Assembly (NCBI RefSeq): GCF_001457035.1
Contig: NZ_KQ758624.1
Location: 1 to 61,316, forward strand
Direction: 5' to 3'
DNA length: 61,316 nt
Origin: Fictibacillus enclensis
GTDB lineage: Bacteria; Bacillota; Bacilli; Bacillales; Fictibacillaceae
The notes under the pieces: model-generated
Seen by the model: the letters and a program-made list of their open reading frames with translations, nothing else
Told to the model about the DNA's origin: nothing
The model's database searches: none
Shown: positions 1-61,316 of the stretch, piece after piece
Numbering within the stretch: the first letter of the stretch is position 1
Layout: the number at the start of each line of letters is the position of its first letter
Position numbers and translations under genes: made by a program

Positions 1-1
1 C

Positions 2-76
2 GGCCCGTTGGTCAAGCGGTTAAGACACCGCCCTTTCACGGCGGTAACACGGGTTCGAATCCCGTACGGGTCACCA
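2..76 (+). tRNA. tRNA-Glu (TTC)
   Basis: This 75-nt cloverleaf has an encoded CCA end and the anticodon TTC in the loop CTTTCAC. The acceptor arm GGCCCGT pairs with ACGGGTC. An identical tRNA lies at 60464-60538. Confidence 0.97.
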
Positions 77-141
77 AGTTTTTTCATGAAAATGAAAAGA
101 ACCAAGTTCTTTTGAAGAAAAGAACCAATAATATTCCATTT

Positions 142-217
142 GGAGGATTAGCTCAGCTGGGAGAGCACCTGCCTTACAAGCAGGGGGTCGGCGGTTCGAA
201 CCCGTCATCCTCCACCA
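142..217 (+). tRNA. tRNA-Val (TAC)
   Basis: This 76-nt cloverleaf has acceptor GGAGGAT pairing with ATCCTCC, anticodon TAC, the T-loop TTCGAAC and an encoded CCA. Confidence 0.97.
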
Positions 218-240
218 TTTTTATCACCATTGTTTACAAC

Positions 241-316
<76 letters not shown>

Positions 317-351
317 TTTTAATAAGAAATACCGGGATCCTTTTTTTATGT

Positions 352-436
352 GGAGGGGTAGCGAAGTGGCTAAACGCGGCGGACTGTAAATCCGCTCCCT
401 CCGGGTTCGGCGGTTCGAATCCGTCCCCCTCCACCA
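352..436 (+). tRNA. tRNA-Tyr (GTA)
   Basis: This 85-nt class II tRNA has a long variable arm, acceptor GGAGGGG, anticodon GTA in CTGTAAA and an encoded CCA. Confidence 0.96.
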
Positions 437-464
437 CTTATTTTTTTAAACGATTTTGGTAAGC

Positions 465-605
465 AACATGAGCCGTTAGCTCAGTCACGAACTACGCTTC
501 GTGGTTGAACGGCGAGTTGTCTCGACGTATATTCTCCTTGCTTTAACTTTTAGGGGAAGAGACAGGGGACCGACGGACATAACAACATGAGCCATTAGCT
601 CAGTC
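465..605 (+). repeat. Duplicated 5' end of tRNA-Lys flanking a 97-bp spacer
   Basis: A 22-bp stretch at 465-486 is repeated with one mismatch at 584-605. It covers the bases just before the tRNA-Lys gene and its first 17 nt, up to the D-loop. The first copy then runs into unrelated sequence (487-583) that contains a short hairpin with arms AACTACG and CGTGGTT, so it cannot encode a tRNA. It is either the remnant of a tandem tRNA-Lys copy or the scar of an insertion between direct repeats. The spacer shows no convincing gene. Confidence 0.6.
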
Positions 606-664
606 GGTAGAGCATCTGACTTTTAATCAGAGGGTCGAAGGTTCGAGTCCTTCATGGCTCACCA
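589..664 (+). tRNA. tRNA-Lys (TTT)
   Basis: This 76-nt cloverleaf has acceptor GAGCCAT pairing with ATGGCTC, anticodon TTT and an encoded CCA. A nearly identical gene lies at 60821-60896. Confidence 0.97.
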
Positions 665-718
665 CTTTCTGAATAAAAGACAGAAAGCATGGACATAACA
701 TTACAATAAGGTTAATAT

Positions 719-792
719 GCGGGTGTAGTTTAGTGGTAAAACAAGAGCCTTCCAAGCTCTGGTCGTGAGTTCGATTCTCATCACCCGCTCCA
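719..792 (+). tRNA. tRNA-Gly (TCC)
   Basis: This 74-nt cloverleaf has acceptor GCGGGTG pairing with CACCCGC, anticodon TCC and an encoded CCA. Confidence 0.97.
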
Positions 793-802
793 TTTTATTT
801 TT

Positions 803-879
<77 letters not shown>

Positions 880-903
880 TACACATTCTAATAAAGACAA
901 GAT

Positions 904-979
904 GGGGCCTTAGCTCAGCTGGGAGAGCGCCTGCCTTGCACGCAGGAGGTCAGCGGTTCGATCCCGCTAGGCTCCACCA
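904..979 (+). tRNA. tRNA-Ala (TGC)
   Basis: This 76-nt cloverleaf has acceptor GGGGCCT pairing with AGGCTCC (one G.T pair), anticodon TGC and an encoded CCA. It is the last tRNA of the left cluster. Confidence 0.97.
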
Positions 980-994
980 TACATAATAAACGTA

Positions 995-1028
995 AAGCCT
1001 TTGGACTTTTGTCCAAAGGCTTTTTTTA
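995..1028 (+). terminator. Rho-independent terminator of the left tRNA cluster
   Basis: A perfect hairpin with arms AAGCCTTTGGAC and GTCCAAAGGCTT and a TTTT loop is followed by a T run. Confidence 0.93.
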
Positions 1029-1103
1029 TTGCCGAATGCCAGACTCCTATTCCTTGATTGGATCCAACTGTCTATCTTATCTAATAATTATCCACTCAAT
1101 CTA

Positions 1104-1119
1104 TAGAAAGCGCTTACTA
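1104..1119 (+). promoter_or_regulatory. cre-like CcpA site upstream of rocF
   Basis: TAGAAAGCGCTTACTA resembles the CcpA cre consensus around the AAGCGCTT core. It lies about 105 bp before the rocF start. The outer bases (A for T, T for A) weaken the match, so it is a candidate only. Arginine catabolism would be a logical target of carbon-catabolite control. Confidence 0.4.
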
Positions 1120-1223
1120 CCGGGTATATCTATGCAATTTTTTGTCCAGTTGAACCACCTGTAAAGGACAGGCTAAAATTAATTGATAGAATATTGAAAC
1201 GCAGCTTAGGGGGAGGCCTACAA

Positions 1224-2126
1224 ATGAAGAAGGATATTACACTTATCGGGGTACCAATGGATTTAGGGCAAACACGGCGGGGAGTAGATATGGGTCCAAG
1301 CGCCATTCGATATGCAGGCATTGTGGAACGGCTGAAGGATATTGAATACAACGTTCTCGACTTTGGGGATATTGAGATTGCCCGGCCGGGAACGATCGAG
1401 GAAACCATTGAAACAAACCTGAAGAACCTGGAAGAGGTGGCTTCTGCCAGTGAGAACCTGGCTCAGGCCGTTTCGAATGTTATTCAGGAGAACCGCTTTC
1501 CGCTTGTTCTGGGAGGGGACCACAGTATCGCGATCGGAACACTTGCAGGCATCTCCAACCACTATGAGAACCTTGGGGTCATCTGGTATGATGCCCATGG
1601 AGACTTGAACACAGCAGATACCTCACCAAGCGGAAACATTCATGGTATGCCTCTTGCTGCAAGTTTGGGCATTGGCCATGAATCGTTAACTCGCATTGGG
1701 GGATACGAACAGAAAGTTAAACCGGAAAATATCGTTATCATCGGGGCGCGTTCTCTTGATGAGGGAGAAAAGACGTTGATCAAGGAACGCGGGATCAAGG
1801 TGTATACGATGCATGAGATTGACCGGATCGGTATGACGAAGGTGATGGAGGAAACGATTGAGTACTTGTCCGCAAAAACAGATGGAGTTCACCTCAGTCT
1901 TGACCTTGACGGGCTCGATCCCCAGGATGCCCCGGGAGTGGGTACACCGGTTCTCGGCGGAATCAGCTACAGAGAAAGCCATTTGGCGATGGAAATGCTG
2001 GCTGAATCACAGCTCATTACTTCCGCGGAATTTGTGGAGGTCAACCCGATTTTGGATGAACGAAATAAAACAGCGACAGTAGCGGTCGCCTTGATGGGCT
2101 CCCTTTTTGGTGAAAAGCTTCTATAA
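1224..2126 (+). CDS. rocF: Arginase
   Basis: Arginase hydrolyses L-arginine to ornithine and urea, the first step of the cytosolic arginine degradation route. The 300-residue length matches Bacillus arginases. The manganese-binding motifs are all present: GGDHSIAIG near residue 95, WYDAHGDLNT near 120 with its HGMPLA follow-up, and SLDLDGLDP near 220. The ATG at 1224 is chosen over an upstream in-frame ATG at 1194 because the GGGGGAGG ribosome binding site lies 7-8 nt before it. The gene stands alone rather than in a rocDEF operon. Its terminator has been split by an IS element. Confidence 0.96.
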   Translation: MKKDITLIGVPMDLGQTRRGVDMGPSAIRYAGIVERLKDIEYNVLDFGDIEIARPGTIEETIETNLKNLEEVASASENLAQAVSNVIQENRFPLVLGGDHSIAIGTLAGISNHYENLGVIWYDAHGDLNTADTSPSGNIHGMPLAASLGIGHESLTRIGGYEQKVKPENIVIIGARSLDEGEKTLIKERGIKVYTMHEIDRIGMTKVMEETIEYLSAKTDGVHLSLDLDGLDPQDAPGVGTPVLGGISYRESHLAMEMLAESQLITSAEFVEVNPILDERNKTATVAVALMGSLFGEKLL

Positions 2127-2188
2127 TAAACAAATTAAAAACAGCTGCTCTATTTTTGATCTGAACCCAAAAAGTTAGACACGAAATT

Positions 2189-3031
2189 TTAAGCAGCTAC
2201 TTCGGCATGAGTCCGGTATTGAACCGGGCTCATGCCTTTTAATTTTGCTTTTATCCGTTTTTTATTGTAGTAATCGATATACTGTTCCAATTCTTTTTTA
2301 AAGTGTTCCATACTTTCAAATTCTTTGAGATAAAGCAATTCACTTTTCAATAAGCCAAAGAAACTCCCCATGGCGGCGTTATCAAGACAGTTGCCCTTAC
2401 GGGACATGCTTTGTGTTATATTTTTTTCTTTCAATGCATGCTGGTACGGTTTCATTTGATAATGCCATCCCTGATCAGAGTGAAGGATGGGGGCATCGTT
2501 CTCTTTCAATTGTTTGAATGCCTTATCCAGCATCTTTGAAACCAAAGAGTAAACCGGACGGTGTTCCATCTGATAGGCAACGATTTCTCCATTATATAGG
2601 TCAAGAACTGGCGATAAATATAGCTTTTCACCATGTAATTGAATTTCCGTCACATCGGTTACCCACTTTTCATTCGGTTTCACTGCTTGGAATTTACGTG
2701 CTATAACATTTGGAGCGATTTTTCCAACATTTCCACGATAGGAGCGATATTTCTTCACCTTCACCAGAGACTTGATCTTCATTTTATTCATTAAGCGACG
2801 GACCGTTTTATGATTAAGTGAATAGCCTTGATTTTGTAATTCCCATCGGATCCGACGATAGCCATATCGACCTTGGTGCTCATTAAAAATGTGTTGAATA
2901 ACAGCTTTCACTTCATGATATTTATCTGCACGATTTTTTTGTTTCATCCAGTAATAATACGTGCTTCGTGGAATGCCTGCGACCTCAACGAGGTCAATGA
3001 CTTTATATTCATGCCTTAACTCATCAATCAC
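2189..3031 (-). pseudogene. IS3-family transposase OrfB, catalytic glutamate lost
   Basis: This frame encodes the integrase-fold half of the transposase: an HTH_21-type N-terminus and an rve catalytic core of the DDE type. The first two catalytic aspartates are visible in WVTDVTEI and ILHSDQGWHY. The third acidic residue, expected 35 residues after the second aspartate in the motif N-A-x-x-E-S-F-F, is a glycine here (AMGSFF, codon GGG at 2366-2368). The start shown is GTG at 3031. The natural product would be an OrfAB fusion made by a -1 shift, probably at the A run read on the minus strand at 3055-3059. The change predicts a dead enzyme. Confidence 0.85.
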
Positions 3032-3537
3032 TTCCGCTTTGACTTGTTCTGTGATTTTTCCTCTTCTTGAATTAAGGCTTGTAACTTTTTTAAGTATGCA
3101 TTCTCCATGCGTAATCTCTCATTTTCAGCTCGTAGAGCTTCGACGGATCCTTCTGATGGCTGCTTTCTTTTTGAATCTTTTTTCATGGATGAACGCCCCT
3201 TTATCTTTGATCAAAGAGCCTCAATCCCTTGCGTTTCAAAAAGTTGACACCAATTCCAAACGGTGCTGGGAGAAGCCACGTTGAAATGGGCGGCAGCTTC
3301 TGAGATAGATACTCCCGTTTCGTTTATATAGTGAAGTACGTCCATTTTAAACTCAATAGAATGATTTGTGTATGATTCTTTAAAAGCCATTTCTCCGTGT
3401 TTTCGAAACTTGGCCACCCATTCTTTTAACATTGATGAAGTCACACTGTGTTTATGAGCGGTCTCTTTAAAGGAATCTCCCCCCTGAAGATAAGCATGAA
3501 CAGCAGCTAATTTTGTCTCCAAAGAATACTTGGTCAT
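3028..3537 (-). pseudogene. IS3-family OrfA with an internal stop codon
   Basis: OrfA is the DNA-binding half of the transposase, with two helix-turn-helix units in the first hundred residues and a leucine-zipper-like C-terminus. Translation starts at ATG 3537, behind an AGGAGGTG site. The frame is broken by TGA at 3211-3213, right after ...GIEAL. The same frame then continues open for another 60 codons, through a basic and helical segment rich in Glu, Leu and Lys, to the normal end near 3028. The full frame of 170 codons matches the usual OrfA length, so a point mutation to TGA is the likely lesion. Confidence 0.8.
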
Positions 3538-3593
3538 GAAAAAACTGCACCTCCTATTGTTAGATGTGTCTAACAAAAGGGGTGCAGTTCATT

Positions 3594-3761
3594 TTAAGAG
3601 TAGCTGTTTTTTACGTTCGCTTTTTGGAATTCATTTAAGAGGGCATCTATATGTTGGCTCATTTCAACGATTTCATCAGCGATTAATGGCATAAATTTAG
3701 ACATTTCATTCATTTTTTTTCGAGATACTTCAATTTCTCTAAGTAGGATATTGCGGTCCAT
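3594..3761 (-). CDS. Spo0E-family aspartyl-phosphate phosphatase
   Basis: This 55-residue protein is too short for most gene finders. It contains the family signature S-Q-H-I-D-A-L-L (SQxxD) in the second helix and looks like a two-helix hairpin. Spo0E-like phosphatases dephosphorylate Spo0A~P and so hold back sporulation. The start ATG at 3761 follows AAGGAG by 8-9 nt. The TAA stop at 3594-3596 lies exactly at the IS insertion point and overlaps the target duplication, so the coding sequence itself was spared. It converges with rocF, whose terminator it shared. The assignment rests on the motif and size. Confidence 0.8.
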   Translation of the reverse strand: MDRNILLREIEVSRKKMNEMSKFMPLIADEIVEMSQHIDALLNEFQKANVKNSYS

Positions 3762-3910
3762 AGATACACGCTCCTTATAGATTATCTTAATTTCCAGTAT
3801 TCCCGCAATTATCCATTGTGAAACTTTATTTGTAAAAAATGTATAAAAATATTTTCGATAGTCTTACCGTTTCATGCTAAAATTAAAACTGCTTTATTTT
3901 TTTAAGAACT

Positions 3911-3936
3911 TGAAACTTTTTTGTATTCGATACGTA
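3911..3936 (+). promoter_or_regulatory. SigW autoregulatory promoter
   Basis: TGAAAC at 3911-3916 and CGTA at 3933-3936 are separated by 16 bp, an exact match to the SigW promoter pattern. The site is 38 bp before the sigW start, which implies autoregulation as in B. subtilis. Confidence 0.88.
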
Positions 3937-3973
3937 GAAAAATACGAACCATAACTGGTGGTGGACAATTGAA

Positions 3974-4549
3974 ATGGAATCATTAATAAACAGCCTGGTT
4001 ACTCAGGTTAAATCGGGTAACTGGGAGGCTTTTGAAGGCCTGGTGGAGATCTATAAGGATAAGATCTACCGGCTGTGCTATAGAATGGTCGGCGACAGGC
4101 ATGAAGCAGAAGATCTGGCACAGGAGGCCTTTGTACGGGCTTTTGTGAACATAGATAAATACAGCGGAAGCTATAAGTTTTCAACTTGGCTGTACCGGAT
4201 CGCCACAAATTTATGCATTGACCGGCTGAGGAAAAAAAAGCCGGATTACTCCATGGATGCAGAAATTCCGGGGACGGAAGGTGCCACATTGTACAGCCAG
4301 GTAGCAGATGCGGATCCGCTTCCGGAAGAAGAAGTGGAAGAAAAAGAAAAACATGACCATCTGCAGCAGGAAATCATGAAGCTTCCTGAAAAATACAGAA
4401 CAGCCATATTGCTGAAGTACATTGAGGACATGTCTCTCGAGGAGATCAGTTCTGTGATGGACCTGCCGGTTCCTACCGTGAAAACCAGAATCCATCGGGG
4501 AAGAGAAGCGTTGAAAAAGGCATACAAAAAGGTTGCGAAATCGAGGTGA
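3974..4549 (+). CDS. sigW: ECF sigma factor SigW
   Basis: This 191-residue ECF sigma factor has region 2 at about residues 20-90 (EAEDLAQEAFVRAF and FSTWLYRIATNLCIDRLRKK) and region 4 at about 130-185 (SLEEISSVMDLPVPTVKTRI). Sequence, length and neighbours match SigW, which responds to envelope stress, membrane-active peptides and alkaline shock and controls detoxification and membrane-modifying genes. The region 2-4 linker is acidic. The stop overlaps the ribosome binding site of rsiW. Its own promoter fits the SigW consensus. Confidence 0.96.
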   Translation: MESLINSLVTQVKSGNWEAFEGLVEIYKDKIYRLCYRMVGDRHEAEDLAQEAFVRAFVNIDKYSGSYKFSTWLYRIATNLCIDRLRKKKPDYSMDAEIPGTEGATLYSQVADADPLPEEEVEEKEKHDHLQQEIMKLPEKYRTAILLKYIEDMSLEEISSVMDLPVPTVKTRIHRGREALKKAYKKVAKSR

Positions 4550-4554
4550 ACATA

Positions 4555-5172
4555 ATGTCATGTGAATCAGAAGAATATATGGATCTCATTGATAAAGCCC
4601 TTGATGGGGAAATTACAGCAGAGGAACAGACAGAGCTGGAGCGTCATATGGAAAGCTGTGAGAGCTGCAAAGAGCATTATCATGCATTAAAGGAAATTAT
4701 TTATGAAATGAAAGAAGCATCCCCTGTGGTGGCGCCTGCACATTTTACAGAAAATGTGATGAAAAAGCTGCCGGAAGTGAAAAAGCGGAGTATGCCGGCA
4801 CAATGGATCAGGCGTTATCCCGTCTTAACCGCCGCGGCTGTTTTCTTAATCTTAATGTTTGGCTCCGTGATGGCAGGCTGGAATACGGAGAATGATTTTG
4901 CGGTGCATTCAGCAGCCAGTAATATAAAGGTGAATTCTGCTGCCCATACAGTAACCGTGCCAAAAGGGGAAACGGTCAAAGGAGATTTGGTCGTTGAAAA
5001 TGGCGACATTAAGGTCGAAGGCAAGGTCGAGGGCAATGTGGTGGTTATAAAGGGAGAAAAATATATGGCTTCTGCCGGACAAATCACCGGGGACAGCCAG
5101 GAAATTCATGAGGCAGTAGAATGGGTTTGGTATAAACTAAAAACGTTCTTTACCGGACAGGAACAAAAATAG
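4555..5172 (+). CDS. rsiW: Anti-sigma-W factor RsiW
   Basis: RsiW is a single-pass membrane anti-sigma factor that holds SigW until regulated proteolysis releases it. The cytoplasmic zinc anti-sigma motif H-x3-C-x2-C is present as HMESCESC near residue 30-37. One transmembrane segment lies at about residues 89-108. The extracellular part ends in a hydrophilic, Gly/Val-rich, bactofilin-like stretch. The ATG at 4555 is preferred over GTG 4546 because GAGGTG lies 8 nt upstream and the B. subtilis protein also starts MSC. It is co-transcribed with sigW. Confidence 0.94.
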   Translation: MSCESEEYMDLIDKALDGEITAEEQTELERHMESCESCKEHYHALKEIIYEMKEASPVVAPAHFTENVMKKLPEVKKRSMPAQWIRRYPVLTAAAVFLILMFGSVMAGWNTENDFAVHSAASNIKVNSAAHTVTVPKGETVKGDLVVENGDIKVEGKVEGNVVVIKGEKYMASAGQITGDSQEIHEAVEWVWYKLKTFFTGQEQK

Positions 5173-5205
5173 GATTGCACATCGAATGATTATAGAGTAG
5201 TTGAT

Positions 5206-5236
5206 AAGCCGCCTGAAGCGAAGGCTGGCTTTTTCC
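5206..5236 (+). terminator. Possible terminator after rsiW
   Basis: An imperfect hairpin (outer AGCC with GGCT, inner CCT with AGG) is followed by TTTTTCCTTT. It would separate sigW-rsiW from cdaA. Confidence 0.5.
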
Positions 5237-5380
5237 TTTATTACGCCAATTAAACAGATTCAAATAGCGTTGAATTTTTAAAGGAAAGGTCTGGATATGC
5301 TATAATAAGGGATGTTGTATATTATGACCATTGTTGCACTACATTAACAGAAAGGGTAGTTCCCGAAGTGGAGTGATGTC

Positions 5381-6214
5381 ATGTTACCTGTTGGAAGTTT
5401 TAGCTTAGGTAACTATATTAGCCAGATTGTTGATATTTTACTGGTTACCTATGTTTTTTATAAATTGATCATGCTGATCCGCGGAACAAAAGCGGTACAG
5501 CTGTTAAAAGGAATTGTTATAATCGTAGCCGTTTGGCTTGCCAGCAGCTTCTTTGAACTGAGGACCATGAGCTGGCTGATGGATAAGGCCATTACATATG
5601 GACTGCTCGCGATTATTATTATTTTTCAACCTGAACTGAGGCGCGCACTGGAACAGCTTGGGCGCGGTAAACTGTTTTCAAGAGCGGGCGGGGCTGAGGA
5701 AGAGGAAATGGAAAAATCCATTGCTGCCATCGTGAAGGCTACCGGCTATATGGCCAAACGCCGTATCGGAGCGATCATGTCGTTCGAACGGGAAACGGGG
5801 CTGACGGATTATGTGGAAACGGGAATTCCCATCCATTCCAAACTCACTTCAGAGCTCTTAACCAATATTTTTGTACCCAATACTCCATTGCATGATGGAG
5901 CCGTTATCTTGCGGCCAAATGAAATTATAGCAGCAGGCTGCTATTTACCGCTTACGGAAAGTCCATTTGTGTCCAAGGAACTTGGTACAAGACACAGGGC
6001 AGCCATTGGAGTCAGCGAAGTGACCGATGCGATAACAGTGGTTGTTTCAGAGGAAACGGGTGGAGTTTCCATTACCAAGAACGGGGAAATTCACCGTAAC
6101 CTGGATGAGGAATCTTTAAAAAATTTATTAACTGCCGAACTCATGGGTTCGGGCCGCTCGGCTTCCTCATCACGCTGGAATTGGAGGGGGAAGAAAAATG
6201 GACAAACTCCTTAG
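5381..6214 (+). CDS. cdaA: Diadenylate cyclase CdaA
   Basis: CdaA makes the essential second messenger c-di-AMP from two ATP at the membrane. Three N-terminal transmembrane helices span about residues 12-85. The DAC domain follows, with both catalytic motifs intact: LHDGAVI (DGA) near residue 170 and GTRHRAAIG (RHR) near 205. The 277-residue length is typical. It overlaps cdaR by 17 nt, so the two are translationally coupled. The cdaA-cdaR-glmM-glmS order is conserved in Bacilli and links c-di-AMP with peptidoglycan precursor synthesis. Confidence 0.96.
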   Translation: MLPVGSFSLGNYISQIVDILLVTYVFYKLIMLIRGTKAVQLLKGIVIIVAVWLASSFFELRTMSWLMDKAITYGLLAIIIIFQPELRRALEQLGRGKLFSRAGGAEEEEMEKSIAAIVKATGYMAKRRIGAIMSFERETGLTDYVETGIPIHSKLTSELLTNIFVPNTPLHDGAVILRPNEIIAAGCYLPLTESPFVSKELGTRHRAAIGVSEVTDAITVVVSEETGGVSITKNGEIHRNLDEESLKNLLTAELMGSGRSASSSRWNWRGKKNGQTP

Positions 6215-7610
6215 AAGCAATTGGTTCGTAAAGATCATCGCTTTTCTTCTGGCTCTCATGCTTTACACCGTGATATCGATGGAAGACCAGCAGCAGACCA
6301 GCAGGAATGCTCTTTTTACATCGGTGTCCAAAAACACTCAAACCGTGAACGGAGTAGAAATTGTCCCATACTTCGATGAAAATAAATATGTACTTACTGA
6401 CATGCCTCGATCCGTGGATGTCAAACTTACGGGTGAGTCCAACCTGGTGACCAAGGCTTTGAAGGTCGACCGGAAAATACAAGTTTATATAGATCTGACC
6501 AAGTTAGGACCAGGTACTCATACCGTTCCGGTCAAATTGAAAAATGTACCGGATGAACTCGATGCTGTGCCTTCCCCAAAACAAGTGAAGGTAACGCTTC
6601 ATCAAAAACGAACCAGGCAGATTCCGATAAGTCTTGATCTTAAAAACAAAGCAAAGCTGCCGGAAGGATATGAAACCGGCAAGGTCGACTTCTCACCGAA
6701 ATCTGTTTACGTGACCGGGCCGGATGATTACATCAGCAGCATTGAAAGCGTACGGGCGTCGGTCGATGTTTCAAATGCAAAAGACAATGTGGAAACAAGA
6801 GTACCTTTAAGAGCGTATGACAGCCAGGGGAACCTTGTGGATGTGCTGATTGATCCGAAGTCAGTCAATGTGACGGTGCCGATCTCCAAGCCGGAAAAGA
6901 CCGTTCCGCTGAGCATCAATAAAAAAGGAGATCTCCCGGAAGGCTTGACCCTTGCAGGGATCACATTTGATCCAAAAGAGGTTACACTGTCAGGGCCATC
7001 TTCCGCTCTGGATAAAATTAATGAAATCAGCGATGTTGATGTAGATTTATCAAAAATAAAGAAAGATTCAATGGTTGATGTGGATGTACCTCTTCCGGAC
7101 GGAGCAGAATCGGTCAACCCAAAGCAAGTGAAGGTGAACGTTGACGTGGAGAAAGATACGGGAACAAAGACGTTAAAAAACGTTCCCATTGAAATCCGCG
7201 GAGAAGACAGTGAGCAGCCGGCTTCCTTCGTATCGCCTTCTGACGGGAAAATGGATGTGACCATCTCAGGAAGCAAGAAGACCATCGATGGATTGGATGC
7301 TTCTGACATTACGGCCTATGTCGATGTGAGCAACCTGGAACCAGGGGAACACACAGTAACCATCCATGCCTCAAATTCCAAGAACCTGAAGATGGATACA
7401 GAGGTTTCTGAAGCGACTATTTCCATTGAAAAACCTGCTTCCGAGACAAATAATAGTACAAACGAGCAGAACAACGACACGCCTGCACAGCCTGACGAGA
7501 ACAGCACCACCAATAAAGACGATGGAAAAAAAGAGAACCCAGCCGTAGCAAAATCAAAATCAGAGGAAAAATCGAATCCTACCGAATCACAGACTGAAGG
7601 AGAGAATTAA
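6198..7610 (+). CDS. cdaR: CdaA regulatory protein CdaR (YbbR domains)
   Basis: CdaR is a membrane-anchored extracytoplasmic protein that modulates CdaA. One transmembrane helix at about residues 10-28 (FVKIIAFLLALMLYTVIS) is followed by four tandem YbbR-type beta domains between about residues 45 and 410, each with a V-x-V-x-G-P/D-like strand pattern. The last 60 residues are low-complexity Asn/Glu/Lys/Thr sequence. The start has a strong GGAGGGGG site inside the cdaA 3' end. It is followed after three bases by glmM. Confidence 0.93.
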   Translation: MDKLLRSNWFVKIIAFLLALMLYTVISMEDQQQTSRNALFTSVSKNTQTVNGVEIVPYFDENKYVLTDMPRSVDVKLTGESNLVTKALKVDRKIQVYIDLTKLGPGTHTVPVKLKNVPDELDAVPSPKQVKVTLHQKRTRQIPISLDLKNKAKLPEGYETGKVDFSPKSVYVTGPDDYISSIESVRASVDVSNAKDNVETRVPLRAYDSQGNLVDVLIDPKSVNVTVPISKPEKTVPLSINKKGDLPEGLTLAGITFDPKEVTLSGPSSALDKINEISDVDVDLSKIKKDSMVDVDVPLPDGAESVNPKQVKVNVDVEKDTGTKTLKNVPIEIRGEDSEQPASFVSPSDGKMDVTISGSKKTIDGLDASDITAYVDVSNLEPGEHTVTIHASNSKNLKMDTEVSEATISIEKPASETNNSTNEQNNDTPAQPDENSTTNKDDGKKENPAVAKSKSEEKSNPTESQTEGEN

Positions 7611-7613
7611 ATC

Positions 7614-8954
7614 ATGGGAAAATACTTTGGAACAGACGGGGTAAGAGGCGTTGCCAATACAGAACTTACCCCGGAACTAGCATTTAAACTGGGCCGCTTT
7701 GGGGGATATGTATTAACAAAGGAAACTCAAAAGCCAAAAGTTCTGATTGGACGGGATACACGAATTTCCGGACATATGCTTGAAGGAGCATTGGTTGCGG
7801 GCCTATTATCCACCGGAGCTGAAGTATTGCGGTTGGGTGTTGTCTCTACACCATGCGTCGCCTATTTGACAAAGGCGCTTGGCGCTCAGGCAGGGGTCAT
7901 GATCTCCGCTTCTCACAATCCGGTAGAAGACAACGGAATCAAATTTTTCGGGTCAGACGGTTTCAAGCTTCTTGATGAACAGGAGGCTGAAATTGAGGTA
8001 CTGCTCGATCAGGAGCAGGATCAACTTCCGCGTCCGTCAGGCGGAGATATCGGATCTGTTGGCGATTACTTTGAAGGCGGTCAGAAGTACCTTCAGTATC
8101 TTAAACAGACGGTTGAGGGAGATTTCTCCGGCCTTCATATTGCGCTTGACTGCGCCCACGGAGCGACCTCTTCTCTTGCGCCGCATCTATTCGCGGACCT
8201 GGAAGCTGATATTTCGACCATGGGAACCAACCCGAACGGCCTGAACATTAATGACGGAGTGGGCTCGACCCATCCCGAAAAACTGGCCGAACTGGTGAAG
8301 GAAAAAGGAGCAGACATGGGTCTTGCCTTTGATGGGGACGGCGATCGTCTGATTGCGATTGATGAGAACGGTGAGATTGTAGACGGCGACCAGATCATGT
8401 TTATTTGTGCCACATACCTGAAAGAACAAGGCGGACTTAAAAATGACACGATCGTTTCTACGGTCATGAGCAACCTTGGCTTCTATAAAGGACTCGAAGA
8501 AAAAGAGGTAAAATCGGTCCAAACAGCGGTTGGTGACCGATATGTCATGGAAGAAATGAGAAAGAACGGCTATAACCTCGGGGGTGAACAGTCCGGACAT
8601 ATCATTTTCCTTGACCATACAACAACAGGTGACGGAATGCTCTCTGCTATTCAATTGGCAAGCATCGTAAAGCAAACCAAGCGTCCATTATCCGAGCTTG
8701 CCAATGAAATGAAAAAATTCCCTCAGCTTTTGATCAATGTGAAAGTCGCAGATAAAACAAAGCTGCAGGGCAATGATACAGTGAAGGCTGCCATCGACAA
8801 GGTGGAAGACGAGATGAATGGAAACGGCCGCGTTCTTGTCCGTCCGTCCGGAACAGAACCGCTCGTCCGCGTTATGGTTGAAGCTCCGACAAAAGAGCAG
8901 TGCCAAACCTACGCTGAAGAGATTGTTGAAGTGGTGAAGGCGGAGCTTGTTTAA
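7614..8954 (+). CDS. glmM: Phosphoglucosamine mutase GlmM
   Basis: GlmM converts glucosamine-6-phosphate to glucosamine-1-phosphate on the way to UDP-GlcNAc. The 446-residue protein has the phosphoserine loop [17 protein letters not shown] with the active serine near residue 100. It also has the metal-binding loop DGDGDR near 240, the sugar-binding GGEQSGH near 325 and the C-terminal phosphate-binding [14 protein letters not shown]. It is the last gene of the cdaA-cdaR-glmM unit, ended by a strong hairpin, and glmS then has its own promoter. In B. subtilis GlmM binds CdaA and lowers its activity. Confidence 0.97.
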
Positions 8955-8992
8955 CAAAAGGCACCCTCATTTGACTAAATAGACACGAAAAG

Positions 8993-9038
8993 TATGCATA
9001 AGCGTATCACCTAGCGATTCGCTTATGCATATTTTATT
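8993..9038 (+). terminator. Rho-independent terminator after glmM
   Basis: Arms TATGCATAAGCG and CGCTTATGCATA form a perfect 12-bp stem followed by TTTTATT. Confidence 0.88.
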
Positions 9039-9067
9039 AAATATTTATTAAGCTACCTGGCCACCAA

Positions 9068-9096
9068 TTGACGCTTGGTAAAAAACAGGCTATCAT
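9068..9096 (+). promoter_or_regulatory. SigA-type promoter of glmS
   Basis: TTGACG (9068-9073) and TATCAT (9091-9096) are spaced by 17 bp, about 50 bp before the glmS ribozyme cleavage site. Confidence 0.7.
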
Positions 9097-9152
9097 AAAG
9101 TTTATCTTGACTCAGAAACGGGAAGGAGTACAGAGTGGTAAGTTAAATAAAA

Positions 9153-9312
9153 AGCGCCTGAACTATTTTCGGACGAAAAGAAAATAGTTGACGAGGAAGA
9201 GGTTCATCGATCATTCGGCGGATGCCTCTCGGAATCAGTCACTTTCGTTAGCTTTTATCTAAAACAGGCAAGGCGACTTCCTGTACAAAAATAAAAGCAG
9301 TGGCTAATTACC
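9153..9312 (+). ncRNA. glmS self-cleaving ribozyme-riboswitch
   Basis: The leader contains the conserved glmS core. The cleavage site precedes GCGCCTGAACTA (G at 9154). This is followed by TTGACGAGGAAGAGG, the ATCGA segment and TTCGGCGGATGCCTC, which build the nested pseudoknots P2.1 and P2.2. P3 forms between AATCAGTCAC and GTGGCTAATT (one mismatch). P4/P4.1 include GCTTTTA with TAAAAGC and ACAGG with CCTGT. In Bacillus, glucosamine-6-phosphate triggers cleavage and the glmS mRNA is degraded, giving feedback control. The stretch 9313-9420 holds a second hairpin (GGGGCTGTGAG with CTCACAG) and the glmS ribosome binding site. Confidence 0.95.
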
Positions 9313-9420
9313 ATAAAAAATAAACATAGGTGGGGCTGTGAGCCCCGCTCACAGTCCCCCTGTCCGGCGGGTTCAGCATCAGATAAAGAGCTGTTCCTGA
9401 CCTAAGGGAGGATAAATTAA

Positions 9421-11223
9421 ATGTGCGGAATTGTAGGTTATGTAGGTAATAAGGATGCGAAGGAAATCTTGCTTCGAGGACTTGAAAAGCTGGAGTATCG
9501 CGGTTATGACTCTGCAGGAATTGCAGTAGTTGATCAGGACGGCGTGCAGGTTTTCAAGGAAAAAGGAAGAATTGCTGTGTTGCGCGACATCGTTGACTCA
9601 GGCGTTGAATCAACAATGGGGATCGGACATACCCGCTGGGCAACCCACGGAGCGCCAAGCAAAGTGAACTCTCATCCACACCAAAGTTCTGCTGAACGTT
9701 TCACACTGGTTCATAACGGTGTAATCGAGAACTACGGAAAAGTAAAACGAGAATACTTACAGGATGTAACATTCGTAAGTGATACAGATACAGAAGTTGT
9801 CGTGCAGCTCATCGAGAAATTCGTGAACGAAGGCGAAAGCGTTGAAGAAGCTTTCCGCCATGCTCTTTCTGTCATCAAAGGTTCTTACGCCATTGCATTG
9901 GTTGATAACCAAGATCCAGACACCATCTATGTTGGAAAAAATAAAAGCCCGCTTTTGGTTGGTGTTGGGGAAGGCTTTAACGTTGTAGCAAGTGATGCTA
10001 TGGCGATGATTTCCCAAACTGACAAATACGTGGAGCTTATGGACGAAGAAATCGTCATCGTGACGCGTGATTCATATACCATTAAAACGCTCGACGGCCA
10101 GGAAGTCTCTCGTGAGCCTTACACTGCCGAGCTTGATGCAAGCGATATTGAAAAGGGTACTTACCCTCACTATATGCTCAAGGAAATTGACGAGCAGCCG
10201 TTCGTTATGCGTAACATCATCAAGCACTACCAGAACGAAGACGGAAACCTGAAGCTTGACGATGATATCCGCCTGGCCATGAAAGAAACCGACCGCATTT
10301 ACATCGTAGCTTGCGGTACCAGCTATAACGCCGGTCTTGTTGGTAAGCAATTGATCGAAAATATTGCAAAGGTACCGGTTGAAGTACACATTGCGAGTGA
10401 ATTTGTTTACAACATGCCGCTTCTTTCCGAGAAGCCGCTGTTCATCTTCATCTCCCAATCCGGAGAAACAGCTGACAGCCGTGCAGTGCTTGTAGCGATC
10501 AAGAAGCTTGGACACAAGGCACTGACCATTACAAACGTTCCAGGATCCACCCTTTCAAGGGAAGCGAACTATACGCTTAACCTTTATGCAGGGCCTGAGA
10601 TTGCCGTAGCTTCAACCAAGGCGTATACGGCGCAAATCGCTGTTCTGGCGATCCTTGCCGTTGATGCGGCTCGTGCGCAGGGAATTGAACTTGATTTCAA
10701 CCCGCTTCAGGAGCTTGCGATCGTGGCAAATGCGATTGAATCATTAACCGACCAAAAAGAAACCATGGAGCGTGTCGCTCAGGAATACCTTTCCGAAACA
10801 CGCAATGCCTTCTTTATCGGCCGTGCGGTTGACTACTTTGTCTGCCTGGAAGGCTCTCTGAAGCTGAAAGAGATCTCTTACATCCAGGCTGAAGGATTTG
10901 CCGGAGGAGAACTTAAGCATGGTACGATCGCATTGATTGAAGATGGCACACCGGTTATCGCGCTTTCCACTCAGCAGCACGTGGATCTAAGCATCCGCGG
11001 TAACGTGAAGGAAGTAGCGGCACGCGGAGCCAACACTTGCGTGATCAGTACAGAAGCAACAAAGGACGAAGGAGACCGTATCGTACTTCCAGAAGTACAT
11101 GAATACCTTACTCCGCTCGTATCTGTTGTACCGCTTCAATTGATTGCCTACTACGCTGCGCTTCACCGTGATTGTGACGTGGATAAGCCGCGTAACCTTG
11201 CGAAAAGTGTAACGGTTGAATAG
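9421..11223 (+). CDS. glmS: Glutamine-fructose-6-phosphate aminotransferase GlmS
   Basis: GlmS converts fructose-6-phosphate and glutamine to glucosamine-6-phosphate, the committed step to amino sugars for the cell wall. The N-terminal class II glutaminase domain begins at the nucleophile Cys2 (MCGIVGYVG). Two SIS isomerase domains follow at about residues 285-420 and 455-590 (SQSGETADS and STKAYT loops in the first). The end [13 protein letters not shown] is the family signature tail. At 600 residues it is full length. The start is fixed by AAGGGAGG before ATG 9421. Control is by the upstream ribozyme. Confidence 0.98.
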
Positions 11224-11236
11224 GAAATAATTCAAG

Positions 11237-11275
11237 CAAGACCCAATTCCTTCAAGAGGGATTGGGTCTTTTTAA
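11237..11275 (+). terminator. Terminator after glmS
   Basis: Arms AGACCCAAT and ATTGGGTCT are followed by TTTTTAAA. The hairpin overlaps the 3' end of the converging phosphotransferase gene and may serve both strands. Confidence 0.88.
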
Positions 11276-12228
11276 ATAGTTAGTATGGATTCATCTGCTT
11301 CAATTTCTGCTTTAAGGCTTAACCATTTCACCTTCTTTTCTTTGTCTGCCGTTTTCCAGTCATACCGTTGATGAAGATAGTTGTAAACCACCAACCTGCG
11401 ATATTTTAGGAAGCGGGGCATTGCTTCTAGCCACCAATCATCGAAATGGTGTATCTCTTGGTAGCCTTTTAAAAACGAGGAAAGAAAAAGAGACATATAA
11501 TCATCTAGGGACTCTCGCTTTCCTTCCTGTTGGTTAAATTTACTCATGACCGAATACAGGATAACGGCAATGTCATAAGCGAACCAATGGTAGCATGAAT
11601 CGTCAAAATCAAAGGCTGTGAGAGCACCTTCATCTGTAACAAAAAAGTTGCGGGCATGGAGGTCACAGTGTACAAGGCCGTAATTCTTTGAACACATGGG
11701 AAGCGTATTTAACCAGGTTAACAGCTCAGTTGCTCTGTGGCAGACTATTTTTTCTTTCTGAGGCAGTTGCCTTAAATCCATCCAGGACTCTTGCTTCCAA
11801 TCACGGCGGTTTAGATTTTCTAATGGGGTATAAGATTGGGTGAGTATATGCATTTGTCCTATCAATCGCCCCCAATTGACAACCATATTCGAGTTCCAAT
11901 CTTCACCGACAGGGGTATGGCCAGGAGCTTTAACGAACATGCAAGCATGATATCCATTGGTTGCTGGTTCAACCCATCTTCCTGCTTGCGAAGTCAAAAT
12001 CTTAGGTACAGAAACGCCATTATCATACAAATAGTTCATGAAATGCAATTCTGCGGCGGTTTCATCTTCATTACGCCATCGTTTATGCGTCAGGCGTAAT
12101 ATCCGGGAAGGATTACTGTTTTCTGCTGGGTAATTATAGACATCATTTACGTTGCCGCCTATGTGTGTAAGCCATTTGCAATTGAGTCCAAATGCATCAG
12201 ATGCTGCCATCAATACTGATTGATCCAC
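11272..12228 (-). CDS. APH-family phosphotransferase (kinase fold), substrate unknown
   Basis: This 318-residue protein has the aminoglycoside phosphotransferase / choline kinase fold. The catalytic loop LVHCDLHARNFFV (Brenner-type HxDxxxxN) is near residue 200, and the metal-binding aspartate lies in FDFDDS near 220. The N-terminal lobe has an RLTHKRW stretch where the ATP-binding lysine is expected. The family phosphorylates small hydroxyl compounds (antibiotics, choline, homoserine, sugars) and the substrate cannot be read from sequence. The start is GTG, 8 nt after AGAGGAG. It converges on glmS. Confidence 0.82.
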   Translation of the reverse strand: MDQSVLMAASDAFGLNCKWLTHIGGNVNDVYNYPAENSNPSRILRLTHKRWRNEDETAAELHFMNYLYDNGVSVPKILTSQAGRWVEPATNGYHACMFVKAPGHTPVGEDWNSNMVVNWGRLIGQMHILTQSYTPLENLNRRDWKQESWMDLRQLPQKEKIVCHRATELLTWLNTLPMCSKNYGLVHCDLHARNFFVTDEGALTAFDFDDSCYHWFAYDIAVILYSVMSKFNQQEGKRESLDDYMSLFLSSFLKGYQEIHHFDDWWLEAMPRFLKYRRLVVYNYLHQRYDWKTADKEKKVKWLSLKAEIEADESILTI

Positions 12229-12365
12229 CCGCTCACTCCTCTTTTCGAATTCTCAATACATATTTAATTTAATAGTAAGGGTTGGATATCCTGCAAAAAT
12301 ACGAAAGTTGATTCGGAGGGGAAGATTCATCCAATATATTTCTTCAGGCTGATTTAATCCTTTAA

Positions 12366-12809
12366 TTAAAAATTATGCCGTGTGACAGTCAGCTGAATCA
12401 CAATCCCGAATGGATCTCTGACACGTGCATAGCCAGGGCTGAATGAGTTTTTTTCAAAAGGTGTCAGGACCTGGACTTTTTCGTGCTGAGTGAGTTTTTC
12501 ATAAATTGCCTCTATGACGGGGTAATCTTTGGACTGGATACATAGGGAAAAGCTGTTGCCGAGCTGCCAGGGGTGGGCGGGATCCATTTCCTCTTCCGCT
12601 ATCATGATTTTATTGGATCCGATTTGCAATACAGAATGAGTAATGTAGTTTTCCTCGCCTTCTTTATACGTAAAACGAGGGTCCATCTCTGTCATCTCTT
12701 TGTATGTTTTTTTGAATAATACTTCGGCTCCTAAATACGATTCGTAAAACGTGATGGCCTCTGCACCTCTGCCGTTCAATGATAAAAAAGGGATCACTTC
12801 CAGTTTCAT
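12366..12809 (-). CDS. VOC-family protein, PhnB/YjdN-like
   Basis: This 147-residue vicinal-oxygen-chelate protein starts MKLEVIPFLSLNGRGAEAI and contains FYESYLGAEVLFKKTY and a C-terminal RDPFGIVIQLTV strand, the pattern of PhnB-like glyoxalase-fold proteins. These proteins are mostly uncharacterised, and some act in resistance or metal-dependent isomerisation. AAGGAGG precedes the ATG at 12809. It is divergent from the WYL regulator at 12895, with a perfect palindrome between them, so the regulator may control it. Confidence 0.8.
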   Translation of the reverse strand: MKLEVIPFLSLNGRGAEAITFYESYLGAEVLFKKTYKEMTEMDPRFTYKEGEENYITHSVLQIGSNKIMIAEEEMDPAHPWQLGNSFSLCIQSKDYPVIEAIYEKLTQHEKVQVLTPFEKNSFSPGYARVRDPFGIVIQLTVTRHNF

Positions 12810-12836
12810 GGGGTTGCCTCCTTGGATTTTGTCTTT

Positions 12837-12851
12837 TACACTTTAAGTGTA
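12837..12851. promoter_or_regulatory. Perfect palindrome in the divergent PhnB-like/WYL intergenic region
   Basis: TACACTT-T-AAGTGTA is a perfect 7+7 inverted repeat midway between two divergent genes. It is a likely operator for the WYL regulator encoded just downstream. Confidence 0.5.
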
Positions 12852-12894
12852 TAAAAATAAGGTGACAGATCGTGGCACCTATAAGGTGAGGAAA

Positions 12895-13836
12895 ATGAAA
12901 AAAGCAGAACGGATCAATCAGATGCTGCGTTATATCAACAAAAAACAGCGATTCACGTTAAATGACTTGATAAACGAATTCGATATTTCAAAGAGGACGG
13001 CGCTCCGTGACATTGAAGCGCTGGAGGAGATGGGTGTTCCGCTTTATGCGGAATATGGACGTTATGGAGGCTATCGCTTGGTGCGAACGATGAATTTGCC
13101 TCCGATTACATTCACCAGCCATGAAGTTTTTGCGCTTTATTTTGCGATGCAGTCGATCAAAAGTCTTGCCCGCTCTCCGTTTCGGGTCACTTTTCAATCG
13201 ATCTCTGAAAAATTCTTGGAAAGTGTCTCTCCAAAACAGAGGGAACAAATTGACAACATGCAGAACCGACTCTCGTTTTTTCATGGGAATCAGACGCACG
13301 AAGGGCATTACTTGGAAGAGATCCTGATGGCAGCGATAGAACAAAAGGTCATTCGAATCGAATATGCTGGGGCAAAGGGACCAACAAGCCGTTCCATCCA
13401 GCCCATTGCACTTTATGCGAGGAAAGGGTATTGGTATTGCCAGGCGTATGATGTGGAGAAAACCGCATACCGGGTGTTTCGGTGTGACCGTGTCATCTCT
13501 CTAAAAGATGCAAATGTTGAACATGGATTCGATTTAAAAGAGATAACCATTCACAATGCTCATCGCCTATGGAAGCCGACCGATCAAGCCATATCCTTCA
13601 GCTGCCGAATCACCTCCGAAGGTGCGGAGAAATTTAAGCAGGAGAATTTCCCTTCCATGAAAATCACGGAAAGGGAGGAAGAGCTTTATCTTACCGGAAC
13701 CTATGAACCTGCAGAGATTGATTTTATTGTTTCCTATCTTGCTGGATTCGGCAGAAGTCTTTCTGCCATTGAGCCGTCAAGTTTGAAAGAAGAACTAAGA
13801 CGGTACTATACAGAACTCATCCGTTCTTTGTTCTAA
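12895..13836 (+). CDS. DeoR/YafY-type HTH and WYL-domain transcriptional regulator
   Basis: The 313-residue protein has an N-terminal winged HTH (RFTLNDLINEFDISKRTALRDIEAL, about residues 17-42). A WYL domain spans about 145-225, with GYWYCQAYD as its core strand, and a WCX C-terminal region follows. WYL regulators bind nucleotide or nucleic acid ligands and often control neighbouring genes. ATG 12895 is chosen because AAGGTGAGG lies just before it and the HTH begins directly after. An upstream in-frame ATG at 12847 lacks a ribosome binding site and overlaps the palindrome. Confidence 0.88.
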   Translation: MKKAERINQMLRYINKKQRFTLNDLINEFDISKRTALRDIEALEEMGVPLYAEYGRYGGYRLVRTMNLPPITFTSHEVFALYFAMQSIKSLARSPFRVTFQSISEKFLESVSPKQREQIDNMQNRLSFFHGNQTHEGHYLEEILMAAIEQKVIRIEYAGAKGPTSRSIQPIALYARKGYWYCQAYDVEKTAYRVFRCDRVISLKDANVEHGFDLKEITIHNAHRLWKPTDQAISFSCRITSEGAEKFKQENFPSMKITEREEELYLTGTYEPAEIDFIVSYLAGFGRSLSAIEPSSLKEELRRYYTELIRSLF

Positions 13837-13925
13837 AGGGTTTTAATGTTTAGTATTGTTGCCACAGATCAGGGGAATTAAAGAAATGACAACAAGTATC
13901 GTGACAAAACCCCGTTTTCTTTCCG

Positions 13926-13954
13926 TTGTAGAAAGACTGTAACCGCTTTACAAT
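13926..13954 (+). promoter_or_regulatory. mtlA promoter with overlapping cre-like site
   Basis: TTGTAG (13926-13931) and TACAAT (13949-13954) are 17 bp apart. Between and over the -10 lies TGTAACCGCTTTACA (13938-13952), a near-palindromic cre-like element with one extra base compared with the 14-bp consensus. CcpA bound there would block RNA polymerase, giving glucose repression. The MtlR target should lie just upstream (13850-13925), but I could not define it. Confidence 0.6.
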
Positions 13955-14017
13955 TAATACATAAGTCCTATTTACTAATTAATTTAAAAGCGATACATGA
14001 AGGGAGTTTTGATAGAT

Positions 14018-15820
14018 ATGGCTAATCCTGAAGAGAAAAAGTCAGGCGCTAAAGTGAAAATTCAGCGCTTTGGCAGCCATTTGAGCGGTATGATCATGCC
14101 AAACATCGGGGCATTCATCGCCTGGGGTATTATCACCGCATTATTTATTCCAACCGGATGGATTCCGAATGAAGACTTGGCGAAGCTGGTCTCACCGATG
14201 ATCACTTACTTGCTTCCGCTACTGATTGGGTTTTCCGGCGGACGCATCGTCTACGATTTGCGCGGTGGTGTAGTTGGTGCAACGGCAACCATGGGGGTTA
14301 TCGTTGGTGCTGACATTCCAATGCTTTTAGGTGCCATGATTATGGGTCCTCTTGGCGGATGGGCGATCAAGAAATTCGACAAGATGATCGATGGAAAAGT
14401 CCGATCCGGTTTTGAAATGCTTGTCAATAACTTTTCTGCCGGTATCATTGCCGGTATTCTTACCCTCGTTGCCTATAAAGGCATCGGGCCGGTCGTATTA
14501 ACATTGAACAAAACCTTGGCAGCAGGCGTGCAGGCGATCGTTGACGCTCACCTATTGCCACTGGCCAGTATCTTTATTGAACCAGCAAAGGTATTGTTCC
14601 TGAACAACGCGATCAACCACGGTATTTTGAGCCCGCTCGGTATTGAACAGGCGGCCAAAGCCGGAAAATCTATTCTCTTCTTGCTGGAGTCCAATCCTGG
14701 ACCTGGGTTTGGTGTGCTTCTGGCATACATTCTTTTTGGAAGAGGAATGGCGAAACAATCTGCACCGGGAGCAGCAATCATTCACTTCCTGGGCGGAATT
14801 CATGAGATTTACTTCCCGTACATTTTAATGAAGCCAATGCTCCTTTTATCCGTTATTGCCGGTGGTGCATCCGGTGTATTCACATTCTTGCTCTTTGATG
14901 CAGGTCTTGTGGCTGCTCCATCACCAGGAAGCATTTTCGCACTGATTGCCATGACACCAAGAGGACATTATCTTGGCGTACTCGCAGGGGTGCTTGTAGC
15001 AACCGCAGTATCCTTCTTGATCTCGTCTGTTATATTGAAAACTTCCAAGAAAACAGATGACGATGATGACGAATTGACAAAAGCAGCAGAGAAAACATCT
15101 GCACTAAAAGGTAAAGAAAGCCGTGCTTCTTCTCTAATCAACAAACCTGAAGCGAAAAAAGAAGAGCCAGTAGCTGCGAAAACACGCAGTGATGTGAACA
15201 AAATTATTTTTGCATGTGATGCAGGAATGGGCTCAAGTGCGATGGGTGCTTCCATTCTGAAAAATAAAGTTCAAAAAGCAGGACTGGATATCGCGGTATC
15301 CAATACGTCCATCAACAACCTTCCGTCCGATGCGGATATCGTCATCACACACAAGGATTTGACAGACCGTGCGAAGGCGAAGCTTCCGGGTGCAGAGCAC
15401 ATTTCAGTGGAGAATTTCCTGAACAGCCCGAAATATGACGAGCTGATGAATGAGCTGAAAGAGGGACAGGGTGCTGCTCCGGCTGAAGCTGTGTCAGAGC
15501 CCGCAGCAGAGCAAGCAGAAGATAATGAGTACACTGATGTTTCCAAGATTATTTTCGCATGTGATGCAGGAATGGGCTCAAGTGCGATGGGTGCCTCTAT
15601 CCTGAAAAACAAGGTGAAGAAAGCCGGACTCGATGTTGCCGTGTCCAACACATCCATTTCCAACCTGCCTGACGATGCCGATGTGGTCATCACGCATAAA
15701 GATTTGACCGATCGTGCTAAGACTAAGCTTCCGGGTGCGAAACACATCTCAGTGGAAAACTTCTTGAACTCACCCAAATATGATGAGCTGATGAGCAAAT
15801 TGGAATCAGCCAAAAAATAA
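14018..15820 (+). CDS. mtlA: Mannitol PTS transporter EIICB with a duplicated EIIB domain
   Basis: MtlA imports mannitol and phosphorylates it to mannitol-1-phosphate. The EIIC membrane domain covers about residues 15-340, with the GGIHEIYFPY motif near 265. After an acidic/Lys-rich linker an EIIB domain starts near residue 393 (IIFACDAGMGSSAMGA, with the phosphorylated cysteine). A Pro/Ala/Glu linker then leads to a second EIIB domain near residue 508 with the same motif and about 87% identity. Normal MtlA proteins have one EIIB. The ATG at 14018 is preferred because the AAGGGAG site overlaps the earlier ATG at 13997. It is first in the mtl operon. Confidence 0.96.
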   Translation: MANPEEKKSGAKVKIQRFGSHLSGMIMPNIGAFIAWGIITALFIPTGWIPNEDLAKLVSPMITYLLPLLIGFSGGRIVYDLRGGVVGATATMGVIVGADIPMLLGAMIMGPLGGWAIKKFDKMIDGKVRSGFEMLVNNFSAGIIAGILTLVAYKGIGPVVLTLNKTLAAGVQAIVDAHLLPLASIFIEPAKVLFLNNAINHGILSPLGIEQAAKAGKSILFLLESNPGPGFGVLLAYILFGRGMAKQSAPGAAIIHFLGGIHEIYFPYILMKPMLLLSVIAGGASGVFTFLLFDAGLVAAPSPGSIFALIAMTPRGHYLGVLAGVLVATAVSFLISSVILKTSKKTDDDDDELTKAAEKTSALKGKESRASSLINKPEAKKEEPVAAKTRSDVNKIIFACDAGMGSSAMGASILKNKVQKAGLDIAVSNTSINNLPSDADIVITHKDLTDRAKAKLPGAEHISVENFLNSPKYDELMNELKEGQGAAPAEAVSEPAAEQAEDNEYTDVSKIIFACDAGMGSSAMGASILKNKVKKAGLDVAVSNTSISNLPDDADVVITHKDLTDRAKTKLPGAKHISVENFLNSPKYDELMSKLESAKK

Positions 15821-15861
15821 GCGAAGGGAAGCCGGACACTGTGTCCGGCTTCCCTTCGCTT
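15819..15861 (+). terminator. Very long hairpin between mtlA and mtlR
   Basis: Two perfectly complementary 21-nt arms (15819-15839 and 15841-15861) begin in the mtlA stop codon. There is no T run after the 3' arm on the plus strand, so it may act as an attenuator or mRNA-stabilising structure rather than a full terminator. mtlR, mtlF and mtlD follow on the same strand. Confidence 0.7.
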
Positions 15862-16027
15862 CGTATTTAAATGTTGGCAACAACCCGAATGACGAAAATG
15901 CTTTTTCATTTTGTTGTTTCAAGGGTTTTTAAAGATTTATTATAAATATAGGGTATACAATTTAAAAGTTGTCATCAATCTAACAAAAGATTCACCAAAC
16001 CTGCACCTGCTTATGGGAGTGAGGAAC

Positions 16028-18145
16028 ATGTATATATCGGCAAGAGAACGGCTGATATTCGAGATCTTGTTATCCAAAAAGGAAGAGATGACAGTCAAAG
16101 ATCTTGCGGATGCCATTGATGTCAGTACCCGCACCATTCACCGCGATTTAAAAGAATTGGAAAATACGCTGAAAAGCTATAATTTAGAGCTCGTTAAAAA
16201 GTCAGGGGTCGGCATCCAGATTGTCGGATCCGAGGAAAACATGGAAGAGCTGAGGATGGCGCTCTTTCAACTGTCGTATAACGAATACACGCCGGATGAA
16301 CGGCAGATGATTATCGTTTGCACACTGCTCGAAGCGAAGGAACCGGTGAAGCTTGTTTCCCTGGCCCACGACCTCAACGTCACCATTGCCACCATCAGCA
16401 ATGACCTGACGAAACTCGAAGGGCGGCTGAATGAGTTTCACCTGACCCTTGTGAGAAAACGAGGCTATGGGGTGGAAATCACCGGAGATGAGAGCGCCAA
16501 ACGGAGAGCGATGAGCCAAATCATCGCGCAGAACCTTAACGAAACTGACTTTTTGTCACTTGTTAAGGAAAATATCCAGAAGCGTTCCCTGCAAACGGCC
16601 GATTCGATTTCTGAACGGCTGCTTGGCCTGGTGGAAAAGAACCGGCTCATTATGGTAGAGCACGCCATCGAGGAAGTGAACGAAGAGCTTCCCTATCCAA
16701 TTGCCGACAGCGCCTATATCGGACTTGTCGTTCATTTATCTCTGGCGATTGAGCGGATTCTTCAGGGTGAAAACATCAACATGGATGATGCGTTTCTGGA
16801 ACGACTGAAGCTTGAGCCAGAGTATAAAGCAGCAGAGAAGATCATCAACAAGCTGAAGAGGGTATTCAACACGGACATCCCTGAAGCGGAAATCGGCTAC
16901 ATTACGATGCATCTTCAGGGGGCCAAGCTCCGGCGGGACAAAGAATACCTGCTGGAGGAGTCCAGTTTTCAAACGGCGGTAAAAGCCAAGAGCCTGATTA
17001 CCTTTATCGCTGACAAAACGGGTACCGACCTGCTGCAGAACACATCGCTTTTTCAGGGGCTGGTTACCCACTTAAAACCTGCCCTCTACCGCATTAAGCA
17101 ACAAATGGGCATATCCAACCCGCTTCTGCCGAAGATTAAGACCGATTATAAAGATCTCTTTGACTTAGTGAGGGAAGCGGTATCCGTTATCTTTCCAGAT
17201 CTGGACGTTCCGGATGAGGAAATCGCCTATCTGGTCATGCACTTTGGATCGGCACTGATGAACGGCCGCGAGTCCAATGATCTGAAGGCACTCGTCATTT
17301 GTTCCACCGGGATTGGAACATCCAAAATGCTGGCTACCGTGCTCAAGCGGGAAATTCCGGAGATCAGCGAACTGAAAAACGCCTCGCTCTTTGAATTGAA
17401 CCATATGGATACCACTTCATATGATCTTGTCATCTCAACAGTTAACCTGCCGGATTATCATCTGCCGCATATTGTCGTCAGCCCAATTCCCGATCAGGAA
17501 GAGCTAAAGAAGGTCAGACAATGGGTTGCCGAAACAAAGAGCAGGCAGCAAACAACAGAACGTGTTCCATCAGAAACTGTAAAACAGGATCGGGATCCCC
17601 TGCAGGTACTGGCCGAAATGGAAAACATCAAGCATTATACGGATGCTGTTACCGATGTACTTCGCGGGTTTCAACTCTTTCTTTCGGGAAGCGGGCAAGA
17701 TGTGGAAGACGTGTTGAGAGAGGCATGCGAAACATTAAAGGCTCTAGAGGTTTTACAGGATAGCGAAGGTGTCCTTGATGCATTGATCGAGCGTGAAAGG
17801 TTAGGCGGATTGGGGATCCCGAATACGTCACTGGCACTTTTTCATGCGCGAAGCCCGCACATCGCAAAACCCTCCTTCACGATTTTTGAGCTGCAATCTG
17901 AAGTGACGGTTACGGCCATGGATCAATCGGCCATTGAAATTAACCGCATTTTACTGCTGCTTGCTCCAGAGGCGTTTACCAGTCAGGGGTTGGAGGTACT
18001 GAGTACTATCAGCTCTCTTATTATTGAAGATCAGGAGAGCATCACGCGGTTTGAAACAAAGGAAGAACAACACATATTGTCTTATCTTACAGAAAAGCTT
18101 CATCAGTTTTATGACGAAAAACTACAGGAAATAAGGAGAGGTTAA
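16028..18145 (+). CDS. mtlR: Mannitol operon transcriptional activator MtlR
   Basis: MtlR is a PTS-controlled activator of 705 residues. Two HTH units lie in about residues 1-160 (MTVKDLADAIDVSTRTIHRDL). Two PRDs follow, with conserved histidines in MVEHAIEEV (about 205) and in the second PRD (LVMHFGSAL, about 405). Next are an EIIB-Gat-like domain with the cysteine in LVICSTGIGTSKM (about 420) and an EIIA-Mtl-like domain with LGIPNTSLALFHARS (about 600). In B. subtilis MtlR is activated by HPr-dependent PRD phosphorylation and by binding to the EIIB domain of MtlA. ATG 16028 follows GGGAGTGAGG. mtlF starts 1 nt after its stop. Confidence 0.95.
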   Translation: MYISARERLIFEILLSKKEEMTVKDLADAIDVSTRTIHRDLKELENTLKSYNLELVKKSGVGIQIVGSEENMEELRMALFQLSYNEYTPDERQMIIVCTLLEAKEPVKLVSLAHDLNVTIATISNDLTKLEGRLNEFHLTLVRKRGYGVEITGDESAKRRAMSQIIAQNLNETDFLSLVKENIQKRSLQTADSISERLLGLVEKNRLIMVEHAIEEVNEELPYPIADSAYIGLVVHLSLAIERILQGENINMDDAFLERLKLEPEYKAAEKIINKLKRVFNTDIPEAEIGYITMHLQGAKLRRDKEYLLEESSFQTAVKAKSLITFIADKTGTDLLQNTSLFQGLVTHLKPALYRIKQQMGISNPLLPKIKTDYKDLFDLVREAVSVIFPDLDVPDEEIAYLVMHFGSALMNGRESNDLKALVICSTGIGTSKMLATVLKREIPEISELKNASLFELNHMDTTSYDLVISTVNLPDYHLPHIVVSPIPDQEELKKVRQWVAETKSRQQTTERVPSETVKQDRDPLQVLAEMENIKHYTDAVTDVLRGFQLFLSGSGQDVEDVLREACETLKALEVLQDSEGVLDALIERERLGGLGIPNTSLALFHARSPHIAKPSFTIFELQSEVTVTAMDQSAIEINRILLLLAPEAFTSQGLEVLSTISSLIIEDQESITRFETKEEQHILSYLTEKLHQFYDEKLQEIRRG

Positions 18146-18146
18146 C

Positions 18147-18581
18147 ATGTCAACGATTCTAAACGATCAAAACATAGTACTGAAAGCAGAAGTGAACAAC
18201 AAGGAAGAGGCCATCCGCCTGACCGGAAAATTGCTTGTGGAAAACGGCTATGTTGAACCGGACTATATTGAGAAAATGCTTGAGCGAGAGGAATTAACTT
18301 CTACGTACATGGGGAACTATGTAGCCATTCCTCATGGAACAGAGGATGCCAAAAAATCAGTAAAGGAATCAGGAATTGTAATCATCCAAGTGCCTGGCGG
18401 TGTGGAATTTGCACCAGGGAGCGATGTTAAGCTCTTGATTGGTATTGCCGGAAAAGGCGATGAGCACCTTGAGCTTCTTTCCAAAATTGCGATTGTCTGT
18501 TCCGCGGAAGAAAACGTCATGGGTATTGTGAATGCTTCTTCCAAGGAAGAAATCATGTCATTCTTTGAGGATGTTGAGTAA
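18147..18581 (+). CDS. mtlF: Mannitol-specific PTS EIIA component
   Basis: MtlF passes phosphate from HPr to the EIIB domain(s) of MtlA. The 144-residue protein carries the active-site histidine in AIPHGTED near residue 65 and the family motif GIVIIQVPGGVEF. It starts one base after mtlR behind AAGGAGAGG, and mtlD begins one base after it, so translation is coupled. Confidence 0.96.
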   Translation: MSTILNDQNIVLKAEVNNKEEAIRLTGKLLVENGYVEPDYIEKMLEREELTSTYMGNYVAIPHGTEDAKKSVKESGIVIIQVPGGVEFAPGSDVKLLIGIAGKGDEHLELLSKIAIVCSAEENVMGIVNASSKEEIMSFFEDVE

Positions 18582-18582
18582 C

Positions 18583-19734
18583 ATGCTGGCAGTACATTTC
18601 GGAGCAGGCAACATCGGCAGAGGATTTATTGGCAATTTATTGTACCAGTCAGGCTATGAAACAGTGTTCGTGGACGTAAATGACGAACTTGTCTCACTTT
18701 TAAATGAAAGAAAGCAATATACCGTTGTTCTTGCAGATCAAAGCCAGCAAGAGCAAATCATCAAAAACGTTAGTGCGATAAACAGCAGTACTGATGCTGA
18801 AAAAGCAGTGGATATGGTCGCAAAGGCTGATCTGGTAACAGCTGCTGTCGGGCCAAACATTCTGCCTTTTATCGCCGGAACCATCGCAGAAGGATTGCGA
18901 AAGCGGGCAGCGGCAAGTGACGCACCGCTGAACATCATCGCCTGTGAAAACATGATCGGCGGAAGCACCCTTCTAAAGGAAAAGGTGTTTGAAAAATTGA
19001 ATGAAGATGAAAAAAAACAGTTTGAATCCCGGTTTGGATTTCCGGATGCAGCGGTCGACCGCATCGTGCCAAACCAATCCAACGAAGACAAACTAATGGT
19101 CAAGGTGGAGCCTTTCTATGAATGGGCTGTGGATCAAACCAAAATTGTGGGAACCAAACCGGATGTGGAAGGCATTACGTATGTAAATGACCTGAAGCCG
19201 TATATTGAACGTAAATTGTTCACCGTAAATACCGGGCATGCGGCAGCTGCCTATCTCGGTTATCATGCGGGTGTGCCAACGATTGATGGAGCCATGAACA
19301 ACCCGGCAATCAAAGAAGTGATTGAGGGTGCAGTGAAGGAAACCGGAGACATGCTCATCAGCAAATACGGCTTTGAGCGTGCAGCGCATGAAGCGTATGC
19401 TGCCAAGATTGTAAACCGGTTCACGAACCCGTATATTTCGGATGAGGTGACCCGTGTGGGCCGCTCTCCGATCCGTAAACTTGGACCGAAAGACCGCCTC
19501 GTCAGCCCTGCGAAGCAGTATCATGAATTGACCGGAGACATTCCAGCTTCTTTAACCAAAGTCATTGCAGCCGCTCTGCTGTATGACTACAAAGAAGATC
19601 CCGAGGCAGTAACCGTTCAGGAGACGATTGCTTCCAAAGGACTGGAGCAGGCAATCGAGCAGTTTACAGAAATACCAGCAGCCTCTGAGCTGTCCAAGGC
19701 GATCATCAGCCACTATGAGAATATGAAAAAATAA
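18583..19734 (+). CDS. mtlD: Mannitol-1-phosphate 5-dehydrogenase
   Basis: MtlD oxidises mannitol-1-phosphate to fructose-6-phosphate with NAD+. The N-terminal Rossmann motif HFGAGNIGRGFIG opens the 383-residue protein. The polyol dehydrogenase catalytic region includes KLFTVNTGHAAAAYLGY (lysine and histidine near residue 210-217). The ATG at 18583 begins one base after the mtlF stop. It is the last gene of the operon before a strong terminator. Confidence 0.97.
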   Translation: MLAVHFGAGNIGRGFIGNLLYQSGYETVFVDVNDELVSLLNERKQYTVVLADQSQQEQIIKNVSAINSSTDAEKAVDMVAKADLVTAAVGPNILPFIAGTIAEGLRKRAAASDAPLNIIACENMIGGSTLLKEKVFEKLNEDEKKQFESRFGFPDAAVDRIVPNQSNEDKLMVKVEPFYEWAVDQTKIVGTKPDVEGITYVNDLKPYIERKLFTVNTGHAAAAYLGYHAGVPTIDGAMNNPAIKEVIEGAVKETGDMLISKYGFERAAHEAYAAKIVNRFTNPYISDEVTRVGRSPIRKLGPKDRLVSPAKQYHELTGDIPASLTKVIAAALLYDYKEDPEAVTVQETIASKGLEQAIEQFTEIPAASELSKAIISHYENMKK

Positions 19735-19776
19735 AAAAAGCAGGAAGGCTTGGGAATAGCCTTCCTGCTTTTTTTT
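19735..19776 (+). terminator. Terminator of the mtl operon
   Basis: Arms AAGCAGGAAGGCT and AGCCTTCCTGCTT with a 7-nt loop are followed by nine T. An A run on the other side suggests it also works for the converging gene. Confidence 0.95.
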
Positions 19777-19778
19777 TG

Positions 19779-20852
19779 TTAGAAAACCCGGCCGGTGCTG
19801 ATGACGGTCTGGCCGCCTGTCTCTTTCAAGATGCGGTTCAAGTCAGTGAGGATCGCCCCCACATCCCGCAAAATGGTCAGTGATTCATACCGTTTCAGAA
19901 TCACCAGGCAACGGGATTGAGTTTCTTGTGCCTCTTTTAAGCTTGAGATCAGAATCAACAAATTATCAGCCGATGGATTAATGACCGTTTCTCCATAATG
20001 AGTAACACAAATCGCTGTTTGTTCAATTGCCCGGTTTAGTTCCTTAATCTCCTCAGAGTCGGTGCTTGTATCAATAATCGATGATAAGTCCCGGATGCCG
20101 CGCGCAATGCCCCGGATTTGCAGGGTAATGTGATTAAGATGTTTCATGCCCGTTTCGAGATGGGTGAGCCGGATTCTTCGTTTCGTGAAAAACGGGGTGA
20201 AACGAAGATTTTCACGCGCGAGAATGACGGCTTCGATTCCTTTCTCGTTCCGTTCTGTGAGTTCCTTGACTTCCTGCTGAATATCCCGGCGGTGAGCCGG
20301 ATCCCTGTCCCACAGCACGACCAGATCCTTTAATGTCCTGGAAGCCTGATTGGATAGTTTAAGAAGAAGCTCTTCTGCTGCCGGAATGGCATTCGGAGGA
20401 ACAAGCAGCGCATTGGTCAGAACGGCGATCGCGGAACCAATGAACGTTTCAATGATTCGGCTGAACGCATAACCCTGTCCAAAAGCGAGAACCAGGATCG
20501 AGCTGACGCACACCTGTGACGTTACACCGGCAGGCATCTTAAAGGCGGTCGTTACGGCCATGCCTATCAAGACAACAAGCATGATGGAGCCAGCATTTAC
20601 TTGAAGAAAATACCCGATCAGCATGCTGATAATCACGCCACCTATGACGCCGCACACCCTGTAAAACCCTTTTTGAAGAGAGCCGGCGATGGTGACCTGC
20701 ATGGTCAGAACAGCGGCCAGCGGGGCGAAAAAGGGGTAGTCATTTTGAGAGAGATGGGAAGATACGGTCCAGGAAAGCGCGGCTGCGATGGCTGTTTTTA
20801 ACACTTGAAGAGTAATCCCAAGTCGAAGTAAGACTTCCAATCCTTTTTTCAA
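19779..20852 (-). CDS. FUSC/aromatic acid exporter family membrane protein
   Basis: This 357-residue membrane protein has six predicted transmembrane helices in about residues 15-150, followed by a long helical cytoplasmic region. The layout is that of the ArAE_1/FUSC family, like B. subtilis YqjA and YgaE. It is likely an efflux transporter, with substrate unknown. The start is TTG 20852 with AAAGGA about 7 nt upstream and MKKGLEVLLRLG following. It converges with mtlD at a shared terminator. Confidence 0.78.
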   Translation of the reverse strand: MKKGLEVLLRLGITLQVLKTAIAAALSWTVSSHLSQNDYPFFAPLAAVLTMQVTIAGSLQKGFYRVCGVIGGVIISMLIGYFLQVNAGSIMLVVLIGMAVTTAFKMPAGVTSQVCVSSILVLAFGQGYAFSRIIETFIGSAIAVLTNALLVPPNAIPAAEELLLKLSNQASRTLKDLVVLWDRDPAHRRDIQQEVKELTERNEKGIEAVILARENLRFTPFFTKRRIRLTHLETGMKHLNHITLQIRGIARGIRDLSSIIDTSTDSEEIKELNRAIEQTAICVTHYGETVINPSADNLLILISSLKEAQETQSRCLVILKRYESLTILRDVGAILTDLNRILKETGGQTVISTGRVF

Positions 20853-21003
20853 TGGCGTTTTCCTTTCTATAGAAAGTTTATATTATTGGTCTTTTTCCAC
20901 AAGGAAAGAGGATGAAACCTGCTTGAGCGATCTTTTCTATACTCAGTATTTCCTTATATGCAGGTATTTTAACAGATTTCAGGTGACTAGGAGGAGATGT
21001 AGT

Positions 21004-21150
21004 TTGGGCGCAGGTTTTGTCCTGGGAATGTTTCGTTTCTCACCGCAAAAGGGTAAGTATAATTACCCCCCCTTTGATTTTGCTTCTAAAAGCAGGGAAA
21101 CAAAAATACAATGGTTGAAAGATCAAATTGTATTTACCGAAAAATTTTGA
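21004..21150 (+). CDS. Possible small protein, unknown
   Basis: A 48-residue frame starts at TTG 21004, exactly 7 nt after the strong site AGGAGGAG (20989-20996). It ends with TGA in the -35 box of the next promoter. The product is basic and aromatic, with no helix typical of membranes and no family I recognise. The support is the ribosome binding site alone. Confidence 0.3.
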   Translation: MGAGFVLGMFRFSPQKGKYNYPPFDFASKSRETKIQWLKDQIVFTEKF

Positions 21151-21175
21151 CTATTTAGGCAGCAAGCGTTATAAT
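21147..21175 (+). promoter_or_regulatory. SigA promoter of a small membrane-protein gene
   Basis: TTGACT (21147-21152) and a perfect TATAAT (21170-21175) are 17 bp apart, 24 bp before the small gene at 21199. Confidence 0.82.
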
Positions 21176-21198
21176 AAGCCAAAAGGAAGTGAGAATAA

Positions 21199-21345
21199 AT
21201 GAATATGCTAAAAAAGATTGTTATTCGAGGGATCGGATCTAATCTTCTTGTGCTGTTTGCCATTTTGCTTCTTCCGGCGTTCCTGTTGACGGACAATGTC
21301 AACGTCTTTCAAGAGCTGGTTGATTATATTTTCAAGCCTGATTAA
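21199..21345 (+). CDS. Small single-pass membrane protein, unknown
   Basis: This 48-residue product has a basic N-terminus (MNMLKKIVIRG), one hydrophobic helix at about residues 15-31 (LLVLFAILLLPAFLL) and an acidic C-terminus. It has a near-consensus SigA promoter, an AAAAGGAAGTGAG ribosome binding site and its own terminator, so it is a complete transcription unit. I do not recognise a family. Confidence 0.7.
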   Translation: MNMLKKIVIRGIGSNLLVLFAILLLPAFLLTDNVNVFQELVDYIFKPD

Positions 21346-21350
21346 TCGAT

Positions 21351-21379
21351 AAACACCACGTTATGTGTGGTGTTTTTTA
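21351..21379 (+). terminator. Terminator of the small membrane-protein gene
   Basis: AAACACCAC pairs with GTGGTGTTT and is followed by TTTT. Confidence 0.88.
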
Positions 21380-21427
21380 TGTGGGGAAAAGATTAGGCAG
21401 CATGATAAAAGTGAGGAGAGAACATCC

Positions 21428-21871
21428 ATGGGGAAAATCATAATGCTCGTGATTGTTTTGCTTGCCGGCATGGGACAAGGCATGCAGGCCGCTGTAAATG
21501 GAACGCTCGGAAAAAGGATCGGCTCCATTGAAGGGGCATTTGTTTCCTTTTTTACAGGAACGGTCATGCTTTTGGTGATTATGCTGATCTGGGGAAACGG
21601 AAGCTTGAGCACTGTCTGGCAGGTGCCGAAATGGAACCTGATCGGTGGCATACTGGGAGCCATCTATGTGTTTATCGTCATTCTTGCCGTACCGAAAATT
21701 GGAGTGACGAGCGCCATTACCGCTGTTATTATCGGCCAGCTCATGATGAGTGTAATCATTGACCACAACGGCTGGTTTGGCAATGAAGCGATTCATTTTA
21801 CATATAAAAAGATGATTGGATTGGTATTGTTATTGGCCGGTTTGTACTTTGTTTTTTCGGACAAGCATTGA
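21428..21871 (+). CDS. DMT-superfamily protein, DUF606/YdcZ type
   Basis: This 147-residue inner-membrane protein has about five hydrophobic helices and the family pattern GQGMQAAVNGTLGKRIGS at the N-terminus. It matches DUF606 (YdcZ-like) proteins of the drug/metabolite transporter superfamily, whose function is unknown. The ATG at 21428 follows GAGGAGAG. No partner gene is adjacent. Confidence 0.82.
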   Translation: MGKIIMLVIVLLAGMGQGMQAAVNGTLGKRIGSIEGAFVSFFTGTVMLLVIMLIWGNGSLSTVWQVPKWNLIGGILGAIYVFIVILAVPKIGVTSAITAVIIGQLMMSVIIDHNGWFGNEAIHFTYKKMIGLVLLLAGLYFVFSDKH

Positions 21872-21994
21872 GCATGTTTTTTGGTGAATTTCAAGCATTG
21901 TTTAAACGAAAGGCCTGTGATAATTTAAAAAAGAGCTGTGTTTCAGAGCCAGTTGGTGGCGGCTGCTGAAGGACAGGGGAAATCCGCCTGTGTG

Positions 21995-22008
21995 TGAAAG
22001 CGTTATCA
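21995..22008 (+). promoter_or_regulatory. cre (CcpA) site upstream of putP
   Basis: TGAAAGCGTTATCA fits the CcpA cre consensus at all conserved positions. It lies 33 bp before the symporter start, a position typical of roadblock repression. Confidence 0.7.
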
Positions 22009-22040
22009 GATGAAGGCGGACAGAAAAAGGGGGAGAGACA

Positions 22041-23501
22041 ATGGAATACGGAGTAATGATCTCCATCGCCATTTATATGGTGGGGATGCTTTTGATCGGT
22101 TATTTTGCCTATCGCCGGACGGCCAATTTATCGGATTATATGCTGGGCGGCAGGGATCTGGGGCCGGCAGTTACAGCACTCAGTGCCGGAGCATCGGATA
22201 TGAGTGGCTGGCTGTTGATGGGTCTTCCCGGGGCGATGTATGTTTCGGGATTAAGCGCAGGCTGGATTGTGGTCGGATTAACATTAGGAGCTTATTTGAA
22301 CTGGCTGTTTGTTGCTCCGCGGCTGCGTACCTATACAGAAATTGCGAACAATTCCATTACCATTCCGGATTATTTTGAAAACCGGTTTAAGGATACTTCA
22401 CGGATTTTGCGCATAACATCGGCAATTGTTATTTTAATCTTTTTTACATTTTATGCGTCATCCGGTATGGTAGCAGGGGGCGAACTTTTTAAATCAGCGT
22501 TCGATCTCGATTATTCAGTTGGCATCTGGCTGACTGGCAGTGTGGTGGTGTTGTATACGTTGTTCGGTGGCTTTCTCGCGGTCAGCTGGACTGATTTTGT
22601 GCAAGGCACCATTATGTTTGTTGCGTTGATCCTAGTGCCGGTCGTCACTATTTTCAACCTTGGCGGAACAGGGACTACCTTTTCTGAGATTCACTCCATT
22701 AATCCTGAATTGCTTGATGCCTTCAAAGGAACAAGCATTATTGGCATTATTTCTCTATTAGCCTGGGGGCTCGGATATTTCGGGCAACCGCATATTATCG
22801 TCCGGTTTATGGCCATTAACTCTGTAAAACAAATGAAAAGTGCCCGAAGAATCGGCATGGGCTGGATGATCTTTTCCATTGTAGGCGCCATGTTTACCGG
22901 GCTTGTGGGAATAGCATATTTCCACGCAAACGGCGGAAAGCTTGAGAAGCCGGAAACGGTGTTCATCGTATTGTCCGATGTATTATTTCATCCATTAATC
23001 ACCGGGTTTCTGCTGGCAGCCATTTTGGCCGCGGTCATGAGTACGATTTCTTCTCAGCTGCTCGTGACATCCAGCGCGGTAACCGAGGATTTTTATAAAG
23101 CTTTTTTCAGAAGATCCGCTTCGGACAAAGAGCTGGTCCTGGTTGGCCGATTGGCGGTTCTGGGTATATCTCTGATCGCGCTTCTTCTGGCGTTTCATCC
23201 GAACAAAACGATTCTCAATCTTGTGGGTTATGCGTGGGCCGGTTTTGGAGCGGCCTTCGGACCCGTTGTTCTTCTTAGCCTGTACTGGAAACGCATGACG
23301 AAATGGGGAGCGTTCTTCGGAATGATTTCCGGTACACTTACCGTGATTATTTGGGAACAAGTCAAAGCGCTTGAAGCTGTATATGAAATTATTCCCGGGT
23401 TCATTGTCTGTGGAATTGTCATTATCGCCGTCAGCCTTCTGACAGCAAAGCCATCGGCTGAAGTCGAAAAAGAATTTAAAGAAGCACAACAGATTGCATA
23501 A
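22041..23501 (+). CDS. putP: Sodium/proline symporter (SSS family)
   Basis: This 486-residue protein has about 13 transmembrane helices and the SSSF signatures: ASDMSGWLLMGLPGA near residue 50 and GFGAAFGPVVLLSLYW near 400. It most resembles PutP/OpuE, which import proline with sodium for nutrition or osmoprotection. The start has GGGGGAGAG 5-6 nt upstream. A cre site before it suggests catabolic use. Whether it is PutP or the osmotic OpuE cannot be settled from sequence alone. Confidence 0.88.
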   Translation: MEYGVMISIAIYMVGMLLIGYFAYRRTANLSDYMLGGRDLGPAVTALSAGASDMSGWLLMGLPGAMYVSGLSAGWIVVGLTLGAYLNWLFVAPRLRTYTEIANNSITIPDYFENRFKDTSRILRITSAIVILIFFTFYASSGMVAGGELFKSAFDLDYSVGIWLTGSVVVLYTLFGGFLAVSWTDFVQGTIMFVALILVPVVTIFNLGGTGTTFSEIHSINPELLDAFKGTSIIGIISLLAWGLGYFGQPHIIVRFMAINSVKQMKSARRIGMGWMIFSIVGAMFTGLVGIAYFHANGGKLEKPETVFIVLSDVLFHPLITGFLLAAILAAVMSTISSQLLVTSSAVTEDFYKAFFRRSASDKELVLVGRLAVLGISLIALLLAFHPNKTILNLVGYAWAGFGAAFGPVVLLSLYWKRMTKWGAFFGMISGTLTVIIWEQVKALEAVYEIIPGFIVCGIVIIAVSLLTAKPSAEVEKEFKEAQQIA

Positions 23502-23510
23502 GAAGCAATA

Positions 23511-23545
23511 AGGACCGTCCTTTTTACAAGGGCGGTTTTTTTCTG
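23511..23545 (+). terminator. Terminator after putP
   Basis: ACCGTCCTT pairs with AAGGGCGGT (one mismatch or wobble) and is followed by seven T. Confidence 0.85.
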
Positions 23546-23586
23546 CTTACTAAAGGTCATTGTTGCTGTGAGAACATTGCTGTTAA

Positions 23587-23749
23587 AGAATCTTCATTGA
23601 TTTGTTGATTGAAGTGTAAGGTGCGAGACTCCAGCAGGGAAAGCGGGACAGGTGAGACCAAGGAAGGCGCTTGCGCCGACGGGCTCACCGCACGCCCTGC
23701 GGAAAGCGAGCATCTGAAACGGAAATCAACTCCCAAGAGCAACAGCGTT
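23587..23749. repeat. Intergenic structured repeat, full-length copy
   Basis: The 338 bp between putP and the MarR gene hold no gene. About 160 bp of it is a GC-rich element that starts near TCTTCATTGA, passes GTGCGAGACTCC, GGTGAGACC, GGGCTCACC and GCGGAAAGCGAG, and ends GGAAATCAACT...AGCAAC. GGTGAG pairs with CTCACC as a long stem. Its wording resembles the intergenic repeats common in Bacillus genomes. A shortened copy lies at 42388-42475. It makes open frames on both strands, but these look spurious. Confidence 0.7.
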
Positions 23750-23783
23750 ACTCCTGTCACCAAATTGTCATCTTGTTCTTGTC

Positions 23784-23806
23784 TTGAACAGTTCAACTCT
23801 TGAACT
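23784..23806. promoter_or_regulatory. Overlapping palindromes upstream of the MarR gene
   Basis: TTGAACaGTTCAA (23784-23796) and AGTTCAActcTTGAACT (23790-23806) share one arm. They lie 35-57 bp before the marR-type start and are probably its autoregulatory operator. Confidence 0.6.
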
Positions 23807-23840
23807 AGTTATGGTCTAATAGAAAACAGAGGTGAATAGA

Positions 23841-24281
23841 ATGGATGTTGGAAAATGGAAAAGCATTTTCGGTCGGTATGAAGCGGCTTCTTTCACAGTG
23901 AACAAGCGGTTTGGCTCGATGATCAAGGAACAGCTTCAGGATGTATTGACCGTTGAGCAGCAAATGACACTGAGCTATATCAAACGGTTTGGTTCTTGTA
24001 CTACTACAGAGCTGGCAGAAGCCTTTTGTGTGCAAAAAAGTGCCATTACCGCCATTGTCACGAGGCTGGCGGAAAAAGGATACATTCACCGGCTCAGAGA
24101 TGAAAAGGACCGGAGAATCGTTTATCTAAAATTGACAGAGGAAGGGTCTGATGTTTTTCAGTGTGGAGAAGAAAAAGTGTTTGAAGTGGTGTCTCCTTAT
24201 TTAAAAACGTTCAGTGATGAAGAGATAGAAACCTTCTTAACGCTTTATGAAAAGCTGGCATCTCAGGTGAATGAAGAATAG
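23841..24281 (+). CDS. MarR-family transcriptional regulator, YdgG-like
   Basis: This 146-residue regulator has the MarR winged helix: TTELAEAFCVQKSAITAI (recognition region about residues 57-74) and the wing DEKDRRIVYLKLTEEG near 95-110. The gene is followed after 15 bp by a large MMPL exporter, the same pair as B. subtilis ydgG-ydgH, so it likely represses that exporter. ATG 23841 fits GAGGTG 6 nt upstream; GTG 23832 lies inside that site. Confidence 0.86.
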   Translation: MDVGKWKSIFGRYEAASFTVNKRFGSMIKEQLQDVLTVEQQMTLSYIKRFGSCTTTELAEAFCVQKSAITAIVTRLAEKGYIHRLRDEKDRRIVYLKLTEEGSDVFQCGEEKVFEVVSPYLKTFSDEEIETFLTLYEKLASQVNEE

Positions 24282-24296
24282 GAGAGGGGAAACAGA

Positions 24297-27200
24297 ATGA
24301 AAGCTGTGCTAAAAGCAAAGTGGGTTATTGCCGTTGTCTGGATTGCTCTGGTCGCGGCTCTGGTGCTGCTGGCGCCCAATATGGCGGAGCTGGTTCGTGA
24401 AAAAGGGCAGATCAACGTGCCGGACGGGTATTCTTCCAGCTTTGCACAGAAGCTTCTTGATGATGTAGACAAGAAAGAGAAATCAGCGGATGAATCACAG
24501 GTTGCGCTTGTGTTTCACAAAAATGAGAAGCTGAGCAATGGTGACCTCAAAGAAATAAAAACCGCAATGCATCAATTGAAACAAGATAAAGAAAATGCGG
24601 GGATTACGGAGGTTCTCACCCATTTTGATAATAAGGAGCTGAAGGATCAGCTGGCGTCCAAGGATGGGAAAACCGTTCTTTCCCTTGTGACGGTCAATAC
24701 CGCGAACAAGGAAGCAGCTGAGATTTCCGACTCCCTCTATAGCGAGTTAAAGGATGTTAATGTTCCTCACTACTTTACGAGCAGCTGGATGATCGATGAG
24801 GATGTGGTGGCAAGTTCACAGGAAGGATTAAAGAAAACGGAATACATAACCGTCGTCTTCATTCTCGCCGTCCTGTTTGTTGTTTTCCGTTCTTTTGTGG
24901 CACCGCTCATTCCGCTCGTGACCGTCGGAATCTCGTATATTGCGGCGCAGTCGATTGTAGCCTTTTTGGTGGACCGCTGGAATTTCCCGCTGTCCACATT
25001 CACGCAAATTTTCCTGGTGGCGGTTCTTTTCGGAATCGGGACCGATTATTGCATCCTTCTGCTCAGCCGGTTTAAAGAAGAGATGGGCAGGCATGAAAGC
25101 TTGCCTGATGCGATTTTGGCTACGTATAAAACGGCAGGCAGAACCGTGTTTTTCAGCGGCCTTGCCGTGATGATCGGATTTGCAGCGATTGGTTTTTCCA
25201 CTTTTAAACTCTATCAATCTGCTTCAGCTGTAGCGATCGGGGTAGCTGTGCTGCTGCTTGCTCTATTAACACTGGTGCCGTTTTTTATGATGGTTCTCGG
25301 CAGCAAGCTGTTCTGGCCATCGAAAGCGGCAATGGAGCACAAGCAAAGCAAAATTTGGGGAGCGGCCGGTTCATTTTCATTTAAGCGACCACTCGCAACC
25401 CTCATTATTGTTGCTGCGATCGTCACTCCTTTTCTGGCAACCTATGACGGCGATCTATCATTCAATTCGTTGGATGAAATCGGGGATAAGTATAATTCCG
25501 TTAAAGCTTTTAATGTGATTTCAGAAAGCTTTGGCCCGGGAGAGTCTCTTCCTGCCAAAATTGTACTGAAAAACGACCAACCGCTGGATAGCTCGGAGTA
25601 CATGGCAACGATTGAAAAGATCAGCCGGGAAGTCGAGCAGGTGAACGGTGTTGACCAGGTGCGGAGCGCCACCCGTCCGGTAGGTGAGCAATTAAAAGAA
25701 TTGCAGGTTACCAAACAGGCAGAGTCACTGGATGACGGACTATCCAAAGGGAATGACGGATTGAAGAAAATCAGCGGCGGCCTTTCTAAAGCAAGCTCAC
25801 AGCTTAGTGATTCCCAGCCGAAAATGAAACAAACGACTGATGGAATTGGTGAACTAGTAAATGGCACCAATAAACTGAAGTCAGGAATCGGCGACTTATC
25901 CGGTGCGCTTTCCCAAATTGAAAAAGGGATGCGTGACGGTTCCCAAGGTGCAGGAGATTTGAAGGCCGGCGTAGAGAAGGCGAAATCGAGTGCGGATCTG
26001 CTGGCCAACAGCAGTCAACAGCTTCTTTCCGGCTATCAGACGATGGAGAACGGACTCGGAAAGCTGCAAGGCGGTTATGCACAAGTGGGGCAGCAGCTGA
26101 AGACCACAGCAAACGGTCTTTCCCAGTTGCAAGGCAGTTTTGCTCATCTTGAATCCAAATACGGCAGTGAAGATCCAAACCAGGATATTAACAGAGACCC
26201 GCAATATCAGGCCATTAAAGGCACCTTCACCCAACTGCAGGGCGGACTCGGCAAGATGGCCGGCGGGCTCGTGCAGCTGAACGGAAACCTGAATAACGTT
26301 AAGACCAATATGAGTAAAGCAAACGATGGTCTCGGCAAGGTGGTTTCTGGTCAAAAGCAACTGGCTGACGGTCTTGGTTCGATTTCGACAGGCCTTGGCG
26401 AACTTGAATCAGGAATCAATAAAGCAGCGGACGGCCAGCAGCAGGTAATTGCAAAACTGCCTGAAGTACAGGGCGGACTTGCGAAGATTGCCGGTGGGCA
26501 GGAACAGCTGAAAAGCGGCCTCGGGCAAATGGATTCCCAGCTGGCAGAGCTGTCTGACGGGCTAAATTCCAGCGCCAAAGGCATAAAGAAGGTATCTGGA
26601 GGAATCGACTCGGCCAATGATTATCTTCAGTCCCTGTCTTCCGCAAAAGATCCCGAGATGGCAGGCTGGTTCTTGCCTGAGGATGTTTTAAAAGAAAAAG
26701 AGTTTCAGCAGGTGTTTGACGAGTACATGCCGGGTGACCGGAAATTGACCACACTGGACGTGATTTTTAAGGAAAATCCTTATTCCCAGGATGCGCTCGG
26801 CCAGGTGGATGAAATCAAGAAAGCCGTAAAGCGGGCCAGTACCGCCACCAACCTTGAAAATGCGAAGCTTGGGATCAGCGGCGTCACAAGTATCTATTCG
26901 GATCTGAACGATATATCTGCATCCGACTATTCCAGAACCGTCGTATTGATGCTTGTGGGAATCGCGATCATCCTCATCATTATGCTGCGTTCCTTTATCA
27001 TGCCGCTGTACATTATCGCTTCATTGATTCTGACGTACTACACAGCCATGGCGTTTACCGAATCGATTTTTGTGAACATGCTCGGGTATTCCGGCATTAA
27101 CTGGGCAGTGCCGTTTTTTGCCTTTGTCATTCTGGTGGCTCTTGGCGTAGACTACAGCATCTTCCTGATGGACCGGTTCAACGAATATAAATCGCTTTCT

Positions 27201-27449
27201 GTTAAAGAAGCCATGCTGCTATCCATGAAGAATATGGGGACGGTAATCATTTCGGCGGTGGTCATACTGGGAGGAACATTTGCCGCGATGTTACCTTCAG
27301 GAGTTCTCTCCCTTCTCCAGATTGCAACCATTATTTTAAGCGGGCTGCTGCTTTATGCGTTTGTTATTTTGCCGTTGTTTGTGCCCGTGATGGTCAAAAT
27401 CTTCGGAAAAGCAAACTGGTGGCCTTTTATGGAAACGAAAAAAGAATAG
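24297..27449 (+). CDS. MMPL/RND-family membrane exporter, YdgH-like, long extracellular insert
   Basis: This 1050-residue MMPL protein has one transmembrane helix at the N-terminus (about 10-28), five around residues 180-345 and one near 370. A large hydrophilic domain covers about 395-875, and five more helices span about 880-1035 (LVALGVDYSIFLMDRFNEY and GIGTDYCILLLSRFKEE are the paired GxDY-type motifs). The extracellular domain is built from many G-L-x-x-L-x-x-G helical repeats rich in Gln/Ser/Gly, like YhgE/Pip coiled stalks. MMPL proteins export lipids or drugs using the proton gradient. Substrate unknown. B. subtilis YdgH is shorter (about 885 residues). Confidence 0.87.
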   Translation: MKAVLKAKWVIAVVWIALVAALVLLAPNMAELVREKGQINVPDGYSSSFAQKLLDDVDKKEKSADESQVALVFHKNEKLSNGDLKEIKTAMHQLKQDKENAGITEVLTHFDNKELKDQLASKDGKTVLSLVTVNTANKEAAEISDSLYSELKDVNVPHYFTSSWMIDEDVVASSQEGLKKTEYITVVFILAVLFVVFRSFVAPLIPLVTVGISYIAAQSIVAFLVDRWNFPLSTFTQIFLVAVLFGIGTDYCILLLSRFKEEMGRHESLPDAILATYKTAGRTVFFSGLAVMIGFAAIGFSTFKLYQSASAVAIGVAVLLLALLTLVPFFMMVLGSKLFWPSKAAMEHKQSKIWGAAGSFSFKRPLATLIIVAAIVTPFLATYDGDLSFNSLDEIGDKYNSVKAFNVISESFGPGESLPAKIVLKNDQPLDSSEYMATIEKISREVEQVNGVDQVRSATRPVGEQLKELQVTKQAESLDDGLSKGNDGLKKISGGLSKASSQLSDSQPKMKQTTDGIGELVNGTNKLKSGIGDLSGALSQIEKGMRDGSQGAGDLKAGVEKAKSSADLLANSSQQLLSGYQTMENGLGKLQGGYAQVGQQLKTTANGLSQLQGSFAHLESKYGSEDPNQDINRDPQYQAIKGTFTQLQGGLGKMAGGLVQLNGNLNNVKTNMSKANDGLGKVVSGQKQLADGLGSISTGLGELESGINKAADGQQQVIAKLPEVQGGLAKIAGGQEQLKSGLGQMDSQLAELSDGLNSSAKGIKKVSGGIDSANDYLQSLSSAKDPEMAGWFLPEDVLKEKEFQQVFDEYMPGDRKLTTLDVIFKENPYSQDALGQVDEIKKAVKRASTATNLENAKLGISGVTSIYSDLNDISASDYSRTVVLMLVGIAIILIIMLRSFIMPLYIIASLILTYYTAMAFTESIFVNMLGYSGINWAVPFFAFVILVALGVDYSIFLMDRFNEYKSLSVKEAMLLSMKNMGTVIISAVVILGGTFAAMLPSGVLSLLQIATIILSGLLLYAFVILPLFVPVMVKIFGKANWWPFMETKKE

Positions 27450-27458
27450 TGTCATTCA

Positions 27459-27489
27459 AGCAGTGTGCCGGGAGCATACTGCTTTTTTT
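27459..27489 (+). terminator. Terminator after the MMPL gene
   Basis: AGCAGTGTGC pairs with GCATACTGCT (wobble/mismatch in the middle) and is followed by seven T. Confidence 0.85.
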
Positions 27490-27497
27490 GCAGGTAA

Positions 27498-27531
27498 ACA
27501 AAAAAAGAGACAAGATATAAAATCTTGTCTC
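27498..27531 (-). terminator. Terminator of the glycine-rich protein gene
   Basis: Read on the minus strand, GAGACAAGAT pairs with ATCTTGTCTC and is followed by a T run, just beyond the stop of the gene at 27541. Confidence 0.85.
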
Positions 27532-27540
27532 CAGGGATGA

Positions 27541-27852
27541 TTAGCAGCCGCCTTTTCCGCAACCGCTGAGGAAGCCGCCGCCATCATGGCCGCCCCCGCA
27601 CCACGAACAGCCGATGATAATCAACAGAATGAACAGAACGACGATGATCGCAAAGCCGCGGCCAAAACCACAGCCGCCCCAGCCCGGATATCCATATCCA
27701 TAGCCAAATCCGCCTGCGCCGCCGAATCCTACGCCGCCAACCCCAGCGCCTCCAAATCCACCAGCGAATCCCGGGCCGTAGCCATAGCCGCCGCCAAATC
27801 CGCCGCCATAGCCGTAGCCAAATCCTTGACGCTTATTTCTGTAACCAGACAA
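27541..27852 (-). CDS. Glycine/tyrosine-rich protein with YjcZ-type membrane tail
   Basis: The 103-residue product has about 65 residues of Gly/Tyr/Phe-rich repeats ([13 protein letters not shown] type). One hydrophobic helix follows ([15 protein letters not shown], about residues 67-81), then a Cys/Gly-rich end with CSWCGGG and CGKGGC. The helix with its preceding Gly-rich stretch matches the YjcZ family of small sporulation proteins, which normally lack so long a glycine-rich region. A spore or surface role is plausible. The TTG start follows AAAGGAGAT. Confidence 0.72.
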
Positions 27853-28031
27853 TGTGTAGATCTCCTTTCATCCAGCATTTTTATTAAAAGTTACTTGCCA
27901 TATAGAATATGAAAATTAGCTGGAAGGGTTTGGACATCTACTGGGACAATGGTGGAATTTGCCGGGTTTTAAGACGGCGAAATTTAGCGAATTTCCCCGG
28001 AAATACAGATAAGGGCTTTGGAAAACAGGAG

Positions 28032-28379
28032 TTACAAGGATCTTTTTTTCAATTCATGCTCCATTCTTCCGGTGAGCGTAAAGAAAAACATTTTAAAATC
28101 AGCGCGCAAAGACCAGAAAGGATGGCCAAAAGTGGCAGGTTTGTTTCCTTCGATAAAAAAGTGGCTGTACCAGGCCAGACTATACGCTGTAATTGGTGCA
28201 GCCAGCAAGAACCAGGCGTTTAACGTGGCGCCGAGTGCGAGAAAAATAAAGACAAGGGATTTACCTGTAAAATGCCAGGCCCTTGTGCTTTTCTTGGAGT
28301 GTTGTGATAAATAAAAAACCCAAAATTCATCAAAGGTCTTTATTTCCGGTTTCTCTGCCTGGTGATCAACATGATGCAT
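28032..28379 (-). CDS. DUF962 (Mpo1-like) membrane protein
   Basis: The 115-residue protein has FWVFYLSQHSKKSTRAWHF near residue 19, then two hydrophobic segments and WYSHFFIEGNKPATFGHP. This is the DUF962 pattern with conserved histidines shared with yeast Mpo1, an iron-dependent 2-hydroxy fatty acid dioxygenase. Function in Bacilli is not established. AAGGAGG lies 9 nt before ATG 28379. The minus-strand stretch between it and the glycine-rich gene holds no other gene I can support. Confidence 0.75.
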   Translation of the reverse strand: MHHVDHQAEKPEIKTFDEFWVFYLSQHSKKSTRAWHFTGKSLVFIFLALGATLNAWFLLAAPITAYSLAWYSHFFIEGNKPATFGHPFWSLRADFKMFFFTLTGRMEHELKKRSL

Positions 28380-28547
28380 AGCAGTGTTCCTCCTTCAAAG
28401 CTTGTGTATATTAATTTCGATACCCATCACTTTTTTCCTTTAAAAGGAAGAAGTTGTCCTCTTGACCATGCAAAAAAAGATTAGCTTTTTGACATAAGGG
28501 TAAATTAACGGAGACAAGTGTTACAGGAAAAAAAGGAAGGTGCCAAT

Positions 28548-28838
28548 ATGCTAAAACCACAAACAAAAGAACGCGTAGATGTGCTGTATTCTCTTTTGGG
28601 GCAACAGCTTCAAAATGAAGACTTTAATGAAGACCGACTACAGAAAATCACTGAGATCAGCCAGCTTCTAAAAGAAGATGTGGAAGTAGGAGAACAGACG
28701 ACAGAAGTCTTTGACGATATTGTTTCCGTGGGCCAGGACGCCATGGAAACCAAGCAGGATAAAAAAGAATTTCTTGCATCCAAATCCAGAGAGCTGAACG
28801 AGTATTATGAGCACCTGAAGAAGTTGATCGAAGAATAA
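28548..28838 (+). CDS. Small acidic helical protein, unknown
   Basis: This 96-residue cytosolic protein is rich in Glu, Lys, Gln and Leu, with heptad-like spacing and no membrane segment or cysteine. I recognise no family. The ATG at 28548 follows AAGGAAGGTG by 5-6 nt. The gene lies just before a general stress protein gene that has its own SigB-like promoter. Confidence 0.65.
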   Translation: MLKPQTKERVDVLYSLLGQQLQNEDFNEDRLQKITEISQLLKEDVEVGEQTTEVFDDIVSVGQDAMETKQDKKEFLASKSRELNEYYEHLKKLIEE

Positions 28839-28841
28839 ATA

Positions 28842-28867
28842 GTTTTAAATTAAACGTTCCGGGGAAC
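28842..28867 (+). promoter_or_regulatory. Candidate SigB promoter of the general stress protein gene
   Basis: GTTTTA (28842-28847) and GGGAAC (28862-28867) are 14 bp apart, close to the SigB pattern GTTTAA-N12-15-GGGWAW. The gene downstream belongs to a family commonly in the SigB regulon. Confidence 0.5.
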
Positions 28868-28907
28868 AGACACAAGTGAAAAGAGTCTAAACTTGGAGGG
28901 ATTGCAA

Positions 28908-29447
28908 ATGGATGAGAAAAAAGTAGTTGGCGTTTTTTCAACGGAAGAAGAAGCGGTGTCGGCGATTAATTCTTTGAGAGAACGAGGTTATGAGGAAGAT
29001 GACATCTCTGTAATCGCCCGGGATAAAGAGGAACGGCGCCATATTGAAGACGAAACGGGAACCAAAGCCGGAGAGGGCGCTGCTGCAGGTGCGGCGACAG
29101 GCGGTGTCCTTGGAGGTGTGAGCGGTCTTTTGGCCGGACTAGGAGCCCTAGCGATCCCCGGAATCGGACCGATTGTAGCTGCTGGTCCAATCGCAGCTAC
29201 TTTGGGCGGAGCGGCCATTGGGGCTGGAGCTGGCGGCCTGGTCGGTGCATTGGTCGGTATGGGCATTCCTGAAGATGAAGCTGAGGAATACAACAATTAT
29301 GTGGAAAGCGGAAATATTCTTGTTCTTGTGGATGGAGATAAGGAACGCCGGGAATACGTTTACGACACATTCCGAACCAACAACACGCTGAACTCCCGTT
29401 ATTACGACAGAGATCTGCCTGGAGAAGACAGCGGCAAAATCTATTAA
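28908..29447 (+). CDS. General stress protein with GSP17M (YflT-like) domain
   Basis: This 179-residue protein has an N-terminal ferredoxin-like domain (VVGVFSTEEEAVSAINSL, about residues 5-60). A glycine/alanine-rich hydrophobic hairpin covers about 70-120 and could enter a membrane. A second alpha/beta stretch (NILVLVDGDKERREYVYDTF) lies near the end. This is the layout of SigB-dependent GSP17M/YflT relatives. The exact biochemical role is unknown. ATG 28908 follows TTGGAGGG. Confidence 0.82.
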   Translation: MDEKKVVGVFSTEEEAVSAINSLRERGYEEDDISVIARDKEERRHIEDETGTKAGEGAAAGAATGGVLGGVSGLLAGLGALAIPGIGPIVAAGPIAATLGGAAIGAGAGGLVGALVGMGIPEDEAEEYNNYVESGNILVLVDGDKERREYVYDTFRTNNTLNSRYYDRDLPGEDSGKIY

Positions 29448-29466
29448 TAAGCGAAAACCATTGAAG

Positions 29467-29506
29467 AAAGCTAAAGCAGCGTAAACCGGTTGCTTTAGCT
29501 TTTTTA
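29467..29506 (+). terminator. Terminator after the general stress protein gene
   Basis: AAGCTAAAGCA pairs with TGCTTTAGCTT and is followed by a T run. Confidence 0.9.
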
Positions 29507-29603
29507 TATTGCGCCTTTTGTCGATGAAATGTTGTTGATTAGAAGGGTGAGTTGGTGTAAAAATAAAATAAAACGACTAGTCATTTTATTGGAGGAGATT
29601 GGA

Positions 29604-30476
29604 TTGTTGACATTCAAAAGGTTCAGCATGTTAAGTATTGAAGAAGCGGTTCATCTGTTCAATGAGGGGTTTAGGTATTATTTTACCGATATTCATCTTA
29701 CGGTGGATGCTCTGATTAAAAAGATGGCCAATGAAGAGATATCACCGGAACGTTCCCTGGTTGCCTATGACCAGGACCAACCGGTAGGGTTTGTCCTGAA
29801 TGGTTTCAGAACGATCAATGGCCAGAAGGTTTCCTGGAATGGAGGCACAGGCGTGATTCCGGACTACAGAGGAAAAGGAATCGGCAAAGAACTGATGAAC
29901 GCCTGCATGGATCTATATAATCAGGAAGGAGTCGGCTGTCTCATGCTTGAGGCGATCTCCGAAAATACAAAGGCCATTAAGCTTTATGAGAAAATAGGAT
30001 ATAAAAAAACGGATGACCTGATTTTCTATGTTTCTAACGAAAGTCTTTCCAGGGATGCTTTCTCCTACAGCGGAAGCTATGATGTGGTTCGTGCTCTTCC
30101 GCAGGAGATAGTGACTCTCGATTTTTATGAGCATTTTTCGCCATGGCAGACACAAGCACAAGGTCTGGCAGGCGCAGAGGCAGTGGTAGTCAAATCGGGT
30201 GAAGAATCCGTGGGGTATGCGCTGTACCGAAGCGTGAGAAACAGTGAGGGCAAGATTGAGAGTATCGTCCTATATCAGTGCGAAGGAAAACCGGAATTTA
30301 ATGAAAAAGAAGATGTGATCCTGTGTTTGCTGCATTCTGTGTTTCAACCGGCCCTTACGGATTGCAAGCGCACGACCTTCAATTTTCCGAAAAGCAACGA
30401 ACTTGCATGCCGGGCGTTTCAGAATGAAGGGTTCAACACGGCCATTCAACAGGTGCATATGTCAAAAACAATTTAA
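29604..30476 (+). CDS. GNAT-family N-acetyltransferase
   Basis: This protein of about 290 residues has an N-terminal GNAT domain with the acetyl-CoA loop VIPDYRGKGIGKELM near residue 90 and the following AISENTKAIKLYEKIGYK helix. A second, less conserved GNAT-like half follows. The substrate is unknown. The start is uncertain: TTG 29604 or TTG 29607 fit the GGAGGAG at 29591-29597, while upstream starts lack such a site. Confidence 0.8.
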   Translation: MLTFKRFSMLSIEEAVHLFNEGFRYYFTDIHLTVDALIKKMANEEISPERSLVAYDQDQPVGFVLNGFRTINGQKVSWNGGTGVIPDYRGKGIGKELMNACMDLYNQEGVGCLMLEAISENTKAIKLYEKIGYKKTDDLIFYVSNESLSRDAFSYSGSYDVVRALPQEIVTLDFYEHFSPWQTQAQGLAGAEAVVVKSGEESVGYALYRSVRNSEGKIESIVLYQCEGKPEFNEKEDVILCLLHSVFQPALTDCKRTTFNFPKSNELACRAFQNEGFNTAIQQVHMSKTI

Positions 30477-30570
30477 CACCCCGGATTTTCAGAAATTAAA
30501 AGGGTTTTGGAGGTTCACACAGAAAAAGGTGTGCATACAACCATGAGATCAGTACATTGGAGGAAAAAGC

Positions 30571-31191
30571 ATGCCAAAGGTTTCAGAACAGTATAAAGAG
30601 GAAAAGAAAAACTTAATTTTGCAGGGAGCACTCCGCTGTTTTGGTGAAAAAGGATATGAGGCGACCACGATCGACGATATTGTGAGAGTGTCCAATTTAA
30701 GCAAAGGAGCCATCTATAACTACTTTACCAGCAAGGAAGAAATCTATTTGCAGCTTCTTCAGGGAGAAACAAAGGACTTTTTCCTGGAGGTTCAAAGCGA
30801 GTACCATACCTTAAAGACGGCCACTGAAAAATTGAGGTTTTTGTTTCAGCGGTTTCAGAAACAGCAGCTCACGGATGAACGGCGAAAATCCTTCAGGCTC
30901 TACACCGAGTTTTGGCTGTACAGTGCCCGTCAGGAGGATTTAAAGAAGTTGATGGAAGAACGGTATCAGGAATTCACTGATTTTATCCAGGAAATTATAA
31001 AAGAGGGACAGGAGTCAGGCGAATTCAAACCCATGGATGCTGAATTCATTGCCCAAATTTTTTGGGCCATCCGTGACGGCAATGCGCTTCATTCTTCACT
31101 GCTTGGTGAAGAAGAAAAATATAAAAAAACATGGGAAATGATTGAGGAGTTTTTTATCAGGGGCATTTCTTCATCAACCAGTCGGGAGTAA
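30571..31191 (+). CDS. TetR/AcrR-family transcriptional regulator
   Basis: The 206-residue protein has a TetR HTH (ATTIDDIVRVSNLSKGAIYNYF, about residues 31-52) and a helical ligand/dimer domain. GGAGGAAAA precedes the ATG. A weak inverted repeat (CACAC...GTGTG, 30515-30534) upstream could be its operator. No transporter or enzyme is adjacent in the same unit, so the target is unclear. Confidence 0.85.
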   Translation: MPKVSEQYKEEKKNLILQGALRCFGEKGYEATTIDDIVRVSNLSKGAIYNYFTSKEEIYLQLLQGETKDFFLEVQSEYHTLKTATEKLRFLFQRFQKQQLTDERRKSFRLYTEFWLYSARQEDLKKLMEERYQEFTDFIQEIIKEGQESGEFKPMDAEFIAQIFWAIRDGNALHSSLLGEEEKYKKTWEMIEEFFIRGISSSTSRE

Positions 31192-31212
31192 ACCATGTCT
31201 CCCGATTTTTTT
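31182..31212 (+). terminator. Terminator overlapping the TetR stop codon
   Basis: TCGGGAG pairs with CTCCCGA and is followed by seven T. The stem starts inside the last codons of the TetR gene. Confidence 0.85.
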
Positions 31213-31375
31213 GTGCCATAAAAGCGAATAATTTCCCGGGTTATAAATGATTGTGTCGAAATGATCCACGTTATCCTCATTACAAACGGTTGTCTGTCAA
31301 ATAAGCTCGTATTTTATCAACTGGTTACACATTGCCATTTACAGGAAATGGGGTAAACTTAAATTTGGGTTTTTT

Positions 31376-31402
31376 TGCAACCTTTTGATCAGGTGTATCG
31401 AC
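31376..31402 (+). promoter_or_regulatory. Candidate SigX autoregulatory promoter
   Basis: TGCAAC (31376-31381) and CGAC (31399-31402) are 17 bp apart. This resembles the SigX pattern TGTAAC...CGWC with one change in the -35 element, 31 bp before the sigX start. Confidence 0.6.
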
Positions 31403-31432
31403 TAATGAGTAGTTAGACAGGGGGGCAACGCA

Positions 31433-31978
31433 GTGAATGACTCGTTTGACCGGTTGTATGGTGACTATCATCAATCTCTGTTTCAGTTTATTTTTTATAT
31501 GGTCAGAGACAGGGAGGCAGCGGAAGATATTGTTCAGGAAGTTTATATCAAGGTGTTAAAAGCATACCAAACGTTTCAGGGAAAAAGCTCGGAAAAAACG
31601 TGGCTGTACTCGATTGCCAGGCATGTCACGATTGACTGGATTCGCAAGCAAAACCGGCGGAAGAAAAAGCTTCTTTTTTTCAACCTGTCACAGAAGGAAA
31701 ATCAGCTTGCGGACCTTCAGCCACTTCCGGATGAGTTCGTCACACAAAAAGAGTCGGTCAAAGAACTGTACCGCGCATTAGGCAGCTGTACGATCCAGCA
31801 GCAGCAGGTACTGGTTCTGCGTTATATCCAGTCGCTTTCAATAACAGAAACAGCCGCAATTCTCGGCTGGACGGAGAGCAAGGTAAAAACTACACAGCAT
31901 CGGGGCCTTAAGAAACTTAAAGGGCTGCTCGACCAGAGGCCTGGTTTGGAGGAGGAATGGAAAGATGGAATCGTCTAA
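31433..31978 (+). CDS. sigX: ECF sigma factor SigX
   Basis: SigX is an ECF sigma factor that controls genes altering cell-surface charge and resistance to cationic peptides. The 181-residue protein has region 2 (AAEDIVQEVYIKVL and SSEKTWLYSIARHVTIDW, about residues 25-75) and region 4 (SITETAAILGWTESKVKTTQ, near 140-160). These phrases match B. subtilis SigX closely. The start is GTG 31433 behind AGGGGGGC. It overlaps rsiX by 14 nt, so the pair is translationally coupled. Confidence 0.94.
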   Translation: MNDSFDRLYGDYHQSLFQFIFYMVRDREAAEDIVQEVYIKVLKAYQTFQGKSSEKTWLYSIARHVTIDWIRKQNRRKKKLLFFNLSQKENQLADLQPLPDEFVTQKESVKELYRALGSCTIQQQQVLVLRYIQSLSITETAAILGWTESKVKTTQHRGLKKLKGLLDQRPGLEEEWKDGIV

Positions 31979-33317
31979 ATGGACAGAAGAAGAGATTCAA
32001 AAACAACTGGAGAAAATGCCATCTGTTAAAGATAAACGTTCAAAAGAATTCATCTTTCATGAAATCGAAGGAAAGCTGACCGCATCGTCTGTACATAAAA
32101 CAACAGTCAAAAAAACGTGGATGATGCCAGGGCTGGCCATGGTTTGTTTGCTGGCGGTTGTCTTTCTTCTCATGCCGTTGCCTTTTTTCAAAAAAGAAGC
32201 TTCGGCACCAAGCCCGCCGGAACGTACGCTGCCAAGCAGAAACCAGGTAAAACCGAATGTAGTAGCGAGGGATCCGGAGCCGCCTGCAGAAAGAGTGGAT
32301 CCAAGCGAACATGAAAATAATGCTCCCATAAAGGAGAAAGAAAAGGACCGGCCGGAACCGAAAATTGAAAAACCGCAGGATGAGAATCAAGGTAGTACTG
32401 CCCCATCAACGCAAAAAGAGCTGCCGGCGGATAAAAAAGCCAATGGAGATCAGGAAGCACCTCCTGTAACGGTCGAGGCATCAAGTGATGAAAACTATCA
32501 CTCTCCTCTCATGAAGGATGAACTGAATCAGCAGCTAAAAGAAGGAAAATCCCTGGTGACCGTTGCCTATCGCGATGATCAGGCGGAGCTTGTGGTCCCG
32601 CTCTCCTTTCTTGTAAAGGGAGGAGGAACGTATGCTGATAAAGTGGAGGATGTGCTAGGTTCTTTCCATCCGGAAAAGGTCGGCCTTCAGCCAACACTGC
32701 TGAACCAGGCAAAGCTGTCGGAAAAAGAAGGAGCAGTTGTTGTTAATCTTCCAGCAGGCTCTGTCTCTTCTTCTGAAGAAGCACTGCTTCCGAAAGTACT
32801 GGGCTACACGTTTGGTTATAGTGAAGGCTATTCCAAGGTGAAGTTTGAAACGGATGGAAAACCAGGTTATGAGTTTTCCAATCTGGGTTCAAAGGAAGAA
32901 TTGGATGTGGACGGAGTAAGGGGAGGTCCCGCTTTTTCTTATACGACCTCAACGGGCGATGAATTTTTGGTAGACAGCAATGCGACCACCTTCGCAAAAC
33001 CGGCCGAAAACCTGGAGAAAGCCATGGATCAGATGAAAGAAGGCTATAAAGACAAAAAGCTAGTGCCGGCTGTGCCGGAGGATACAACCCTCCATGCTGA
33101 CCGTTCGGGAACGAAGGCAACGGTTACTGTAGAAGGAAAGGGCAAAGCGGACGATGAAGAAACTCGCAAAATGTTGGATGCCGCCCTTGTGACGGTAAAA
33201 AATTACGGAAGCGATACGGTAGCCATTGACGATGGAGCCGGTACCGAAAAACAGGCAGAGGAACAGCAGACAGAACAGGTGGGTGCCGTCAATTTTATGG
33301 AAACGAAAGAACAGTAG
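31965..33317 (+). CDS. rsiX: Anti-sigma-X factor RsiX
   Basis: RsiX is a 450-residue single-pass membrane protein that holds SigX. A cytoplasmic domain of about 48 residues resembles the B. subtilis RsiX start (EEIQKQLEKMPSVKDKRS). A transmembrane helix lies at about 52-70, followed by a Pro/Glu/Lys-rich low-complexity linker to about residue 180. A GerMN-like extracellular region covers about 185-420. It is longer than B. subtilis RsiX (about 368 residues), mostly because of the linker. Its SigX-coupled position settles the role. Confidence 0.92.
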   Translation: MESSKWTEEEIQKQLEKMPSVKDKRSKEFIFHEIEGKLTASSVHKTTVKKTWMMPGLAMVCLLAVVFLLMPLPFFKKEASAPSPPERTLPSRNQVKPNVVARDPEPPAERVDPSEHENNAPIKEKEKDRPEPKIEKPQDENQGSTAPSTQKELPADKKANGDQEAPPVTVEASSDENYHSPLMKDELNQQLKEGKSLVTVAYRDDQAELVVPLSFLVKGGGTYADKVEDVLGSFHPEKVGLQPTLLNQAKLSEKEGAVVVNLPAGSVSSSEEALLPKVLGYTFGYSEGYSKVKFETDGKPGYEFSNLGSKEELDVDGVRGGPAFSYTTSTGDEFLVDSNATTFAKPAENLEKAMDQMKEGYKDKKLVPAVPEDTTLHADRSGTKATVTVEGKGKADDEETRKMLDAALVTVKNYGSDTVAIDDGAGTEKQAEEQQTEQVGAVNFMETKEQ

Positions 33318-33321
33318 TAGT

Positions 33322-33356
33322 AAGCAACCAGGTGTATGCCACCTGGTTGTTTTTTG
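33322..33356 (+). terminator. Terminator of sigX-rsiX
   Basis: CAACCAGGT pairs with ACCTGGTTG and is followed by six T. Confidence 0.93.
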
Positions 33357-33401
33357 TTTGTACCTTGTATTTTCCATTGGGAATACTCGGCATTTTTTAT
33401 T

Positions 33402-33476
33402 CAGAGCCCGGAAGCGGGAAAAGGTGGTCCGAAAATCAGCATTAAAACCGATACCGGTGATATCGATCTGAACTAA
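33402..33476 (+). pseudogene. Possible 3' remnant of a DUF4097-type protein gene
   Basis: An open tail of 24 codons ends GGPKISIKTDTGDIDLN followed by TAA and a terminator. The I-x-I-K-T-D-T-G-D-I strand repeat is typical of the C-terminus of DUF4097/LiaG-like beta-helix proteins. No start codon or upstream part is present and the preceding terminator blocks read-through. It looks like a gene remnant left by a deletion, but chance cannot be excluded. Confidence 0.35.
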
Positions 33477-33487
33477 ATATAAAACGA

Positions 33488-33518
33488 AAACTGCCTGGAT
33501 TCCAGGCAGTTTTTTTTA
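33488..33518. terminator. Bidirectional terminator
   Basis: AAAACTGCCTGG pairs with CCAGGCAGTTTT, with T runs on both strands. It would end the minus-strand transporter gene and the remnant at 33402. Confidence 0.9.
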
Positions 33519-34448
33519 CAAGGCCTTATTGATGCTGATGGATTTTGCGGGAAGTGCTGTTCCTTTCTGGCGGGACAGTCCGAGGTAAATACCTGCCACA
33601 ATGAGCAAAAGGGCGAGCGCATGATACAAGTGGATCTTTTCATTCAGAAAAAGGGCGGCGAAGAACAAGGAGCTGATCGGCATGACATTCAAAAATAAGG
33701 TGGTTTTGCTTGGACCAATCTCTGAGATCGCCATGTTCCACCAGGACGTACAAAGGGCAGTGGCAATACAGCCGGAGAACACCATCACTCCAAAAGCGAA
33801 AAGGTTTGCATGATAAACCGACGGCTCAACAGGGAACAGGAACCACATGATCAGTAAAAGCAATGCGCCAAACATGTGGCTGAAGGTTGTTACCTGAAAG
33901 ACGGATGCCTGTTTTACCGCTTGTTTGATCAACAGGCCGCCAGATACATAAGCGAGCATGGAGAGAAATACAATCAGGTTCCCTTTCACGGGATCAGTTC
34001 CGGCTGAACCTGGGTGGCCGACGACAATAAGGACGCCTGTAAAGCCGAGTCCAATGCCGATAAAGCGTTTAAGGTTGAACTGATCACCAAGTAACACCAT
34101 CGCCAAAAGAGAGGTTGTCAGCGGATTTAGCCCAAGGATGAGTGAACCGGCTGAGCCTGACGTAAACCGCAGTCCCTGTGAGATCAAAAGCTGATGCAGG
34201 AAGATCGAGGTAAAGCCGACCAGAAAGATGAGTCCCCAGGCCGACAACGTCAGTTTTTTGATTCCTGGTTTCCATTTGGAATAGGTAAAGATAAGCAAGC
34301 ATAGAGCGGCCATTGAAATTCTCCAGGCAGACAGCTGCACAACCGGGAAAATTCCTGAAAGGTATTTAATCATAATGACATTGAGGCCCCAGATAATCGT
34401 TACGATACTTAATGAAATCAATATAAGGTAAAATTTCTTTTTTTCCAT
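33516..34448 (-). CDS. EamA-family (DMT) transporter
   Basis: The 310-residue protein has ten hydrophobic helices and two EamA repeats (about residues 8-145 and 155-295, each ending with a GxxLxxxGVxL-type helix). EamA transporters export metabolites or drugs, and the substrate cannot be predicted. The ATG at 34448 opens MEKKKFYLILISL. A longer frame upstream is in the divergent intergenic region and has no ribosome binding site, so it was not used. It is divergent from uvsE. Confidence 0.85.
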   Translation of the reverse strand: MEKKKFYLILISLSIVTIIWGLNVIMIKYLSGIFPVVQLSAWRISMAALCLLIFTYSKWKPGIKKLTLSAWGLIFLVGFTSIFLHQLLISQGLRFTSGSAGSLILGLNPLTTSLLAMVLLGDQFNLKRFIGIGLGFTGVLIVVGHPGSAGTDPVKGNLIVFLSMLAYVSGGLLIKQAVKQASVFQVTTFSHMFGALLLLIMWFLFPVEPSVYHANLFAFGVMVFSGCIATALCTSWWNMAISEIGPSKTTLFLNVMPISSLFFAALFLNEKIHLYHALALLLIVAGIYLGLSRQKGTALPAKSISINKAL

Positions 34449-34577
34449 CCTGCAATCCCTCTGTCTTTTATTGTTCTGCCATCGAATATATACCTGTTTC
34501 AAGAATTTGTCTATAACACGTTTGATAAAAGAAATCCTTTTTTTGGACATACTGTTAGTAGAAGTGAGGTGACAGGC

Positions 34578-35543
34578 ATGACAAAAATACGGCTGGGCTA
34601 TGTAGCGATGAGCATGGAGCTGCAAAATGCCTCTCCATCCCAGACGATGACATATGCCCGTTTTTCACAGATTGAAGACCGCGGGGCAGCACTCAGAAAA
34701 CTGGAGCGGATCGCAAAATCCAACCTGGAGAACACGCTTCGTCTGTTACGGCACAATGCCGCCCATGACATTCATTTTTACAGAATGACCTCCCGGCTGA
34801 TTCCGCTGGCTAACCACAAGGAGCTGCTCGACTGGAAATACATGCTGCCATTAAAAGAATCACTTCGGGAAGTTGGAGATTTCGCAAAAAAACATGAGAT
34901 GAGGCTTGATTTCCATCCGGATCATTTTGTGGTGATCAATTCCCCGAAGGATGAAATATTAAAGAATTCAATACAAACGCTCAACCTTCACTATAAAATC
35001 CTTAAGGGCATGAACATTGATCCGGTCCACCGCTGTGTGATGCATGTGGGCGGCAACTACAAGGAAACGGATGTGGCCCTGGAGCGTTTTATTCATAACT
35101 GGATGTATGTGCCGCACCGGCTTCAGGAGATGATCATGCTTGAAAATGACGACTCCTCATTTACCCTTGAAGATACCTTGTATCTTTGCGAAAAGCTGGG
35201 CATTCCCCTGGTCTTTGATTATCATCATCATCTGGCCCACCACCATAATGATAATTGGCAGGAGAACTGGGAGAGGGTAGTACACACATGGTCCCATTCA
35301 CCCCTGCCGCTAAAAATTCATATCTCCAGCCCGAAGAGTGAAAAGGAATTCCGGCACCATGCGGACTTTGTTGATCCGGATCTATTTTTTCGTTTCCTGG
35401 ACGGAATAAAGGGAAGTGTCCAGCAAGTCGACTGCATGATTGAAGCGAAACGCAAGGATGAAGCACTGTTTCAGCTAATGGAGAACATTAAAGAGAGAAA
35501 AGAGGCCGAAGTGATTAACGGAGCTTCTTTCTATTTAAAATAA
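34578..35543 (+). CDS. uvsE: UV DNA damage endonuclease UvsE
   Basis: UvsE nicks DNA 5' to UV photoproducts and some other lesions in an alternative excision pathway. The 321-residue TIM-barrel enzyme carries the metal-binding residues in RLDFHPDHFVV, CVMHVGGNYK, MLENDDSSFT and VFDYHHHLAHH. Its start MTKIRLGYVAMSMEL fits the family. ATG 34578 is preferred to GTG 34569, which lies in the GTGAGGTG site. In Bacillus the protein is made in spores, where it adds UV protection. Confidence 0.94.
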   Translation: MTKIRLGYVAMSMELQNASPSQTMTYARFSQIEDRGAALRKLERIAKSNLENTLRLLRHNAAHDIHFYRMTSRLIPLANHKELLDWKYMLPLKESLREVGDFAKKHEMRLDFHPDHFVVINSPKDEILKNSIQTLNLHYKILKGMNIDPVHRCVMHVGGNYKETDVALERFIHNWMYVPHRLQEMIMLENDDSSFTLEDTLYLCEKLGIPLVFDYHHHLAHHHNDNWQENWERVVHTWSHSPLPLKIHISSPKSEKEFRHHADFVDPDLFFRFLDGIKGSVQQVDCMIEAKRKDEALFQLMENIKERKEAEVINGASFYLK

Positions 35544-35550
35544 AAACCAA

Positions 35551-35580
35551 AAAAACCCTTGATAGATAAGGGTTTTTTTC
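35551..35580 (+). terminator. Terminator after uvsE
   Basis: AAAACCCTT pairs with AAGGGTTTT and is followed by T residues. Confidence 0.9.
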
Positions 35581-35693
35581 TTTTGTCGGAAAAAGAGAAA
35601 TAAAAAGTGTTGACGTTAGAAATTTCAAACAATTATAATTAAGATACTTATTAAACATAAATGTATAAAAAGTATAAAAAGGAGGTAACAACA

Positions 35694-36416
35694 ATGAAAA
35701 AAGTAGTGATGATTACCGGAGCTTCACAGGGATTAGGAAAGGCGCTTGCTCTATATTTTGCAAAGGAGGGAAACGACCTGGCGATCTGCGCAAGAAGAGA
35801 AAGTCCACTACAGGAAGTGAAAAAGGAGGCAGAAGCGTACGGAGCTGATGTTCTCGCGGTGACAGCGGACGTTTCGGAATCCAAGGACGTGGAACGGTTT
35901 GTGGCACTGACAGAGGAGCACTTCGGGCACATCGATGTATTGATTAACAATGCCTCCATGCTCGGACCGAGCCCGATGCCTTATCTTTTGGACTATCCGG
36001 AAGAAGACTTCGCTGAAGTCGTCCGGGTTAATTCTCTCGGGCCATTCCTTGTGACAAGGCGGGTGCTTCCAGACATGCTGAAGCGCAACAGTGGCAGTAT
36101 CATCAACGTTACATCTGAAGCGGGACACACCGGGTTTGCCGGCTGGGGGGCGTACGGCATTTCCAAGTTTGCGCTGGAAGGTTTGACTGAAACCTGGGCA
36201 GATGAGGTAGGAGAAACCGGAGTGAGAGTCAACATGGTCGATCCGGGGGAAATGGATACTGAAATGCATGCCCTGGCCGTCCCGGACTGTGATTACAAAT
36301 TGGCAGATCCTCATGACCTTGTTCATGTGTTCGGATACTTGGCATCTGAAGCATCCAAAGAAAACGGAAAACGATTCAGTGCCCAGGAATTCACATTGGA
36401 AGGAAGTGAACAGTGA
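35694..36416 (+). CDS. Short-chain dehydrogenase/reductase
   Basis: The 240-residue Rossmann oxidoreductase has the cofactor loop TGASQGLG (about residues 8-15) and NNAS. A YGISK motif at about 155-159 carries the catalytic Tyr and Lys, with the serine in NVTSEAGH. CARRES after the second strand suggests NADP(H). The substrate is unknown. AAGGAGG is 8-9 nt before ATG 35694. Its stop overlaps the start of the QueA-like gene (ATGA), which makes a three-gene coupled operon with the VOC protein. Confidence 0.88.
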   Translation: MKKVVMITGASQGLGKALALYFAKEGNDLAICARRESPLQEVKKEAEAYGADVLAVTADVSESKDVERFVALTEEHFGHIDVLINNASMLGPSPMPYLLDYPEEDFAEVVRVNSLGPFLVTRRVLPDMLKRNSGSIINVTSEAGHTGFAGWGAYGISKFALEGLTETWADEVGETGVRVNMVDPGEMDTEMHALAVPDCDYKLADPHDLVHVFGYLASEASKENGKRFSAQEFTLEGSEQ

Positions 36417-37438
36417 TGAGCGCGGCCCTTTCTTTTGTTCTTCCCGACGAATTAAATGCCAGTATGCCGCCAGAGCGGCGGGGCATCCGCCGGGATTACG
36501 TAAAAATGATGGTGATTGATAAAAAAGAGGGAACCACCAGCCATTCCCATTTCTACAAACTGGATCACTATTTACAGGAGGGGGACGTTCTTGTGCTGAA
36601 TGCAAGCCGAACCATCCCGGCGGTCTTAAAGGGAAATCTGGCGGATGGCACAGTGATCGAGGTACGGCTGGCACACAAAAAAAGTGATCAAAACTGGGAA
36701 GCTCTCATACTTGCTGACGAGGTGAAGAACGGTGACACCATTCACTTTTCTCCTGTATTGTCCGCAACGGTTGTAACAGCAGCAACCGACAGTCCCTTCT
36801 CCTTGCTGGCGTTTAACCTGTGCTGCACTGCCCTTTATGATCAGATCTACCAAATCGGGCAGCCGGTACGGTATGAATACATCGAAACACCGTGGGATCT
36901 GGATTATTACCAAACGGTATTTGCGACGTCTCCAGGTTCGGTGGAAATGCCTTCTGCCGGACGTGCATTCAGCTGGGAGCTCCTTTTCCGCCTTCAGAAA
37001 AAAGGGGTAAGAATTGAGTATGTTGAACTGCATACCGGCTTGAGTTATTTAATGGACGATAAATGGCATCTGGAACCGAGGGAAAACCTGGAGGAGTATA
37101 GCATTCCTGAAAAGACGGCGGCAGCAGTCCGGCAGGCCAAAAGTAATGGCCATAAAGTGATTGCAGTGGGAACAACTGTAGTCCGCGCTTTGGAATCAGC
37201 TGTCGATACCAAAGGCCACCTAAAAGCAGCCAGAGGCTGGACCAATTTATATATTACCGGGACCACGAAGCTTCAAGTGGCGGACGGACTGATCACCGGA
37301 CTGCATGAACCGGAAGCAAGCCATCTCGACCTTCTATCTGCCTTTGTCCCTGTGCAGCACCTTCATGTCTCCTATAAAGAAGCCATCGGTCAAAAGTATT
37401 TTTGGCACGAGTTTGGTGACATGAATTTGATCATCTAG
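36416..37438 (+). CDS. QueA-like S-adenosylmethionine:tRNA ribosyltransferase-isomerase paralogue
   Basis: This 340-residue protein matches QueA along its length: LPDELNASMPPERRG at the N-terminus, DYYQTVFATSPGSVEMPSAG in the middle and GTTVVRALES near residue 250. It lacks some canonical wording (QTVFA in place of QTVYA). QueA transfers and isomerises ribose from SAM onto preQ1-tRNA. The usual queA lies in the ruvB-queA-tgt cluster, whereas this one sits between an SDR and a VOC gene. It may be a paralogue with another substrate. Start and stop are coupled to both neighbours. Confidence 0.8.
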   Translation: MSAALSFVLPDELNASMPPERRGIRRDYVKMMVIDKKEGTTSHSHFYKLDHYLQEGDVLVLNASRTIPAVLKGNLADGTVIEVRLAHKKSDQNWEALILADEVKNGDTIHFSPVLSATVVTAATDSPFSLLAFNLCCTALYDQIYQIGQPVRYEYIETPWDLDYYQTVFATSPGSVEMPSAGRAFSWELLFRLQKKGVRIEYVELHTGLSYLMDDKWHLEPRENLEEYSIPEKTAAAVRQAKSNGHKVIAVGTTVVRALESAVDTKGHLKAARGWTNLYITGTTKLQVADGLITGLHEPEASHLDLLSAFVPVQHLHVSYKEAIGQKYFWHEFGDMNLII

Positions 37439-37439
37439 A

Positions 37440-37793
37440 ATGAAAACGATTGGAGTTCATCACTACGGCATTATCGTCCGAAACCTGTGGAAAGCTGCAG
37501 ATTTTTACCTAAAGGCATTCAATATGAAGGTCATCTTTGAATCGGATTGGGAGGGGGAGCACCTTCTGTTTGTTGGAAATGATGAATGGAAGATTGAACT
37601 GATTCAGCAGAAAGAGAATCAGGACGACGGTGCCCATACCGCTTTTCAAATCGAAAGCATGGAGGACATGATTCACCGATTACAGAACAAGGGTATTCTC
37701 ACTTTGGAAGGGCCATTTCTTTTGAACAACGGCTGGAAGACGGTTTTTTATGAACTTCCGGAGGGCGGCTGGATTGAATTCATTGAACCATAA
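37440..37793 (+). CDS. VOC-family (glyoxalase-like) protein
   Basis: This 117-residue protein has the vicinal oxygen chelate fold: VHHYGIIVRNLWKAADFYLK at the N-terminus and an ELPEGGWIEFIE end. The histidine at the start and the glutamate at the end are likely metal ligands. It begins one base after the QueA-like stop, so it is translated from the same message. The pairing with SDR and QueA-like genes suggests a common small-molecule or modified-nucleoside pathway. No specific substrate can be assigned. Confidence 0.8.
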   Translation: MKTIGVHHYGIIVRNLWKAADFYLKAFNMKVIFESDWEGEHLLFVGNDEWKIELIQQKENQDDGAHTAFQIESMEDMIHRLQNKGILTLEGPFLLNNGWKTVFYELPEGGWIEFIEP

Positions 37794-37799
37794 TAGGAA

Positions 37800-37829
37800 G
37801 ACCGGAAGAGAATTTCTTCCGGTTTTTTA
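37800..37829 (+). terminator. Terminator of the SDR/QueA-like/VOC operon
   Basis: ACCGGAAG pairs with CTTCCGGT and is followed by six T. Confidence 0.9.
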
Positions 37830-38061
37830 AATATAAATTACTATACATTACTTAGTAATACCTAAATAAATTTGTAAAATCTTTCAAAAGTGATTGCGTC
37901 TCCCCCCTTTTTGTTACAATAAGTGATAGTCATTCATACCGTCTGCCATACAAGGGGGAGTGGACATAAATTGCGTGACCATTTTATAAATTATACGGTA
38001 CAATAAGAAGATAAACCGTTTAAAATTTGTTTCAATCTTAATGAAGAAAGGTGTGAACCGT

Positions 38062-38610
38062 ATGGAGCAAAAAGAGAAAAAAGGAAATGAACTCTTCAGC
38101 TGGATTAAGTCCATTGTATTTGCTCTCGTTCTTGTTTATATTATTAAAACTTTTTTCTTCGCGCCTTATATGGTTGAGGGAGCTTCCATGTCTCCAACAT
38201 TGCATAATCACGATAAACTCTATGTCAATAAAATCATCTACTCGGTAACCGAGCCGAAAGTCGGTGACATTGTTATCATCAAAGGCGATGACAAACGCTA
38301 TGTAAAACGTGTGATCGGAGTGGAAGGCGATACCATCCAGGTAAAGAAAGATAAGCTTTTGGTCAATGGAAAGCCCGTGAAAGAACCGTATTTGAACCAG
38401 AATAAAAAACAGGCAAGAACCCTCGGTGTCTATTTGACAGAAGACTTTGGCCCAATCAAAATTCCAAAAGGGAAATGTTTTGTTATGGGAGATAACCGGC
38501 TGAACAGCATGGATTCCCGAAACGGCCTTGGCCTGATTAATATCGATTCCATTGAGGGCAAATCCGAAGTGGTCATCTATCCATTCAAAGATATTCGAAA
38601 AACAGATTAA
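38062..38610 (+). CDS. Type I signal peptidase (SipS/LepB family)
   Basis: This 182-residue membrane protease removes signal peptides outside the membrane. One N-terminal transmembrane helix (about residues 15-35) is followed by VEGASMSPTLHN with the nucleophile serine, KRYVKRVIG with the catalytic lysine and VMGDNRLNSMDSR, the conserved box E. The single anchor and length match the Gram-positive P-type enzymes. ATG 38062 is chosen since AAAGGTG lies 8-9 nt upstream, inside the region after the earlier ATG 38041. Confidence 0.93.
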   Translation: MEQKEKKGNELFSWIKSIVFALVLVYIIKTFFFAPYMVEGASMSPTLHNHDKLYVNKIIYSVTEPKVGDIVIIKGDDKRYVKRVIGVEGDTIQVKKDKLLVNGKPVKEPYLNQNKKQARTLGVYLTEDFGPIKIPKGKCFVMGDNRLNSMDSRNGLGLINIDSIEGKSEVVIYPFKDIRKTD

Positions 38611-38611
38611 C

Positions 38612-38645
38612 ATGAAAAACCTGACCTGACCGGCCAGGTTTTGTT
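38612..38645 (+). terminator. Terminator after the signal peptidase gene
   Basis: AACCTG pairs with CAGGTT around a GC-rich loop, followed by TTGTTTTA. Confidence 0.7.
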
Positions 38646-38665
38646 TTATATAGGGGGAACGGCTT

Positions 38666-39175
38666 ATGGAGAAGCGGGTAAGATGCAAATGGAGTACAGA
38701 GAGCGAGATGCTTTCAACGTATCATGATGAAGAATGGGGGGTGTCCGTAACGGAGGATAACAAATTATTTGAATGCCTTACACTCGAAATGTTCCAAGCG
38801 GGGCTGAGCTGGCGCACAATTCTACATAAACGTGAAAATTTCAGGAAGGCCTTTGCCCAATTTGATATTCAGCACGTCAAGGCAATGACGGAAGACGACA
38901 TAGAGAACTTGATGAATAACGAAGGCATTGTCAGACACAGAAGAAAAATTGAAGCAACGATTGAAAACGCCAAGCGGTGCGATGAACTAATCATGAAGTA
39001 TGGCGGATTGGATGCTTTCTTTCAACAGCTGCCGGAGGATCCGGTTGAAAAGCAGAAAATCCTTAAACAAACGTTTAAACACTTCGGCTTGACCACGGCG
39101 GAAAGCTTTCTCATGGCGACCGGAATGATGCCCACACAGCATGAGGAAAGCTGTTATCTTCACCAAAAGGCCTAA
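38666..39175 (+). CDS. tag: DNA-3-methyladenine glycosylase I
   Basis: Tag excises 3-methyladenine from alkylated DNA to start base excision repair. The 169-residue protein has the family pattern RCKWSTESEMLSTYHDEEWG at the N-terminus, EMFQAGLSWRTILHKRENF with the helix-hairpin core, and HEESCYLH at the end. The zinc ligands (Cys near residue 7, His near 20, His and Cys near the C-terminus) are present. A GGGGGAACG site precedes the ATG. Confidence 0.93.
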   Translation: MEKRVRCKWSTESEMLSTYHDEEWGVSVTEDNKLFECLTLEMFQAGLSWRTILHKRENFRKAFAQFDIQHVKAMTEDDIENLMNNEGIVRHRRKIEATIENAKRCDELIMKYGGLDAFFQQLPEDPVEKQKILKQTFKHFGLTTAESFLMATGMMPTQHEESCYLHQKA

Positions 39176-39198
39176 AGCTTACGGCAATACAAACAGAA

Positions 39199-39233
39199 CC
39201 ACCTCCACTGACATACTGTAACAGTGGAGGTGG
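39199..39233 (+). promoter_or_regulatory. Hairpin sequestering the ribosome binding site of the L,D-transpeptidase
   Basis: CCACCTCCACTG (39199-39210) and CAGTGGAGGTGG (39222-39233) are perfectly complementary. The 3' arm contains the GGAGG ribosome binding site (39226-39230) for the ATG at 39239. The structure should limit translation unless opened. No T run follows, so it is unlikely to be a terminator. Confidence 0.6.
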
Positions 39234-39238
39234 TATAA

Positions 39239-39574
39239 ATGGCGTATCAGATCTTCATTTCTGTAGGTAAAAAAAGAATGACAGTTACGCGAAACGGAAG
39301 AACCATTAGGCGATATCCCATTGCAGTGGGGAAGATGCTTACTCCTACGCCTGTGGGAACGTATACAATAATTAATAAGCAGCCTAATCCCGGTGGTCCG
39401 TTTGGTGTCATGTGGATGGGGCTTTCCGCACCCCACTATGGCATCCATGGCACCAATGACCCATCGTCAATTGGAAAAAACGTCTCAAAAGGATGCATTC
39501 GAATGTTCAATAAAGATGTACTCGAACTGTCCAGAATGGTTCCGGTTGGAACGAGGGTTTATATTGGGAGATAA
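39239..39574 (+). CDS. L,D-transpeptidase (YkuD domain), minimal form
   Basis: This 111-residue protein is a bare YkuD catalytic domain with [14 protein letters not shown] and the catalytic SKGCIRM (Cys near residue 87). Such enzymes form 3-3 peptidoglycan cross-links or attach proteins to the wall. It has no signal peptide and no LysM domain, so export or substrate access is unclear, and it may be a spore or mother-cell enzyme. It ends 4 bp from the stop of the converging peptide gene. Confidence 0.87.
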
Positions 39575-39578
39575 CTTT

Positions 39579-39794
39579 TTATCCACGCATGCTGATTACC
39601 TGAGGCAGGTCATCGTGCGCAAGTAAAGTATCAGAGTTCTTTATAAAACCTGTACCAGGCCAAGGAAGATCATCATGAGCTACAAACTTAACAGATTTTG
39701 CGCTTGGAAGATCATCGTGAGCTAAGTTACTATAAACAGGGTATGCTACTGAAACCAAACTGACAAAAAAAAGACCAATAATTAATTTTTTCAT
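39579..39794 (-). CDS. Secreted signalling propeptide with three AHDDLP repeats
   Basis: The 71-residue product has a Sec signal peptide (MKKL, then a hydrophobic core and AYPVYS). A short mature part holds three copies of (L/V)AHDDLP at about residues 24-31, 38-44 and 58-65, separated by unrelated linkers. The three DNA copies differ at several third codon positions without changing the residues, so the hexapeptide is under selection. The gene starts 18 bp after the TPR regulator, with AGGAGG at 39806-39811 and ATG at 39794. This is the layout of NprR-NprX and PlcR-PapR quorum-sensing pairs. I know no described member with this peptide. Confidence 0.8.
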   Translation of the reverse strand: MKKLIIGLFFVSLVSVAYPVYSNLAHDDLPSAKSVKFVAHDDLPWPGTGFIKNSDTLLAHDDLPQVISMRG

Positions 39795-39812
39795 TTTTTT
39801 ATTTTCCTCCTG

Positions 39813-41078
39813 TTAGAAAATATTTTTTCTTGCATTATTTGCAATACGGTAATAATGGCTTGCCTTTTTATATTGGCTCTGATCAAAATACCAATCTGCT
39901 AACAGCTCTGAATCAATAGAGACATATTCCCACATGTTTCTTTTTTCAAAATGAGGGATTGCTTCTTTGCTTATAAAGGATTCAAACTCATTAGATTGAG
40001 TCCCTTTAACTCTAAAGTCTAATACCTTTAGATGGTAATAAACATCGTTTTTAGAATCTTCCCCAAGTGTCTCAAAGCTTTTATTAATCCAATATTGTGC
40101 TTGCTCGTAATCTTTAATATTGAAATATTCCTGTGCTAAAAGATATGTTGTTGTGGTAATCCGTTCTACGTCTATAGAGTCTTTTTTATAATGAAGAGCT
40201 TTTTTATAAAAATCAATTGCTTTAACACTCTCTCTTTTACAAGAAAAAACATATCCAAGATTATGATAAATAACCCCGGAAGTAAAATCATCGTGAAAAG
40301 ATCGGGAATATTTTAATGCTTGATTTAGGTGGTATTCAGCCTGGTCATAGTTCTGAACTCTTCTATAACTAATCGCCAGTAATATCTGACAATCCGCACT
40401 TCTGCTGTAATTATACTCTTTATCAAAAATTCCGATTGCTTTAAAGGCATATGAATTTACAGCATTTATTCTCATCAAGTAACCATATGTTAAAGCTGTT
40501 AAATAATATAAAACTGCCAAATTACTTTCATTGATATTTGTATTTTTCGTGTTATAAATATCTTCTGCTTGTTTAAAAAACTGTATAGATAAATGGTAAT
40601 TTCTCGAAAATATATTTAGCATTCCTGAGACCACATTAAAATAAAATTTTAATTCAGGTGAAAGTTGTTCCTTTAGCTTTTCAACTTTTCCAATTAGTTT
40701 CTCAGCAGAATTTATATTTTGAACTTCTCCAACAAGATAGTATCTTGCTAAAAATAACTCGAATCTTAATATTAAGTCAGGTTCATTAACATGCTTCATT
40801 TTGTCCTGGATTTTTTCAAATAGTTCCTCCGCCTCATCAAACCGGCGGTTCACCATCATCATATTCCACTCGTTGAGCATCTCTAGGATCTCGTTGCTGT
40901 CCACTTCCTCGGACGAAATACCCAGCTTTTCACAAAGAAGGTTAATAACCTCTTCGCTGGACTTTGCATCCCCTTTCTCAATCTTGCTTAAATAGGACAC
41001 TGAACAGATTCCCTGAGCCAGTTCTTCCTGGGTTAGGCCTTTGGTTTTTCTATAATATCTTATTCTTTGACCGACCAT
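39813..41078 (-). CDS. RRNPP-family HTH-TPR regulator, NprR-like
   Basis: The 421-residue protein has an N-terminal XRE HTH (LTQEELAQGICSVSYLSKIE, about residues 15-34), very like NprR/PlcR regulators. About 340 residues of TPR helices follow (NYDQAEYHLNQALKYS, ESVKAIDFYKKALHYKK and similar). RRNPP receptors bind re-imported oligopeptides in the TPR domain. The repeat peptide gene lies immediately downstream in the same direction, so it is probably the cognate signal. ATG 41078 follows AAGGGGG. The region is richer in A+T than its surroundings, which suggests transfer. Confidence 0.88.
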   Translation of the reverse strand: MVGQRIRYYRKTKGLTQEELAQGICSVSYLSKIEKGDAKSSEEVINLLCEKLGISSEEVDSNEILEMLNEWNMMMVNRRFDEAEELFEKIQDKMKHVNEPDLILRFELFLARYYLVGEVQNINSAEKLIGKVEKLKEQLSPELKFYFNVVSGMLNIFSRNYHLSIQFFKQAEDIYNTKNTNINESNLAVLYYLTALTYGYLMRINAVNSYAFKAIGIFDKEYNYSRSADCQILLAISYRRVQNYDQAEYHLNQALKYSRSFHDDFTSGVIYHNLGYVFSCKRESVKAIDFYKKALHYKKDSIDVERITTTTYLLAQEYFNIKDYEQAQYWINKSFETLGEDSKNDVYYHLKVLDFRVKGTQSNEFESFISKEAIPHFEKRNMWEYVSIDSELLADWYFDQSQYKKASHYYRIANNARKNIF

Positions 41079-41302
41079 ATAATCCCCCTTTCCGAACTTG
41101 GGAAAATTGTCATGCAAACCCCCCATTAATCAAGTACCAATACTACTACTTTTCCCAATACATACCCACAGAAATGTCTGGTAAGATAAATATAACAGAT
41201 AATAATTGCTTTTTGCTAGATTTACCAATTAAAAATAAATTAACAGACTTGTCCGGATGGTAAGAAAGTTATACCGGCCATTTAGAAATGGAGGAGAACA
41301 TA

Positions 41303-42190
41303 ATGGCAAAAATGTTTTCATTATCAGCAAACGAATCAGACATCAAGGAACTGCTATATGTCTCGAATGATCCAGATACAGCCGGGAACTCTTCGACACT
41401 GCAATGGAATGATCCACAAACATATATCGATGTTTATAAAGACAACCATAAAAATTACTGGGTGAGCCAGGTTGAAGGAACAAAATTAAGACGCCATACC
41501 ATCTACACCCATAACCATGAAACGAAGAAGCGCCTCTGTCACCCTGTCAACGGACGTCCGAACTTTTATGAATTTGAGGATAGCGTGGTGGTGGCTTGTG
41601 AAGGAGATGGGTCCAAAGGCTCTATTCTGATCTTCTCCAAGGATGATCCCGAGCTTTTAAAGGAGTGGAAAGTGAACGGGTATCTGTGGGAAGTGGAAAA
41701 GAACAACGGCACGCTTTATGTTTCCTGTTACATCGTAGAGGAAGATCAGGCTGTCCTTTACATCATCAAGGGCGATAAGAAAAAAAGGGTAAACCTTGGA
41801 AAAAATATAGCACCGACTGACATTCTCTGTATCGGTGAAGAAGTTTATATTTCTGCAGCGCCCATTTTGAATGGGGATCCAAAGAAAATCATCGTGCTGA
41901 ACAATAAGGAAAAGGTGATCAGGGAGTATCCGCTTAGCATTTCTCCACGAGCCCTTTACCATGTGGAGAACGAAATCATGGTGTATGAACTTGATCTTGC
42001 GACAGGAAAATCGGAAAAGATCGTTTACGTGGATCTTAACACCGGCCAGCAAATCACACATACCATCCCGAACTCTCAAGTGGTGGAATGCACGAGTTCT
42101 TCACTCTCCCTCTTGCAGCAGGACAGCAAAACCCTGTTCACCTGGGATCACTGCAACCGAAAAATCGTGTGCAGTAAAAAAATATCATAA
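41303..42190 (+). CDS. Protein of unknown function, divergent from the peptide-sensing regulator
   Basis: This 295-residue protein has no signal peptide or membrane segment. Beta-rich segments with recurring VxxxD/GxLYVSC-like strands suggest a beta-propeller-like fold. I recognise no family. GGAGGAG precedes ATG 41303. It is transcribed away from the NprR-like regulator across about 220 bp of A+T-rich DNA, so it is a candidate target. The intergenic region shows no clear operator to my eye. Confidence 0.65.
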   Translation: MAKMFSLSANESDIKELLYVSNDPDTAGNSSTLQWNDPQTYIDVYKDNHKNYWVSQVEGTKLRRHTIYTHNHETKKRLCHPVNGRPNFYEFEDSVVVACEGDGSKGSILIFSKDDPELLKEWKVNGYLWEVEKNNGTLYVSCYIVEEDQAVLYIIKGDKKKRVNLGKNIAPTDILCIGEEVYISAAPILNGDPKKIIVLNNKEKVIREYPLSISPRALYHVENEIMVYELDLATGKSEKIVYVDLNTGQQITHTIPNSQVVECTSSSLSLLQQDSKTLFTWDHCNRKIVCSKKIS

Positions 42191-42203
42191 TAATATGAAC
42201 GCA

Positions 42204-42237
42204 CAATCCTGCTGGTGACGCCAGCAGGATTTTTTCA
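42204..42237 (+). terminator. Terminator after the unknown gene
   Basis: AATCCTGCTGG pairs with CCAGCAGGATT and is followed by six T. Confidence 0.92.
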
Positions 42238-42387
42238 TAGGTGGACGAACAGATAATTATATAGAAGAAACACAAAATATCAGTCAGAGTTTCAGGAAGG
42301 GCTTCATGGGGGAAATTTGTAAGTAAACGTAAATAAGGTAATTAAGATGAGGGTTTTTCTTAAAGTTTTGATGCTTTAGAAACAGAG

Positions 42388-42475
42388 TCTTCATTGAAGT
42401 TTCTTGTAGTGCAAGGTGCGAGACTCCTCGAAAATGGAAATCACCACTTTCAAAAGCAACAAAGCTGGCGAAGAG
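42388..42475. repeat. Internally deleted copy of the intergenic repeat
   Basis: The 316 bp between 42190 and 42507 hold no gene. Part of it repeats the ends of the element at 23587: TCTTCATTGA, then GTGCAAGGTGCGAGACTCC, then directly GGAAATCACC and AAAGCAACAAAGC. The central 80 bp with the hairpin arms is missing. The remaining 42238-42387 shows nothing I can support. Confidence 0.6.
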
Positions 42476-42506
42476 CAAAAAGAAAACCTGTTATTGGAGG
42501 AAAACA

Positions 42507-42848
42507 ATGAGCCAATCCATTCGTAAAGGAACTGCTGGCGATTTTCAAAATATGAAAGAACTCGTGGGAAACACGGAGAAAATCATGGATGAATGGTCCC
42601 GGGAGCAATGGAGTTCTTCTTTGCAGCGTGAAGACGTGGAGATTTTTGTGGCGGAGGAAGAGGGAGCGATACACGGCTATGCGGTGGTGAGACTGAGCAA
42701 AAAAGACCCGACTTCATTTACGGAAAGGCCAACCGCGGCCATTACGCATTTGTGTGTACCTTCATGTGAAAGTCAGCTCCGGCAGCAATTGGTTCAGAAA
42801 TGCCTGAGCTGGGCAAAACAAAAGGGAGCTACGGACTTTTCGCTGTAG
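42507..42848 (+). CDS. GNAT-like acetyltransferase, C-terminally short
   Basis: The 113-residue frame has the GNAT N-terminal half (IRKGTAGDFQNMKELVGNTE, then VEIFVAEEEGAIHGYAVVRL) and an altered acetyl-CoA region (CVPSCESQLRQQLVQKCLSW instead of the usual R-G-x-G-x-G/A loop). It stops at ATDFSL, where typical family members run about 35 more residues. It may be a truncated or degenerate gene. A good GGAGG site precedes the ATG, and corA follows 27 bp later. Confidence 0.6.
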   Translation: MSQSIRKGTAGDFQNMKELVGNTEKIMDEWSREQWSSSLQREDVEIFVAEEEGAIHGYAVVRLSKKDPTSFTERPTAAITHLCVPSCESQLRQQLVQKCLSWAKQKGATDFSL

Positions 42849-42875
42849 GTTTACGTCTAGAAAGGAAGAGATCAG

Positions 42876-43814
42876 ATGAACCATCGATTCTTGGAAAACT
42901 GGAAATGGTATGAAATAGAATCCATAGATCATAAAGCAGAACACATCAAAGAGATGGTTCATAAGCTGCCGGATTGTACGCAGTGGCTGGAAAATGTAGA
43001 GGAACAAAACACGAATTATCTTCGCATTGAAAACTATGGAAACGAAGCGGTTCTCCATGGCTGCCTGACTTATGAAAAAGAAGAAGAGGAATTTGATCAC
43101 GACTTCTTTCATTTTTATATCACCCGGTCTTATTTTGTGACGGTGGGATTGGAAGTTGTCAGGCTGGGCCGTACCATCAAGAAAGATATGATCCGGCAGA
43201 TGCATCAATGCAAAACCGCAGTTGAAGGTTTTTTTATCCTGCTGGGGGAAGTGCTCAACAATTATCTGGATGGAATCGATCATTTTGAGTACAAGCTGAA
43301 AGAACTGCAATACGATTTAAGGCAAAACAACAATCAAGTTCTCTTGGATCGTATTTACGACCTGCGTCAGGAACTGTTAATTTGGACAGATTTGACGATA
43401 CCGGTTGAAGAAATCAAGCTTGCGGCAGAGGAAGCCTTTTTTGATGAAATCACCCAAACGACCGAGTACAGGAGGACAAGCGTCAGAATTGAGCGTACGC
43501 TAAATCTCATCAACCACTACCAGCACGATATTGACACGATGCTGAAGCTTGAGGAGGTACTTTCTTCCCACCGTGGAAATGAAATCATGAAAACACTGAC
43601 CGTTATGACCGTCATTTTCACACCTGGCATGATGCTTGGCTCCATCTGGGGAATGAACTTTCGAAACATGCCAGAACTCGACTGGAAAGCAGGATACGCG
43701 ATTGCCCTGGGTCTCATCGGCCTTTCAATCGCCAGCATTTATATTTGGTTAAGAATGAAAGGATGGACCGGCGACTTGCTAAAGAGCCGCAGCCGAAAGA
43801 GCCGCTTTAAATAA
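42876..43814 (+). CDS. corA: CorA-family magnesium transporter
   Basis: This 312-residue protein has a cytoplasmic helical funnel and two C-terminal transmembrane helices (about residues 250-268 and 280-300). The signature GMN motif is present in WGMNF. CorA channels import Mg2+ and some transition metals. It is relatively basic at the C-terminus (KSRSRKSRFK). It is close to the B. subtilis YfjQ type. Confidence 0.9.
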   Translation: MNHRFLENWKWYEIESIDHKAEHIKEMVHKLPDCTQWLENVEEQNTNYLRIENYGNEAVLHGCLTYEKEEEEFDHDFFHFYITRSYFVTVGLEVVRLGRTIKKDMIRQMHQCKTAVEGFFILLGEVLNNYLDGIDHFEYKLKELQYDLRQNNNQVLLDRIYDLRQELLIWTDLTIPVEEIKLAAEEAFFDEITQTTEYRRTSVRIERTLNLINHYQHDIDTMLKLEEVLSSHRGNEIMKTLTVMTVIFTPGMMLGSIWGMNFRNMPELDWKAGYAIALGLIGLSIASIYIWLRMKGWTGDLLKSRSRKSRFK

Positions 43815-44008
43815 ACCATTGAAAAATTTGCCGCTAATTTTCTACAAAAAAAGAAGAGGTTTGCCGTCTTTTGTCGAATGTTAAGTCGAATGTTAACATG
43901 TTATGAAAAAATAACACGAAAACTGTTCGCCTGACCATTATTAGTGTAAGGTTTAGTTCGAACCCTTTAGTAAGGGAGTAGTATGAAGACGGGAGTTGTT
44001 CGCGGCAA

Positions 44009-45235
44009 ATGAAGAAGTTTTTCCACACTATTGTTTACCTCTGCTTTCTTTCAGGACTGCTTGCGCCGGTTGCGCCGGTGTTTGCTGAACAAGATAAAGC
44101 ACCCCACATTAAGAGTAATAGCGCCATTTTAATTGACCAAAAAACAGGAAATGTCCTTTATAATAAAAAGGATAATAAAAAAATGTATCCAGCAAGTGTT
44201 ACCAAAATTGTTACAGCCATCCTTGCCATCGACTCCGGAAAAATGGATGAAACCGTGACAGTGAGCAAAAATGCGACCTTAACTGAAGGGACCCGCGTCT
44301 ATTTAAACGAGGGTGAACAGATCCCATTACGAAAACTTGTTGAAGGAATGATGGTGAATTCCGGTAACGATGCGGCGGTTGCCATTGCAGAATACCTGGC
44401 TGGAGATGTACCTTCATTTGCCGACAAAATGAATGAATTCGCCAAAAAGGCCGGAGCCACGCATACCCATTTTGTGACGCCGAACGGCCTGTTTAATCCG
44501 GATCACTACACCACGGCCGAAGACATGGCAAAGATCACGCAATACGCCATGAAAAACAGTGAATTTCGAAGGATTGTAAAAATCAAGAACCTTCCCTGGC
44601 ATGTAAAGGGATGGGATACCACACTCGTGAACCATCACCGTCTGCTTTGGGATTATCCGGGAACGACCGGGGTGAAAAACGGTTATGTGGACAAGTCTAA
44701 GCATACACTGGTAACCTCGGTATCCAGGGATGGCATGGAATTTATTGCGGTTGTTTTAAAAGCTTCTACCTCCAAGGTGGCATACAGCGATACGACATCA
44801 TTATTTGATTACGGTTTCAGCCATTTCCAAAGGCAGAAGATTTCCAAAGGCACACTCATTGAAGATCCGGCCGGCAGGAAACACGCCTTAAAAGAGGACC
44901 TTGAAGTAACCCTGCCGGTTGGAGAGCATGTGCTTAAAAATGTATCAGCTTCGGGAGAGCTGACACTAAAAAACAGTGCGGGTGACTCACTGGCTGCTGT
45001 CCAGCTGTTCCAGCCGAGTCCGAAAAAGGAAGCCAGTCAAATGGCTGCCCATTCTTCAGGAGAAGCGACCGGCAGCAAACTGGCCCTTCAGTTAACGACA
45101 AGAACAGCCCTTTTCTTTTACAGCGGGTTTCTTATGCTTACTGCTTTGATGGTGATGATCCGGATGAGGAACAAAAGACGTAGAGCCTTGCAGCGGATGA
45201 GAAGATACGAAAAGAATTATACCTTTATCAAATAG
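44009..45235 (+). CDS. D-alanyl-D-alanine carboxypeptidase (DacA/PBP5-like)
   Basis: This 408-residue PBP trims the terminal D-Ala from peptidoglycan stems. A Sec signal peptide (about 1-26) precedes the transpeptidase-like domain with SxxK in PASVTKI, SxN in VNSGNDA and the third box as VKNGY instead of the common KTG. A PBP5-like beta domain follows. A hydrophobic helix (about 366-386) and a basic tail (RMRNKRRRALQRMRRYEKN) anchor it. The KNG variant occurs in some family members and may still be active. The ribosome binding site is weak (GGGAG, 13 nt away). Confidence 0.9.
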   Translation: MKKFFHTIVYLCFLSGLLAPVAPVFAEQDKAPHIKSNSAILIDQKTGNVLYNKKDNKKMYPASVTKIVTAILAIDSGKMDETVTVSKNATLTEGTRVYLNEGEQIPLRKLVEGMMVNSGNDAAVAIAEYLAGDVPSFADKMNEFAKKAGATHTHFVTPNGLFNPDHYTTAEDMAKITQYAMKNSEFRRIVKIKNLPWHVKGWDTTLVNHHRLLWDYPGTTGVKNGYVDKSKHTLVTSVSRDGMEFIAVVLKASTSKVAYSDTTSLFDYGFSHFQRQKISKGTLIEDPAGRKHALKEDLEVTLPVGEHVLKNVSASGELTLKNSAGDSLAAVQLFQPSPKKEASQMAAHSSGEATGSKLALQLTTRTALFFYSGFLMLTALMVMIRMRNKRRRALQRMRRYEKNYTFIK

Positions 45236-45253
45236 GGCAGATTGGGGATTTTT

Positions 45254-45337
45254 ATGGATATTAATACGAAAGTAAGGATATTGGTAGTCACGCTTTTCAT
45301 CTTACTGATGATGACGGCCATTTTATCCTTGGTTTAA
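45254..45337 (+). CDS. Tiny membrane protein, unknown
   Basis: A 27-residue frame follows the carboxypeptidase by 18 bp, with a GGGGAT site before ATG 45254. The product is a short polar start (MDINTKVR) and one hydrophobic helix to the end (ILVVTLFILLMMTAILSLV). It precedes a terminator, so it would be the last cistron of the dac operon. No homologue is known to me. Confidence 0.5.
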   Translation: MDINTKVRILVVTLFILLMMTAILSLV

Positions 45338-45361
45338 CTGGAAAAAAGAGGATCACGGAAG

Positions 45362-45389
45362 AAGAGAGGTAGAGTCCTCTCTTTTTTTG
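45362..45389 (+). terminator. Terminator after the carboxypeptidase unit
   Basis: AAGAGAGG pairs with CCTCTCTT and is followed by T residues. Confidence 0.85.
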
Positions 45390-45496
45390 CGCCCCTTCCT
45401 TCTCATATTTTTCCTTGTTTGTGCAACTAGTGGCAAAGCATAGCTGCTATTCCCTGTTTTTGTTATACGTGGGCGAAAGTTATAGGGAACAGGCTT

Positions 45497-45522
45497 GTTT
45501 TCTATAAATTGGGAAGGGGAAA
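45497..45522 (+). promoter_or_regulatory. Candidate SigB promoter of the B12/STAS module
   Basis: GTTTTC (45497-45502) and GGGAAA (45517-45522) are 14 bp apart, close to the SigB consensus. The -35 has two mismatches. It lies about 60 bp before the first gene of the module. Confidence 0.45.
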
Positions 45523-45583
45523 CGATTATTCTGGTTGAACGTTATAAAACAAATGGTAACTAACTCATGAAATGGGGTATAGC

Positions 45584-45889
45584 ATGTATATTGTCCACTC
45601 AACATTCGATGTACCGGAACAAAAAGCGGAAGAAGTCATTAACATATACAGAAATCGATCCCGTCTTGTAGATGACGCAGTGGGCTTTTTGGATTTCCTG
45701 CTGCTTCAGAATGAAAAAAAGCCGGGGGAAATTACCGTTCAATTGACCTTTGATACAAAGGAGCATTATTTGGAATGGGTAAGAAGCCAGCAGTTCAAGG
45801 ACATCCATGACATGGAAAAGAAGTACCCTGACCAGGAGCTGGCCGCCGTTATCCCGGCAGTTAAACAATACAAGGTGGTAGCCACATGA
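45584..45889 (+). CDS. ABM-fold (antibiotic biosynthesis monooxygenase/IsdG-like) protein
   Basis: This 101-residue protein has the dimeric alpha/beta barrel pattern: a first strand (MYIVHSTFDVPEQKAEEVI), a helix with NRSRLVDDAVGFLDF, then EITVQLTFDTKEHYLEWVRS with the conserved W-x-S-like end, as in IsdG-type heme monooxygenases and ABM enzymes. It might degrade heme, producing a bilin, or only share the fold. It overlaps the next gene by 4 bp (ATGA). ATG 45584 is preferred to 45572 because GGGG precedes it. Confidence 0.75.
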   Translation: MYIVHSTFDVPEQKAEEVINIYRNRSRLVDDAVGFLDFLLLQNEKKPGEITVQLTFDTKEHYLEWVRSQQFKDIHDMEKKYPDQELAAVIPAVKQYKVVAT

Positions 45890-46242
45890 CACAAATTCCA
45901 GTAGATGATATTGTTAATAAGGTAGTTACAAAGATGTACGAAGATTATCCCGATCTCCAGAACCGATACGGAGAAAAGGGAAAGAAAAAAGCCATCGAAG
46001 ACAATTATCACCATATGAAGCATTTAGAGACAGCCTACGAATTGAAAAACCCAGTCTTTTTTTCGGACTATGCGAGCTGGCTCAATGGAATTCTTGAAAA
46101 GTTCGGGATGACAGCCGAACTTTTAATTTATAACTTTGATGAAATTGATAAGATTTTAGCCGATATGCCTGATGATGACAGGGTTTCAGCTTATCGGTCC
46201 TATCTTGGAGAAGGAATAAGGGTATTAAAAGAAAAGGCATAA
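45886..46242 (+). CDS. Small helical protein of the B12/STAS module, unknown
   Basis: This 118-residue all-helical protein has a conserved-looking core DNYHHMKHLETAYELKN and FFSDYASWLNGILEKFGM. It has three adjacent or near-adjacent histidines and aromatic residues that could bind a cofactor. I recognise no named family with certainty. A globin- or phycobilin-like helical bundle is one possibility. It is translated from a 4-bp overlap with the ABM gene and is followed by the B12-binding gene. Confidence 0.7.
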   Translation: MTQIPVDDIVNKVVTKMYEDYPDLQNRYGEKGKKKAIEDNYHHMKHLETAYELKNPVFFSDYASWLNGILEKFGMTAELLIYNFDEIDKILADMPDDDRVSAYRSYLGEGIRVLKEKA

Positions 46243-46255
46243 AGGGGGGATTGCG

Positions 46256-46927
46256 GTGCAACAACATTCACCGCAGCAATTTGCGGAGTTTCTTTTAAAT
46301 GGAGATCAGCAGCGTGCGACCGAACTTTTGCGTCAGATTGCTAAGCACACCCCGAGATATAAACTGTATAACGAGCTGCTGACACCGGCCATGCGCTATA
46401 TTGGCGAATTGTGGGAACGAAATGATATTACGGTGGCAGAAGAACATCTGGCTACTGCCGTTTGTGATTTCGTCCTGGCCCAATATCATTACAGTCCCGG
46501 CAAAAGCCTTGCAATGAACCGTCACAGTGTAAACCATAAAGCGATGTTTTCATGCCTTGAAGGGGAGCAGCATGCCCTTGGCCTTAAAATGGTTTCTGGA
46601 TTATTTGAAGAGGAAGGCTGGCATTCCCGATTCATGGGTGCGGATCTGCCGCTCGAATATACGGTGGATACGGCAAAAAAATGGATGCCGGATGTGATTG
46701 GGCTTTCGGTTTCTATTGCCTATAACCTGCCTAATCTGCAAACCTATGTAAAAGCATTGGAGGATTTGAATTATGGTCCCACTGTCCTAGTCGGTGGCCG
46801 TTTGGCAGAAAAGTATGATCTCAGGCCCTACTGTTCTGACAAAACAGTGATTATAAAAGATGTGGAGGAGCTTCACAGCTGGCTGAGTGTGTATAGTACA
46901 GGAGAGAAGCAAAATGCCCGTTACTGA
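46256..46927 (+). CDS. B12-binding protein with CarH-type cap (candidate light sensor)
   Basis: The 223-residue protein has a helical cap domain (about residues 5-85) and a B12-binding Rossmann domain (about 92-215). The cap carries WERNDITVAEEH, which fits the W-x9-EH motif that marks adenosylcobalamin light sensors such as CarH and LitR. The cobalamin domain has E-x-H-x-x-G (EGEQHALG), SVSIAYN and VLVGG. There is no DNA-binding HTH, unlike CarH, so the signal must pass to a partner, probably the STAS protein whose gene overlaps. The GTG start follows AAGGGGGG. Confidence 0.85.
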   Translation: MQQHSPQQFAEFLLNGDQQRATELLRQIAKHTPRYKLYNELLTPAMRYIGELWERNDITVAEEHLATAVCDFVLAQYHYSPGKSLAMNRHSVNHKAMFSCLEGEQHALGLKMVSGLFEEEGWHSRFMGADLPLEYTVDTAKKWMPDVIGLSVSIAYNLPNLQTYVKALEDLNYGPTVLVGGRLAEKYDLRPYCSDKTVIIKDVEELHSWLSVYSTGEKQNARY

Positions 46928-47669
46928 TTATGTATTACCGGTTCCATATTTTAAAATTAATACCGATTTCCACATCCTTAATTTTTCAAAACAAGCGGAG
47001 GCCCTTTTTACAATTACTGAAAACATTACCTCGATTGTGGACGAGGAAAGTGTGGCAAAGCTGAAAAATTTTCTTCAGACCTCTGATGGGGCACAACCCA
47101 TGGAGATCAGCATGAAAACCAAAAACTACCCGCTGGAGCTTTTCGATCTCTACATTTCTTGGGATCATTACTTGAACGGCCACTTGATCTGCATCAAAAA
47201 AAACGAGCAAAACAAAAATCTTGAAAACATGGTATATCGATTGCAGAGCAGGTTGTCCAGCACGGATTTTGAACTGTTTGAAAAAAAGGAAGAGCTTCAA
47301 CAGGCGTTAGAGGAGATTGACAGACTCTCAGGTCCTTTTATTCCGCTGTCGGATGAGGTGGCTTTGATTCCCATGTTTGGCGACATCACTCCCCGCAAAA
47401 TCAATTCAATCAGAGGAAATACGCTGAAAAGTGCGTATCGTGAAGATCTTGATACCATCCTTTTTGATTTTACCGGTGTGGGTTCTATTACACTCGAAGG
47501 ATTGGAACAAATGGAGAGTTTGTTCAGGGTGCTTTCCTATATGGGCGGCATCGCATCAGTAATTGTCGGTGTAAAACCCGGGCATGCCCGACAAATGCAT
47601 GAGCTGAATTCAGAAGTGGAATTCTCTTTCTTGTCCACCCTTCAGGAAGCGATGAAAAAATATCTATAA
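46914..47669 (+). CDS. STAS-domain protein with PAS-like N-terminus
   Basis: The 251-residue protein has a PAS-like N-terminus (YFKINTDFHILNFSKQAEAL, about residues 12-31). A coiled coil (about 105-145) leads to a C-terminal STAS domain (about 150-250) with DTILFDFTGVGSITLEG, the STAS strand-loop that carries the phosphorylated Ser/Thr in RsbR-like proteins. This is the architecture of stressosome co-antagonists. It overlaps the B12-binding gene by 14 nt, which suggests a sensor-partner complex. Start ATG 46914 follows GGAGAG. Confidence 0.85.
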   Translation: MPVTDYVLPVPYFKINTDFHILNFSKQAEALFTITENITSIVDEESVAKLKNFLQTSDGAQPMEISMKTKNYPLELFDLYISWDHYLNGHLICIKKNEQNKNLENMVYRLQSRLSSTDFELFEKKEELQQALEEIDRLSGPFIPLSDEVALIPMFGDITPRKINSIRGNTLKSAYREDLDTILFDFTGVGSITLEGLEQMESLFRVLSYMGGIASVIVGVKPGHARQMHELNSEVEFSFLSTLQEAMKKYL

Positions 47670-47670
47670 T

Positions 47671-47709
47671 AAAAGACACCGAAGCATGCTGGCTTGGTGT
47701 CTTTTTTTG
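47671..47709 (+). terminator. Terminator of the B12/STAS module
   Basis: AAGACACC pairs with GGTGTCTT around a 15-nt loop and is followed by seven T. Confidence 0.85.
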
Positions 47710-47712
47710 CTT

Positions 47713-48309
47713 TTATCTCCGTCGTGGAACAAACGCCATTAATACAGGAGCCAGAGCTGCGCCGGCAATGAGCCCGAACAAGTGGCCAAGGATGTTGATG
47801 CCAGGCGTTGTGAAGGTGGTAATCAGGCTGAAAACCAAAACAACGATGAGAATCTGTTTATTCGCGCGCCCCAAATATTCTTTTCGGGCATACAGGATAT
47901 ACAGGTAAATGCCGAACAGTCCGAAAATGGCACCGGAGGCCCCGATGTGGGCATAGTTTAGTGGAAGAAGAAAATAGGTAGCGATATCGGCAATAATGCC
48001 TGCGCCTAAGTAGCCAATGATAAATTTTCCTTTTCCCAGTATACGTTCCAAAGCGGGACCGAAAATAACAAGAGAGAACGTGTTGAACAGCACGTGGCTG
48101 AGACTGACGTGAGTAATAATCGGCGTGAACAGACGCCAGTATTCTCCCTGTGAAATAAAGTAATTGGACCCGGTAAAGTAATAATAAATAAAATCCGCCT
48201 GCGGCCCGAGGTTAGCCAGCAGGAAAACGATCAAATGAACGGCTGTTATGATCGATATTACCGGATATAGCCTGATGAATGTTTTGAAATTCTCCTCTCT
48301 TACGAACAA
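47713..48309 (-). CDS. Rhomboid-family intramembrane serine protease, YdcA-like
   Basis: This 198-residue protein has six transmembrane helices. The catalytic serine is in GASGAIFG (about residue 124) and the histidine in ILGHLFGLIAG (about 175). Rhomboids cleave membrane proteins within or near the bilayer. The position beside acpS, divergent from it, matches B. subtilis ydcA. The start is TTG 48309 with GGTGGTG upstream. An ATG nearby is in another frame. Confidence 0.9.
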   Translation of the reverse strand: MFVREENFKTFIRLYPVISIITAVHLIVFLLANLGPQADFIYYYFTGSNYFISQGEYWRLFTPIITHVSLSHVLFNTFSLVIFGPALERILGKGKFIIGYLGAGIIADIATYFLLPLNYAHIGASGAIFGLFGIYLYILYARKEYLGRANKQILIVVLVFSLITTFTTPGINILGHLFGLIAGAALAPVLMAFVPRRR

Positions 48310-48395
48310 CCAGCATCACCACCTGAATGTAGTATATTAATCTTAGCATAACGGTAATACAAATAAGAAATACCATGCCGGAAAGGAAATGACTG

Positions 48396-48752
48396 ATGAT
48401 TATAGGAACAGGGATCGATATTGTTGAAATCACAAGAATCCAGGAAGTATGCCGGAAGCAGCACCGCTTTCCCGAACGGATCCTTACGGAAAGGGAGCTT
48501 GCTGTGTTTGAAAAGCTCAGCGGCAGACGGCAGGCGGAATTTATGGCCGGCCGCTTTGCCGCTAAAGAAGCCTATGCCAAAGCGCTCGGCACAGGAATCG
48601 GCAGGCACCTTTCATGGCAGGATATCGAAATTACCAAAAATGATAATGGAAAGCCGGTCATTGTGGCAGGTTCGGAGGCACGTGTTCATCTTTCCATCTC
48701 CCATTCCAAGGACTTTGCAGTGGCCCAGGTTATTCTTGAAACCGTCCTGTAA
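48396..48752 (+). CDS. acpS: Holo-[acyl-carrier-protein] synthase AcpS
   Basis: AcpS moves 4'-phosphopantetheine from CoA to apo-ACP for fatty acid synthesis. The 118-residue protein has [11 protein letters not shown] with the Mg-binding aspartate, [15 protein letters not shown] with the second acidic residue, and [13 protein letters not shown] at the end. AAAGGAAATG precedes the ATG. Its place before ydcC and alr is conserved in Bacillus. Confidence 0.97.
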
Positions 48753-48779
48753 GTTGGTTTGCTTGTCAAGCTAGTCTGC

Positions 48780-48806
48780 ATAATGTCCCTTTTGTCCACA
48801 TATAGT
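48780..48806 (+). promoter_or_regulatory. Candidate SigE (sporulation) promoter of ydcC
   Basis: ATA (48780-48782) and CATATAGT (48799-48806) are 16 bp apart, a good match to the SigE pattern ATA-N16-18-CATACANT. B. subtilis ydcC is a SigE-dependent mother-cell gene. Confidence 0.65.
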
Positions 48807-48895
48807 GTAATGCGGTGGGGAGGGACATCCTGTTGGCGTCGGACACAGCAGCGGTGAACCTCCTTTGTAAAATAAAGGGCAAAGGGGATAAGAAA

Positions 48896-49930
48896 ATGAA
48901 GAAGACACTATCATTATCCTTGATGGCGCTTCTGTTCATATTCGGATTGGCAGGCTGCGGAGCAAAAAGCCAGGAAGATGTTGTAGCGTCACTGGATAAG
49001 AAAATGGAAGAAATGACGGGCTATAAAGCGGACGCCGTCATGACGCTGAATACTGGCGAAAAACCGTTACAGTATAATCTTGAAGTGTGGCACAAGAAAC
49101 CTAACTTTTACCGGGTGAACCTGAAAAACGCCAAAAAGGACCAGAGCCAGATGATCCTGAGAAACAAAGAGGGTGTATTTGTATTAACGCCTGCGCTGAA
49201 TAAAAGTTTCAGATTTCAGAGCGATTGGCCGGAAAATAATAGTCAGGTCTACTTGTTTGAGTCGCTAGCTGCCGATATTTTAAATGACACGGACCGCGGG
49301 TTTAAGGCAAAAGAAAACTCGTATGTTTTCCATACCAAAACCAACTATCAAAACAAAAACCTGTATCAGCAGGAAATTATTTTAAATAAGGACCTGGATC
49401 CGAGCTCGGTCCGGATTATGGATAAGGATGCTAAGGAACTGGTTAAACTGGAGTTCAAAAACGTCAAGTTCAATGCCAAGTTTGATAAAGGTGCCTTCGA
49501 TATGGAAACGAACATGACAGGCGCCCAGCTGGAGCTGCCGGCAATGAGCCAGGCCGGTGAGCCAAAAAAAGAAATGGAAGTGCTGTACCCGCAATATATG
49601 GGTCCTGGAAATATTGAATTGACGAATGAGAAAGAAGTCATGGCCGACGGGGAAAAACAAGTGGTCCTCGGCTACACGGATGAAAAGAAAAAATCGTTTA
49701 CATTGATTGAACGAAAAAATGTAGCGGTAGAAACAGCCGCCGCCAAGAGAGAACGATTGACGATGCCGGGTGGAGAACCGGTCGATCTCGGCTTCACGGT
49801 GGGTGCGATGAATGACAAATCAATCTCCTGGACGTATAAAGGCACTGATTTCTTTTTAGCCTCCAACTCACTGGATCAGGAAGAACTGATGGCTATCGCC
49901 CGTTCTGTTTCCGCGCAAGGGTCAAAATAA
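48896..49930 (+). CDS. ydcC: Outer-surface lipoprotein YdcC, LolA-like
   Basis: This 344-residue protein has a lipoprotein signal peptide with lipobox LAGC (Cys near residue 20). A LolA-like beta fold (about 45-210) is followed by a DUF4367 C-terminal domain (about 225-340). In B. subtilis ydcC is a sporulation-associated gene between acpS and alr. ATG 48896 follows AAGGGGAT, and an earlier in-frame start at 48815 has no signal peptide. The molecular function is not established. Confidence 0.9.
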   Translation: MKKTLSLSLMALLFIFGLAGCGAKSQEDVVASLDKKMEEMTGYKADAVMTLNTGEKPLQYNLEVWHKKPNFYRVNLKNAKKDQSQMILRNKEGVFVLTPALNKSFRFQSDWPENNSQVYLFESLAADILNDTDRGFKAKENSYVFHTKTNYQNKNLYQQEIILNKDLDPSSVRIMDKDAKELVKLEFKNVKFNAKFDKGAFDMETNMTGAQLELPAMSQAGEPKKEMEVLYPQYMGPGNIELTNEKEVMADGEKQVVLGYTDEKKKSFTLIERKNVAVETAAAKRERLTMPGGEPVDLGFTVGAMNDKSISWTYKGTDFFLASNSLDQEELMAIARSVSAQGSK

Positions 49931-49942
49931 TAAAAGAAGTGG

Positions 49943-49980
49943 CCGGCTGATTCCTTAATGGTGAATCAGCCATTTTTATT
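49943..49980 (+). terminator. Terminator after ydcC
   Basis: GGCTGATTC pairs with GAATCAGCC and is followed by ATTTTTATT. Confidence 0.85.
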
Positions 49981-50074
49981 CTATTTGCTCTTACACAATT
50001 GCCGTGGATGTTGTAGAATAACGAATAGACCAATGATTAGAATGAAATGATATAGATAGATGGGACGGATAGGT

Positions 50075-51247
50075 TTGGATACTGAAGAGTTTTATAGAGA
50101 TACCTGGGCGGAGATTGATTTATCCTGCATAGAAGAAAATATCCGCTCGTTCCGGCGCCTGCTGCCAGACACCACCGAGATTATGGCGGTAGTTAAAGCC
50201 AATGGCTATGGACATGGAGCTGTGCCGGTGGCGAAAACCGCGCTGGAGGCCGGCGCCACATATCTTGCCGTGGCGCTATTGGATGAGGCATTGTCCCTCA
50301 GACAACAAGGAATCAAGGCACCCATTCTTGTATTGGGCAGAACAAGGCCGGAAGATGCAGTTCTTGCTGCCAAGTATAATATTGCGCTCACTGTGTTTCA
50401 GGCGTCCTGGGCAAGGGAAGCTTCGGCCCACCTGCAGGATGGCCAGCCGGTAGCACTGCACCTGAAAGTGGATACCGGCATGGGGCGGATTGGAACAAGA
50501 GATAAAGAGGAAACACAGGAACTTGTCTTAACGATAGAAAAGTATCCTTCCCTCCAATTGGAAGGAGTATTTACGCACTTTGCCACAGCGGATGAACTGG
50601 AATCTCCTCTGGTGGAACAGCAATTTGAACGGTTTTCCGAAAGTCTGGCCTGGCTGAAGGAATTGGGAGCTGTGCCAAGGTACATCCATTGTGGGAACAG
50701 TGCGGCGAGTCTCCGCTTTCCAAAGCAAATCTTCAATATTGCGAGAATCGGAATCTCAATGTACGGACTGGCCCCTTCTGGCGAACTCAAGAATGTATTG
50801 CCGTTTCCGCTGAAAGAGGCGTTTACGCTAAATACACGGCTGGTTCATGTGAAAAAAGTGCAGCCGGGAGATACGGTTAGCTACGGTGCCACCTATACGG
50901 CCACAGAGGAAGAATGGATCGGCACCCTTCCAGTCGGATATGCCGACGGCTGGCAAAGGCGTTACGCGAATCAGGGCCATGCGATTGCGGGCGGAATCAA
51001 GGTTCCGTTCGTGGGCAGAATCTGCATGGATCAATGCATGGTGCGCCTGCCGTTTGAAATGAAGGTTGGTGACCTTGTCACCCTCATTGGGGAACAGGGA
51101 AGCGAAAAGATCTCCATGGATGATGTAGCACTTCAAAATGATACGATAAACTACGAAATTCCTTGTTTAATTACATCACGAGTACCCCGGATTTATAAGA
51201 AACAGGGTCGAATTTTAGAAAAAGTGAATGTAATTTTAAATTTTTAG
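50075..51247 (+). CDS. alr: Alanine racemase
   Basis: Alr interconverts L- and D-alanine with PLP, supplying D-Ala for peptidoglycan. The 390-residue protein has the PLP-lysine motif VVKANGYGHG near residue 34-43 and the catalytic tyrosine in VSYGATYTA near 265. The TTG at 50075 gives the start MDTEEFYRDTWAEI, which aligns in length with B. subtilis Alr (MSTKPFYRDTW). An in-frame ATG at 50060 would add five residues, and neither has a strong ribosome binding site. Confidence 0.93.
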   Translation: MDTEEFYRDTWAEIDLSCIEENIRSFRRLLPDTTEIMAVVKANGYGHGAVPVAKTALEAGATYLAVALLDEALSLRQQGIKAPILVLGRTRPEDAVLAAKYNIALTVFQASWAREASAHLQDGQPVALHLKVDTGMGRIGTRDKEETQELVLTIEKYPSLQLEGVFTHFATADELESPLVEQQFERFSESLAWLKELGAVPRYIHCGNSAASLRFPKQIFNIARIGISMYGLAPSGELKNVLPFPLKEAFTLNTRLVHVKKVQPGDTVSYGATYTATEEEWIGTLPVGYADGWQRRYANQGHAIAGGIKVPFVGRICMDQCMVRLPFEMKVGDLVTLIGEQGSEKISMDDVALQNDTINYEIPCLITSRVPRIYKKQGRILEKVNVILNF

Positions 51248-51391
51248 CAGAATATTAGCAGGACTATTAAAAAACATGAAGAATATTTTACTTTGAAATC
51301 GTTTTGCAAACCCTTTGGTGAAATGATAAGATTATATGTGGTTAAGAATGATCGTAGCAAATCGCAGAAGCTTTGCTCTGGAGGTGTAGGT

Positions 51392-51673
51392 GTGTCCGAA
51401 TTGGCGAACACAAAGAGGATCGTTATCAGTCTTCCTCAACAGATTATCAATGAAATTGACCGGATGATTAAGAATGAGAATTTGGACCGTAGCGAATTTA
51501 TCCATCAGGCAACCAAGATGTATATTCGCGAAAAGAAGAAACGTCACATTCGTGAATCTATGAGACAAGGTTATATGGAAATGGCGAAAATTAATTTGAA
51601 CATTGCATCAGAAGCCTTTCTTTTAGAGGAGGAAGCTGAAATTACCGTAGACCGCTTAGTTAGCGGGGTGTAG
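51392..51673 (+). CDS. ndoAI: Antitoxin EndoAI (RHH protein)
   Basis: This 93-residue ribbon-helix-helix antitoxin binds and inhibits the EndoA/MazF ribonuclease. The N-terminal strand and helices ([19 protein letters not shown] and [13 protein letters not shown]) form the DNA-binding RHH. The C-terminal tail that blocks the toxin is acidic. The GTG at 51392 follows GGAGGTGTAGGT. An upstream in-frame extension to 51293 has no ribosome binding site. The toxin gene begins 4 bp after the stop. Confidence 0.94.
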
Positions 51674-51677
51674 GCCT

Positions 51678-52028
51678 TTGATCGTAAAACGCGGAGACGT
51701 TTACTTTGCAGACCTTTCCCCGGTTGTTGGATCAGAACAAGGGGGAATCAGACCTGTTCTAATTATTCAAAATGATATCGGTAACCGATTTAGTCCTACA
51801 GTTATTGTTGCAGCCATTACAGCACAAATCCAAAAGGCGAAGCTGCCGACGCATGTAGAGATCAATGCGAAAAAGTACGGATTTGAACGGGATTCCGTTA
51901 TCTTGCTGGAGCAAATTCGAACAATTGATAAACAAAGGCTAACTGACAAAATTACGCATCTGGACGATGAAATGATGCGTCGCGTTGATGAAGCGTTACA
52001 AATCAGTCTTGGTCTTATTGACTTTTAA
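51678..52028 (+). CDS. ndoA: mRNA interferase EndoA (MazF family toxin)
   Basis: The 116-residue ribonuclease cleaves mRNA at UACAU sites in B. subtilis and is nearly invariant in Bacilli. [22 protein letters not shown] and [20 protein letters not shown] hold the catalytic arginine and threonine. The start is TTG 51678. It lies between alr and the rsb operon, as in B. subtilis. Confidence 0.97.
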
Positions 52029-52067
52029 AAACTGCCGTTTTCTTCTGGGAAAGTGGCGGTTTTTTTA
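52029..52067 (+). terminator. Terminator after ndoA
   Basis: ACTGCC pairs with GGCGGT (one wobble) around a loop of 20 nt and is followed by seven T. It would reduce read-through into the rsb operon. Confidence 0.65.
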
Positions 52068-52198
52068 ATGGAAACAACTTACAGAGAAAGTTGGAACAGG
52101 AAATCCAGTTTACAAGCGAACTATATAGCAAAAGATTGCAAGAATGAATGATAAGTGGAATAATGAAAGTAGTGTACCGACGTAAGGGGGTATAGAAT

Positions 52199-53014
52199 TT
52201 GAATGCGGCCATCATCGATATGATCCTGAATAAACGCACGGAAATAGATGGGTTGTGGTCTGACGAAATTGATGAGTACAAATCGACAACAAGCGCCATA
52301 ACACCCTATATGCGTGAACAGTTGAACAAGGAGTTTTTATCGCTCCTGTTTAGCCATATCAGCCAGGGAGATATTTCTGAGGACGGGACATTGAAACGTT
52401 TTTTCGATAAAGTTTTGCGTGCGAATATGCCGCTTGAATATTTAACACAAGGGCTGCAATCCTTTCGCCGTATAGTTTTGGAAATCATCACCGAAGAAGA
52501 TATTCAAAAAGATGCGGCGTTTGAAATATATAGGCAAGTGGACCGCTGGATGGATCCCATTCTAAATTCAGTGGTTGAAAATTCATCCCGGCTTTGGGAG
52601 CGTACCGTTTCCATTCAAAAGTCCGCGTTGCTGGAATTATCGGCACCGCTTATTCCGGTCTTTCAGCATATTAGCGTGATGCCATTGATCGGAACCATTG
52701 ATACGGAACGCGCGAAGTTAATAATGGAGAACCTTCTGGAAGGTGTTATTCAATACCGTTCACAGGTGGTTCTTATTGATATAACCGGTGTGCCCGTTGT
52801 CGATACAATGGTAGCCCACCACATCATTCAGGCGGCGGATGCCGTCCGGCTTTTGGGATCTACCTGCATTTTGGTCGGGATACGTCCTGAAATTGCGCAA
52901 ACGATTGTAAGCCTTGGGATTGACCTCAGCCTGTTCCCTACCAAAAGCACGCTGCAAAAAGGGATGGCAAAAGCTCTGGAAGTTACAAACCAACAAATTG
53001 TTAATGAAAAATAG
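52199..53014 (+). CDS. rsbRA: Stressosome co-antagonist RsbR
   Basis: RsbR and RsbS form the stressosome, which captures RsbT until stress. The 271-residue protein has a non-heme globin-like N-terminal sensor (about residues 1-130) and a C-terminal STAS domain (about 150-262). The phosphorylated threonines are in LIDITGVPVVDT and in AQTIVSLG, as in B. subtilis T171 and T205. The start is TTG 52199 behind AAGGGGG. It opens the rsbRSTUVW-sigB-rsbX order. Confidence 0.95.
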   Translation: MNAAIIDMILNKRTEIDGLWSDEIDEYKSTTSAITPYMREQLNKEFLSLLFSHISQGDISEDGTLKRFFDKVLRANMPLEYLTQGLQSFRRIVLEIITEEDIQKDAAFEIYRQVDRWMDPILNSVVENSSRLWERTVSIQKSALLELSAPLIPVFQHISVMPLIGTIDTERAKLIMENLLEGVIQYRSQVVLIDITGVPVVDTMVAHHIIQAADAVRLLGSTCILVGIRPEIAQTIVSLGIDLSLFPTKSTLQKGMAKALEVTNQQIVNEK

Positions 53015-53026
53015 GGAGTGGGGAAA

Positions 53027-53383
53027 ATGAGAATTCCTATTTTGAAGCTGCATGAGTATCTTCTTATTACCATTCAGGTAGAGCTCGATGATCAGACCGC
53101 TCTGCAGTTTCAGGAAGACCTGTTAAACAAAATACATGACACCGGTGCTAAAGGTGTAGTAATTGACCTGACCTCTGTAGACATGATTGACTCCTTCATT
53201 GCAAAAGTACTGGGAGACGTTGTCCGCATGTCAAAACTGATGGGAGCGCAAGTGGTATTGACCGGTATCCAGCCCGCAGTAGCAATTACATTGATCGACC
53301 TGGGGATTTCAATGAGAGAGGTTCCGACGGCTCTTGACCTGGAACAAGGGCTTGATAAATTGCAGCTGGAACTGGAGGGGTGA
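53027..53383 (+). CDS. rsbS: Stressosome antagonist RsbS
   Basis: This 118-residue single STAS-domain protein carries the serine phosphorylated by RsbT in [18 protein letters not shown] (near residue 57). The phrases match B. subtilis RsbS almost residue for residue. ATG 53027 sits after GGGAGTGGGG. The GTG at 53018 is within that site. It overlaps the upstream part of rsbT. Confidence 0.96.
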
Positions 53384-53385
53384 GC

Positions 53386-53787
53386 ATGGACATCCAATCC
53401 TGTGTAGAGGTTTGCAATGAATGGGATATCGTAAGCGCAAGGCAATTGGGAAGAAATATGGCTAAAGAACTCGGATTTGGCAACGTAGACCAGGCTCGTA
53501 TCACTACCGCCATTTCAGAGTTGGCACGTAACATTTATTTATATGCAGGAAGCGGAAAGATCTGCCTTGAGCCCGTGGAACAAATGGGAAGAAAAGGCCT
53601 CCGCATCATTGCTGTGGACAATGGCCCTGGAATCAGGGATATTCGTAAGGTAATGGAAGACGGATATACAACTTCCGGGGGACTTGGAGCCGGACTGCCG
53701 GGGGTAAAGCGTTTAATGGACGAGTTTACCATTGATTCCACGATTGACTCCGGAACTGAAATCCTTGCGACGAAGTGGCTTCGTTAG
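53386..53787 (+). CDS. rsbT: Serine/threonine kinase RsbT
   Basis: RsbT phosphorylates RsbS and RsbR and then activates RsbU. The 133-residue GHKL kinase has ISELARNIYLYA (N-box), DNGPGIRDIRKVMEDG (G1) and SGGLGAGLPGVKRLMDEF (G2). ATG 53386 has GGAGGGG about 6 nt upstream; the GTG at 53380 would be too close to it. Confidence 0.96.
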   Translation: MDIQSCVEVCNEWDIVSARQLGRNMAKELGFGNVDQARITTAISELARNIYLYAGSGKICLEPVEQMGRKGLRIIAVDNGPGIRDIRKVMEDGYTTSGGLGAGLPGVKRLMDEFTIDSTIDSGTEILATKWLR

Positions 53788-53797
53788 GAGGTATTAA

Positions 53798-54805
53798 ATG
53801 AACGACCGAGATTTCATCATAGATCGATATAAAGACTTGCTGACAACGTATCTTAATGGGAAAAACGAGACAGCCCTATACAAAGGACAGCAGTTCAGCC
53901 GAAAGCTGATTGAACAGCAGATCTCGCCTGAAGATGTGGTCAGCCATCATATAAATGTACTAAATGAGTTATTTCCTGACATGACCGAGGAAATGAAGGA
54001 CGCGTTTGATTTTCTTTTGGAGGTCATGATCGGGTACGGTTTTGCGTATCGCGAACATCAGAGTCTGAGGACCCGCCAGCGACAGTTGGAATCGGAAATT
54101 GAAGTGGCGGCAAGCATGCAGCAGACACTTTTAATCAGTGATGTGCCGACGGTGGATTCTCTTGACATTGGTGTCAAAAGCGTTCCTGCCAAGAAAATGA
54201 ACGGGGACTATTTTAATTTTGTAAAGGATGACAAGTCAATCAGCGTGGCTGTAGCGGATATTATCGGTAAGGGGATTCCTGCCGCGCTGTGCATGTCGAT
54301 GATTAAATACGCGATGGACAGTCTTCCCGAGCAAAGGATGCAGCCTAACCTTCTTCTTGAAAATCTGAATAGAGTCGTTGAACAGAACGTGCACCCGAAC
54401 ATGTTTATAACCATGCTATATGGGCTTTATGACACCGATGTCCATAAATTCTACTATGCCGGGGCCGGACACGAGCCCGGCTTTTTTTATAAAGCAGCAA
54501 CCGATGAGTTTGAGGACATGTTTGCCAAAGGCCTTGTGCTGGGTGTATCAAGAACGACGAAATACAAAGAATATGAAAAGCAGCTCGATCCTGGGGATAT
54601 GATTATTCTCCTTTCGGACGGGGTAACGGAGTGCAGGACCAGCAAAGGGTTTATTGAACGAGACGAGATTGTTGCACTCATCCGTGAAAATATGCACAAA
54701 CCGGCTCAGGAAATCGTGGATTCGGTATTTCACGAGCTCGAGCGACTTCAGGAATTTGAATTGAGAGATGACTTTACCTTGCTCATTCTAAAAAGAATGG
54801 TTTAA
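53798..54805 (+). CDS. rsbU: Phosphoserine phosphatase RsbU
   Basis: RsbU dephosphorylates RsbV once bound by RsbT. The 335-residue protein has an N-terminal helical RsbT-binding domain (about residues 1-85), a linker helix and a PPM/SpoIIE phosphatase domain (about 115-334). The metal-binding motifs are GDYFNF, VADIIGKGIPAAL and LLSDGVTEC. AGGAGG precedes the ATG. Its stop overlaps a SigB promoter. Confidence 0.96.
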   Translation: MNDRDFIIDRYKDLLTTYLNGKNETALYKGQQFSRKLIEQQISPEDVVSHHINVLNELFPDMTEEMKDAFDFLLEVMIGYGFAYREHQSLRTRQRQLESEIEVAASMQQTLLISDVPTVDSLDIGVKSVPAKKMNGDYFNFVKDDKSISVAVADIIGKGIPAALCMSMIKYAMDSLPEQRMQPNLLLENLNRVVEQNVHPNMFITMLYGLYDTDVHKFYYAGAGHEPGFFYKAATDEFEDMFAKGLVLGVSRTTKYKEYEKQLDPGDMIILLSDGVTECRTSKGFIERDEIVALIRENMHKPAQEIVDSVFHELERLQEFELRDDFTLLILKRMV

Positions 54806-54825
54806 TCTCCTTTAAGAACGGGTAA
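54800..54825 (+). promoter_or_regulatory. SigB promoter internal to the rsb operon
   Basis: GTTTAA (54800-54805) and GGGTAA (54820-54825) are 14 bp apart. This is a near-perfect SigB promoter, placed in the rsbU-rsbV gap as in B. subtilis, so rsbV-rsbW-sigB-rsbX are autoregulated. The -35 overlaps the rsbU stop. Confidence 0.85.
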
Positions 54826-54866
54826 TTAGTGTTATGGGTTTATGATAATATCCTGGGGGGAAAAAA

Positions 54867-55199
54867 ATGAATTTGCAAATTAGACACGAAGAAACGAATG
54901 GAGTTCATTATTTAACACTAGCTGGAGAAGTAGACGCGTACACCGCACCAAAACTAAAAGAGATGTTGGTTCCTCTGACCGAGGTGAAAAATACCCAGAT
55001 TGTCATTGATCTGGCTAACATTGATTATATGGATAGTACAGGGCTCGGCATTTTTGTCGGAGCATTAAAGTCCACGAAGAAAAACGACGGGACATTAAAG
55101 CTGCGCGGAATGACCGAGAGGGTTAAGCGTTTATTTGAAATTACCGGCCTGACAGAGGTAATGGACATTGACAACGAGGTAAAGGGGGAGGCCAGATGA
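54867..55199 (+). CDS. rsbV: Anti-anti-sigma factor RsbV
   Basis: This 110-residue STAS protein binds RsbW when unphosphorylated and so frees SigB. The phosphorylated serine is in DLANIDYMDSTGLGIFVGAL. GGGGGG before ATG 54867 is an unusually strong site. The stop overlaps the rsbW start by ATGA. Confidence 0.97.
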   Translation: MNLQIRHEETNGVHYLTLAGEVDAYTAPKLKEMLVPLTEVKNTQIVIDLANIDYMDSTGLGIFVGALKSTKKNDGTLKLRGMTERVKRLFEITGLTEVMDIDNEVKGEAR

Positions 55200-55681
55200 G
55201 TAATAAAGCCTCTGATTTTATCGAAATGACGGTACCCGCCAAAACCGATTATGTCGGGGTGGTGCGTCTGACGATTTCTGGTATTGCCAACAGGATGGGA
55301 TTTGCATTTGACGAAATTGAGGATATCAAAATTGCTGTCTCAGAGGCCTGTACCAATGTTGTAAATCATGCATATACGGAGCTGGAAAAAGGACAGATCC
55401 GCGTCGGATGCGGGGTGTATGATAACCGGCTCGAAATTATGGTTGTGGACCACGGCAAGAGCTTTGATTACGATGATGTAAACCAATCACTCGGACCTGT
55501 AGAAGGGAAATCCGTAGAACAATTGAACGAAGGAGGTCTGGGCCTCTTCCTAATTGAGTCATTGATGGACAAAGTGGAAATCAGCGGTGAGGCGGGTGTG
55601 ATCGTTATGATGACGAAGTATCTTCACAGAGATGAGGTGGAGGAAAATGTCGACAGGACCTCACCAGCACCTACACAATAA
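55196..55681 (+). CDS. rsbW: Anti-sigma-B factor and kinase RsbW
   Basis: RsbW holds SigB or phosphorylates RsbV. The 161-residue GHKL protein has IKIAVSEACTNVVNHAY (N-box), MVVDHGKSFDYDD (G1) and NEGGLGLFLIESLMDKV (G2). It overlaps both rsbV and sigB. Confidence 0.97.
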   Translation: MSNKASDFIEMTVPAKTDYVGVVRLTISGIANRMGFAFDEIEDIKIAVSEACTNVVNHAYTELEKGQIRVGCGVYDNRLEIMVVDHGKSFDYDDVNQSLGPVEGKSVEQLNEGGLGLFLIESLMDKVEISGEAGVIVMMTKYLHRDEVEENVDRTSPAPTQ

Positions 55682-56438
55682 AGAAGAAGTTTATAAATGG
55701 ATTCACGAGCTGCAAAACGATCCGCAAAATGAACTATTGCAAACGAAACTCGTACATCAGTACGAAGATCTCGTTCACTCACTAGCGCGAAAATTTTCCA
55801 AGGGAAAAAGCATTCATGACGATTTGGTCCAAGTGGGAATGATCGGCCTGCTCGCTGCATTGCGAAGGTACGATGCCGACTTTGGACGTTCGTTTGAATC
55901 GTTTGCGGTCCCTACCATCATAGGTGAAATTAAACGGTTTATCCGTGATAAAACGTGGAGCGTCCATGTGCCAAGACGAATTAAGGAACTTGGACCCCGC
56001 ATAAAAAAAGCTGTAGAAGATCTGACAAATGAGCTTCAGCGTTCCCCGAAAATCCAGGAAATTGCTGATTACCTGGAGGTTACGGAGGAAGAAGTTCTGG
56101 AAACGATGGAAATGGGCAAGAGTTACCAGGCCCTATCCGTAGACAGTTCCATTGAAGCCGATCAGGAAGGCAGCACAGTAACCCTGTTGGACCTCGTGGG
56201 AACACAGGATGCCGGCTATGATCAAATTGACAAGAGAATGCTTCTGCAGAAAGCATTTGCGGTTCTTTCTGAAAGAGAGCAGGAAATCCTTAAATGCACG
56301 TATTTTGAGAATTTGAGCCAGAAAGAAACAGGGGAGCGCCTGAATATCTCTCAAATGCATGTCTCACGTCTGCAGAGGAGAGCACTTGAGAAGCTTCGTG
56401 AAGCGATTCGGGTGGAACCATCGGAGGCTTTGAAATGA
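55647..56438 (+). CDS. sigB: General stress sigma factor SigB
   Basis: SigB directs the general stress regulon. The 263-residue protein has region 2 (DDLVQVGMIGLLAALRRYD and FESFAVPTIIGEIKRFIRDKTWSVHVP), region 3 and region 4 (QKETGERLNISQMHVSRLQ). ATG 55647 follows AGGTGGAGG and lies inside the rsbW end. It overlaps rsbX by 4 bp. Confidence 0.97.
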   Translation: MSTGPHQHLHNKEEVYKWIHELQNDPQNELLQTKLVHQYEDLVHSLARKFSKGKSIHDDLVQVGMIGLLAALRRYDADFGRSFESFAVPTIIGEIKRFIRDKTWSVHVPRRIKELGPRIKKAVEDLTNELQRSPKIQEIADYLEVTEEEVLETMEMGKSYQALSVDSSIEADQEGSTVTLLDLVGTQDAGYDQIDKRMLLQKAFAVLSEREQEILKCTYFENLSQKETGERLNISQMHVSRLQRRALEKLREAIRVEPSEALK

Positions 56439-57043
56439 TCCAGGATTTTTCCTATGACAAAATCGCCGTCTCTTCTTTCCAAAAGCCAAAAAACGGTAAT
56501 GAATTATGTGGAGACAGTTTTTATGTCACGGAAACCCGTGATTATTTTATTTGTGCGGTAGCTGACGGGCTGGGGAGCGGAGGTTTAGCCAGAAAAGCCT
56601 CCCAGGCGGCAGTGATCGCTGTGGAAAAGAATCATCAATTAGAAGTTGAGGAAATCATGCAGGTATGCAATGAAGAGCTAAAAGGAACCAGGGGAGCGGT
56701 GCTTTCCATTTTTAAAATTGACTTCAACCAGCGCATCGTCCGCTATGCGGGAGTGGGAAATATCCGCTTTATGATGGCGGGGGAAGACCGTAAATTAATT
56801 TACCCTCTTCCGACGGTTGGTTTTCTTTCCGGAAAGCCGCAGAAGTTCCGTGTACAGCAATTTCCGTTTGATGATCAGACCGCATTTATCATTTATTCAG
56901 ATGGAATGGAAATTCATACGCAAAGCCGTTCCATTCTAACCAATATGATATCGCCTCGGGAATCGGCTGCTTACCTCGGTAATCTTTCTCAAAAATTAAT
57001 TGATGACGCTACCTGCCTCGTAGGAAAAGTGTTGCATGCATAA
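56435..57043 (+). CDS. rsbX: Serine phosphatase RsbX
   Basis: RsbX removes phosphate from RsbS and RsbR and resets the stressosome. The 202-residue PPM-family domain has CGDSFYV, VADGLGSGGLARKA and IYSDGMEIH. It is the last gene of the operon, followed by two possible terminators. Confidence 0.95.
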   Translation: MIQDFSYDKIAVSSFQKPKNGNELCGDSFYVTETRDYFICAVADGLGSGGLARKASQAAVIAVEKNHQLEVEEIMQVCNEELKGTRGAVLSIFKIDFNQRIVRYAGVGNIRFMMAGEDRKLIYPLPTVGFLSGKPQKFRVQQFPFDDQTAFIIYSDGMEIHTQSRSILTNMISPRESAAYLGNLSQKLIDDATCLVGKVLHA

Positions 57044-57073
57044 GTACATTGGAGGCCTTTGATGGATCTCTCT

Positions 57074-57100
57074 GCCGGGTTGCCTCGGCTTTTTTTTTTT
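57074..57100 (+). terminator. Terminator of the SigB operon
   Basis: GCCGGG pairs with CTCGGC (one wobble) and is followed by a run of ten T. Confidence 0.85.
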
Positions 57101-57118
57101 GGTTTTACATCCGACCAG

Positions 57119-57146
57119 GCGCCCTTCCAGGGGTGCTTTTTTATAT
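57119..57146 (+). terminator. Second possible terminator after rsbX
   Basis: An imperfect hairpin (GCGCCC with GGGGTGC) is followed by six T. It may back up the first one. Confidence 0.5.
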
Positions 57147-57241
57147 GGAATTCATTGATCATTTTTCGTTAAAACATCGGGAAAGTGTTAAACTAAAAGG
57201 GTATACCCGTAATTTTTACGGATTCGAAAGGGGTACTTCTA

Positions 57242-59419
57242 TTGGAAAAAACAATAGAGTTGGATCAAGGATTTACTGAAATTGCGAAAGAATTGGGCAT
57301 TAAACAAAAACAAGTGGCAAACGTGATTGAGTTATTGAAGGACGGCAACACGGTGCCTTTCATTGCCAGGTATCGTAAGGAGCTGACAGGCGGCCTGGAT
57401 GAAGTTCAAATTAAAGATATTATGGATAGCTGGCAATACGCAGAAAATTTAAAGGAACGTAAAGAAGAAGTTCTCCGCCTGATTGGAGAGCAGGGAAAGC
57501 TAACCGATGAACTGGCGAATTCCATATCAAGCGCCAAAAAACTGCAGGAAATCGAAGACCTTTATCGCCCATACAAACAAAAGCGAAGAACCCGGGCGAC
57601 GGTAGCCAAGGAAAAGGGGCTTGAAGCGCTGGCTGAATGGCTCATGAGCCAGCCGTGGCAAGGCGATGTCCTGGCAAAGGCGAAAGAGTTCCTTTCCGAG
57701 GAAAAAGAGGTACATACACCTGAAGAAGCACTCGCAGGTGCTCAGGATATACTAGCCGAGCAGATTTCAGACGATGCTGCGATTCGATCGTGGATCCGAG
57801 ACCTGACGTTTAAGGAAGGTCAGCTGCAAACGTCTTTAAAGAAAAACGGAGAAGACGAAAAAAAGGTCTACGAAATGTATTATGAGTACAGTGAACCGGT
57901 TGGCAAAATCGTGCCTCACCGTATTCTTGCCATCAACCGCGGCGAAAAAGAAGACGTCCTTAAGGTGGAAGTGACGGCACCTGCTGAAAAAATTATTCAG
58001 CGGCTGAACCGGACGGTAATCAAGAAATCGGAATCTCCCGCTGCACCATATTTACAAGAGGCGATTGAGGACAGCTATCGAAGGCTGATTGCTTCTTCCA
58101 TTGAACGAGACATCCGGAACGAACTGACTGATAAGGGTGAGGAACAGGCCATTCACATCTTTTCTGAAAACCTGAGGAACCTGCTTCTTCAATCTCCGTT
58201 AAAGGGCAGGATGGTTTTAGGCGTGGATCCCGCTTACCGCACGGGCTGCAAGCTTGGTGTTGTGGATGAAACAGGGAAAATGCTTCATATTCAAACCATT
58301 TACCCAACACCGCCAAGATCGGAAGTGCAAAAGTCCGAAGCGGTCGTCAAGGGCCTGATTGATACATACGGTATCAATGTAATCGCCATTGGAAACGGAA
58401 CAGCTTCCAGGGAAACCGAACAATTTATTGTCGATACGATTAAAGGTTTAAAGGAGCCGGTTTCCTATATTATCGTCAACGAAGCAGGAGCCAGTGTATA
58501 TTCCGCTTCAGGAATCGCCAGGGAAGAGTTTCCTGACCTTCAGGTGGAGGAGCGAAGTGCCATTTCTATCGCACGAAGACTGCAGGATCCGCTGGCTGAA
58601 CTGGTGAAAATTGACCCGAAATCGGTTGGAGTCGGACAATATCAGCATGATGTATCGCAAAAACGATTGAACGAATCCCTGACCTTTGTGGTGGAAACCG
58701 CCGTAAACCAGGTAGGCGTCAACGTGAATACAGCTTCTTCTTCCTTGCTTCAGTATGTAGCCGGCTTGTCCAAGACCGTTGCGCAAAATATTGTAAAAGC
58801 GAGAGAAGAAAAAGGGAAGTTTGAAAAACGCGAAGAACTGAAGAAGATTCCGCGCCTCGGTGCGAAAACGTACGAGCAATGTATCGGATTTCTAAGAATT
58901 CCGGACGGGAAAAATCCGCTCGACCAAACGGCCATTCACCCGGAGAGCTATAAAGAAACGCTGTTGCTTTTAAAAGAAATGAACAGTGAGGTAGCAGAAA
59001 TCGGCACAGATAGCCTGAAAGACAAGCTGAAATTGATCGATGTGGAAGCAATGGCGGCGCAACTCAATATTGGAGTGCCCACTCTTCATGACATCGTGGA
59101 CGGACTGCTTCGTCCAAACCGGGATGTGCGGGAAGAGCTTTCAAAGCCCCTGCTGAAAACCGATGTCCTTAAGCTCGAAGACCTTAAACAAGGAATGGAG
59201 CTGGAAGGAACGGTGCGAAATGTCGTTGATTTTGGCGCTTTTGTGGATATTGGCGTGAAACAGGACGGCCTTGTTCATATCTCCAAGCTGGCCAAGCGCT
59301 TTGTGAAGCACCCCATGGATGTGGTTAGCGTTGGGCAGGTTGTTACCGTTTGGGTGGATAGCGTGGATCTCAATAAAGGAAGAGTGGCTCTTACAATGCT
59401 GCCTCCGGAGGCGCAGTAA
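57242..59419 (+). CDS. tex: Tex-family S1 RNA-binding protein
   Basis: The 725-residue protein has the Tex layout: an N-terminal helical domain (about residues 8-200), a YqgF-like RNase H fold (about 320-450, GVDPAYRTGCKLGVVD), helix-hairpin-helix repeats (about 480-560, GAKTYEQCIGFLRI) and a C-terminal S1 domain (about 645-718, GTVRNVVDFGAFVDIG). Tex binds nucleic acid and affects transcription and fitness. The start is TTG 57242 after AAAGGGG. It corresponds to B. subtilis YdcI, in the same place. Confidence 0.95.
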   Translation: MEKTIELDQGFTEIAKELGIKQKQVANVIELLKDGNTVPFIARYRKELTGGLDEVQIKDIMDSWQYAENLKERKEEVLRLIGEQGKLTDELANSISSAKKLQEIEDLYRPYKQKRRTRATVAKEKGLEALAEWLMSQPWQGDVLAKAKEFLSEEKEVHTPEEALAGAQDILAEQISDDAAIRSWIRDLTFKEGQLQTSLKKNGEDEKKVYEMYYEYSEPVGKIVPHRILAINRGEKEDVLKVEVTAPAEKIIQRLNRTVIKKSESPAAPYLQEAIEDSYRRLIASSIERDIRNELTDKGEEQAIHIFSENLRNLLLQSPLKGRMVLGVDPAYRTGCKLGVVDETGKMLHIQTIYPTPPRSEVQKSEAVVKGLIDTYGINVIAIGNGTASRETEQFIVDTIKGLKEPVSYIIVNEAGASVYSASGIAREEFPDLQVEERSAISIARRLQDPLAELVKIDPKSVGVGQYQHDVSQKRLNESLTFVVETAVNQVGVNVNTASSSLLQYVAGLSKTVAQNIVKAREEKGKFEKREELKKIPRLGAKTYEQCIGFLRIPDGKNPLDQTAIHPESYKETLLLLKEMNSEVAEIGTDSLKDKLKLIDVEAMAAQLNIGVPTLHDIVDGLLRPNRDVREELSKPLLKTDVLKLEDLKQGMELEGTVRNVVDFGAFVDIGVKQDGLVHISKLAKRFVKHPMDVVSVGQVVTVWVDSVDLNKGRVALTMLPPEAQ

Positions 59420-59444
59420 TATCCAATCAAAAAGTTTCTGTTTG

Positions 59445-59579
59445 TCAGGGAAGACTTTTACTTTCGGTGTTGCTATTTTTTTGATTATAAAAAAACCAGC
59501 ATTGATTTAATAAACGGATTTGATAACGGTCTTTTTGAAAATAAGCTTTTCTGAGTTGTTTCTTAAACCATGTGGGCAT
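59445..59579 (-). CDS. cmpA: Cortex morphogenetic protein CmpA
   Basis: This 44-residue protein is antisense to the flanking genes and easily missed. It starts MPTWFKKQLRKAYFQKD and has NQCWFFY, closely matching B. subtilis CmpA (MPNWLKKQMQKAFLEKD, then NQCWYFY). CmpA is a mother-cell quality-control adaptor that delays cortex assembly by guiding SpoIVA to ClpXP. GGAGG is 8-9 nt before ATG 59579, and a SigE-like promoter is upstream. The C-terminus is about seven residues longer than in B. subtilis. Position between tex and ydcK is conserved. Confidence 0.9.
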   Translation of the reverse strand: MPTWFKKQLRKAYFQKDRYQIRLLNQCWFFYNQKNSNTESKSLP

Positions 59580-59611
59580 AGACAAAACCTCCGCGTATTT
59601 AAGCGTGATTT

Positions 59612-59638
59612 AGTCTATGTCTCATGGCTTGTTGATGT
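59612..59638 (-). promoter_or_regulatory. Candidate SigE promoter of cmpA
   Basis: On the minus strand, CATAGACT (59619-59612) lies 16 bp after ACA (59638-59636). This fits the SigE pattern with one mismatch in the -35 (ATA expected). It lies about 33 bp before cmpA. Confidence 0.5.
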
Positions 59639-59682
59639 GACCAACTTTTTGTTCTATAGAAGGAGAAAGGATAGGAAAGAAA

Positions 59683-60153
59683 ATGGATCAAAGGGAACTT
59701 CAATTGCTCGTGGAGAAGGTATCAAATGATTATTTTCACAAACCCTTCCGGCATAATGCCCGTTTCAACGGCCGTTTGCGGACAACAGGCGGCAGGTATT
59801 TACTCAGGTCCCATGATATAGAGATCAACCCTAAGCAGATGACACAGTTTGGGATGCAGGCATTAGTGGGTATCATTAAGCATGAACTGTGCCATTATCA
59901 TCTGCATATCGAGGGAAGGGGCTACCAGCACAAAGATCATGAATTTAAACAGCTGCTGAAAAAAGTGGGCGGCCTGAGATATTGTGAAGTCCTGCCGGGT
60001 ACCCGAACAACCCAAGCTTATAAATACCTCTATATATGCACAGACTGTAAGCAGCAATACAAGCGGAAGCGCAAGATTGACACAAGGAAATACGTGTGCG
60101 GAAAATGCCGGGGGAAATTGTTTTTAAAAAGTGGTGAGAAAAGTGTTGACTAG
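59683..60153 (+). CDS. SprT-like metalloprotein, YdcK family
   Basis: This 156-residue protein has HELCHYHLH (HExxH, about residues 67-75) and a downstream histidine, so a zinc-metallopeptidase core. A C-terminal zinc ribbon is made of CTDC and CGKC. The SprT family includes nucleic-acid-linked proteases such as Spartan. The location matches B. subtilis ydcK, just before a tRNA cluster. The ATG at 59683 follows GGATAGGAAAG. Confidence 0.9.
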   Translation: MDQRELQLLVEKVSNDYFHKPFRHNARFNGRLRTTGGRYLLRSHDIEINPKQMTQFGMQALVGIIKHELCHYHLHIEGRGYQHKDHEFKQLLKKVGGLRYCEVLPGTRTTQAYKYLYICTDCKQQYKRKRKIDTRKYVCGKCRGKLFLKSGEKSVD

Positions 60154-60285
60154 GTGTTCAAATCTGTGTTAGATTAATAAAGTCGCTGAAAGACATCTTG
60201 CTCTTTACATAAACAAAATAAATGAAAAAAACAGTTGACTTTTTGAGAAAAAACAAGTATGATATTAAATGTCTCAAAAACACAT

Positions 60286-60360
60286 TCCACAGTAGCTCAG
60301 TGGTAGAGCTATCGGCTGTTAACCGATCGGTCGTAGGTTCGAGTCCTACCTGTGGAGCCA
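60286..60360 (+). tRNA. tRNA-Asn (GTT)
   Basis: This 75-nt cloverleaf has acceptor TCCACAG pairing with CTGTGGA, anticodon GTT and an encoded CCA. Confidence 0.97.
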
Positions 60361-60363
60361 TAC

Positions 60364-60454
60364 AGAGAAGTACCCAAGTGGCTCAAGGGGCTCCCCTGCT
60401 AAGGGAGTAGGTCGCTAACGCGGCGCGAGGGTTCGAATCCCTTCTTCTCTGCCA
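60364..60454 (+). tRNA. tRNA-Ser (GCT)
   Basis: This 91-nt class II tRNA has a long variable arm, acceptor AGAGAAG pairing with CTTCTCT, anticodon GCT and an encoded CCA. It begins 4 nt after tRNA-Asn. Confidence 0.96.
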
Positions 60455-60463
60455 GTTTTTATC

Positions 60464-60538
60464 GGCCCGTTGGTCAAGCGGTTAAGACACCGCCCTTTCA
60501 CGGCGGTAACACGGGTTCGAATCCCGTACGGGTCACCA
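60464..60538 (+). tRNA. tRNA-Glu (TTC)
   Basis: This 75-nt gene is identical to the tRNA-Glu at 2-76. The first bases downstream are similar too (a repeat of the pattern AAGTTCTTTT...GAAGAAAAGAACC). Confidence 0.97.
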
Positions 60539-60617
60539 AGTTCTTTTCGAAGAAAAGAACCAAGTATTTTCAAGTATTTTTCGGAAGAAAAAAACGGACA
60601 AGCTGTTTTATTAAAAT

Positions 60618-60693
60618 GGGCTCGTGGTGTAGCGGTTAACATGCCTGCCTGTCACGCAGGAGATCGCCGGTTCGATCCCGGTCGGGCCCGCCA
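60618..60693 (+). tRNA. tRNA-Asp (GTC)
   Basis: This 76-nt cloverleaf has acceptor GGGCTCG pairing with CGGGCCC (one wobble), anticodon GTC and an encoded CCA. Confidence 0.97.
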
Positions 60694-60738
60694 TTTTACT
60701 TAAAACCAACATTTAAATAAGAAATGCATCATGATTAT

Positions 60739-60813
60739 TGGGCTATAGCCAAGTGGTAAGGCAACGGACTTTGACTCCGTCATTCGTAGGTTCGAATCCT
60801 GCTAGCCCAGCCA
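60739..60813 (+). tRNA. tRNA-Gln (TTG)
   Basis: This 75-nt cloverleaf has acceptor TGGGCTA pairing with TAGCCCA, anticodon TTG and an encoded CCA. Confidence 0.97.
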
Positions 60814-60820
60814 TCTTCAT

Positions 60821-60896
60821 GAGCCATTAGCTCAGTTGGTAGAGCATCTGACTTTTAATCAGAGGGTCGAAGGTTCGAGTCCTTCATGGCTCACCA
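60821..60896 (+). tRNA. tRNA-Lys (TTT)
   Basis: This 76-nt cloverleaf is nearly identical to the gene at 589-664 (a single D-loop difference), with anticodon TTT and an encoded CCA. Confidence 0.97.
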
Positions 60897-60908
60897 TTTA
60901 CACATCAT

Positions 60909-60994
60909 GCGGGTGTGGCGGAATTGGCAGACGCGCTAGACTTAGGATCTAGTGTCTTTACGGCGTGGGGGTTCGAGTCCCTTCACCCGCACCA
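60909..60994 (+). tRNA. tRNA-Leu (TAG)
   Basis: This 86-nt class II tRNA has acceptor GCGGGTG pairing with CACCCGC, anticodon TAG, a long variable arm and an encoded CCA. Confidence 0.96.
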
Positions 60995-61030
60995 TTTTTT
61001 CAAAAATGTACTTAAAACTTTAACTGCTTT

Positions 61031-61116
<86 letters not shown>

Positions 61117-61158
61117 ATAGCTTCTCATATATAACATAAAACTCATCAAGAATAATAC

Positions 61159-61235
61159 GCGCCCTTAGCTCAGCTGGATAGAGTGTTTGACTACGAATCA
61201 AAAGGTCGGGAGTTCGAATCTCTCAGGGCGCGCCA
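61159..61235 (+). tRNA. tRNA-Arg (ACG)
   Basis: This 77-nt cloverleaf has acceptor GCGCCCT pairing with AGGGCGC, anticodon ACG (A34 is normally deaminated to inosine) and an encoded CCA. Confidence 0.96.
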
Positions 61236-61238
61236 TAA

Positions 61239-61315
61239 CGGGAAGTGGCTCAGCTTGGTAGAGCACCTGGTTTGGGACCAGGGGGTCGCAGGTTCAAATC
61301 CTGTCTTCCCGACCA
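61239..61315 (+). tRNA. tRNA-Pro (TGG)
   Basis: This 77-nt cloverleaf has acceptor CGGGAAG pairing with CTTCCCG, anticodon TGG and an encoded CCA. It begins 4 nt after tRNA-Arg. The cluster probably continues past the window. Confidence 0.96.
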
Positions 61316-61316
61316 T

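Follow-up and report, generated by a model that had tools for sequence, protein, structure and literature searches.

The locus described here lies in a 61,316-nt stretch of Fictibacillus enclensis DNA (the window) and comprises the gene for a putative peptide receptor, a small gene for a secreted-type peptide directly after it, and one neighbour on either side:

39813..41078, minus strand: receptor/regulator gene, 421 aa, with the HTH in codons 1 to about 75, then a RapH_N-like linker and a TPR domain
39579..39794, minus strand: putative pheromone precursor gene, 71 aa, with a Sec-like N-terminus and three AHDDLP copies, 18 nt past the receptor stop codon
39705..39722, minus strand: AHDDLP copy 1
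39663..39680, minus strand: AHDDLP copy 2
39603..39620, minus strand: AHDDLP copy 3
41303..42190, plus strand: divergent gene, 295 aa (300 aa from the upstream ATG at 41288), no Pfam match, with the operator candidate just upstream
39239..39574, plus strand: convergent YkuD L,D-transpeptidase gene (PF03734, 4.5e-26), which lies beyond the cassette delimited below and served as a flank marker only

The receptor start was set at the ATG at 41078 because of a Shine-Dalgarno-like sequence (GGGGGA) and conservation; the mechanical ORF of 437 aa begins at an upstream ATG, and the stop codon ends at 39813. Pfam searches with the receptor returned HTH_3 (2e-12), TPR_12 (1.7e-15) and, for the Rap-like three-helix bundle region, RapH_N with an E-value of 2.2e-5 and 24.8 bits, under the curated cut-off of 27. 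RRNPPA receptors are described as proteins of 250–500 aa with a TPR domain (PMC10075063; papers with PMC numbers are cited throughout from excerpts), and the size and TPR_12 match of the receptor agree with this. The nearest solved relative is NprR (4gpk, phmmer E 2.4e-21), with Rap proteins also among the best matches. Among the 33 complete family receptors introduced below, codons 1–40 of the HTH are nearly invariant, and W71, which aligns with NprR W79, is present in 33/33.

The receptor tree rules out a plain NprR orthologue: the Bacillus thuringiensis (Bt) NprR stretch from 4gpk clusters with loci L122/L123, and the family groups with other members of the order (FastTree, support values left aside). 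As a query, the same Bt NprR stretch found matches in 6 of 397 order genomes at 1e-30. An origin of the locus from a phage or plasmid was likewise rejected, since its place is syntenic, the phage matches (7 records) cover no more than 70% of the receptor at 24–26% identity, and the plasmid matches (63 records) are all below 60% identity, with the 15 listed at 22–30%. Relatives of the receptor among named contigs amount to 11 loci, all of them in Fictibacillus. The window's own genome encodes three more HTH-TPR paralogues (L002, L003, L004), which have Arg at the place matching Arg240 of the receptor, and four SBP_bac_5 oligopeptide-type binding proteins. L004 has a candidate precursor with a single copy, which ends LFDEEFPDI. 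No precursor was recognised directly downstream of L002 and L003, which are possible eavesdroppers.

The first-pass annotation had proposed that an HTH-TPR regulator is followed 18 bp on by a 71-residue Sec-type peptide with three AHDDLP copies, and the gene coordinates agree. RRNPPA precursors are expected to be adjacent to the receptor gene, 10–100 aa long and equipped with a Sec signal; the window precursor has 71 aa and lies 18 nt away, with the Sec signal judged by hydropathy only. The same simple hydropathy check gave a Sec-like N-terminus in 33/33 family precursors, some of which in relatives are longer than 100 aa. With the precursor as query, Pfam, NCBIfam and PHROGs yielded nothing at E ≤ 1. 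The AHDDLP codons read GCTCACGATGATCTTCCA, GCTCATGATGATCTTCCT and GCGCACGATGACCTGCCT in copies 1–3; as observed earlier, the copies differ synonymously at third positions only, with five of the six codons varying and no residue altered. AHDDLP is also the only stretch common to all three copies. From the repeat unit first suggested, (L/V)AHDDLP, the hexapeptide stands, and the L/V before it is part of the linker, which is less conserved. Among relatives, conservation extends over 7–8 residues.

To place the pair in its family, we used 34 genomes of the GTDB family, one per species, all of which had a receptor match at E 1e-60 or better (34/34). One genome (G016), in which the receptor runs off the contig end, was left out before counting, so that 33 complete orthologues remained. 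A secreted-type precursor follows the receptor in 33/33, at distances from a 1-nt overlap to 24 nt. The number of motif copies per precursor ranges from one (three genomes) to nine (three genomes), with at least three copies in 30/33; precursors with one copy or no clear core were found in G002, G007 and G025 (3/33). The motifs of 31 genomes follow the consensus x-[DE]-x-x-P, yet comprise 23 different 5-mers (HDDLP in the window, FDELP, RDELP, HDDNP, HDQNP, SDNSP, FDHTP, IDNGP, TENNP, YDENP and others) and 27 different 7-mers.

In the 30 multi-copy precursors, the mean identity between copies is 96% for the five-residue core and 34% for the linkers, and the core exceeds the linker in 30/30, a contrast that is partly by choice because the pheromone patterns were fixed per genome after the precursors had been read. 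The synonymous changes are not subject to this choice: on average, 36% of the core codon pairs with identical residues differ synonymously. The earlier view that the repeat peptide is under constraint is borne out by both measures. By position, identity between copies is 91–99% at positions 0–4, 77–88% at positions 5–7 and 41–44% at positions 10–11. Given this drop beyond position 7, the mature signal is probably 6–8 residues long. Two precursors contain two motif types each, RDELPGL and MDELPGL in L023 (G005) and IEDNPQPN and IELNPRPN in L030 (G018), and in such cases one precursor may make two signals.

Homologous loci that keep the regulator without the repeats had been named in advance as evidence against the pair. 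AHDDLP itself is indeed found in no other family precursor, yet every orthologue has a motif of its own, which is repeated in 30/33. The absence of AHDDLP is signal diversification, not loss, and an NprR-type peptide quorum-sensing pair with the repeat as its signal is well supported at the level of sequence.

Beyond the family, a survey of the order found matches at 1e-60 in 52 of 397 genomes. We read 38 outside-family matches (L084–L121), several of them from mutually close relatives, and judged 31 to have plausible acidic precursors, 17 of these with at least two copies. Motif types there include HDKVPDS, HEKFPES, EHPDPTS and SEPDHPKIV. The copies in outside-family loci make multi-copy precursors a feature of the wider NprR-like clade, and the same statement is found in PMC9765709. 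Excerpts of that paper report repeats in 17/17 NprR-type propeptides of atypically large size, with a maximum of six copies across the AimR, NprR, PlcR and Rap subfamilies pooled; nprX duplications are also known (PMC5199041), and two multi-pheromone Phr precursors have been tested (PMC11343458). With multi-copy NprR-type and Rap-type precursors published, novelty of three copies per precursor is ruled out, and on this point the first-pass claim, which knew of no pair with three copies in a precursor, does not hold. A search of the open-licence literature for RRNPP systems in Fictibacillus found no paper, which fits the exact pair being undescribed.

We then compared the peptide pocket with those of known receptors, centred on two codons:

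40359..40361, minus strand: Arg240, at the position of Asp194 in RapF and Glu241 in NprR; conserved as Arg in 33/33 family receptors
40260..40262, minus strand: Asn273, aligned with RapF Asn227, the backbone peptide anchor; Asn in 33/33

The backbone-anchoring Asn of RRNPPA receptors (RapF N227) is present as N273 in 33/33, and Arg240, His272, Asn273 and Asp229 are invariant. RapF Asp194 binds the pheromone Arg; the family pheromones are acidic at core position 2, which Arg240 of the receptor would face. Charge pairing is documented for Rap only, because the lysine of NprX (SSKPDIVG) is described as stacking with H201 and W167, with no Glu241 pairing in the excerpts of PMC4970707. All 31 outside-family systems have Arg at 239 or 240 (20 at 240, 11 at 239 only), as do 5/7 outside-family receptors without a recognised precursor and the six NprR-nearer loci L122–L127. 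Since this Arg is widespread throughout the NprR-like clade, few independent changes underlie the charge match, and the Arg–acidic correspondence is best read as a clade-level match, not as many independent events. One outside group (L087, L088, L090, L093, L095–L097 and L119–L121) has Asp in place of the anchor Asn (YHDLG). The pheromones of these same loci read HD[KR][VLF]P[DE]S, with a basic core residue, maybe a second charge swap.

The NprX-contact residues R126, W167, H201, N306, D309 and R343 (PMC4970707) correspond to E118, Y161, Y200, R306, T309 and K343 in the window, a loss that is expected given the different pheromone. The same source describes a tetramer formed by NprR on NprX binding as well as the contacts to Spo0F. 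The Spo0F-contact residues D107, Y118, E188 and Y223 correspond to E99, L110, L187 and Y222, with two of four kept; position 99 is D/E in 28/33 receptors and position 222 is Tyr in 33/33. With these contacts kept, the receptor may have a Rap-like side function. The Rap catalytic Gln (RapH Q47) is Pro100 in 33/33, and the HTH is present. Pocket residues and pheromone distance showed a partial Mantel r of 0.276 versus 0.074 ± 0.116, and 147 of 5000 random sets reached the observed value (n = 31, G002 and G025 left out for having no core); in the dereplicated test (n = 27) 351 of 5000 random sets did so, and this coevolution signal is modest to weak.

Comparison of the window with a close relative (G005) over 8.9 kb revealed a sharply delimited stretch of low identity:

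39560..40840, minus strand, borders approximate: cassette of the TPR sensor domain and the precursor, about 1.3 kb, delimited by identity drop, dS and AU tests

The flanks are 80–100% identical per 100 bp and mostly above 90% (one step had too few aligned bases), versus 40–78% in 50-bp steps from about 40840 to 39560. On the left the border falls close to the HTH/TPR junction, on the right at the precursor end. The precursor of G005 is identical to that of Fictibacillus solisalsi (L017), the sister species of the one that the window comes from. G001 shows a matching identity drop, and G004, which has the same TPR lineage as the window, does not. Even sister species carry different signals.

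Synonymous divergence gives the same picture across the family. Flank dS is at most 0.75 in 26 genome pairs; in 20 of these the TPR domains are 43–59% identical, with dS from 1.9 to saturated, and the pheromones differ, while dS of the HTH in these 20 pairs is 0.14–0.56. The other six pairs have TPR domains 86–99% identical, three of them with TPR dS near 1.5 versus flank dS of 0.34–0.48. Examples, given as dS of flank/HTH/TPR, are G029/G030 (0.13/0.14/saturated), G000/G005 (0.22/0.15/saturated), G012/G017 (0.23/0.23/saturated) and G015/G019 (0.31/0.21/saturated). Conversely, G015 and G017 have a common cassette (97% identity, TPR dS 0.47) despite a flank dS of 0.61.

Tree topologies conflict as well. 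In AU tests the TPR data rejected the flank clades {G011, G012, G015, G017, G019, G022}, {G000, G005} and {G029, G030} (p 1.6e-5, 2.2e-4 and 5e-5), and the flank data rejected the TPR clades {G013, G015, G017} and {G000, G003, G004} (p 7e-7 and 2.6e-66), with the groups named after the trees had been seen, the trees coming from quick searches and fewer than half of the flank columns filled in eight genomes. The flank genes were sought in 33 genomes, and were found in 32 (tag), 33 (the 41303 gene) and 24 (ykuD). A threshold of 65% identity separates 17 TPR lineages, and on the flank tree these require no fewer than 22 changes, versus 16 if each lineage arose once. From these comparisons, TPR domain and precursor appear to have been swapped jointly under a fixed HTH. 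Titles and abstracts of the open-licence literature, seen as the best matches of longer lists, contained no RRNPP system in which sensor and signal are exchanged as a cassette while the HTH stays fixed, no such operator and no mention of the present Fictibacillus system; horizontal transfer of rap-phr alleles is described (PMC5199041).

Saturated cassette dS beside a young HTH and young flanks would also be expected under trans-species polymorphism, in which old alleles held by balancing selection within species are sorted differently, with no exchange between species. The recurrence of TPR lineages in distant species, such as G013, G015 and G017, is in line with this explanation too. The G015/G017 pair, in which the TPR domain is younger than the flanks, nevertheless suits a more recent transfer, and the sample comprises one genome per species. 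We regard sorting of old alleles as possible but rather unlikely, and prefer exchange of the cassette between species.

Conservation in the family is strong over the 140 bp preceding the receptor, a stretch that contains a candidate operator:

41098..41158, no strand: operator TTGGGAAAA-N43-TTTTCCCAA (arms 41098–41106 and 41150–41158), between the receptor and the divergent gene
41182..41187, plus strand: TAAGAT, a hexamer at 23 nt from the operator that may serve as the -10 element of the divergent gene

The form with 8-base arms, TTGGGAAA-N45-TTTCCCAA, occurs in 34/34 genomes, and the reversed control in 0/34. Upstream of 33/33 receptors the 8-base arms stand at a total length of 61, and 9-base arms are present in 32. 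In the window's own genome, 9-base arms with a spacer of 30–60 yield three sites, every one with N43 (reversed control 0), and 7-base arms yield six, of which five have the exact geometry (1 in the control). Across the family there are 2–7 sites per genome in 34/34 with spacers of 33–53 and 1–8 per genome with 8-base arms at the exact length; the control gave 0 in each genome for both. The spacing is not absolute, as seen from the counts for spacers of 33–53 versus the exact length in G025 (4 vs 1), G008 (7 vs 6) and G024 (3 vs 2). The 57 site instances located, with overlapping loci counted twice and part of the family's sites covered, divide into 54 of 61 bp, two of 62 bp and one of 60 bp. 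An operator pattern with extra bases matched the receptor's own site only.

As its target, each site was assigned the closest ORF that was suitable. The five sites of the own genome precede the receptor gene, a DJ-1/PfpI gene, a Rap-like gene with a phr-like ORF, an M4 protease gene and a GH43 gene; a solute-binding protein gene is divergent from the DJ-1/PfpI gene at its operator. The M4 protease site lies 72 bp upstream of the start, and 69–72 bp upstream in three relatives (L167, L168, L170). Sites in relatives also precede subtilase, PhoX, FdhD and Rap-like genes. Control of nprA and other degradative enzymes by NprR is described in excerpts of PMC3325205. At G000:C1:325908-326951 (L005, L197), an HTH-less Rap-like gene overlaps a phr-like ORF ending GVIRDTPTHL, with a 61-bp operator upstream. 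With an operator before rap-phr, one quorum-sensing system seems to control another.

A -10-like hexamer (at least 4/6 to TATAAT) is found 21–23 nt from the site in 27/35 target-side sequences versus at most 18/35 at non-overlapping offsets. On the divergent-gene side it is present at 21–23 in 11/11, but equally in 11/11 at 30–32. A promoter and terminator scan of 39400–41400 found no more than in shuffles. The receptor-side start codon lies 19 bp from the operator, a distance that suits repression more than activation. Activation of the targets, perhaps with repression of the receptor gene, would be the simplest reading of these positions. A relative of the 41303–42190 protein adjoins the receptor in 33/33 genomes, down to about 33% identity (orientation read in 19/32 other genomes), which makes the divergent gene a likely core target.

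Another conserved regulator might bind the 61-bp site, in which case the genes listed would not be targets of the receptor. The site was found by pattern, and the genome has other HTH regulators, including the three HTH-TPR paralogues, that might bind it. Its place directly before the receptor gene in 33/33, a like site before 25/44 outside-family receptor loci (L084–L127), the lack of a site upstream of paralogues L002–L004, the near-invariant HTH and the match of the targets (M4 protease, Rap) to the NprR output class make this unlikely, and we assign the site to the receptor in what follows.

Taken together, the gene pair, the motif constraint, the cassette incongruence and the operator with its neighbours lead us to read the locus as an NprR-type intracellular-receptor quorum-sensing locus with an exchanged cassette under a fixed HTH, operator and output (probability roughly 0.8). 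From them we infer processing, import, binding, activation and a selective reason as follows. Sec would export the precursor, and extracellular cleavage would release from it several copies of a single short acidic peptide with the core HDDLP. An oligopeptide permease would bring this peptide back into the cell, where it would bind in the groove of the TPR domain. There, judging by the alignment, Arg240 would pair with the acidic residue of the peptide and Asn273 would hold its backbone. The bound receptor, probably a tetramer like NprR-NprX, would grip two inverted half-sites 52 bp apart, in an operator that sits about where a -35 box would be. The position of the sites suggests that the thermolysin-type protease, the GH43 glycosidase, rap-phr, the DJ-1 protein and the divergent neighbour would be activated. 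Recombination at a fixed chromosomal place would replace TPR domain and precursor jointly; HTH, operator and output would stay, and species would thereby switch to another private signal and keep the same genes under its control.

Two further explanations can be set aside. One is that receptor and peptide diverged fast by adaptation at their original site, with nothing replaced; it is suggested by motifs and TPR domains that differ between all but close relatives, but positive selection raises dN and not dS, and the saturated TPR dS in four pairs with flank dS of 0.13–0.31 rules out rapid divergence alone; together with the conflicting topologies this leaves it very improbable. A different role for the precursor, as a secreted repeat peptide that acts as an antimicrobial or as a protease substrate or inhibitor, for which its lack of Pfam, NCBIfam and PHROGs matches might speak, is equally hard to reconcile with adjacency in 33/33, the inclusion of TPR domain and precursor in one exchanged stretch, the acid–Arg correspondence and an organisation as in NprR-NprX and Rap-Phr.

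Under cassette exchange, a broader proposal is also fairly probable on these alignments and trees: TPR domain and precursor would form a transferable specificity cassette under a fixed HTH, operator and largely fixed regulon, with at least 17 pherotype lineages in one family, and a charge swap at a single position of the pocket would determine the ligand class (Asp/basic in Rap, Arg/acidic here, perhaps Glu/lysine in Bt NprR). The locus would then clearly exemplify how an intracellular one-component receptor can discriminate kind through replacement of a cassette. The 33 natural receptor–pheromone pairs, with a common HTH, operator and place and mostly different signals, would make an RRNPP specificity code directly readable, and the operator would make the regulon predictable in genomes. 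Why signals come in up to nine copies becomes a testable question.

In agr of Staphylococcus and comQXP of B. subtilis, the signal and the sensor part are polymorphic as a block and the output part is conserved, as here. Those systems use membrane histidine kinases and modified peptides, whereas the present receptor is one-component and cytoplasmic, with the fixed DNA-binding part and the exchanged sensor part in one gene and an array of signal copies. NprR-NprX of the Bacillus cereus group resembles the locus in its receptor with an HTH and Rap-like TPR domain, the secreted precursor just downstream, a neutral (M4) protease among the likely targets and multi-copy NprX-type precursors (PMC9765709, PMC5199041). 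It is nevertheless distant (phmmer E 2.4e-21), with Bt NprR in another tree branch, and differs in its signal (SSKPDIVG versus x-[DE]-x-x-P) and pocket residue (Glu241 versus Arg240); most NprX-contact residues are changed here and two of the four Spo0F-contact residues are kept, and the excerpts describe no cassette exchange under a fixed HTH there. Rap-Phr of the B. subtilis group likewise combines a TPR peptide receptor with an adjacent Sec precursor, has the anchor Asn (Asn227, here Asn273), and is known for multi-copy Phr, allele-specific signalling and horizontal allele transfer (PMC5199041, PMC11343458). Unlike the present receptor, Rap has no HTH, pairs Asp194 with a basic Phr where Arg240 faces an acidic pheromone here, and has Gln47 in place of Pro100 (33/33).
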